Under the pieces are notes generated by a model, which did not search any database, was not told the DNA's origin, and worked only from the letters and a program-made list of their open reading frames with translations. The position numbers and the translations under genes were made by a program. A stretch of DNA of 32,964 nt from NCBI GenBank assembly GCA_025354795.1, contig JANXMF010000181.1, positions 1-32,964 of the forward strand, given 5' to 3'. Origin of the DNA: Pseudobdellovibrionaceae bacterium (lineage in GTDB: Bacteria; Bdellovibrionota; Bdellovibrionia; Bdellovibrionales; UBA1609). Of this stretch, positions 1-32,964 are shown piece by piece (the stretch's first letter is position 1; every line of letters begins with the position of its first letter).

Positions 1-2279
1 AGGTCGGCATCGGAGTCGACGATCACGGCGTTTTTCCCGCCGAGCTCAGTGATGCAGCGTTTGATATGGGTTTGACCCGGATGTACCACTGAAGCTTTGG
101 TGAGAATTTGTAAGCCCACCAATTTCGATCCGGTAAAAGCAATCAACGCGACATCTTTATGATTGACCAAATACTCGCCGACTTCCTCACCGTAGCCGGG
201 CAGAAAATGCACCACACCTTTAGGAAAGCCGACTTCAACCAGCAAGCGCATCAGTTCGGCGGCAATCACTGAGCTCTGTTCGGCCGGTTTCATAATCACA
301 GTGTTGCCCGTCACCAGCGAGGCAGTGACCATGCCGGTGAGAATTGCGAGCGGAAAATTCCACGGTGCGATGACAACCGCGACTCCCCGGCCCTGATACT
401 GATAGAGGCTCACTTCGCCAGGCACGTGACCTACGCGCTTGGGTTGAGCGAGTCCGCGCATTTCGCGCGCGTAGTAGCGGCAAAAATCGATGGCTTCGCC
501 CACGTCGCCGTCGGCCTCCGCCCAATTTTTTCCGACCTCGAGACATTGCAAGCTCATCAAGCGAAACCTTTCTTGATGCATTTTATCCGCGAGCTTGTCG
601 AGCAGCTGGGCACGTTCTTCGGCAGTGGTTCGTTGCCAAGCGGGCAAGGCTTCACTTGCGGCCTTGACTGCCATATCGGCCTCGCGGATGGTGGCGGCAC
701 AAACTTCGCCGATGATCTCCGTCTTGAGCGAGGGATTTTCGCGTTTAATTGTGCGCGCGGTTTTGATTTCCTGACCGTTGACCACTAGCGGGTAAGTGCG
801 GCCCAAGCGGTTTTTCCAATCGTTCAAGGCACCCTGCATTTGCTCGCGAGTTTCGCGGATGGCAAAATCTAGCGGGGGCTGATTGACGAATTGATTGAGG
901 GAACGTTGCGGTTGACCGTCACTGCTGATCAGCTCGATCTGCGGGTTCTTGAGCAGGATATCGGTGGAAATATTGTCGGCGAACTTGTTGCGCAAAAAAG
1001 ATTCGTTGGAAGTGTTTTCCAGCAGCCGGCGGACTAGATAGGCCATGCCCGGAATCAGTTCGCCGATGGTCGCGTATTCGCGTACACGGTAACCGTCGCG
1101 CACCAAGGCGCGCTTGATGGGCTCGGCCATGCCGAAAAGCATTTGCACTTCCACCGCGCGCGGATCGAGCCCGCGGCTCGCGGCATAGGCCAGCGCCGAA
1201 GCGATCGAGCGGACGTTGTGGGAGCCCACCGCCACCCGAAGCAGCGGATAAGCGTCGATCATTTTCTTGGCGCAGTCTTCGAAGTTGGCGTCGGATTCTT
1301 TTTTATTCAAATAAACCGGAATCGGCCACGCCTTTTGGCGCGCGTGCACGACTTCGAAATCCCAATAGGCGCCCTTCACCAGACGCACCGTGAACGGAAC
1401 CCCTCGACGCTTCGCCAATTGCACCAGCTTGTCGACGTCGGCGGCTGAGTCACGCAGGTAAGCCTGGATCACGATGCCGAGATGCGGATAATTCTTGAAT
1501 TCGTCTTCAAGCACCAGATCGGAAAACACCCGCAGCAAAAAATCTTTGTGCGCGTATTGCTCCATGTCCAGATTGATAAACACATTTTGTGTGATCGCCT
1601 CGCGGAAGACCTGGCGCAGCCTCTCTTTGACCACAGTCACCGACGGTTCCCAGGCGGCCTCGCTGATTTGGGAATAGAGGGCGGTCACTTTCACCGAAAC
1701 ATTGACCTTGGGGATTGGACCGTTTTCATCTTCGTCAATCTGGGCGCTCGGTTCCCACGACTTCGCATCTTGGGCCAGCCAGCGGATCAGCTCGATGTAG
1801 CGAGTTTGGTAGTCTTGGGCTTCTTTTTCGGAAAGCGTCGCCTCACCCAGTAAGTCGGCGGTAAAGGTGATTTTGTTTTTGCGCGCTTTTTTGAGGGCGG
1901 GGAGGGCATCTTGCGGATTTTCGCCGGTGATGAACATCTTGGCCATTTGTGTGACGTTCTTTTTAACTGCGGAAGCCAGGAGCCCTGGGGCGAGAGAGCC
2001 TAAGCCTAAACCGAAATTGAATACTGAGGGGAGGTCTTCCCCGCTTTCGGCAAAGTATTCCTTTAAATGCTTAGTCACTTCGGAGCTGGATTGCAAGTAA
2101 GGGAGTACGTCGACGAAACGAAACATTTGCACTTTGAAGTGGGCGTTCTTCATCGACCAATCCATGATGCGGCCGTACCACCAGTCTTTGTTGAAAATTG
2201 AGCCGGTGTCGGAGTCGAGCGATTTAAAAATGCGCTCGCCCATCTGCTGTACGGAAAGTTCCAGATCGTCGGGTTTCAT
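1..2279 (-). CDS. putA: Bifunctional proline dehydrogenase / L-glutamate gamma-semialdehyde dehydrogenase (PutA); C-terminus cut by window edge
   Basis: Minus-strand frame open from ATG at 2279 to position 1. N-terminus reads MKPDDLELSVQQMGERIFKSLDSDTGS. The proline dehydrogenase part contains VSVKVTALYSQIS and RLVKGAYWD; the aldehyde dehydrogenase part contains VVIAPWNFPLAILTGM, GNTVVMKPAEQS and ELGGKNAVIVDSDAD. Missing from the ORF track because its stop lies outside the window. Confidence 0.93.
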   Translation of the reverse strand, partial: MKPDDLELSVQQMGERIFKSLDSDTGSIFNKDWWYGRIMDWSMKNAHFKVQMFRFVDVLPYLQSSSEVTKHLKEYFAESGEDLPSVFNFGLGLGSLAPGLLASAVKKNVTQMAKMFITGENPQDALPALKKARKNKITFTADLLGEATLSEKEAQDYQTRYIELIRWLAQDAKSWEPSAQIDEDENGPIPKVNVSVKVTALYSQISEAAWEPSVTVVKERLRQVFREAITQNVFINLDMEQYAHKDFLLRVFSDLVLEDEFKNYPHLGIVIQAYLRDSAADVDKLVQLAKRRGVPFTVRLVKGAYWDFEVVHARQKAWPIPVYLNKKESDANFEDCAKKMIDAYPLLRVAVGSHNVRSIASALAYAASRGLDPRAVEVQMLFGMAEPIKRALVRDGYRVREYATIGELIPGMAYLVRRLLENTSNESFLRNKFADNISTDILLKNPQIELISSDGQPQRSLNQFVNQPPLDFAIRETREQMQGALNDWKNRLGRTYPLVVNGQEIKTARTIKRENPSLKTEIIGEVCAATIREADMAVKAASEALPAWQRTTAEERAQLLDKLADKMHQERFRLMSLQCLEVGKNWAEADGDVGEAIDFCRYYAREMRGLAQPKRVGHVPGEVSLYQYQGRGVAVVIAPWNFPLAILTGMVTASLVTGNTVIMKPAEQSSVIAAELMRLLVEVGFPKGVVHFLPGYGEEVGEYLVNHKDVALIAFTGSKLVGLQILTKASVVHPGQTHIKRCITELGGKNAVIVDSDAD

Positions 2280-2820
2280 CGGGTCTCCTTGTGGGGACCG
2301 GAGTGTAGCAATTGGGGGTATGGGTGTGGAGGGAAATTTTGGTTTTTTGGTGGGTGCAGGAGCGGGCGGGTGCGGGTTCGATATCTGAGTTTCCGATCGC
2401 GGAATGCTACAAGGGGAAGGGGAGTTTTTCACTCCCTCCCTTAGCTTGGTAGGATTGGTGGTGGGATGGTGCGGCTCTTTTGGTCTCCACGAGAGTGGTA
2501 GAGCCGGCGTGTGAATATCTCTATAGGCAAAAGCAGTACCAACGTCTGTGGTGTCGCTTTGGACGACGGCGACCTTTTATTTTTGTACCGGAGCCGGGAA
2601 GGTGGGGTCGAGAGTTGTGGCCGGTGTCGTTTTGATAGGGTCTAAATGCCACCAGTGATAACAATTGGTTATAGCTGCGCCCACGTAGTCTCACGGTGTC
2701 GAGCTGAGTAAATATTTTATAAGGTTTAGTTATAGAATCCATAGCGACAACTCGCGCTCAAGCCCAGCAAAGCCCTGTCTCATTATTGGACAATGTCCGA
2801 ACATTAAGAATATTAAGCAT

Positions 2821-2934
2821 TTAGGCGCCGTAATTGGGCAAGTGGTGGCTGCACTGTACGCAAGCCTCACAGGCGGCTTCATGGCGGGATTTTGGGCAAT
2901 CTCTTTTGCATAATAAAATCGAATGTTTGCGCAC
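2821..2934 (-). CDS. Candidate 37-aa Cys/His-rich micropeptide (MRKHSILLCKRDCPKSRHEAACEACVQCSHHLPNYGA)
   Basis: GTG start at 2934 with GGAG just upstream (GGAGCTAGTG), TAA stop at 2821. Five Cys and four His in 37 residues. Seen only as an open frame; no homology checked. Confidence 0.35.
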   Translation of the reverse strand: MRKHSILLCKRDCPKSRHEAACEACVQCSHHLPNYGA

Positions 2935-2984
2935 TAGCTCCGCGGTCCGGCTTTTGTAATAAAAGCCAATGACTGGAGGGTCTG

Positions 2985-3629
2985 GTGCGACTTCGTGGAA
3001 AAACATTTCTGATTGCCTTAACGACGGCCTTGCTCCTATTGAGCAGCTGTAGCCGTCCACAGGGTCCCCAGGCCTCATGCGATTTCGTTCAGAGCCCCGA
3101 AATGCAACGGGTGTCGTGGAAGGGGCGCTTTCCCATCCGTATCTATCTTCATAAGTCGGTTCCCGTGGGCGCCTATGAGGCGATCGACCTGGCTGTCAGC
3201 CAATATAACGCCACTATTGGCGATGGCCGCGAACTCATTCGCATTGAGGCCCGCGGTGTTGACGGTGAGCTCAACCCAGTTAAAGACGGATACTCAACTA
3301 TCTATTGGTATAAAACTTGGGATACAAATCGTCCGACGGAGCAGGCGCGCACCACGATCTATTGGAGTGGCGTTGAGATTTTCGAAGCCGACATGCGCAT
3401 CAACGAGGCCAACTTCAAGTACACGTTCAGTTCGACTGGGGCCAACGCCTCTTCGATTTCACAAAGCACGGTCGACTTATATAGTTTAGTGCTGCATGAG
3501 TTTGGCCATGTCTTCGGCTTGGCGCACACCACTGCTCAAGGCAGCGCCATGAACGCGGTATTGAGTGAAGGACAGGTGAGGCGCAAATTGGGCACCACGG
3601 ATATCAATAATCTCAAGTGCGAGTACTGA
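2985..3629 (+). CDS. Small metzincin (matrixin-like) zinc metalloprotease, predicted lipoprotein
   Basis: 214 aa. N-terminal hydrophobic segment ends in a lipobox-like LLSSC. HEFGHVFGLAH fits HExxHxxGxxH, followed by a candidate Met-turn (GSAMNAV). GTG start. Confidence 0.82.
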   Translation: MRLRGKTFLIALTTALLLLSSCSRPQGPQASCDFVQSPEMQRVSWKGRFPIRIYLHKSVPVGAYEAIDLAVSQYNATIGDGRELIRIEARGVDGELNPVKDGYSTIYWYKTWDTNRPTEQARTTIYWSGVEIFEADMRINEANFKYTFSSTGANASSISQSTVDLYSLVLHEFGHVFGLAHTTAQGSAMNAVLSEGQVRRKLGTTDINNLKCEY

Positions 3630-3775
3630 GATTCTTGAGAAGCGCTCCCAAAGCGGATTATACTGGAGGCAGGTCCAGTTGCAGATTGGAACCACTGCGC
3701 GCAAGAGATTTGAAATGTAAGTTAATTTAAGTTTGTGAATGCTGCTTGGACCGTTAACATTAAGGTGAATCAAAG

Positions 3776-4015
3776 GTGAAGTTTTTCGTTAAGGGAGATG
3801 GATTGATCACGCAAAACGTACCGCGCCCGAAAAGTGTTGAGAACTCTTCGTTGGAACTAAACCATTCTAGTTTATCTTATCACGAGCTACCGGGCTTGCG
3901 TCATGAGACGAAAGACGTGCTCAAGCAATTGGATTCCAATCTTCGTTTACTTGAGGATCTTGGTGGACGGATCAGTTTTGTTCTTGGCGATGTTCATTCG
4001 CTGATTCGGCGTTAG
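3776..4015 (+). CDS. Hypothetical 79-aa protein
   Basis: GTG-started ORF with a plausible protein composition; no recognisable family. Confidence 0.5.
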   Translation: MKFFVKGDGLITQNVPRPKSVENSSLELNHSSLSYHELPGLRHETKDVLKQLDSNLRLLEDLGGRISFVLGDVHSLIRR

Positions 4016-4020
4016 AAGCC

Positions 4021-5562
4021 TCAAGCCTTCGGAATCCTAACCGTCATAACCCCGTTGTCCCACGAAGTATGCATCAGCTTATCCCGCACTGGATGTGCAA
4101 GCGGAATTTCCTGGCGAAACGTTTGATAACTATGAGTGGCGAAGCGGCCGTCGTCGCCCTCCACATTGTCCTCAAAGCGACGCGCGCCTTCGACCACCAA
4201 ATGATTTTCATGAGCAATCACCTTAATATTTTCACGTTCCTGCTCCGGCACGTGGGCGCGCACAATGTAGTGTGAGTCGGTTTCGCTCAGCTCAGCCTTG
4301 GGCTGGGTGATGCGGTAGAACGGATCCGATTTTTTACTCGCGTATTTGCCGACGTCGCCCATGAGAGAGCGTTTTTCACGCACCAGGGTTTCGAGCAACT
4401 TTTCACGCTGTTCATGGACGGCGGTTTCAAAGGCCACCAGGTTTTTGTTGAAACTGTCTTGGTAGTTCTTGCGCTGCTGGAGCAAGGCCGCGTGGTAAAA
4501 ACTTTTGCCTTGCTGTTCTTCAGCTTGAAAGGCCTCTTCGTTAGCCTTGAGATCGGATTCGTGATCGTCACGCAGTTTTTTGAGCTGCTGTTTCTGATCC
4601 TTTTCCATAATGGCGAGGCGGTAATCTAGAGTTTCTTTTTGATGGTGCAGCTCTTCGTCACCCTTTTTGTGGATGACGGCGATGTTTTTATCATAGAACT
4701 CGCGGGTTTTCTCGAGGCTGTTGGTGCCGCGGGCCTTCTCTTTGTCGACTTCGTAGCTGGTTTGCTTTTTAAGCTGCGTGACCTTGGCGGTGGCGTCTTG
4801 CTGCTGGCGGCTCATCTGATCGCTGGCGCGTTTTCTGAGCTCGCTTTGGGATGTCACAAACTGCTGGCGTTCGGTTTCGAGAGTTTTGTCGGCGAGGCTG
4901 CGCTGTTGATCGGTCTGCTGTTTGCTCCACTCATTTAGTTTACTGAGTGTGGTCTTTTTTTCAGCCTCGAGGCGTTGGATGTCCTGGTGTCTTTGTTCGC
5001 CCATTTGCTGGAGTTCTTGCTGGCCTTTGCTATTGAGTTCGGATTTTTTTTCCTGGTTTTTCAAATGCAGACGTGTGAGTTCAGCTTGCTCTTGCGCGGA
5101 AATGGCCGAACGCCGCTCGCCCACTTCGCGACTGAATGCGCCGACCGCTTCACTTTCTTTGCGGTGCAGATCGCCCTCCAGCTTTTCCTGTTCACCCAAA
5201 TTTTTGCGCAATTGGCTGTCTTTGGCTTTGAGTTCACTTTCGAGCTGTTCGATTTCCTCAGCACCGTGCTCGCGCGCATTTTGTGAACGCTTGCTGAGAT
5301 CTTTACGCTCATAGGTGAGCTTGTGTTCATGGTCGGCTTTGATTTGTTCGAGTTGCTCTTTGTTGCCGCTGCGGAGGTGGCTGACCACGGCTTCGCCCGA
5401 GTCCACTTCGGCGCGCACTTTGGTGCGATTCTCTTGGCGCGCCTTTTCCAGATCGCTTTGGCCTTCGGCTTCGACGTCCTTCTTGCGTTTGCGATAGGAC
5501 TCTTGCAAATCGCGCAAGTCTTGCGGCGAATTGCCGCGCTCAGATTGGATCTCCGATCCCAT
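4021..5562 (-). CDS. Long coiled-coil protein with C-terminal Hsp20/alpha-crystallin domain
   Basis: 513 aa. About residues 1-400 are dense in E/K/Q/R/L with heptad-like character. The last ~100 residues (AELSETDSHYIVRAHVPEQERENIKVIAHENHLVVEGARR...FRQEIPLAHPVRDKLMHTSWDNGVMTVRIPKA) match the alpha-crystallin domain pattern, including the terminal GV-x-TV-x-IPK strand. Confidence 0.85.
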   Translation of the reverse strand: MGSEIQSERGNSPQDLRDLQESYRKRKKDVEAEGQSDLEKARQENRTKVRAEVDSGEAVVSHLRSGNKEQLEQIKADHEHKLTYERKDLSKRSQNAREHGAEEIEQLESELKAKDSQLRKNLGEQEKLEGDLHRKESEAVGAFSREVGERRSAISAQEQAELTRLHLKNQEKKSELNSKGQQELQQMGEQRHQDIQRLEAEKKTTLSKLNEWSKQQTDQQRSLADKTLETERQQFVTSQSELRKRASDQMSRQQQDATAKVTQLKKQTSYEVDKEKARGTNSLEKTREFYDKNIAVIHKKGDEELHHQKETLDYRLAIMEKDQKQQLKKLRDDHESDLKANEEAFQAEEQQGKSFYHAALLQQRKNYQDSFNKNLVAFETAVHEQREKLLETLVREKRSLMGDVGKYASKKSDPFYRITQPKAELSETDSHYIVRAHVPEQERENIKVIAHENHLVVEGARRFEDNVEGDDGRFATHSYQTFRQEIPLAHPVRDKLMHTSWDNGVMTVRIPKA

Positions 5563-5613
5563 CGCTTTCCTCCTGAATTTCTATATTATCACGGTGCTCG
5601 CGCATGAGGCCGT

Positions 5614-5883
5614 CTAGTTCCGGCGGGTCTTGCCTTCAGGCCGCGCGCAGATGGACTTTAAACCTGAGGTATTGCCGCGACAGCGCCAGGTCGCGCGGTA
5701 AGTAACTTTTTCCGTAAGCTTGACCGGATAATAGCCACGATATTGGTTGGGATCTAGCGAGGAAATCACCACGCGCTCCTGACCACTGGTCTTGTCGGTG
5801 ATCACCAGCTCAAAGGCGCGGTACTCCGCGTGAGTGAAGAGCGGCAGGAAAAGGAAAAGCAAGAGGGGGCTGCGCATACCCAC
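5614..5883 (-). CDS. Small exported hypothetical protein
   Basis: 89 aa; N-terminal MGMRSPLLLFLFLPLFTHAEYRAF resembles a Sec signal peptide with an AxA-like cleavage region. Confidence 0.65.
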   Translation of the reverse strand: MGMRSPLLLFLFLPLFTHAEYRAFELVITDKTSGQERVVISSLDPNQYRGYYPVKLTEKVTYRATWRCRGNTSGLKSICARPEGKTRRN

Positions 5884-5907
5884 TTTTCGGACGAAAGGCT
5901 AGAGTTC

Positions 5908-6231
5908 TTAATGGCAGCTGGAGTCTGAGCTCATCAGCGAATTGTCGACGATATGAAAGTACGTGCGCAGCAGCAGCTCAAACGATTCGGGGTCGAGGCC
6001 ATGGAGATAGGCTTGTTTGCCATGAAAAGTTTCTTGCTGTACGAATTGCGAGAAAAGGTCCTGAATCTTGTCGAGGTTGCGCAGGTTAAAAAGCTTTTCT
6101 TCTTCGGTCGGAACCTTCAAGATGCGCGCAATTGTCTCATTATCGAACAACAGGTGAATTCCGTTGAGAGACTGTGCTAGCAGGTGTTCGATCTGATCGA
6201 GATGAGAATCGCTAATTCGGAGTTCGTTCAT
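5908..6231 (-). CDS. Hypothetical cytoplasmic protein
   Basis: 107-aa ORF with normal amino-acid composition; no family recognised. Confidence 0.6.
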   Translation of the reverse strand: MNELRISDSHLDQIEHLLAQSLNGIHLLFDNETIARILKVPTEEEKLFNLRNLDKIQDLFSQFVQQETFHGKQAYLHGLDPESFELLLRTYFHIVDNSLMSSDSSCH

Positions 6232-6401
6232 TCCTTCATAGTTGATTTGAAAGAGATGAGGCGCAAGGGAAAACTGAGACCGTTTGACTAACCGGACTCG
6301 GGTGGTATCATTATTGAAAGCCAGACTTTTGTCTGACTCAACTTGCGACAGCTTGTTGGTGTATAATTATGACTATGTCGAGAATTTCGCGAAAAAAGAC
6401 C

Positions 6402-7190
6402 ATGGAACCAATCGTCATCGATAAAGATGAGGGATTGGTGTTTCAAAGTGAAGATGAACTCTACGCCCATTTTGCTAAAGAGATCACCGTACTCGAGACT
6501 GAATTTTTTAAGATTCGGGGCAGCAACGATATCAAAGAGCAAAACTTTGAGCAGTACGATACGCAGCTCGAGAAATTGCTCGATGATCCCGACGAGGTTT
6601 GGGAAGACTCCGACACCCTAGCAAAACGTCGCATGTTTATTTATGTGCGGCGATTTGAAACCAACGTGACGCACGTGGCGGCTTGCTATCTCACCGATAG
6701 CACGCCAAGTTTTGTTTACCTGCATTTTCCGACCATCGACGAAGCCCTAGTGACCCAGTACCGGCGGGGGCAGATGGTATTTCAGCGTTCGGCCTTGGAT
6801 GTGCTTCCCGGAGCCATTGATGGCGATGCTTTGCACGAGGGCGACGATCTCGCGCTTGGACTTTACAAAGCGATGCTATTGTTACGCAGTGAAAAGGATA
6901 TTTCAGAAGAGGATTTTCATCTGTTCGCCGACAATCGCGAAGAAACGCTCGAAGACGCCGATGAAATCTGGCGTAGCAGCGATTCGCTGGGCAACGTTCT
7001 GGTGAGTTTCATCAAAGAATTTGGCGATGAGGATGAGTTCTCCTACGTCGTGGTCACGGTCGAAGACGCACCGAGCGGCAGTCATGCGTTGTTGTTCTCG
7101 TTCCCGACGCGTGATAAAGGTTTGCTCGACCGTTACCGTCATGGTGAAAATTTGCAAGCCGAAGAAGTCGTGCAGGAGTCCTCGCATTAA
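6402..7190 (+). CDS. Protein with two tandem copies of an ~85-aa module, possibly of the BECR/PBECR nuclease-fold type
   Basis: The track ORF begins at 6369, but a TATAAT lies at 6362-6367 directly before it, so the ATG at 6402 (MEPIVIDKDEG) is favoured. Internal repeats: DPDEVWEDSDTL...FPTIDEALVTQYRRG and DADEIWRSSDSL...FPTRDKGLLDRYRHG. Confidence 0.7.
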   Translation: MEPIVIDKDEGLVFQSEDELYAHFAKEITVLETEFFKIRGSNDIKEQNFEQYDTQLEKLLDDPDEVWEDSDTLAKRRMFIYVRRFETNVTHVAACYLTDSTPSFVYLHFPTIDEALVTQYRRGQMVFQRSALDVLPGAIDGDALHEGDDLALGLYKAMLLLRSEKDISEEDFHLFADNREETLEDADEIWRSSDSLGNVLVSFIKEFGDEDEFSYVVVTVEDAPSGSHALLFSFPTRDKGLLDRYRHGENLQAEEVVQESSH

Positions 7191-8017
7191 TGAAATTTTT
7201 CCTGGGTCTTATGATTTTGCCGCTCGTGGGCTGCGCGACCGCCAGTAGAGCGAGTCTGCCCCAGGCGGTAGACTTGCGCTTCAAAGGTCGCGCCGGCGAA
7301 CGCACCGAAACCCGCTATTATTCCATAGCGCAAATTACCACCTATGAGGATCAACAGCTGCTGCGCGACCGCCAAGAAAGCGTGGATTTCAACGTTAGCA
7401 CCCACGTGACGGCGGCCGATGATAAACAATTTTCATTTACAACCCGCACCACCCGCAAAGATGGCACCGTAGGTTTGCACGATTTGTCATTTCCCGAGCT
7501 GAACGAGCAAATCGATTACGTCGTGCAGGCTAACGGCGAAGTCTTGCACGCGGGTAATTTTCCGCCGCAGAGTTTGTTTTATGTGCCATCCATGCCCATG
7601 CCCGCGAGCAAAGTCGAAGTGGGTGACACTTGGACCATGGCGCACACCTGGTTCTCATCGAAAGACGCGATTCCCTTAAAGCTGGACGTCGTCGGAATTC
7701 TAAAAGACATCGTGCCCTGCGAGAAAACCAAGGTTTGTGCCGACGTTGAGATCTCCGGTCACGTGGGTCTCATGGCCCAACCGACGACTGCGGGCTCACG
7801 TTTCTCGAGCCGACTGTGGGGCCGCGCGCTTTTCTCCGTCGAGCGCGGCGATGTGATCTGGTCTGAAATGCGTAGCCGCGAAGAGATGGGCGTCAAGGGC
7901 GATCACATGAACGTGGCCTCGTGCATGGTTTCAGAAATGAAGCTAACGGCGGAGTACCATATTGCCTTCGCGTGCAATCCGAACGACGAAGTGGTGAAGA
8001 GTATTCCGCGGCTTTGA
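7190..8017 (+). CDS. Predicted lipoprotein of unknown function
   Basis: 275 aa; MKFFLGLMILPLVGCATAS contains a lipobox (LVGC). Start overlaps the preceding stop (TAATG), consistent with translational coupling. Confidence 0.78.
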   Translation: MKFFLGLMILPLVGCATASRASLPQAVDLRFKGRAGERTETRYYSIAQITTYEDQQLLRDRQESVDFNVSTHVTAADDKQFSFTTRTTRKDGTVGLHDLSFPELNEQIDYVVQANGEVLHAGNFPPQSLFYVPSMPMPASKVEVGDTWTMAHTWFSSKDAIPLKLDVVGILKDIVPCEKTKVCADVEISGHVGLMAQPTTAGSRFSSRLWGRALFSVERGDVIWSEMRSREEMGVKGDHMNVASCMVSEMKLTAEYHIAFACNPNDEVVKSIPRL

Positions 8018-8265
8018 TTATACCGGACCAACTCTGGCCGCTTTTCCACTAGCAAACAAGATCTCAACTCCTTTTTTCGCCCGTCGAATTTTGGGTCAAA
8101 GGCGCTACGTCTTCTTTTCCATCACCGTCAAAATCACCACGGCTCTCGCAGGGCTTTCGCGAATGTCATACGGGGAAAACTAAGAATTGTAGCGATGACA
8201 ATTTTCATTCATCCAGGGAAGGCGGGGCCCGAGCTCTTCGAACTATCATACTGATAGCGGTAGAT

Positions 8266-8616
8266 TTGAGTCCGGAGCAAACCTTTGTGTCCGTGAATGC
8301 CAGCGCCATGTATCATCAGGCGGGAACCATCGACTCTGAACAGTCGGGTAGACACATCAGTTATATTTATTACGATCCCACTCCCGCGGCCCGTGCGCGC
8401 GACAGTCAAGTTTTGCAGTCGGTGGTGGACCAGGTGTTTCAATCGGTGCATTTGAATTATGATGCTTCCGCACGAAAGTTATCTCTTACCGTAGGTTCTT
8501 ATTCTGAAACCAAAGACTCAGACATGAGCCAAGGCTCATTCAAATCCGGAGTGACCTTCCAGATTCTCGGCAACGTCGTGCCTGGTAACCCTAATCCCGA
8601 AGCTCCGCCCAAGTAA
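8266..8616 (+). CDS. Hypothetical protein, possibly truncated at the N-terminus
   Basis: 116-aa ORF with a TTG start; the frame is open upstream without an ATG start. Overlaps the mutS2 3' end by 26 bp in convergent orientation. Confidence 0.35.
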   Translation: MSPEQTFVSVNASAMYHQAGTIDSEQSGRHISYIYYDPTPAARARDSQVLQSVVDQVFQSVHLNYDASARKLSLTVGSYSETKDSDMSQGSFKSGVTFQILGNVVPGNPNPEAPPK

Positions 8617-10906
8617 TCCCGTCACCACCAGTCTCGGGCGTCCCGGCCTTCCACTTCTTTACATACACCGAGCGCGACAAATAGCCGCGCACGCCCTTTT
8701 TCAAAGTGTCCGTGCCGTGGCCATGGATAATCTTTATGCGCGCCTCTTGGCTCAAGACCGCGGTATCCAACTGTGAGTCTAGAAAATGCAATGCCTCTTC
8801 CATATTCCGTCCGCGTAAATCCACGCAGCGGTCTTGATCGAGCGGGGAAGATGACTCGCCGGCGCGGCGCACCAGCTCGGTAGTGGGATTGCTGGCCTGA
8901 TGGGGCGAGCGCAGCTGTGACCACAAAACCATTAAGCGCATTGAATTGCTCAGCACGACCACTTCGCCCTTGCTGTTCGGCAGACTTTGCACCACGGCGT
9001 CGCGACCAATCGTGGTCGCAAAAACTTTGGAGCCTGGCGGGAAGACTTTGCCAAAATCTTCGGCGCTTTCAATCTTATTGACCGCTCGGGCCGCTGACGA
9101 TTTCACGATCTCCGGCATCTCGTGTTTGATTTGCTCGAGGCGTTCGTGGCGGCGAAAAACGTCTTCGACCTTGCTGTGTTCGATCAAAGTCTCGATTTTT
9201 TTCGCGGCATGCTTGAGCGTCGCTTCCATCCGTTTTTCTTTTTCGCGTTCGAAATTTTGCACTAAGGCCACGTAGCGGCTTTTTTCCGTGCGCATTTCCT
9301 GACCCTCTTTGACCACGCTTTCCATCAGGTGCCGGAGTTCATCCTTCATAGTCTCCACTTCGGCTAAACCTAAATGGTATTGTTTCATGTCCGGGCTGAG
9401 GGCGGCCATGGCGTCTTCAAGAATGCGCGCATCCACCCCCACGCGCCGTGCGGTCTGCAGCGCAAGCGATTGGCCGGCCACGCCCATTAGAAACTGATAG
9501 GTGGGTTTGCCAGACTTGGAATCGTATTCGAGGCTGCCATTGACCACGCCCGAGTCAACCGTCCAGCCCAACTTGAGCGGACCCAAATGCGACGTCACCA
9601 CGCCAAAACTGCCGTTACGGGCGTAGGCATGCAAAAACGCGCGCCCGAGGGCGGTGCCCTCTTCAGGATCGGTGGAACCACAAATCTCGTCGATCAACAA
9701 AAGCGTGCCGGGACCGTGCGACAGCGCCGCTTCGTTGAGAATTTTTAAATGCGCGGCAAAGGTCGAGAGATGCTGATCCACGCTTTGCGAGTCACCCACC
9801 GCGACGTGAATGTGCAGGAAGAAAGGTAGCTTTGAACCCTCGTCCGCGGCAATCAACAAACCACAGCGCGCCATTTGTGCGGCTAAACCTACGGATTTTA
9901 GCAGCACGGTCTTACCGCCGGCGTTAGGGCCTGAGAGCAGCAGAATGCGGCGATCGGCACCGAGGTGCACGGTGTTGGGAATCACATCGACATTCGCCAG
10001 CAGCAGCAGGGGATGTTTGAGCCCCACCATTTTAATTTCAGTGGGGTCGAATACGCAAGGCACACCCTGCATATGAGCCGCCAATTGGGCCTGTGCGAAG
10101 CGGATGTCGCAGCTAAGCAGCAAATGGCGGGCACTTTCAAATTCGCCGATGCGCCCCAATAGGTATTCGCTCAGGTGGCGCAACAAACGCTCGATCTCCT
10201 CTTCCATATCGACTTCGATTTGGCTGAGGCGATTGTTTAGCGGAATGATTTCCTTTGGCTCCATAAATACTGTTTGTTTACTTTGACTCGAAGCATGGAT
10301 GATGCCTTCCAAGCTGTGCTGTTTGCCGCTACGGACGGGGAGGACCCAGCGGCCCTCGCGATTGGTGACGTAGCGATCTTGAAGCACTGGCTCCATTTCG
10401 TGCTGCCGTATCAAACGGTCGAGCATGTTTTGGGTTTGGCGCACGATGTGGGCCTTCTCTTGAAACAGTTGGTAAAGCGTTTCGCTGGCGTCGTTGCGGA
10501 TATCGCCTTCCGGAGTCATAATCTGGTCAATAAACGAAAGCGGCTCGGTGGCGTCCATTAGTGCCGTCACGATAAACGCGGCCCAAGGTGAAGTGTGTTC
10601 CTTTAGAACTTCGCGCAGGGCCAGCAACTCCAAACAAAAGTGCCTGAGATCTTTAAGTTCGAGGGTTTTCAAGGTGGCCGCTTTGCTCAGGCGGGTGTGC
10701 CAGGTGGAAAAGAGATCGAGGCTTTCCATAAAAGGCCTTCGGCCCAATGATAAAATCCCCATCACTTCGGCGATTTCAAAAAAACTTTGTTCAGCTTCGC
10801 CTTGCGAGGGCAGCGGCTGCAAGTGGCGCAAACGTTCACGCGCACCTTGGCTGGTGGCGAGGTCCGCTAAGCGCGATAGAATCTCATCCCAATCTAAATT
10901 CGTCAT
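8591..10906 (-). CDS. mutS2: Endonuclease MutS2 (MutS-family ATPase with Smr domain)
   Basis: Walker A GPNAGGKT, LLLIDEICGSTDPEEG, and a C-terminal Smr domain (CVDLRGRNMEEAL...KIIHGHGTDTLKKGVRGYL). Start placed at MTNLDWDEIL (ATG at 10906). Confidence 0.95.
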   Translation of the reverse strand: MTNLDWDEILSRLADLATSQGARERLRHLQPLPSQGEAEQSFFEIAEVMGILSLGRRPFMESLDLFSTWHTRLSKAATLKTLELKDLRHFCLELLALREVLKEHTSPWAAFIVTALMDATEPLSFIDQIMTPEGDIRNDASETLYQLFQEKAHIVRQTQNMLDRLIRQHEMEPVLQDRYVTNREGRWVLPVRSGKQHSLEGIIHASSQSKQTVFMEPKEIIPLNNRLSQIEVDMEEEIERLLRHLSEYLLGRIGEFESARHLLLSCDIRFAQAQLAAHMQGVPCVFDPTEIKMVGLKHPLLLLANVDVIPNTVHLGADRRILLLSGPNAGGKTVLLKSVGLAAQMARCGLLIAADEGSKLPFFLHIHVAVGDSQSVDQHLSTFAAHLKILNEAALSHGPGTLLLIDEICGSTDPEEGTALGRAFLHAYARNGSFGVVTSHLGPLKLGWTVDSGVVNGSLEYDSKSGKPTYQFLMGVAGQSLALQTARRVGVDARILEDAMAALSPDMKQYHLGLAEVETMKDELRHLMESVVKEGQEMRTEKSRYVALVQNFEREKEKRMEATLKHAAKKIETLIEHSKVEDVFRRHERLEQIKHEMPEIVKSSAARAVNKIESAEDFGKVFPPGSKVFATTIGRDAVVQSLPNSKGEVVVLSNSMRLMVLWSQLRSPHQASNPTTELVRRAGESSSPLDQDRCVDLRGRNMEEALHFLDSQLDTAVLSQEARIKIIHGHGTDTLKKGVRGYLSRSVYVKKWKAGTPETGGDGITWAELRD

Positions 10907-12432
10907 AATTCTTTCCGGCCTCTCCATACTAAAACCGCAATCGCTAAAAATAGCAGCGTAGGGATCAACCAATAACCCCAAGTCATAAACAGCGTTTCAG
11001 GCGGCTGGGTGGCATAGGGCACTTCATATAAATGGAACCACTCCGCATGTAAAGGCGACAGCTCCATAATATCCCCCGAAGCGAGCGCTACGGTCGAAAG
11101 ACCTGTGTTGGTGGAGCGTACCAGCGGGCGCCGCACTTCCACCGCGCGGGCGAGAGTCATAAAGCCGTGTTGAAACGGCTGCTCCCACGTGCCGTACCAA
11201 GAATCGTTGGTTAAGTTTACCAACACCTGCGCACCTTGCTGGGCCTGCCGGCGTGCAAACCAATCAAACAAACCTTCGTAGCAAATCTGCGCGCCGATCT
11301 TAAGTCCACCTATCGTCAACACCGTCGGGCCCTGGCCGCGACCAAAATCGGCGACTTCGGGAATCAGTTGGCGCAAAAAGGGCAGCCAATCGCCGAACGG
11401 CATGTATTCTCCAAACGCGAGCAACACGGTTTTGTGATATGGCGGGACCAGCCAGGCGCCGTGTTCATCCAAGATAAAGAACGAGTTGGTGATGCGCCCT
11501 GTGCCGATCTGGCGCGAGTAGCCTCCGGTGATGAGCTTGCTGTGCATTTGTATTATTCTGGTTTTTAATTTTCGGGCATAGCCAAAACTGAGTTGCGGAT
11601 CCTCGATGAGTTCGGGAAAGGCGGTTTCGGGCCACACCGCGAAGTCCACCGGTCCGCTGGCCTCGAGGCCTTTCGCCGTCAGACTGACAAATTGATTGAT
11701 GACCGTGTCGCGAAACGCCGGCCCTTGTTCCGCCTGGAGTTTTTCTTGATTGCCAATATTGGGTTGGACCATAAGCACTTTAAGCCGAGCATCATTATGG
11801 ACACTCTCGCGCCCGTGCCAAAAGCCCACTAAATTGATTAATAAAATCAGCAGCAACGGAGTGACGGCGGCTTTCCCCCACGGGCGTTGGGCCTGCCACT
11901 GAACGGCCGCGTGCAAAAATAAGCCATGTAAGACCCAGCCGATATTGCTCAAGCCGATAAAGCCGATGATGTCGGCCAGATGAAAGCCCGGAAGTCGCCA
12001 CCAGAGCCAAACGTAGCCCATATGCCAATCAAAAATCATCGGCATCACGCGCTCCGCGACGCACATGAAAATAACCAAAGACCAGATTTTGGCGGCCTCT
12101 CGCAACTGCAATCGGCGGCAAAAGTAGGCCCATGCAATCCCCACGAATGGAACCCAAATATTCGCCAACGCACAAAATAAAAACAGCGTGCCGATAGCTA
12201 GGATCCAAGGCAAATGGCCAAATTCATGGACCGTATAAGCGACCCAGTTAAAGCCCACTGCAGTGAACACAAATTGCGTGATCCAACCAGTCCAGAAAAT
12301 CCGCACTAGTGATTTTTCACGCAGCCAACAAAACCATAATGGAACAAGTGCAAAAAAAGCGGCCCATGGCGGAAAGGGAATATAGCTTGTGCCAAAAAGC
12401 AATCCTGATAGAATAGCAAGAAGAGGTACCAT
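10903..12432 (-). CDS. lnt: Apolipoprotein N-acyltransferase
   Basis: Multi-TM N-terminus plus a nitrilase-like domain (VDFAVWPETAFPEL, YHKTVLLAFGEYMPFGDWLPFL, IGAQICYEGLF, VNLTNDSWYG). The start could also be at 12543. Stop overlaps the mutS2 start (ATGA). Confidence 0.93.
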   Translation of the reverse strand: MVPLLAILSGLLFGTSYIPFPPWAAFFALVPLWFCWLREKSLVRIFWTGWITQFVFTAVGFNWVAYTVHEFGHLPWILAIGTLFLFCALANIWVPFVGIAWAYFCRRLQLREAAKIWSLVIFMCVAERVMPMIFDWHMGYVWLWWRLPGFHLADIIGFIGLSNIGWVLHGLFLHAAVQWQAQRPWGKAAVTPLLLILLINLVGFWHGRESVHNDARLKVLMVQPNIGNQEKLQAEQGPAFRDTVINQFVSLTAKGLEASGPVDFAVWPETAFPELIEDPQLSFGYARKLKTRIIQMHSKLITGGYSRQIGTGRITNSFFILDEHGAWLVPPYHKTVLLAFGEYMPFGDWLPFLRQLIPEVADFGRGQGPTVLTIGGLKIGAQICYEGLFDWFARRQAQQGAQVLVNLTNDSWYGTWEQPFQHGFMTLARAVEVRRPLVRSTNTGLSTVALASGDIMELSPLHAEWFHLYEVPYATQPPETLFMTWGYWLIPTLLFLAIAVLVWRGRKEL

Positions 12433-12511
12433 TGCCCCTACGCTAAGATATCCAAGGATGGGAGTCACGCAGCCTGTGAATAGTATCGAAGAAAAAATCT
12501 CTAAAAATGAA

Positions 12512-13177
12512 ATGGAACGGACGCCCTTTTTGTCCGAATCCATGCGCGTGCGCTGCCCGCATTGCCGCAAGCTTTATTTGGTGCAAATGAACGACGTCAA
12601 GGAAGCCAAGCCCCGCTTCGAATGCGTGCAATGCCATTCGCGCTTTTGGTTGTCCCTGCCCGATGTGGATTTGCAGGCGGAACTCATCGGCGTTCCCATT
12701 CACTCGCGGCCCACTGCTGTGCTTGCGACTGAAGGGGGACTTCCGCGCTCGAAGGAACTAGCGGCGGCGTGGAAAAAGGTGATTGCCCATTACAGTGACG
12801 ATTCCGTCCATTCCGATTTTTTGCGTGTGGCTCAGCGCGAGCGCAGTTTACCATTCGCGGGCGCGCAGTACGCCCAAATGTTAAAGCTGATGCCAACGGA
12901 CGATGTCGCGCAGAAGCGGATTGCCGAAGTGCAAGCGCTCGGCGCGCTGGTTATCACTTCGCCTGAGAATTTTTTGGCGATGGACAAGCCGACGCGGCGG
13001 CCGCCGATTTTGCGCGAGCGGCGTTTTTTAAGGGTGTGGCAGTTACCACTGGTGATTGCAGTGGTGATGATGGCACTCGGCCTGGTGTTGCCCGTGTTTC
13101 GCAACATGGTGGGAGTTGGCGCGGCCTTCTTTTTTCTCGCCCTAGCTATACAAATTCAGTTTGGTCGGCGCAACTAG
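12512..13177 (+). CDS. Zinc-ribbon (MJ0042-like) domain protein with C-terminal hydrophobic segments
   Basis: VRCPHCRKLYLVQ...FECVQCHSRFWL has a CxxC...CxxC arrangement typical of MJ0042-type ribbons. The C-terminus LPLVIAVVMMALGLVLPVF...VGAAFFFLALAIQI looks like one or two TM helices. Start uncertain (12512 or 12542). Confidence 0.75.
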   Translation: MERTPFLSESMRVRCPHCRKLYLVQMNDVKEAKPRFECVQCHSRFWLSLPDVDLQAELIGVPIHSRPTAVLATEGGLPRSKELAAAWKKVIAHYSDDSVHSDFLRVAQRERSLPFAGAQYAQMLKLMPTDDVAQKRIAEVQALGALVITSPENFLAMDKPTRRPPILRERRFLRVWQLPLVIAVVMMALGLVLPVFRNMVGVGAAFFFLALAIQIQFGRRN

Positions 13178-15192
13178 GGTGCCACTCCGTCTTGCATGAA
13201 ATGTTGGGCCGCATCACCAACCACTCTTTGCACCATTGAAGGGGCATCGGCTCTGTAAAAATCGATAGGATTGACGATCAAGTTGCTATTCGCAAGCGGT
13301 GTGGCATTGAACATGGCTTGGGCAGAGGCGAGCATGTCGAACGGACGTATTTTTGAGTTATGATGGGGCGTCAGCGCCCCCCGCACCCGATAGTAAAAGG
13401 TGGAGATTTCCCGGTCGCCTTGGAGCGATACGTTTACGGCCTGAGCCAAGGCACTACTGGCGTCAATGATTGAAGTGTTACCGGGGTGATCATAAATATG
13501 ACTGTAGACCTCACCGCCTCTAAAACTTTCGCGGCTCTCATCCAGACAAATATAAAGGCCATTGTGTTTGGCCTCGGGGCGCGCATCCCAAAATACCCCT
13601 GAGTTTGGCAAGGGTTTGATTTCCAGGCACCGGCGCGCGCGCAACACTGGGAATTCCATTCCAATCATATTGAAATCTAGCGTTTTCAGTTCGGAGCCGC
13701 TGCTACTCTCTGAGGTCGAGATCCCATTGGAAGCGCTGACCGTGTAGTGGAAACCCGCGGCGCTGAGCGGAACGCCGAACGACTCGACCAAATTAAACAC
13801 CGAAGCCAACGGATTAAAGCTTACAGAATTGTCATCGGAATGACTGCGGCTCACCATAAAATTCGCTTGTAAACCAAACTTCATGGCCTGGGCAAAGAGC
13901 GGTTGGGCAGCACTCTCGTCGAATTGCATCACATGGGTGACTCGACTCAAGCGCATGACCTTGTCTGGCTGATGGGAGCAGTAATTCAGCCAGTTGCCGG
14001 TCATTGCACCTGCGGTCGCGCTTTGCGCCGCATAGCCCTCATTTTGCCGAAACAAAGCATAGCAAAGGAGCGGATAGAGCTTGTGTGACGCGGCCGGAAA
14101 GATCATCGAACCAATCCCAGGCCGCTCGATCAATTGTTTAATAGAGACCGTGGCAGCGTCGCCGGGAAACCAAGTGCGGCCAAGCGCCATCAGCCCGGGG
14201 TCATGGATCGAAAGGTATTGAAGCTTGTTGTCTTGCACAAACTGGCCAACAGAGATGCCGCGATCGGATTCACCCTGAAGCAATTTGGTTTTCGCGATAA
14301 ACTTGCGTAGGTTCTCGGTTCCAAATACCTCGCTCGCATCGACGCGCTTTCCGGAGCGCTGGGAGCCTTCCTGTGAAGGTAGAAACGGCATATCAATTAA
14401 ATAAGGTTTATATCCAGGCAGCACCTGAATTTCGCTGTTGATCGGATCGGGCTTACCGTCGGCTTTAAAGTTGATGCAAGGATAGATGTTTGGCTGTGTT
14501 CCGCAGTCCCGCGCCAAGGGGCTTAGCTCTATATATAGGTGATTCATTAGCGAAGTGACGGTCAGATTTGGAAACTTAAGCGTGATTTCCTTATCGTTGA
14601 TCTGACCTCCGGAAACCTCAACAAAAACCGAAGCGGAGGTCACGAAGCGTTCGTAAGGTCCGGGTTTTTTCGGCAGGCCGGCTTCACGATGGAAATCCAG
14701 CGCCTGGTTGAGTTGCGGTTTCAATACAGCCATTTGCAGCAAGTACCAGCCGTCAGGAACCATTCTTTGGTGAGACAATGGATCGCTTGCGGTCAGTACG
14801 AACTTATAGTTGTTGGTGAAGCTGACGCCCAATTTCATATTGGGTTGCAGATAATACTGAATCCATTCTTCGCCTCCGCGCTGAAATCCTGCCGAGGAAG
14901 GCCAGATGCCGACGATATCTTTTTGATCATGATTGCCGTCGAGCGTTAACGGCCCCTGAATTACGGGCTGCATGGCTCGATTCACGCCGTCGCTGGGGTA
15001 GGTGAGCATTATGTCTGGGGGTCGTAAGGTTTCGCTATTTCCCCCTGCATATGAAGATGAACTCGCGACGATCAGCATTGCCGCGATAGCGAGCGCCGTC
15101 ATTTGTCGGCAAAAAGAGCGGAAAATTGTCAATGCGGCCTCCGTACCTTCAACCAGTCGCTTCCTTACGACATTTGATTTGGGTAGGTTCAA
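13174..15192 (-). CDS. Large exported protein of unknown function
   Basis: 672-aa ORF with signal-like segment MTALAIAAMLIVASSSSYAGG. The body is coherent over its full length but no known domain was recognised. Confidence 0.75.
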   Translation of the reverse strand: MNLPKSNVVRKRLVEGTEAALTIFRSFCRQMTALAIAAMLIVASSSSYAGGNSETLRPPDIMLTYPSDGVNRAMQPVIQGPLTLDGNHDQKDIVGIWPSSAGFQRGGEEWIQYYLQPNMKLGVSFTNNYKFVLTASDPLSHQRMVPDGWYLLQMAVLKPQLNQALDFHREAGLPKKPGPYERFVTSASVFVEVSGGQINDKEITLKFPNLTVTSLMNHLYIELSPLARDCGTQPNIYPCINFKADGKPDPINSEIQVLPGYKPYLIDMPFLPSQEGSQRSGKRVDASEVFGTENLRKFIAKTKLLQGESDRGISVGQFVQDNKLQYLSIHDPGLMALGRTWFPGDAATVSIKQLIERPGIGSMIFPAASHKLYPLLCYALFRQNEGYAAQSATAGAMTGNWLNYCSHQPDKVMRLSRVTHVMQFDESAAQPLFAQAMKFGLQANFMVSRSHSDDNSVSFNPLASVFNLVESFGVPLSAAGFHYTVSASNGISTSESSSGSELKTLDFNMIGMEFPVLRARRCLEIKPLPNSGVFWDARPEAKHNGLYICLDESRESFRGGEVYSHIYDHPGNTSIIDASSALAQAVNVSLQGDREISTFYYRVRGALTPHHNSKIRPFDMLASAQAMFNATPLANSNLIVNPIDFYRADAPSMVQRVVGDAAQHFMQDGVAP

Positions 15193-15236
15193 AATTGATG
15201 CCGCTCACATATAAGATTTATCGATGGGAGGCGCTC

Positions 15237-15749
15237 TTAGAGCTTATAGGCGGGTGCTTGCAGCGCGACCCTCTTGCCATCCAAGATCATGCTCACTTGA
15301 ATTCCGTCATTTCCGAGGACTTCTTGCTCATAGTTTGCTTTAACTAGTGCCACAAATTCAAAGCTAACCTTACCACTGGTATCGTCAACCGTTGCCGCCT
15401 GGTTATCAATCGTCCATTTACCAATGGGCGTGAGAGCAAAAACCAAGATAGAGCCTGACGATCGGCCAATGGAACGGTCCTCAAAAGCTTGAATAACTAC
15501 GCCCACGTCGTCGCCCGGCTCGCTCAATAGCAAGTTTCCATAAGCCACAATGGTGAGGTCATGCCCTAAGGTCACAATCTTGCTCTGTGGCGCGAATCTA
15601 AGATCGCCGTCGCAATAAATTTGAGCGTCTTGTTGCAAAACTAGCTTTCCGCTGAATTCACAAGTCGAAATGAGCTCGGCACGCGCCGAAAGCGAAAAGA
15701 AACTCAAAACAAAAAGAACCAGTTGAAGCAAGGCAGGGTAGGTCGGCAT
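15237..15749 (-). CDS. Exported hypothetical protein
   Basis: MPTYPALLQLVLFVLSFFSLSARAELIS resembles a Sec signal peptide with AxA cleavage. Good purine-rich RBS upstream (AGAGGAGACTTA-ATG). Start placed at 15749. Confidence 0.72.
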   Translation of the reverse strand: MPTYPALLQLVLFVLSFFSLSARAELISTCEFSGKLVLQQDAQIYCDGDLRFAPQSKIVTLGHDLTIVAYGNLLLSEPGDDVGVVIQAFEDRSIGRSSGSILVFALTPIGKWTIDNQAATVDDTSGKVSFEFVALVKANYEQEVLGNDGIQVSMILDGKRVALQAPAYKL

Positions 15750-15857
15750 TAAGTCTCCTCTTCCAATGAATTGACTATATGCGTTATATAGCATTATAGG
15801 CTGGCACGCAAGCAGGAAAATGACAATTTGCGGCCGCCCCTAGGTAAAATTTTCAAC

Positions 15858-17243
15858 CTAGTCGTTTGCGGCGGCGGCTGTCACTTCGACCTTAACCGGT
15901 TTGATTCCCAAATGGCTGGAAATTTTCTTAGCGAACGAGGAGATGCGAGTTTCTGGCTGCGCCTGTTCGTCTTCCAGTGCCCGGCGCGCGGCCTGGTCCG
16001 AAGAAAATTCGAGCTTCTTGAAGTTGGCGGCGTTGTCAACGCGCACGCCGGTGAAGTCTAAGTCAGAATCATGAATCGCAAGCGCCTTATACGAATTTAA
16101 ACGTTTGCGCCAGCGGGTTTTGCCAGCCAAATGTTCATCGCTGTCACCCGTCTGCGTGATGTATTTGCGGATCACATCGGCCTTACGCAACTGCGTATTG
16201 TTGGCCATGATTAAAGCCGCAACCCCGGTGGCGAAGGCAGTGGCTTGCGAAGTGCCGGTCATATAGCCGTATTGACCGTTGGGAAGGGTGGAAATGATAT
16301 CGTTACCCGGCGCCGCGATGTCCACGGTTTGCTCGCCATAGTTACTACTCGGAAGGACGTTTTGAAAGCGGTCAATGGCGGTGACCGAGAGAATATTAGG
16401 CAGGCCATAATCGGCGGGATAATATTTGCGCAGATCCGAGTTGCTCCGTTCATTTCCGGCTGCGGCCACGAATAAAATGCCTTTTTTATTAGCGCGATCA
16501 ATGGCGGCGCGTTCTTCCACACTGGGGGCCACGCCTCCGCCGGAATAATTGATGATGTTGCAATTCATTTTCACGGCATAGTCGATGGCCTTAACGGTGT
16601 TGACCAAGTTATTGAGGTCATTGCCGAGCGGGTCGTAATATTTGAGGATCATCATACTGACTTTGGGCGAAACTCCGCTGATGCCGATGCCGTTCCCGCC
16701 TTCAGCGCCGATGATGCCCGCGATATGCGAGCCGTGGCCATGAACGTCGTCGAGTCTGTTGTTGTTGCCGGCGAAGTTCCAGCCATGCACGTCGTCGATA
16801 AAGCCATTGCCGTCGTCGTCGATGCCGTTCTTAGCTTTGTCGTGGCCGTGTTTGTCTTTGCCGCTTTCGCCCTTGTTGACCCAGAAGTTTTTAACCAGAT
16901 CGGGATGGGTCATGTCGGCGCCGGTATCGATGATGCAGACAACGATGTCGCGGCTGCCGCGGGTGATACGCCAAGCGCGCTGCGAATCGGTCATTTTTAA
17001 ACCCCAGGCCGATGAGATGGCGGGGTCGTTCATCAAGACTTCGACTTCCTTTTCGGGCTGACTTTTAGTCGGAACTGGTTTACCTAAAACCGTGGTGCGG
17101 CCCTTTGTGGTGAGCGTGCTCTTTTCCTTCACCTGGGAGGAGTAGTCCTCGCTCTCGCTGACGAAGTCGTATTGCGCGTACCACTGAATGGCGCACAGTA
17201 ACATCAGATGCAGTGCGAGCTTGCGATTCATAACGGCTTTCAT
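15858..17243 (-). CDS. S8 family (subtilisin-like) serine peptidase
   Basis: Catalytic triad motifs: Asp (VVCIIDTGADMTHPDL), His (HGHGSHIAGIIG), Ser (GTSQATAFATGVAAL). Start placed at MKAVMNRKLALHLML. Confidence 0.93.
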   Translation of the reverse strand: MKAVMNRKLALHLMLLCAIQWYAQYDFVSESEDYSSQVKEKSTLTTKGRTTVLGKPVPTKSQPEKEVEVLMNDPAISSAWGLKMTDSQRAWRITRGSRDIVVCIIDTGADMTHPDLVKNFWVNKGESGKDKHGHDKAKNGIDDDGNGFIDDVHGWNFAGNNNRLDDVHGHGSHIAGIIGAEGGNGIGISGVSPKVSMMILKYYDPLGNDLNNLVNTVKAIDYAVKMNCNIINYSGGGVAPSVEERAAIDRANKKGILFVAAAGNERSNSDLRKYYPADYGLPNILSVTAIDRFQNVLPSSNYGEQTVDIAAPGNDIISTLPNGQYGYMTGTSQATAFATGVAALIMANNTQLRKADVIRKYITQTGDSDEHLAGKTRWRKRLNSYKALAIHDSDLDFTGVRVDNAANFKKLEFSSDQAARRALEDEQAQPETRISSFAKKISSHLGIKPVKVEVTAAAAND

Positions 17244-17541
17244 GGCGGGGCACTCCTTGGTTCTACAGCTAAGAAGAGCAAGCCCGATGCCAATGTAAAT
17301 CATTGAAATCTCTTAGATTAAATCTTGGTCGCCGGCGCGAATTCGCATATTTTTTAGGGTTTCGTCTAAACCGTCGACGACCGTCTCAGATTGAGACGCC
17401 GGCGTGAAAGTTGCGAAAACTGAGCTTCTTCTCAACGAGTGCCAGGTCAATGAGCGCCCCGTAACGGTACAAACAATATTTGTGTAGTTAAAACCATAGC
17501 CTGAAAATCGCACTTCAGCCAGAAATGAGGAGGATGAAGTT

Positions 17542-17685
17542 ATGCGCGCGGACTACAATATCTGTCACAAGGATCTGCGCGGCACCCTTCAGGGGTTAAA
17601 CGCCAGCGCCAACTCGGCCATTGTGGCACAAGGTAGGGCTGAGGCCTCGGCTCGAAAATCCCAGATGATATTTCATTCCCTTTGA
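17542..17685 (+). CDS. Candidate 47-aa small ORF (MRADYNICHKDLRGTLQGLNASANSAIVAQGRAEASARKSQMIFHSL)
   Basis: ATG at 17542 preceded by AGGAGG with 8-nt spacing (AGGAGGATGAAGTTATG); open to TGA at 17685. Below the size cut-off of the ORF track. Confidence 0.4.
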   Translation: MRADYNICHKDLRGTLQGLNASANSAIVAQGRAEASARKSQMIFHSL

Positions 17686-17739
17686 TTCTAGCCGTGCCCA
17701 CCCGGTGCTTTGTCAACCCATTGTCAACTCTGTGTGAAG

Positions 17740-19791
17740 TTAAGGCGCGGGGTCAAGCTTCAACACCCATTCCGGAAAAACCAGCGTGCCCGACGGACTC
17801 TTGAGCAAACTATAAAAGATCAGATTGCGCATCACCAGCCGTACGTAAGCCCGGGTCTCGTCATAAGGGATCTCTTCGATAAACTCGAGCGCATTGCCAC
17901 GGTAGCGCGCCTTCAGCCAAGCTCTGATGACATTTTCATTGGCATTGTAGGCCGCGACGCTAAGAATGAAACGGTTCTGATGGCGGTGAAAGAGGTTCTT
18001 CAAATGAGCCGCGCCCAAATTGATGTTGGTCTGCGGATCATATAAATCATCCATGTTTTTAAACGGCTCATGGTATTTACGTGCAATCGTTCCGGCAATT
18101 TCCGGAATCAACTGCAACAAACCAAAAGCATCCGCCGGACTGCGGGCGCGGGGATCGAACGCGGACTCTTGGCGCATGATCGCATAAATTAAACTCTCGT
18201 CGACCCCGAATTGCGTAGCCGCGGCTTTAACCTCGGCATTCCAAGGCCGTGGAAAGAGTAAATCCGGATGGCGCGCGAAAATGCCCACACGCTGCTGGGG
18301 CGTTAGTCCGCCCAGGCTTTCAAACAGTTTGGTGTAGAGGCCCGCGCGTGCATAATTCTTAAAAATAATAACCCAGGCCTCGTCGTTTTGCTGCGGGCTT
18401 TTATGATAAGCTAGTGAAACTTCATCTAGGTAATCATTGAGCGCATCTCTTTCATCGAGGTTCGCCAACCAGCGAGCGAGAGTTTCATCCAAAGGAAGGG
18501 GAGAGACCGAAGTCGGTAACGCTCCTGCCGCACCTTTTGGCAGCGAAATGGGTTGTCTAAGCTCACGTTGCGCCAGCAATCCATAATAGCCGAGCGGATC
18601 TTGCTCAACCAAATCATGCCACACGGTTTGGGCTTCAATCTCTTGATGGTTGTCGGCGTAAGTCTTACCGAGCCAGTACTGCACGCGCTGGCGAGTGAAA
18701 TCCTGCTGCGTTTTTTGCCCTAGTTCGTCGAGCGCCGCAATGGCGTTGGACCAATGGCTTTGCCGGCGTTCGTTCCAGGCGTTGTACCACATCACTTTGT
18801 CGCGCAAATCCGGATCGGAAAAATGCTCCTTCAAAGCCAACGCGGAATTCTTAGACACAGCGGCGAAATCTTGATTCTCTTCCGCCATGCGGCCCTTGAG
18901 CCAATAGAGTTCCGCGCGCGAGGCCTTGCCTTTCATCGCGCGTTCCAGTCGCGAGAGTATGGTTTTGGTTTCCGTGCTGCGCCCCAACGTCCATAGCGCG
19001 CGGGCGCGATAGACTTGCGCTTCATAATAGGCGCCGATCTTGGTCGGAAGAGGTTTAAGAAAATCAATCAGGCTTTGCGCCGCCGCCAAATGCTTTTCGT
19101 TTTGACGGGCGTTCCTATAGCTCTGGCGCCGCCCCTTTAGGGCTTGGATTTTCTCATCGGTGCTGGCGTGTTCATGACTTAAAACCTTTTGGTAAAATTC
19201 GCGCGCGTGTTCAAATTCCCGGGCTTGGCGCCAATCGCCCGCGATATTCAACAGGTCCGCCCCACTGCTGCCCGGCTTGGGATTCAAGCGTGGGGCCATC
19301 GCGTAAACCATAAGGTTAAATTTCTGTTGTTTATCCTTGCGCTCGAGATCGCCCGCGCGTTTCAGCGCTAACCCCATCCATTTTAGTTTTTCACTCTGGG
19401 GCATTTTCTGTTTGGCTTTTTCGGCGGCCAGATCCATCTCAGCGTTCTTATCGGCACGAGCCGCGGCTCTCGACAAAAGCGCATCAAGAGCCAAACCTTG
19501 CATCCAGCTGGGCAGTTGTGCCCGGTTAAAACTTGCAAAAGTTTCACCGGGGCAAGCTTCGAGCGCCCGCACCTGCGCCAAATCGTGGGCGGGAAAGCGA
19601 GCGGTGGCCGCTAAGTCCTTAAAAATAACGCAAGCCCTAGGTAGGTTTTCATGAGCGTGGCCAAGTGCCCATTTGTAATCGCGCAACCAGCCGGCCTCGA
19701 TTTCGAGCGTTGCATCGGCCGGCCCGCGCAGGGGGGACGAATGACAACCAACAATTATGAGCGCGAACAGCGCTAGCGAAGAGGCGCGCAA
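17740..19791 (-). CDS. Soluble lytic murein transglycosylase-like lipoprotein
   Basis: Lipobox-type N-terminus (ALIIVGCHSS), helical-repeat region, and C-terminal SLT domain (ESLIYAIMRQESAFDPRARSPADAFGLLQLIPEIA...NINLGAAHLKNL...LSVAAYNANENVIRAWL). Confidence 0.93.
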   Translation of the reverse strand: MRASSLALFALIIVGCHSSPLRGPADATLEIEAGWLRDYKWALGHAHENLPRACVIFKDLAATARFPAHDLAQVRALEACPGETFASFNRAQLPSWMQGLALDALLSRAAARADKNAEMDLAAEKAKQKMPQSEKLKWMGLALKRAGDLERKDKQQKFNLMVYAMAPRLNPKPGSSGADLLNIAGDWRQAREFEHAREFYQKVLSHEHASTDEKIQALKGRRQSYRNARQNEKHLAAAQSLIDFLKPLPTKIGAYYEAQVYRARALWTLGRSTETKTILSRLERAMKGKASRAELYWLKGRMAEENQDFAAVSKNSALALKEHFSDPDLRDKVMWYNAWNERRQSHWSNAIAALDELGQKTQQDFTRQRVQYWLGKTYADNHQEIEAQTVWHDLVEQDPLGYYGLLAQRELRQPISLPKGAAGALPTSVSPLPLDETLARWLANLDERDALNDYLDEVSLAYHKSPQQNDEAWVIIFKNYARAGLYTKLFESLGGLTPQQRVGIFARHPDLLFPRPWNAEVKAAATQFGVDESLIYAIMRQESAFDPRARSPADAFGLLQLIPEIAGTIARKYHEPFKNMDDLYDPQTNINLGAAHLKNLFHRHQNRFILSVAAYNANENVIRAWLKARYRGNALEFIEEIPYDETRAYVRLVMRNLIFYSLLKSPSGTLVFPEWVLKLDPAP

Positions 19792-20685
19792 TCAAAACGA
19801 CGCCGCGGTTTCAAGCCGCCGGATCCGCTCCTCAAGCGGAGGATGAGTCGAAAACAGCGTGGCCAGCATGCTCGTCGCATGCCCCGAAATTTTAAGCGTC
19901 GCGAGTGAGGGATGGGCATCGTCTACCTGTCCATACACTGAGCGCAGGGAACGTAAGCCCGCGAGCATGCGCTCGCGTCCGGCCAAACGCGCGCCGCCCG
20001 CATCGGCACGGAATTCCCGGGCGCGGGAAAAATAACAAACCGCGATGCTGCCAAAGAGGCTCAAAATAAACTGCAGCCCGTAAAATACCACCATATACAA
20101 CATCGGCCGCGAGCGCTCCTCCGCTTGACCGGCGATGAGATTGGCCAAAACTCGTGCCGCAATCAAAACCATGGTGTTAATAACACCTTGAACGAGCGTC
20201 ATGGTCACCATGTCACCGTTGGCGATGTGAGTGATTTCGTGACCCAGAACACCCTCGACCGCGGTCTGGTCCATGCGCCCTAAGAGTCCAGTGCTGACGG
20301 CCACCAAAGCTCGTGCTTTAGTCGGCCCGGTGGCGAACGCGTTGACTTCCTCACCATCGTAAATCCCGACTTCAGGTAGCGCCGGCAGTAGCGCCCGTTG
20401 TGCTAAGCGATGCACCATTTCCACTAAGCGCTGCTCATTGCTATCGGTGGTCTGCGGATCAATTACCCTCACACCCATAGTCCATTTGGCGATCGCGCGT
20501 GACATTGCTAAATTGAGAAAGGCGCCGCCCATTCCTATGAATCCATAGAAGAGCCAAACCGTAGGCTCCACACCCAGACGTAGGCCGAATAGGCTCGTGA
20601 TCACCTCAAAGGCGAATGAAAGTGTAATTAAGATAAGGACATTGACGATCGCGAACAAGAACATGCGCTTGAAAAAAGCATACAT
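19792..20685 (-). CDS. htpX: Zinc metalloprotease HtpX (M48)
   Basis: Multi-TM protein with GVLGHEITHIANGDMVTMTL (HExxH) and FRADAGGARLAGRERMLAGLRSL; C-terminal STHPPLEERIRRL. Confidence 0.95.
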   Translation of the reverse strand: MYAFFKRMFLFAIVNVLILITLSFAFEVITSLFGLRLGVEPTVWLFYGFIGMGGAFLNLAMSRAIAKWTMGVRVIDPQTTDSNEQRLVEMVHRLAQRALLPALPEVGIYDGEEVNAFATGPTKARALVAVSTGLLGRMDQTAVEGVLGHEITHIANGDMVTMTLVQGVINTMVLIAARVLANLIAGQAEERSRPMLYMVVFYGLQFILSLFGSIAVCYFSRAREFRADAGGARLAGRERMLAGLRSLRSVYGQVDDAHPSLATLKISGHATSMLATLFSTHPPLEERIRRLETAASF

Positions 20686-20788
20686 GGTTTAGACCCTCCT
20701 TTAGTCGGGTGTAGAAGACTAAGTTGAGGCGCGTCTTTCATTCTGTCAAGTCCCTGCCGATAAGGAATTAAATGAGGGAGAGATCCGC

Positions 20789-22405
20789 GTGCGTCGTGAA
20801 TTTTACCTAATTTCATTTGTTTCCTTTCTCGTTGTAGGGATAGTCAGTTGGTTTTGGCCCCCGCTGCTTTGGTCACTGGTGATCTTGGTGCCGCTGTTTC
20901 TGGTTGGCATTAACGATATCGCGCAAAATCGCCAAGCGATTCGGCGCAATTTCCCGATCATTGGAAATCTCCGCTATTTCTTTGAGCTCATTCGCCCCGA
21001 ACTCCAGCAGTATTTCGTCGAAAGCAATCAGAGCGGGCGCCCGATCCCGCGCGAGTTGCGCTCGCTAGTTTACCAGCGCGCCAAGGGCCAAACCCAAACT
21101 CAGCCGTTTGGCACCCAGCTCGACGTGCACATGGAGCACTACGAGTGGGTCAATCATTCGATCATACCGAAAGCCTTGAGTATGCAAGATGTGCGTGTCA
21201 CCGTGGGCGGCTCGGAATGCCGACAGCCTTATTCCGCCAGCGTAATGAATATTTCAGCGATGAGTTATGGCGCTTTGAGTTCCGCCGCTGTCTCGGCGCT
21301 GAATTTGGGCGCTAAGAAGGGCCATTTTTTTCACAACACCGGCGAAGGTGGTATTAGCCCGTATCATCTTTTAGGCGGCGATCTGACTTGGCAAATCGGC
21401 ACGGGTTATTTTGGCTGCCGCTCCGCCGACGGCCGCTTTAATGAAGAGGCATTTCGCGAGCGGGCGTTGCTACCCAATGTGAAAATGATCGAGATCAAGC
21501 TCTCCCAGGGTGCAAAACCCGGTAAGGGCGGCATTTTACCAGCGCAAAAAGTGAACGCGGAAGTCGCCAAAATTCGTTTAGTGCCGATGGGCAAGGATGT
21601 GATTTCGCCGGCCGCGCATGCGGCGTTCTCGACCCCGGTCGAGTTGTTGCAGTTCATCCGGAAATTACGGGAGTTGAGTGACGGTAAACCCATTGGGTTT
21701 AAGCTCTGCGTGGGTTCGCGCCATGAATTCCTGGCTATTTGCAAAGCCATGGTTAAAACCGGTATTCGCCCCGATTTTATTACCGTCGATGGCGGGGAGG
21801 GTGGCACCGGCGCGGCTCCGCTGGAATTCACCAATCACGTCGGCACCCCCCTTGAGGAGGGCCTGACGTTCGTGGTCGACGCCCTCACTGGCTTCGGCTT
21901 ACGCGAGGAGATTCGCGTGATCGCCGCCGGCAAAGTGCTCACGTCTTTTGATATACTGAAAAAACTCGCGCTGGGCGCGGACATGGTGAATTGCGCCCGC
22001 GGCATGATGCTCGCCATGGGCTGCATCCAGGCTCTGCGCTGCAACACCAACGAGTGCCCGACCGGCGTCGCCACTAGCAATCTCGAGCTCATGAAGGGCT
22101 TGCATGTTCCGTCCAAGCTTGAGCGCGTCTATCGCTTTCATCACGAGACCGTACATCATTTCGTCGAACTGCTCGGAGCTCTGGGCGTGGACCATCCGCG
22201 CGAGCTCCAGCGCCGCGATGTAAATCGCCGCCTGACGGATGGGGTGGTGAAAACTTATGAGGAGTTGCATCCTTCTTTGGAGTCTGGGATTTTGGTGCGG
22301 CCTTGGAAAGAGATGCCATCGTTTTGGAAGGAGCCTTTGACCGCCGCGCAAGCGGAGTCGTTTCAGGCGTTTCGGGCGGGGCGGTCGGAGCCGCGGAGTG
22401 CTTAG
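20789..22405 (+). CDS. FMN-binding glutamate synthase family protein
   Basis: N-terminal TM segment followed by a GltB-type synthase domain (SAMSYGALSSAAVSALNLGAKKGHFFHNTGEGGISPYHL, FITVDGGEGGTGAAPLEF, CNTNECPTGVAT). GTG start. Confidence 0.93.
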   Translation: MRREFYLISFVSFLVVGIVSWFWPPLLWSLVILVPLFLVGINDIAQNRQAIRRNFPIIGNLRYFFELIRPELQQYFVESNQSGRPIPRELRSLVYQRAKGQTQTQPFGTQLDVHMEHYEWVNHSIIPKALSMQDVRVTVGGSECRQPYSASVMNISAMSYGALSSAAVSALNLGAKKGHFFHNTGEGGISPYHLLGGDLTWQIGTGYFGCRSADGRFNEEAFRERALLPNVKMIEIKLSQGAKPGKGGILPAQKVNAEVAKIRLVPMGKDVISPAAHAAFSTPVELLQFIRKLRELSDGKPIGFKLCVGSRHEFLAICKAMVKTGIRPDFITVDGGEGGTGAAPLEFTNHVGTPLEEGLTFVVDALTGFGLREEIRVIAAGKVLTSFDILKKLALGADMVNCARGMMLAMGCIQALRCNTNECPTGVATSNLELMKGLHVPSKLERVYRFHHETVHHFVELLGALGVDHPRELQRRDVNRRLTDGVVKTYEELHPSLESGILVRPWKEMPSFWKEPLTAAQAESFQAFRAGRSEPRSA

Positions 22406-22460
22406 GGGTTGGAATTGCGGGCACTGGAATAAAATGCGCTCAAAATGATGGTGCTCTCCC

Positions 22461-24788
22461 CTAAGTCTTCCCCGACAAAGCGTGCGATTTACGTCCAGGT
22501 ATACTGCGCGGCTTCTGCATCTCTTCTAAACTATAAGTGTCGATTTTAATCTGTTCCGCCACCACGCTAACCGTGACTCGGCCGCCGTTTTGCAATTTGC
22601 CAAACAAAATATCGTCGACCAGCGGACGTTTGATATGCTCGTCAATCACGCGCGCGAAGGGCCTAGCGCCGTACGCCGGCTCAAAGCCTTTTTCATAGAG
22701 CCAATCAATGGCGTCTGGGTAAACCTCCATCGATATAGTCTTTTTCAGCAGCTGAGCTTCAAGTTCCGAGATAAATTTGCGAATGACCTGAAGCAAAAGC
22801 GGTTTATCCAGAGATTGGAATTCAACAATCGCATCCAGCCGATTGACGAATTCCGGACGGAAGGTTTTTTTAATCATATCCAACGAGATTGTGGCGCTCT
22901 TGTCCGGGACCAGCCCGATTCCGCCTTTCGCTGCCTCAAATGCGCCGGCATTCGAGGTCATTATCAAAACTACATTCTGAAAATCGGCCGTCCGCCCATT
23001 GGAATCCGTAAGGCGGCCGGAATCCATCACTTGCAGCAAGATATTGACGAGATCCGGATGGGCCTTTTCGACTTCGTCGATCAGCAGCACGCAATGCGGA
23101 TTTTTTACGATCGAGTCGGTCAACAATCCGCCCTCTTCATATCCGACGTAGCCGGGAGGCGCTCCGACCAATCGGCTGACGGCGTGTTTTTCCATGTATT
23201 CGCTCATGTCGAAGCGTAAAAACGTGATGCCCATAAGTTCTGCCAATTGCTTGGAAACTTCGGTTTTACCCACACCTGTGGGGCCGGCAAATAAATAACT
23301 GCCGATGGGCTTATGTTCGCGGCCTAAGCCCGTGCGCGACATTTTGATGGCGGCGACAACTTTGTGAATGGCTTTGTCTTGGCCGAAGATTACCGACTTG
23401 AGCTGCTTGTCCAAATCTCTTAGTTTTTGGCGGTCGCCTGAGTTCACCGACTTCACCGGTACCGAGGCCATTTTGGCGACAGTGGTTTCGATGTCGTCGA
23501 GGCCTAAAGCGATCAGCTCCGGAGTGGTGGCAAAGGTACGGGCGCGCGAGCCGGCTTCGTCCAGGACATCGATGGCTTTGTCGGGCAGATGGCGCGACTG
23601 AATATGTTTAGCGGAAAGCTCGGCCGCGGCCTTTAGTGCCTCATCGGTGTAGGTGACGTGATGAAATTCTTCAAAGCGGCTCTTAAGCCCGCGCAAAATT
23701 TCAAGCGTCTGCTCGACGCTTGGTTCGCTCACGTCAATTTTTTGAAAGCGGCGTGCGAGCGCACGGTCCTTTTCGAAATGGGTACGGTATTCCTTAAAGG
23801 TCGTTGAACCAATGCAGCTCAGGCTGCCGTCCGCGAGAGCGGGTTTCAATAAGTTTGAGGCATCCATCGCGCCGCCACTGGTGCCGCCGGCACCGACCAG
23901 CGTGTGGATTTCGTCAATGAAGAGCACCGCGCCTTTTTGATTCTTGATTTCTTTAACGACATTTTTCAGGCGCTCTTCAAAATCACCGCGGTACTTGGTG
24001 CCCGCGAGCAGCGAACCCATGTCCAAGGAATAAATCACGCGGTCCCAAAGTTTGGCCGGCACTTGGTTCTGGGTGATCCGCAGCGCCAAACCATCGGCGA
24101 TGGCGGTTTTACCCACGCCCGATTCCCCGATGAGCAGCGGATTGTTTTTACTGCGGCGGCAAAGAACCTGCATCATGCGATCAAGAATATCCTCGCGGCC
24201 GACAAGGGGGTCGGTCTTTCCGGCCCGGGCCTTTTCATTGAGATTGGTGCAATAGGTGGCGAGTGCCGCGGTTGCAGCGGAGGCTTTGTCTTTTGGCAAA
24301 CCGTCGGCTCCGACTTCACCCTCATTTTCACGCATGGGGACGCGGGCCACACCGTGAGAGATATGCTCGATAATGTCAAATTGCGAAACGCCCTGTTCCT
24401 CAAGAAAGTAGCGGGCGTAAGAATCGGTCTCATGAAATAACGCCACCAGCAGATTCCCGCTCTTGACCATTTTGCGTCCCGCACTTTGCACTTGAATAGC
24501 CGCGCGTTGTAACAGACGATGAAATGCCATCGTCAGTTCAGGACGCCATTCCGGATCATTTTGCGGAATCTCGGCGGCGACCTCCGGGCAGTGGGACTTG
24601 ATAAACTCTTCAAGTTTACGAGTCAGCAGACTCAGATCGGCACCGCAAGCTTCCAGAATTTCTTGGGTTTCCTCGTCGCGCGTACTAAGCGCGAGCAGCA
24701 CATGTTCGAGGCTGACAAACTCGTAGCGTTTGAGACGTGCCGACTCGATGAGCTGGTTGAGGATTCGTTCGAGCTTTGGGTCAAGCAT
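22461..24788 (-). CDS. clpA: ATP-dependent Clp protease ATP-binding subunit ClpA
   Basis: Clp N domain, two AAA+ modules (IGESGVGKT, FAGPTGVGKTEVSKQLAELMG), adjacent to clpS. Confidence 0.96.
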   Translation of the reverse strand: MLDPKLERILNQLIESARLKRYEFVSLEHVLLALSTRDEETQEILEACGADLSLLTRKLEEFIKSHCPEVAAEIPQNDPEWRPELTMAFHRLLQRAAIQVQSAGRKMVKSGNLLVALFHETDSYARYFLEEQGVSQFDIIEHISHGVARVPMRENEGEVGADGLPKDKASAATAALATYCTNLNEKARAGKTDPLVGREDILDRMMQVLCRRSKNNPLLIGESGVGKTAIADGLALRITQNQVPAKLWDRVIYSLDMGSLLAGTKYRGDFEERLKNVVKEIKNQKGAVLFIDEIHTLVGAGGTSGGAMDASNLLKPALADGSLSCIGSTTFKEYRTHFEKDRALARRFQKIDVSEPSVEQTLEILRGLKSRFEEFHHVTYTDEALKAAAELSAKHIQSRHLPDKAIDVLDEAGSRARTFATTPELIALGLDDIETTVAKMASVPVKSVNSGDRQKLRDLDKQLKSVIFGQDKAIHKVVAAIKMSRTGLGREHKPIGSYLFAGPTGVGKTEVSKQLAELMGITFLRFDMSEYMEKHAVSRLVGAPPGYVGYEEGGLLTDSIVKNPHCVLLIDEVEKAHPDLVNILLQVMDSGRLTDSNGRTADFQNVVLIMTSNAGAFEAAKGGIGLVPDKSATISLDMIKKTFRPEFVNRLDAIVEFQSLDKPLLLQVIRKFISELEAQLLKKTISMEVYPDAIDWLYEKGFEPAYGARPFARVIDEHIKRPLVDDILFGKLQNGGRVTVSVVAEQIKIDTYSLEEMQKPRSIPGRKSHALSGKT

Positions 24789-24800
24789 CTGTGGATTCCC

Positions 24801-25130
24801 CTATTCTTTCTCCATTATACACTTAAGTGGATGCTTATGTCTCCGGGAAAACTCATTGACGGAATAGACCTTAGTCTCAGCTACCTCAAAGGTATAAATT
24901 CCCGCGAGCCCGGCACCGTCGGTGTGGACTTGCAACATGATCCGATTGGCCTCGGCATCGCTCTTCATAAAGAATTTCTTCAGCACCAGAATGACGAATT
25001 CCATGGGCGAAAAGTCATCATTCAAGAGAATGACTCGATAGAGGGGCGGTTTGTCTGCCTGCGGCCGGGTTTTGGTGACAACGAGTTCGTCGCCCTCGGG
25101 CTCGCCGGACCACGGCTTATTTTGACTCAT
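24801..25130 (-). CDS. clpS: ATP-dependent Clp protease adaptor ClpS
   Basis: PPLYRVILLNDDFSPMEFVILVLKKFF...AGIYTFEVAETKV is characteristic of ClpS. Start placed at MSQNKPW. Immediately upstream of clpA. Confidence 0.95.
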   Translation of the reverse strand: MSQNKPWSGEPEGDELVVTKTRPQADKPPLYRVILLNDDFSPMEFVILVLKKFFMKSDAEANRIMLQVHTDGAGLAGIYTFEVAETKVYSVNEFSRRHKHPLKCIMEKE

Positions 25131-25311
25131 AGTCTGGTTATAGCCTTTTCCCGAGCGCGCGTCCAAGTTTCAAAAGCGGACACCGGTGACCCAACTTAAG
25201 TCATATTCGCAAAACATTTACAGCTCGCCTTTCCTTTTCCACTAAGATTTGGCACGATTAATAGATAGAGTTAATGAACGAACATTTTACGAACGTAATT
25301 GGAGGAAATTT

Positions 25312-25860
25312 ATGAAGGTGTCACTGCGCAATGACAAGGGCTTCTCTCTTGTCGAGCTTATGGTGGTTGTGGCCATCATCGGAATCTTGGCTGCTATTGC
25401 AATTCCCAACTTCCAGCGCTTTACGGCTAAGTCGAAGCAGGCTGAGGCAAAAGCCGACCTCTCGGCACTATTTACAGCGGAAAGATCCTTCCAGCAGGAG
25501 TGGCAGATGTATGTGTCTGGATTTCGAACCGTAGGCTACCAGCCTTCAGGTAATTATCGCTATGAACACGGTTTTAGCGGTGACAATGCCATCGTGTTGC
25601 CGGTGAACTACGCGGGCGCTCCCCGTGACGCCGCAAACATCAATACGGCCGCTTACTGCACCGCAGCTGGTATGCCTAGTATCTGTGCTGTGAATCAGAC
25701 GCCAATCGCTCCGGCTGCGGTCGCGGCTGCAGTAACAGCAAACACTACTTTCCTAGCCCTCGCGAATGCCGACATCTCGGGCGGTGCAAATCCTCTTCAA
25801 GACGCGTGGACGCTGGACCAAAATAAAACTTTGCTAAATACGGTTAATGGCTTGCCATAG
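25312..25860 (+). CDS. Type IV pilin (PilA-like)
   Basis: Class III signal / prepilin site [49 protein letters not shown] just upstream of ATG at 25312. Confidence 0.92.
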
Positions 25861-25888
25861 TTTTATAGCCTTTCGAAAATTGCTTTAG

Positions 25889-25916
25889 AAAAAGGGTGGC
25901 ATGAGCTACCCTTTTT
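25889..25916 (+). terminator. Rho-independent terminator downstream of pilin
   Basis: AAAAAGGGTGGC-ATGA-GCTACCCTTTTT forms a 12-bp stem (one G-U pair), 4-nt loop, with the T-rich tract. Confidence 0.85.
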
Positions 25917-25964
25917 ATTTTTGGGGTCAATCTGGAACGCAAAACTCCCGCCCTTTCAATTTTT

Positions 25965-26657
25965 GTGTCCCTTATACTTTTTGGATTCACTGCGCTTTTG
26001 AGTCGCGGCAGCCCCCTAGGCGTGACCGAAACCCGGCGCTATCTGAATCCGCCTCCCGAATATATTGAGCAGTTTCATTTCGGATTCCGCGAATCGGTTG
26101 CCGACTCGCTTTGGCTGCGCTGGATTCAGGATTCGGACGCCTGCCAGGCCTATTTAGGAGCGCCAGCGGCGCAGCCCATTCCCCAGGCCATCGACGGCAT
26201 CGCAACCCCTCGCAATAAGTTTTGTGACAACTCCTGGGGCTTTAAAATGCTGGATGCGGTTACAAAGCTGGCCCCTCGCTTTAAGGTTCCCTACCTCCTG
26301 GGCGCCGTTATGCTTTCGGTGCTAGTTGAGGACTATGAAGGTGCAAAAATTATTTTTGATCGCGGGATTGAAAATTACCCAACAGACTGGAGCTTGCTTT
26401 ACCGGGCCTCCTACCATTATCTGTTTGATCGCCACGATTTAGTGCACGCAGCGGAACTGTTGGAGCGCGCCAAACAGGCGGGAGCACCCTATTGGTTGTC
26501 GCTCCTGGCCGCCAGGCTTTATTCGAAAGCCGGACAAGCGAAAATGGGCATTCCGATTCTAGAAAATTTGCGTAAATCCCTAACTAACGAAGAGGCGATT
26601 CGCGACATAGATCGACGTATTCAGGCCCTTAAAGATCGCTTAAACGAATCCCAATAA
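25965..26657 (+). CDS. Membrane-anchored TPR-like protein of unknown function
   Basis: N-terminal hydrophobic stretch SLILFGFTALL, then helical-repeat-like sequence. The frame extends upstream as LERKTPALSIFVSLILFGFT without an ATG/GTG/TTG start, so the true start is uncertain. Confidence 0.7.
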   Translation: MSLILFGFTALLSRGSPLGVTETRRYLNPPPEYIEQFHFGFRESVADSLWLRWIQDSDACQAYLGAPAAQPIPQAIDGIATPRNKFCDNSWGFKMLDAVTKLAPRFKVPYLLGAVMLSVLVEDYEGAKIIFDRGIENYPTDWSLLYRASYHYLFDRHDLVHAAELLERAKQAGAPYWLSLLAARLYSKAGQAKMGIPILENLRKSLTNEEAIRDIDRRIQALKDRLNESQ

Positions 26658-26706
26658 GCTTGACGATTGCCGTTAAAACCCCATAATTCAGGTTTCGGAG
26701 ACGCAA

Positions 26707-27810
26707 GTGAAACGTGATTATTATGAAATCTTAGGGGTAGCCCGTGACGCGGACGCGGACACGGTCAAAAAGGCCTATCGCAAACTCGCCATGCAGTTCC
26801 ATCCGGACAAGAACCCCGGCAATAAAGAGGCCGAAGACAAATTCAAAGAGGCCGCGCGTGCTTACGAAGTCATTAGCAATCCCGAAATGCGCGCCCGCTT
26901 TGACCGTTTTGGCCACCAGGGGGTCGACGGAGCCAGCGGCCGTGGCGGTCCGCACTTTCAGGATGTGGGCGATATTTTTGAGTCCTTCGGCGATATATTC
27001 GGCGATTTTTTTGGCCAAGGATCAGGCGGCGACCGTAGACGCGGTGGCAGCAGCACCGGACCCGGTCGCGGCGCGGATCTGCGCTACGTTATGGAGATCG
27101 AACTCAAAGATGTGATCACAGGAATCGAAAATCCGATTGAGTTCCAATGTGAAGACAATTGCAAAACCTGCCAAGGCTCAGGCGCGCAAGCGGGAAGCAA
27201 AGCCGAAACCTGTTCGGGTTGCGGCGGCCGTGGCCAGATCGTCCGTTCTCAAGGCTTTTTTTCGATGGCCTCCACCTGTCCGCAATGCCGTGGCCGGGGA
27301 ACGGTCATTACCAACCCCTGCAAAACCTGCCGAGGCGCTGGTCGCGCGGCGGTCGAGCGCAAACTCTTGGTCAAAGTTCCGGCCGGGGTCGATTCCGGAA
27401 CTCAGCTGCGCCTAACCGGCGAAGGTGAATCCGGAATTCGCGGTGGTCCGGCAGGCGATCTCTTCGTCGAACTCCGGGTGCGCCCGGATCCGCGCTTCGA
27501 ACGCGATGGCGAAAATCTCTATGCCCCATTGGAAATCGGTTACCTTCAAGCTCTGCTTGGGGCCGAAGTCGAGATCGAAACTCTCCGCGGTAAGAAGAGT
27601 CTGCACGTGCCCAAGGCCTGCCAATACGGTCAACAGGTCAAGGTGAGCGGTCAAGGGCTTCCGAGCCTGCGTGGCTCCCGTGTCGGTGACTTGGTTTATG
27701 TGCTCAAGATCGTGATGCCTAAAAAACTTAGCAAGGAAGAAGAGCAGCTCCTGCGCCAGATCGCCGAGTCAAAAGGCGGCAAAGAGAAGAGTGGCTTTTT
27801 CGGCCTTTAA
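26707..27810 (+). CDS. dnaJ: Molecular chaperone DnaJ
   Basis: J domain with HPD ([11 protein letters not shown]), G/F region, four CxxCxGxG-type zinc motifs ([32 protein letters not shown]). GTG start with GGAG upstream. Confidence 0.97.
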
Positions 27811-27909
27811 CCTCATGTGTCATAATGAGTCACTCTTGCGCCGAGCGACCTTGACGTGGTCAATATCCGACTCACATTGAATTTTGCTTAGACAATAAAG
27901 GAGACGGTA

Positions 27910-29820
27910 ATGGGAAAAATAATTGGCATCGACTTAGGGACCACTAATTCAGTGGTGGCCGTCATGGAAGGTGGAGCACCCAAGGTCCTCGTGAATGAGG
28001 AAGGCGCGCGCACCACTCCCTCCGTTGTTGCATTTACTAAAGACAGCGACAAGTTGGTGGGACAGATTGCAAAGCGGCAAGCTGTGACCAATCCGGAAAA
28101 CACGATTTACTCGGCCAAACGCTTTATCGGACGCCGCCTGGAAGAAGTGAAAAGCGAGTTGCAGTTCGTACCCTACAAGGTGGTGCAAAACGGCAACGAC
28201 GCGGGCTTCGAAGTGCGCGGCAAGAAGGTATCGCCCGAGGAAATTTCAGCAGCCATTTTGGGGAAACTAAAGAAAGTGGCCGAAGACTATTTAGGTCAGG
28301 AAGTCACAGAAGCCGTGATTACGGTTCCGGCGTATTTCAATGATGCGCAGCGGCAGGCAACCAAAGACGCCGGCCGAATCGCAGGTCTTGATGTCAAACG
28401 CATTATCAATGAGCCGACGGCTGCGGCGCTAGCTTACGGACTCGATAAAAAAGCCGACGAAAAGATTGTCATCTACGACTTTGGCGGAGGAACTTTCGAT
28501 GTCTCGGTACTGGAAGTTGGCGACAATGTCGTGGAGGTAAAAGCTACCAACGGCGATACCCACTTGGGCGGTGACAACTTTGACGAACGCATTCTGGTGT
28601 GGATGATCGACGAATTTAAGAAAGATCAAGGCATCGATTTGAAAAATGACAAAATGGCTTTGCAACGCCTCAAAGAGGCCGCGGAAAAAGCTAAAATCGA
28701 GCTCAGTTCTTCGGTGGAAACGGAAATCAATTTGCCGTTTGTGACTGCGGACCAGAGTGGGCCTAAACATTTGGCCATGAAGCTCACGCGCGCAAAATTT
28801 GAGCAGTTGATTGACGATTTAGTGCAACGCTCGATTGAGCCTTGCCGTAAATGTTTGGCCGACGCTGGCCTTAAGGCTTCCGATATTGATGAAGTCGTGT
28901 TGGTGGGCGGATCGACACGCGTGCCGATGATTCAAAAAGCCGTGAAGGATTTTTTTGGTAAGGAGCCCAATCGTTCCGTCAATCCCGACGAAGTCGTGGC
29001 CATTGGCGCTGCAGTTCAGGGTGGAGTGCTGGGCGGGGAAGTCAAAGATGTGTTGCTGCTCGACGTGACGCCGTTGTCACTCGGCATCGAGACCCTTGGC
29101 GGTGTCATGACCAAGCTGATTGATCGCAACACCACGATTCCCTCGCGTAAATCGCAGATTTTCTCGACCGCGGCCGACAATCAGAGCAGTGTCGACGTGC
29201 ATGTAATGCAAGGTGAGCGCGAAATGGCGGGCGATAATAAGTCGCTTGGTCGCTTTGAGTTGATGGGAATTCCTCCCGCGCCGCGCGGCACTCCGCAAGT
29301 GGAAGTGACCTTTGATATCGATGCTAATGGTATCTTGCATGTTACCGCCAAAGATTTGGGTAGCGGCAAGGAACAGCAGATCAAGATCACCGCGAAGTCT
29401 GGTTTGAACGAAGACGAAATCAAGCGCATGGTTAAAGAGGCCGAGCTCCACGCCGATGACGATAAGAAAAAGCGTGAGATGATTTCACATAAGAACAACT
29501 TGGACAATATGGTTTATCAAACTGAAAAGTTGATTCGTGACAATAAGGATAAGCTCGCAGCCGAGGATGTTCCCCCGCTCCAAACGGCCATCGATCAGGC
29601 AAAAGCGGTGCTCACGAAGACCACGGCTACGGCGGAAGAGTTTAAGTCCTCGCTCGACAGTTTGACGGCGGCCAGTCATGCAGCCAGCGGGAAGCTTTAT
29701 GAAAAGAGTAAAGCGAGCGGTCAGGCTCCAGACGCCCCTCCGGGTGCAGAAGGCGCAAAAACTGAGGGTAAAGCCGACGGCGAAGACGTGATCGATGCCG
29801 ATTATAAGGATGTGAATTAA
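27910..29820 (+). CDS. dnaK: Molecular chaperone DnaK (Hsp70)
   Basis: [78 protein letters not shown]; ends ...[11 protein letters not shown]. Confidence 0.98.
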
Positions 29821-29828
29821 AAGTTTCG

Positions 29829-29863
29829 TGGGTGAACCGTAGTTGCGGTTCACCCATTTTTTA
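29829..29863 (+). terminator. Rho-independent terminator after dnaK
   Basis: TGGGTGAACCG-N6-CGGTTCACCCA perfect 11-bp stem followed by TTTTTTA. Confidence 0.88.
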
Positions 29864-30493
29864 TTTCAGTTCGAAACCGTGCTGATCGTCAAAATACCAA
29901 ACTCCAGCTACACTAATGTAAGAGAAACTGTGGCTCAGGTCTAAGCCCACTTCCCCAATAAATTGCAGATTCTTCCATCTTTCCACTTGTACTTGGGTGC
30001 CAAGCGCCAGCTGCCAGGTAATGTACGTCGTGGTGTCTTGGGTGTTGGAGTTGCGGAGGCGAATGCCGATGGGCGTGGAGGCATAAGGCGTGAGAGTCGT
30101 GCTTTCGAGGGTAAACTTTTTACTCACCAGAGGCTCAGCGCGAAAGGTCAGTTCGGTGGCGTCATACCATTTGCCAAAGACCAGGCCGGCGTTAAAGCCG
30201 AGCGCGGGTTGATTCTCGACGTCGGGGATTGGCACCCACTTGAACATTCCTGAAAAAAAATAATCGGTGCGGCCAAAACCCGCGATCACGCGCGCGCCAA
30301 ACTCCTCTTGAAAACCGGCATCGATGATCGCGCCGATATTCACGCCTCCAGGGTTGGTGAGGAGCTGGGTTTCACCGGTCAATTTGTACTGACCCTTTGG
30401 CAAGACTTCACCGGTGTCGAGCACTTCGTAGTAAGCCCAACAAGGTGTGCTAATGAAGCCGAGCAGCAGGAGTATGCGGTTAAACATGTTCAT
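29861..30493 (-). CDS. Predicted outer-membrane/periplasmic beta-rich protein of unknown function
   Basis: Signal peptide MNMFNRILLLLGFISTPCWA. Alternating beta-like strands ending WYFDDQHGFELK. Start placed at 30493 rather than the longer ORF start because of the signal peptide. Confidence 0.72.
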   Translation of the reverse strand: MNMFNRILLLLGFISTPCWAYYEVLDTGEVLPKGQYKLTGETQLLTNPGGVNIGAIIDAGFQEEFGARVIAGFGRTDYFFSGMFKWVPIPDVENQPALGFNAGLVFGKWYDATELTFRAEPLVSKKFTLESTTLTPYASTPIGIRLRNSNTQDTTTYITWQLALGTQVQVERWKNLQFIGEVGLDLSHSFSYISVAGVWYFDDQHGFELK

Positions 30494-30569
30494 AAAAACC
30501 CCCTCGCCCAAACCATAGAGGAGAGGAAAGCGTTTGACAAGGATCACCAGTTCTTCAATCCTAGGCCGC

Positions 30570-31331
30570 ATGACGCCGCTTTCATTGATTGTGATCACGC
30601 GCAACGCCGAAGCGCACATTTCGCGCTGTTTGCAATCCGTGCCTTTTGCCACGGACGTGGTGGTGTTGGACAGCGGCAGCAGCGATCGCACCGTAGGCAT
30701 TGCTAAAGATATGGCAGCCCGAGTTTTTCAAGAGCAGTGGCGCGGATTTGGTCCGCAAAAGGCGCGCGCCACCGAGCTAGCAAAAACCGATTGGGTGTTG
30801 AGTCTTGATGCCGACGAAGCCTTGAGTGAAAAGGCGCAAAAGGAATTGCAAAAACTGTTGAGCAGCGACACAGCACCGGTGGCTGACGCCTATTCCTTTC
30901 CCCGTCTGAGTTTTCATATGGGACGTTGGATCCGCCACGGCGGTTGGTATCCCGACCGGCAGATTCGTTTGTATGATCGACGCCGTGCCAAGTGGAGTGC
31001 GGCGGCGCTGCATGAAAAGGTCGAGGCTGTGCAAATTGATCCCCTGCATGAGCCAATTTTGCACTGGGTGTTTCAGGACCTCAGTGATCAGGTCCAGACC
31101 AATGACCGCTATTCCGGCCTCGGGTCGCAGCTTTTACGGGAGAAGGGCAAGCGCTTTGGCCTGTTTCATCTACTCACTAAGCCATGGGTGAAATTTGTCG
31201 AAACTTATTTTTGGAAGCGTGGGTTCCTGGACGGAATGCCGGGTTTTATCATCGCGGTCGGGGCGGGCTACTCGGTTTTTCTAAAATGGTCCAAGTTGTG
31301 GGAATTTGAGCGCGTGAAATCGCCGCTATGA
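30570..31331 (+). CDS. Glycosyltransferase family 2 (WaaE/KdtX-like LPS-core type)
   Basis: LSLIVITRNAEAHISRCLQSVPFATDVVVLDSGSSDRTVGIAKDMAARVFQEQWRGFGPQKARATELAKTDWVLSLDADEALS, followed by a typical WaaE-like C-terminal half. Confidence 0.9.
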   Translation: MTPLSLIVITRNAEAHISRCLQSVPFATDVVVLDSGSSDRTVGIAKDMAARVFQEQWRGFGPQKARATELAKTDWVLSLDADEALSEKAQKELQKLLSSDTAPVADAYSFPRLSFHMGRWIRHGGWYPDRQIRLYDRRRAKWSAAALHEKVEAVQIDPLHEPILHWVFQDLSDQVQTNDRYSGLGSQLLREKGKRFGLFHLLTKPWVKFVETYFWKRGFLDGMPGFIIAVGAGYSVFLKWSKLWEFERVKSPL

Positions 31332-31377
31332 TTTCTGCAGTTGAAGTCGCACTTCGCCTTTGCTTATACTAAAGACT

Positions 31378-32577
31378 ATGCACACAAAAAATGTTTTCGC
31401 AGTTTGGATGATGGGGTTGTTTTTGTTCCTGGGCGCGCGGGCTTTTGCCGAGCTACCGTGCGAATGTCCCAAGCTGGGCTGCGACCCTTGTAGCATCGAG
31501 CATGGCATAAAATTTTACGCCGAAAAATGCGGGCCGGCAGACACCAAAGTGCGAAGCTGTGCGCGTCCCACCTGTGTGCCTGTTGAAGAAGCAACGGCCG
31601 CATGTCCGATTCCGCCGGTGGCCGGCTCTGGTCCACGCAAGCCGATCGTAGTGCAAGACACTCCCACCGAAACAGCGGCCGCTGAACCGACTCCGGACAA
31701 TTCGGCGGTGGGACGGGTGAAGGTCATTCAAGGCGCGGTTTCCATCGTCCACGCCGATGGCGCCAAGAGTGTGGTGACCAAAGACAGCGATGTCCACGAG
31801 AGCGACACACTTGAAGCCGGCGCCAATTCCGGTGCCATCGTAGCGTTTAACGGCGGCAATCAGGTTCATGTTCACGCCGACACAGCCCTGGAAGTCAAAG
31901 AGTACAAAGACTCGCAAGTCGAGGCCTCGCGCCGCACCTTGCTGCGCCTGATCAAAGGCAAAATCCGCAATCAGGTCGAGCAAAAGTACAACGGAAAAAC
32001 CAGCTACTACCGTATCGAAACCAAGGCTGCGGTCGCCGGGGTGCGAGGCACCGATTTTGTAATTGAGCAAAAGGAATCGTCGAGTTTAGAAACGACCGTG
32101 GAGGCGCTCAAGGGCAAAGTGGTGCTTACTAGCCTCGATGAAAGGACCAAGCGCGAAATCAGTAAGGGCGAGGGCGCTAAATTCTTCGCCAAACTGCCGC
32201 CTGCTGGTGCCAAGGAAGAAGAAGTTATGGAGGCCATCCGCCACGGCTCCTTCGGTGCTGTCTATAAAATCAGTGGTGAAAAGCTGAAGGAGCTCGATCG
32301 GACCTCGCGTGTCGACTTGGTGGCCAAGCGCAAAGCCCCAGCCAAAGAATCCGCGATCTGCGAAAATCCAAAGGGTTTCTTCAACCAATGCGCCTGGAGA
32401 TGCGTCGGCAATCCAGACGGAGAAAAGAAATGCCGCATCGATCTGAAGACCGTCAAATGCGTCCGCCAGCGCTGTAACGGCAACGGCGAGTGGGCCGAAG
32501 ACACACCGTTACCGGAACAAGCCGCCCGCATTTTGTGTCCCGCCAGTGGCGACCTAGTCAAACCCTGCGATTATTAA
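31378..32577 (+). CDS. Exported FecR-domain protein with Cys-rich flanking regions
   Basis: Signal peptide (MHTKNVFAVWMMGLFLFLGARAFA). FecR-like core (GRVKVIQGAVSIV...LLRLIKGKIRNQV...YRIETKAAVAGVRGTDFVIE). Cys-rich N- and C-terminal modules. Confidence 0.85.
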   Translation: MHTKNVFAVWMMGLFLFLGARAFAELPCECPKLGCDPCSIEHGIKFYAEKCGPADTKVRSCARPTCVPVEEATAACPIPPVAGSGPRKPIVVQDTPTETAAAEPTPDNSAVGRVKVIQGAVSIVHADGAKSVVTKDSDVHESDTLEAGANSGAIVAFNGGNQVHVHADTALEVKEYKDSQVEASRRTLLRLIKGKIRNQVEQKYNGKTSYYRIETKAAVAGVRGTDFVIEQKESSSLETTVEALKGKVVLTSLDERTKREISKGEGAKFFAKLPPAGAKEEEVMEAIRHGSFGAVYKISGEKLKELDRTSRVDLVAKRKAPAKESAICENPKGFFNQCAWRCVGNPDGEKKCRIDLKTVKCVRQRCNGNGEWAEDTPLPEQAARILCPASGDLVKPCDY

Positions 32578-32597
32578 GCGCAAAATGAATTGCGCTT
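32576..32597 (+). terminator. Terminator-like hairpin after the FecR-domain gene
   Basis: AAGCGCAA-AATGAA-TTGCGCTT perfect 8-bp stem just after the stop codon. The following T-tract is weak. Confidence 0.45.
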
Positions 32598-32637
32598 TGC
32601 ATGGGCCTTTTCTATAACGGACGTTCAGTTTTGTTGT

Positions 32638-32714
32638 GGTGGCCGTAGCTCAGTTGGTAGAGCATGGGATTGTGATTCCCAGGGTCGCGGGTTCAAGCCC
32701 CGTCGGTCACCCCA
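32638..32714 (+). tRNA. tRNA-His (anticodon GTG)
   Basis: Acceptor GTGGCCG/CGGTCAC (one G-U pair), D arm AGCTCAGTTGGTAGAGC, anticodon stem TGGGA-TTGTGAT-TCCCA, T arm GCGGGTTCAAGCCCCG, extra G-1 opposite C73, encoded CCA. Confidence 0.97.
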
Positions 32715-32798
32715 ATTTATTTCTTGGTTTCTCGGAAAAGTGAAACTAAGTGTCGAAAAACAATGGCGAAAGATTCTAGTCACTTGGCAATTTTGGGT

Positions 32799-32813
32799 GT
32801 GACGGTCCGTCAC
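32799..32813. repeat. Inverted repeat GTGACGG-T-CCGTCAC
   Basis: Perfect 7-bp arms with 1-nt centre, 84 bp after the end of tRNA-His. Confidence 0.8.
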
Positions 32814-32872
32814 TGAAAAAGCCCATAAAACACTCCATAAAACGCGTTTTGGTCTGATTCCGGTCTTCCGCG

Positions 32873-32903
32873 AAGTTTTCGCAAACGAAGTGAGCGAAAA
32901 CTT
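32873..32903. repeat. Inverted repeat AAGTTTTCGC-N11-GCGAAAACTT
   Basis: Perfect 10-bp arms, 11-nt spacer. Confidence 0.8.
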
Positions 32904-32964
32904 GCGGTCAACTTAGCTCAGTGCTGAGTGGAGAATCCCTACGGTCACACTGACCGAACGGGAT

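Follow-up and report, generated by a model that had tools for sequence, protein, structure and literature searches.

We describe a gene in a Pseudobdellovibrionaceae bacterium whose product appears to be a Bdellovibrionota-specific variant of the small heat-shock proteins (sHSPs), in which a long hendecad coiled coil takes the place of the disordered N-terminal arm and serves as a rod-shaped spacer that would hold alpha-crystallin domain (ACD) heads off an N-terminal anchor. Weighing sequence comparison together with a predicted structure, we consider the chances of this reading to be about even. The gene was found in a stretch of 32,964 nucleotides (the window), and the coordinates of the rod-ACD protein, its parts and its neighbours are collected in Table 1.

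Table 1. Features of the rod-ACD locus, in window coordinates
Feature	Position	Strand	Description	Basis
Rod-ACD protein, whole gene	4021..5562	-	513 aa, ATG start	ORF, homologues
Rod, first predicted helix	4762..5526	-	residues 13-267	AlphaFold2 model, periodicity
N-terminal rod motif	5371..5397	-	residues 56-64; G-[ED]-AA-[IV]-N-H-I-[RK], here GEAVVSHLR	alignment, entropy ranking
Low-confidence model break	4720..4761	-	residues 268-281; hendecad register continues through	AlphaFold2
Rod, second predicted helix	4339..4719	-	residues 282-408	AlphaFold2 model
DPFY motif	4315..4326	-	residues 413-416, rod-ACD linker	alignment, entropy ranking
ACD	4027..4293	-	residues 424-512	Pfam, AlphaFold2 model, phmmer, fold matches
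c2	5614..5883	-	89 aa, small exported protein; apparent signal peptide, then 'AEYRxF...W.C...C..P', two invariant Cys	synteny, alignment, model
c3	5908..6231	-	107 aa, unknown family, ends in invariant His	synteny, alignment, search
c1	6369..7190	+	273 aa, divergent, two PBECR2 stretches (Pfam 3.6e-16)	synteny, Pfam
c4	2985..3629	+	exported matrixin-like metallopeptidase (Pfam M10 1.3e-8), convergent	synteny, Pfam

A first-pass annotation, made from the window's letters alone, had claimed a minus-strand reading frame of 513 residues whose last ~100 residues follow the Hsp20 pattern, and both points hold. The frame is present with a start codon and homologues; a chance reading frame or artefact was ruled out, as the same length and layout are found in homologues from dozens of genomes. 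The C-terminal domain is a member of the Hsp20 family by sequence and by predicted fold: Pfam places HSP20 (PF00011) at residues 426-512 (E = 1.8e-9, 38.0 bits against a curated cut-off of 20.8), a phmmer search of residues 412-513 against PDB sequences returned sHSPs only (best 7e-5), and all 50 matches listed in a PDB fold comparison of the model are sHSPs. The model shows the beta-sandwich of the family, with seven strands at residues 424-427, 431-437, 446-450, 454-469, 472-487, 498-502 and 505-512. The AlphaFold2 model was predicted for the monomer with 28 homologues as input and reaches moderate confidence (mean pLDDT 76, pTM 0.25), and such a monomer-only model is counted against the reading of a rod spacer with ACD heads. 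At E ≤ 1, Pfam found no domain besides HSP20 on the 513-residue protein and, in particular, no DivIVA-like N-terminal domain. Since no signal peptide or transmembrane stretch is visible in the 513-residue sequence, the protein is taken as cytoplasmic.

Periodicity of the rod

The part of the protein ahead of the ACD had been described as a highly charged, heptad-like coiled coil. It is highly charged (about 38-39% of residues), and a long coiled coil is supported by the two predicted helices, but the repeat is hendecad rather than heptad, with a hydrophobic period of 3.66-3.67 in the 513-residue protein. Over residues 10-405 of an alignment of 28 homologues (A1), the hydrophobicity spectrum peaks at a period of 3.66 with a power of 3.56, and power is 3.22 at 11/3 versus 0.04 at 3.5; in each of the four quarters of the rod, taken separately, the peak lies at 3.64-3.68. 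When each sequence is taken alone, the strongest period lies at 3.62-3.71 in 65 of 66 homologues and at 3.45-3.55 in none, with a permutation p ≤ 0.02 in most. The heptad reading was rejected on this near-zero power at 3.5.

Grouping the residues by their position modulo 11 shows one that is hydrophobic in 75% of cases, mostly Leu, Ile or Val, and is the core a-position; four residues before it stand Tyr, Asn, His, Phe or Gln and three after it Gln, Leu or Ile, giving the a, d, h pattern by which hendecad cores are defined (PMC9858780). A single register runs unbroken from residue 19 to 404, about 36 hendecads in all, and the a-positions at 261 and 272, which flank or fall within the low-confidence break of the model, are 93% hydrophobic. 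Taking 396 helical residues at 0.148 nm each, the predicted rod would be about 58 nm long (about 55-60 nm).

The rod is very hydrophilic and rich in Gln, Glu and Lys, with 17-18% L/I/V/M/F, and the polar core residues Q363 and Q385 are conserved. According to Martinez-Goikoetxea and Lupas, hendecad packing requires small core residues (Ala) and otherwise leads to higher oligomeric states (PMC9858780). Since Ala makes up just 5.9% of the rod and the a-position is Leu or Ile, we infer that the oligomer would have three or four strands.

Conserved ends and rod length across relatives

The strongest conservation in the rod lies close to its N-terminus. H62 is the most conserved rod residue by entropy ranking, and it is off the hydrophobic core register, as is the whole conserved N61-H62 pair. 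Conservation of a residue that does not face the core suggests that the H62 region is a binding surface. The NHI motif was seen in Bdellovibrionales and is absent from family members of other classes, and a common N-terminal anchor is therefore supported for Bdellovibrionales only. At the other end of the rod, all 28 aligned homologues share D413, F415 and Y416. D-x-F-Y occurs in 66 of 66 family members, a count that is partly due to selection, the family-collecting profile itself including the D-x-F-Y columns, and the 20 classical sHSPs from these genomes all lack it.

The assembly of sHSPs is usually explained by a disordered arm and by contacts between an IxI motif and a groove. The rod-ACD chain stops at the last ACD strand, one residue past 'PK', and the IxI extension, which the first-pass annotation had reported as missing, is indeed absent here. 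Across the family, the tail after the last strand has a median of 4 residues versus 16 in the classical set, and [IV]x[IV] after the last strand is found in 4 of 66 family members, three of these abutting the strand, versus 18 of 20 classical sHSPs; the comparison set consists of 20 sHSPs from the same genomes and leaves out L106, a short protein that itself belongs to the rod family. The one classical-length HSP20 protein in the window's own genome has a tail without an obvious IxI. In a distant family (f16), the members L080-L083 and L050 extend beyond the ACD by another 55-64 residues; these extra tails are Pro-, Arg- and Lys-rich and partly alike.

Canonical bacterial sHSPs (Hsp20/IbpA/HspA, PF00011) thus share with the rod-ACD protein the ACD itself, as judged by Pfam, the expected strands and the listed fold matches, and differ from it in several respects: they have a short disordered arm where the rod-ACD protein has a hendecad N-terminal arm of ~410 residues, and the latter has a DPFY linker, has no IxI tail and has its ACD in a separate clade. 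The earlier suggestion of a protein structurally unlike classical sHSP cages is well supported at the level of sequence by a predicted ~36-hendecad rod in place of the disordered arm and by the loss of the cage-closing IxI tail in 62 of 66 members, and assembly into the usual small ball-shaped particles of sHSPs is, on these sequence features, unlikely.

Between the two conserved ends, length changes in a regular manner. Among 24 full-length rods of the window's and neighbouring families, residues 18-410 show no gap other than a single 11-residue deletion, and the spacing between the N-terminal motif [GN]xAA[IV]NHI and DPFY, which was read from a regular-expression table except in L007 and L008, taken from the 28-homologue alignment, is 352 residues (32 x 11) in nearly all 24. 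Other distances are 341, 319 and 308, all multiples of 11, and the Bdellovibrio-type members read have 257 (23 x 11 + 4). Two short members have distances of 103 and 139, and many members of more distant families have open frames of about 390-415 residues in the phylum profile table. Two rods with 254 and 274 residues between the motifs fit no steps of 11 or 4, and are counted against the spacer reading. Rod length thus ranges between genera from almost none to about 36 hendecads, the lower extreme being a genus of the Bdellovibrio family in which three genomes (G134, G150, G198) encode proteins of 215-255 residues with the rod almost gone and both the NHI segment and the D-x-F-Y-ACD part kept. 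Since this nearly rodless genus keeps both ends, it is the ends that look functional, while the rod resembles a spacer, the length of which would change mostly by amounts that preserve the alignment of the helix face. The earlier proposal of a scaffold-tethered protein fits the two conserved ends (AAxNHI and DPFY-ACD) joined by a variable, mostly register-keeping rod. In a further genome of the same genus, G042, a 134-residue N-terminal piece with TAAAVNHIK and no ACD (locus L109, 2241-2645) still lies behind c2; the ACD is dispensable in this genome, which is also counted against the spacer reading.

The strongest rival, which we nonetheless judge unlikely, is that of a cytoskeletal element in which the rods bundle end-to-end or side-by-side into intermediate-filament-like filaments, with the ACD acting not as a chaperone but as an assembly or cap domain, comparable to the Ig-fold tail of lamins. 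A long rod of conserved length followed by a small terminal beta-sandwich is an intermediate-filament-like layout, FilP and Scy, two cytoskeletal proteins of bacteria, also have hendecad rods (PMC9858780), and without IxI the route by which sHSPs usually assemble is lost. A rod that varies between genera from almost nothing to its full length fits a tether better than a filament of fixed stagger, however, and differences from FilP and Scy also count against this rival. FilP and Scy of Actinobacteria have, like the rod-ACD protein, long rods largely of 11-residue repeats, but they combine a DivIVA-like N-terminal domain with Ala-rich cores and have no ACD (PMC9858780), whereas the protein described here has no DivIVA match, Leu or Ile at its a-positions and a C-terminal ACD. 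The comparison with lamins and intermediate filaments, which also place a small beta-sandwich after a long rod of near-fixed length, is an analogy only, as their rods are mostly heptad and their terminal domain has an Ig fold rather than an ACD, and no homology to the rod-ACD protein was found. In the same lineage, Bdellovibrio bacteriovorus has an intermediate-filament-like coiled-coil protein, Ccrp (Fenton et al. 2010, cited in PMC8938487), which PMC8938487 gives as the sole such protein of this species; Ccrp is probably distinct from the rod-ACD protein, no Hsp20 domain being described for it in the literature consulted.

The same length data bear on a second rival, in which an otherwise ordinary sHSP carries a solubilising extension, similar to LEA proteins, that raises charge, solubility or desiccation tolerance with no defined oligomer. 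While its hydrophilic, Gln/Glu/Lys-rich composition and the extreme length changes in some genera are what such an extension would have, a strict register over ~36 hendecads, indels that mostly come as 11-residue or +4 steps, and the conservation of Q363 and Q385 in the core and of N61-H62 off it are unexpected in a solubility tag and make this explanation improbable.

Neighbouring genes and distribution in the phylum

The rod-ACD gene is directly preceded by c2, at a distance of 51 nt, and c3 lies 24 nt before c2 on the same strand. These spacings suggest an operon c3-c2-rod with c3 as its first gene. At least one of the cluster neighbours is kept in 18 of 20 other loci, including loci from other families of the phylum. 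In a set of 59 relatives, c2 and the rod gene occur together in 42, the rod alone in 2, c2 alone in 2 and neither in 13 (Fisher p = 2.5e-9). With the exception of G042, all genomes lacking the rod are 2.4 Mb or smaller, and the co-occurrence is partly explained by genome reduction combined with adjacency. The genes c3 and c1 are retained in many genomes that lost the rod, c1 being conserved in 52 of the 59 relatives.

The PBECR2 pair of c1, named for a phage barnase/EndoU/colicin/RelE-like nuclease, has been vertically kept. The c1 protein ends in SH and c3 in H, and this C-terminal His is invariant in all aligned relatives (alignments A4 and A5), while the residues just before the terminal His of c3 vary. 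The metallopeptidase encoded by c4 is of matrixin type, has a Cys near the end of its signal and is a convergent neighbour in most Bdellovibrionales loci examined; its membership of the cluster unit is uncertain. No CIRCE heat-shock operator was found in the window, which is counted against the spacer reading, and a promoter scan gave no more sites than shuffled sequences.

The model of c2 is confident and shows a small alpha-beta protein, and its comparison with PDB folds gave no significant match and hence no function. As the best-correlated neighbour of the rod gene, c2 is predicted to be exported, a misfit with a purely cytoplasmic partner that speaks against the spacer reading. An 11/3 periodicity is also typical of lipid-binding 11-mer helices. 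An amphipathic helix that lies flat on a membrane or droplet, as in perilipins or alpha-synuclein, and so carries the ACD to the membrane would share this period and suit an exported, envelope-type neighbour, but is the least probable of the alternatives, given a rod with 17-18% L/I/V/M/F and about 38% charge that is poor for membrane insertion, one dominant hydrophobic position per 11 flanked by polar core Gln, Asn and His, and a constrained length with phase-keeping indels that suggest zipping partners.

In a tree of 87 ACDs, built on 94 columns and unsure at its inner forks, the rod family forms one side of a branch with support of 100/99, apart from classical sHSPs. The first-pass annotation had named the taxonomic distribution of the architecture as a check, and it is found across Bdellovibrionota and, in the collections scanned, nowhere else. 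At E ≤ 1e-8, profile A1 has matches in 162 of the 192 genomes that were sampled phylum-wide; some of these matches cover the ACD alone and may be classical sHSPs. One short peptide pattern, run against about 85,000 species genomes, gave 16 relatives, which all belong to Bdellovibrionota by title or tree and include Bdellovibrio bacteriovorus kdesi and Halobacteriovorax marinus; a relative titled 'Proteobacteria' groups inside the rod family in the ACD tree. On plasmids, the matches were confined to the ACD and belong to ordinary sHSPs, with coverage of the query always below 80%. A phage origin was rejected, as viral contigs gave no relatives. Within the collections scanned, these matches indicate that the rod-ACD architecture is restricted to Bdellovibrionota. 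In the literature consulted, nothing relevant was found that links Bdellovibrio to small heat-shock (Hsp20, alpha-crystallin) proteins or to PBECR2, and the family is apparently an undescribed, phylum-wide variant of the sHSPs. The hendecad survey by Martinez-Goikoetxea and Lupas, in J Struct Biol in 2023, may already list these rods as sequences.

Assembly and wider meaning

Under the preferred reading of a rod spacer, a hendecad coiled coil, long and nearly straight, would have taken the place of the short disordered arm of an sHSP, and several chains may zip in parallel along it. Parallel zipping would mean that the coiled coil governs oligomerisation, in place of contacts between IxI and groove. 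The N-terminal segment would dock on a cytoplasmic partner or structure, and the ACDs, probably paired as in other sHSPs, would be kept at a set distance from this anchor. They could then work as client-binding, ATP-independent holdase heads or as adaptor heads, a putative chaperone or scaffold activity.

A broader reading, which we regard as doubtful, is that of a cytoplasmic 'ruler' of this predatory phylum, in which a parallel multi-stranded rod of set length would position ACDs at a fixed distance from the anchor, in a cluster with the PBECR2 pair, c3 and the exported c2, and would make up a new type of cytoskeletal element, one that bears a chaperone and is linked to the predatory cell cycle.

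The rod-ACD proteins are an sHSP family without the disordered arm and the IxI contacts, with a geometry apparently set by a rod of counted repeats, and could thus serve as a natural test of how an ACD functions when mounted on a stick. For coiled-coil research, the rods add a long, regular natural series of hendecads. The spread over the phylum, the single clade and the conserved cluster make the family a candidate lineage-specific system in a poorly known cell biology, and genetically tractable hosts exist, such as Bdellovibrio bacteriovorus.
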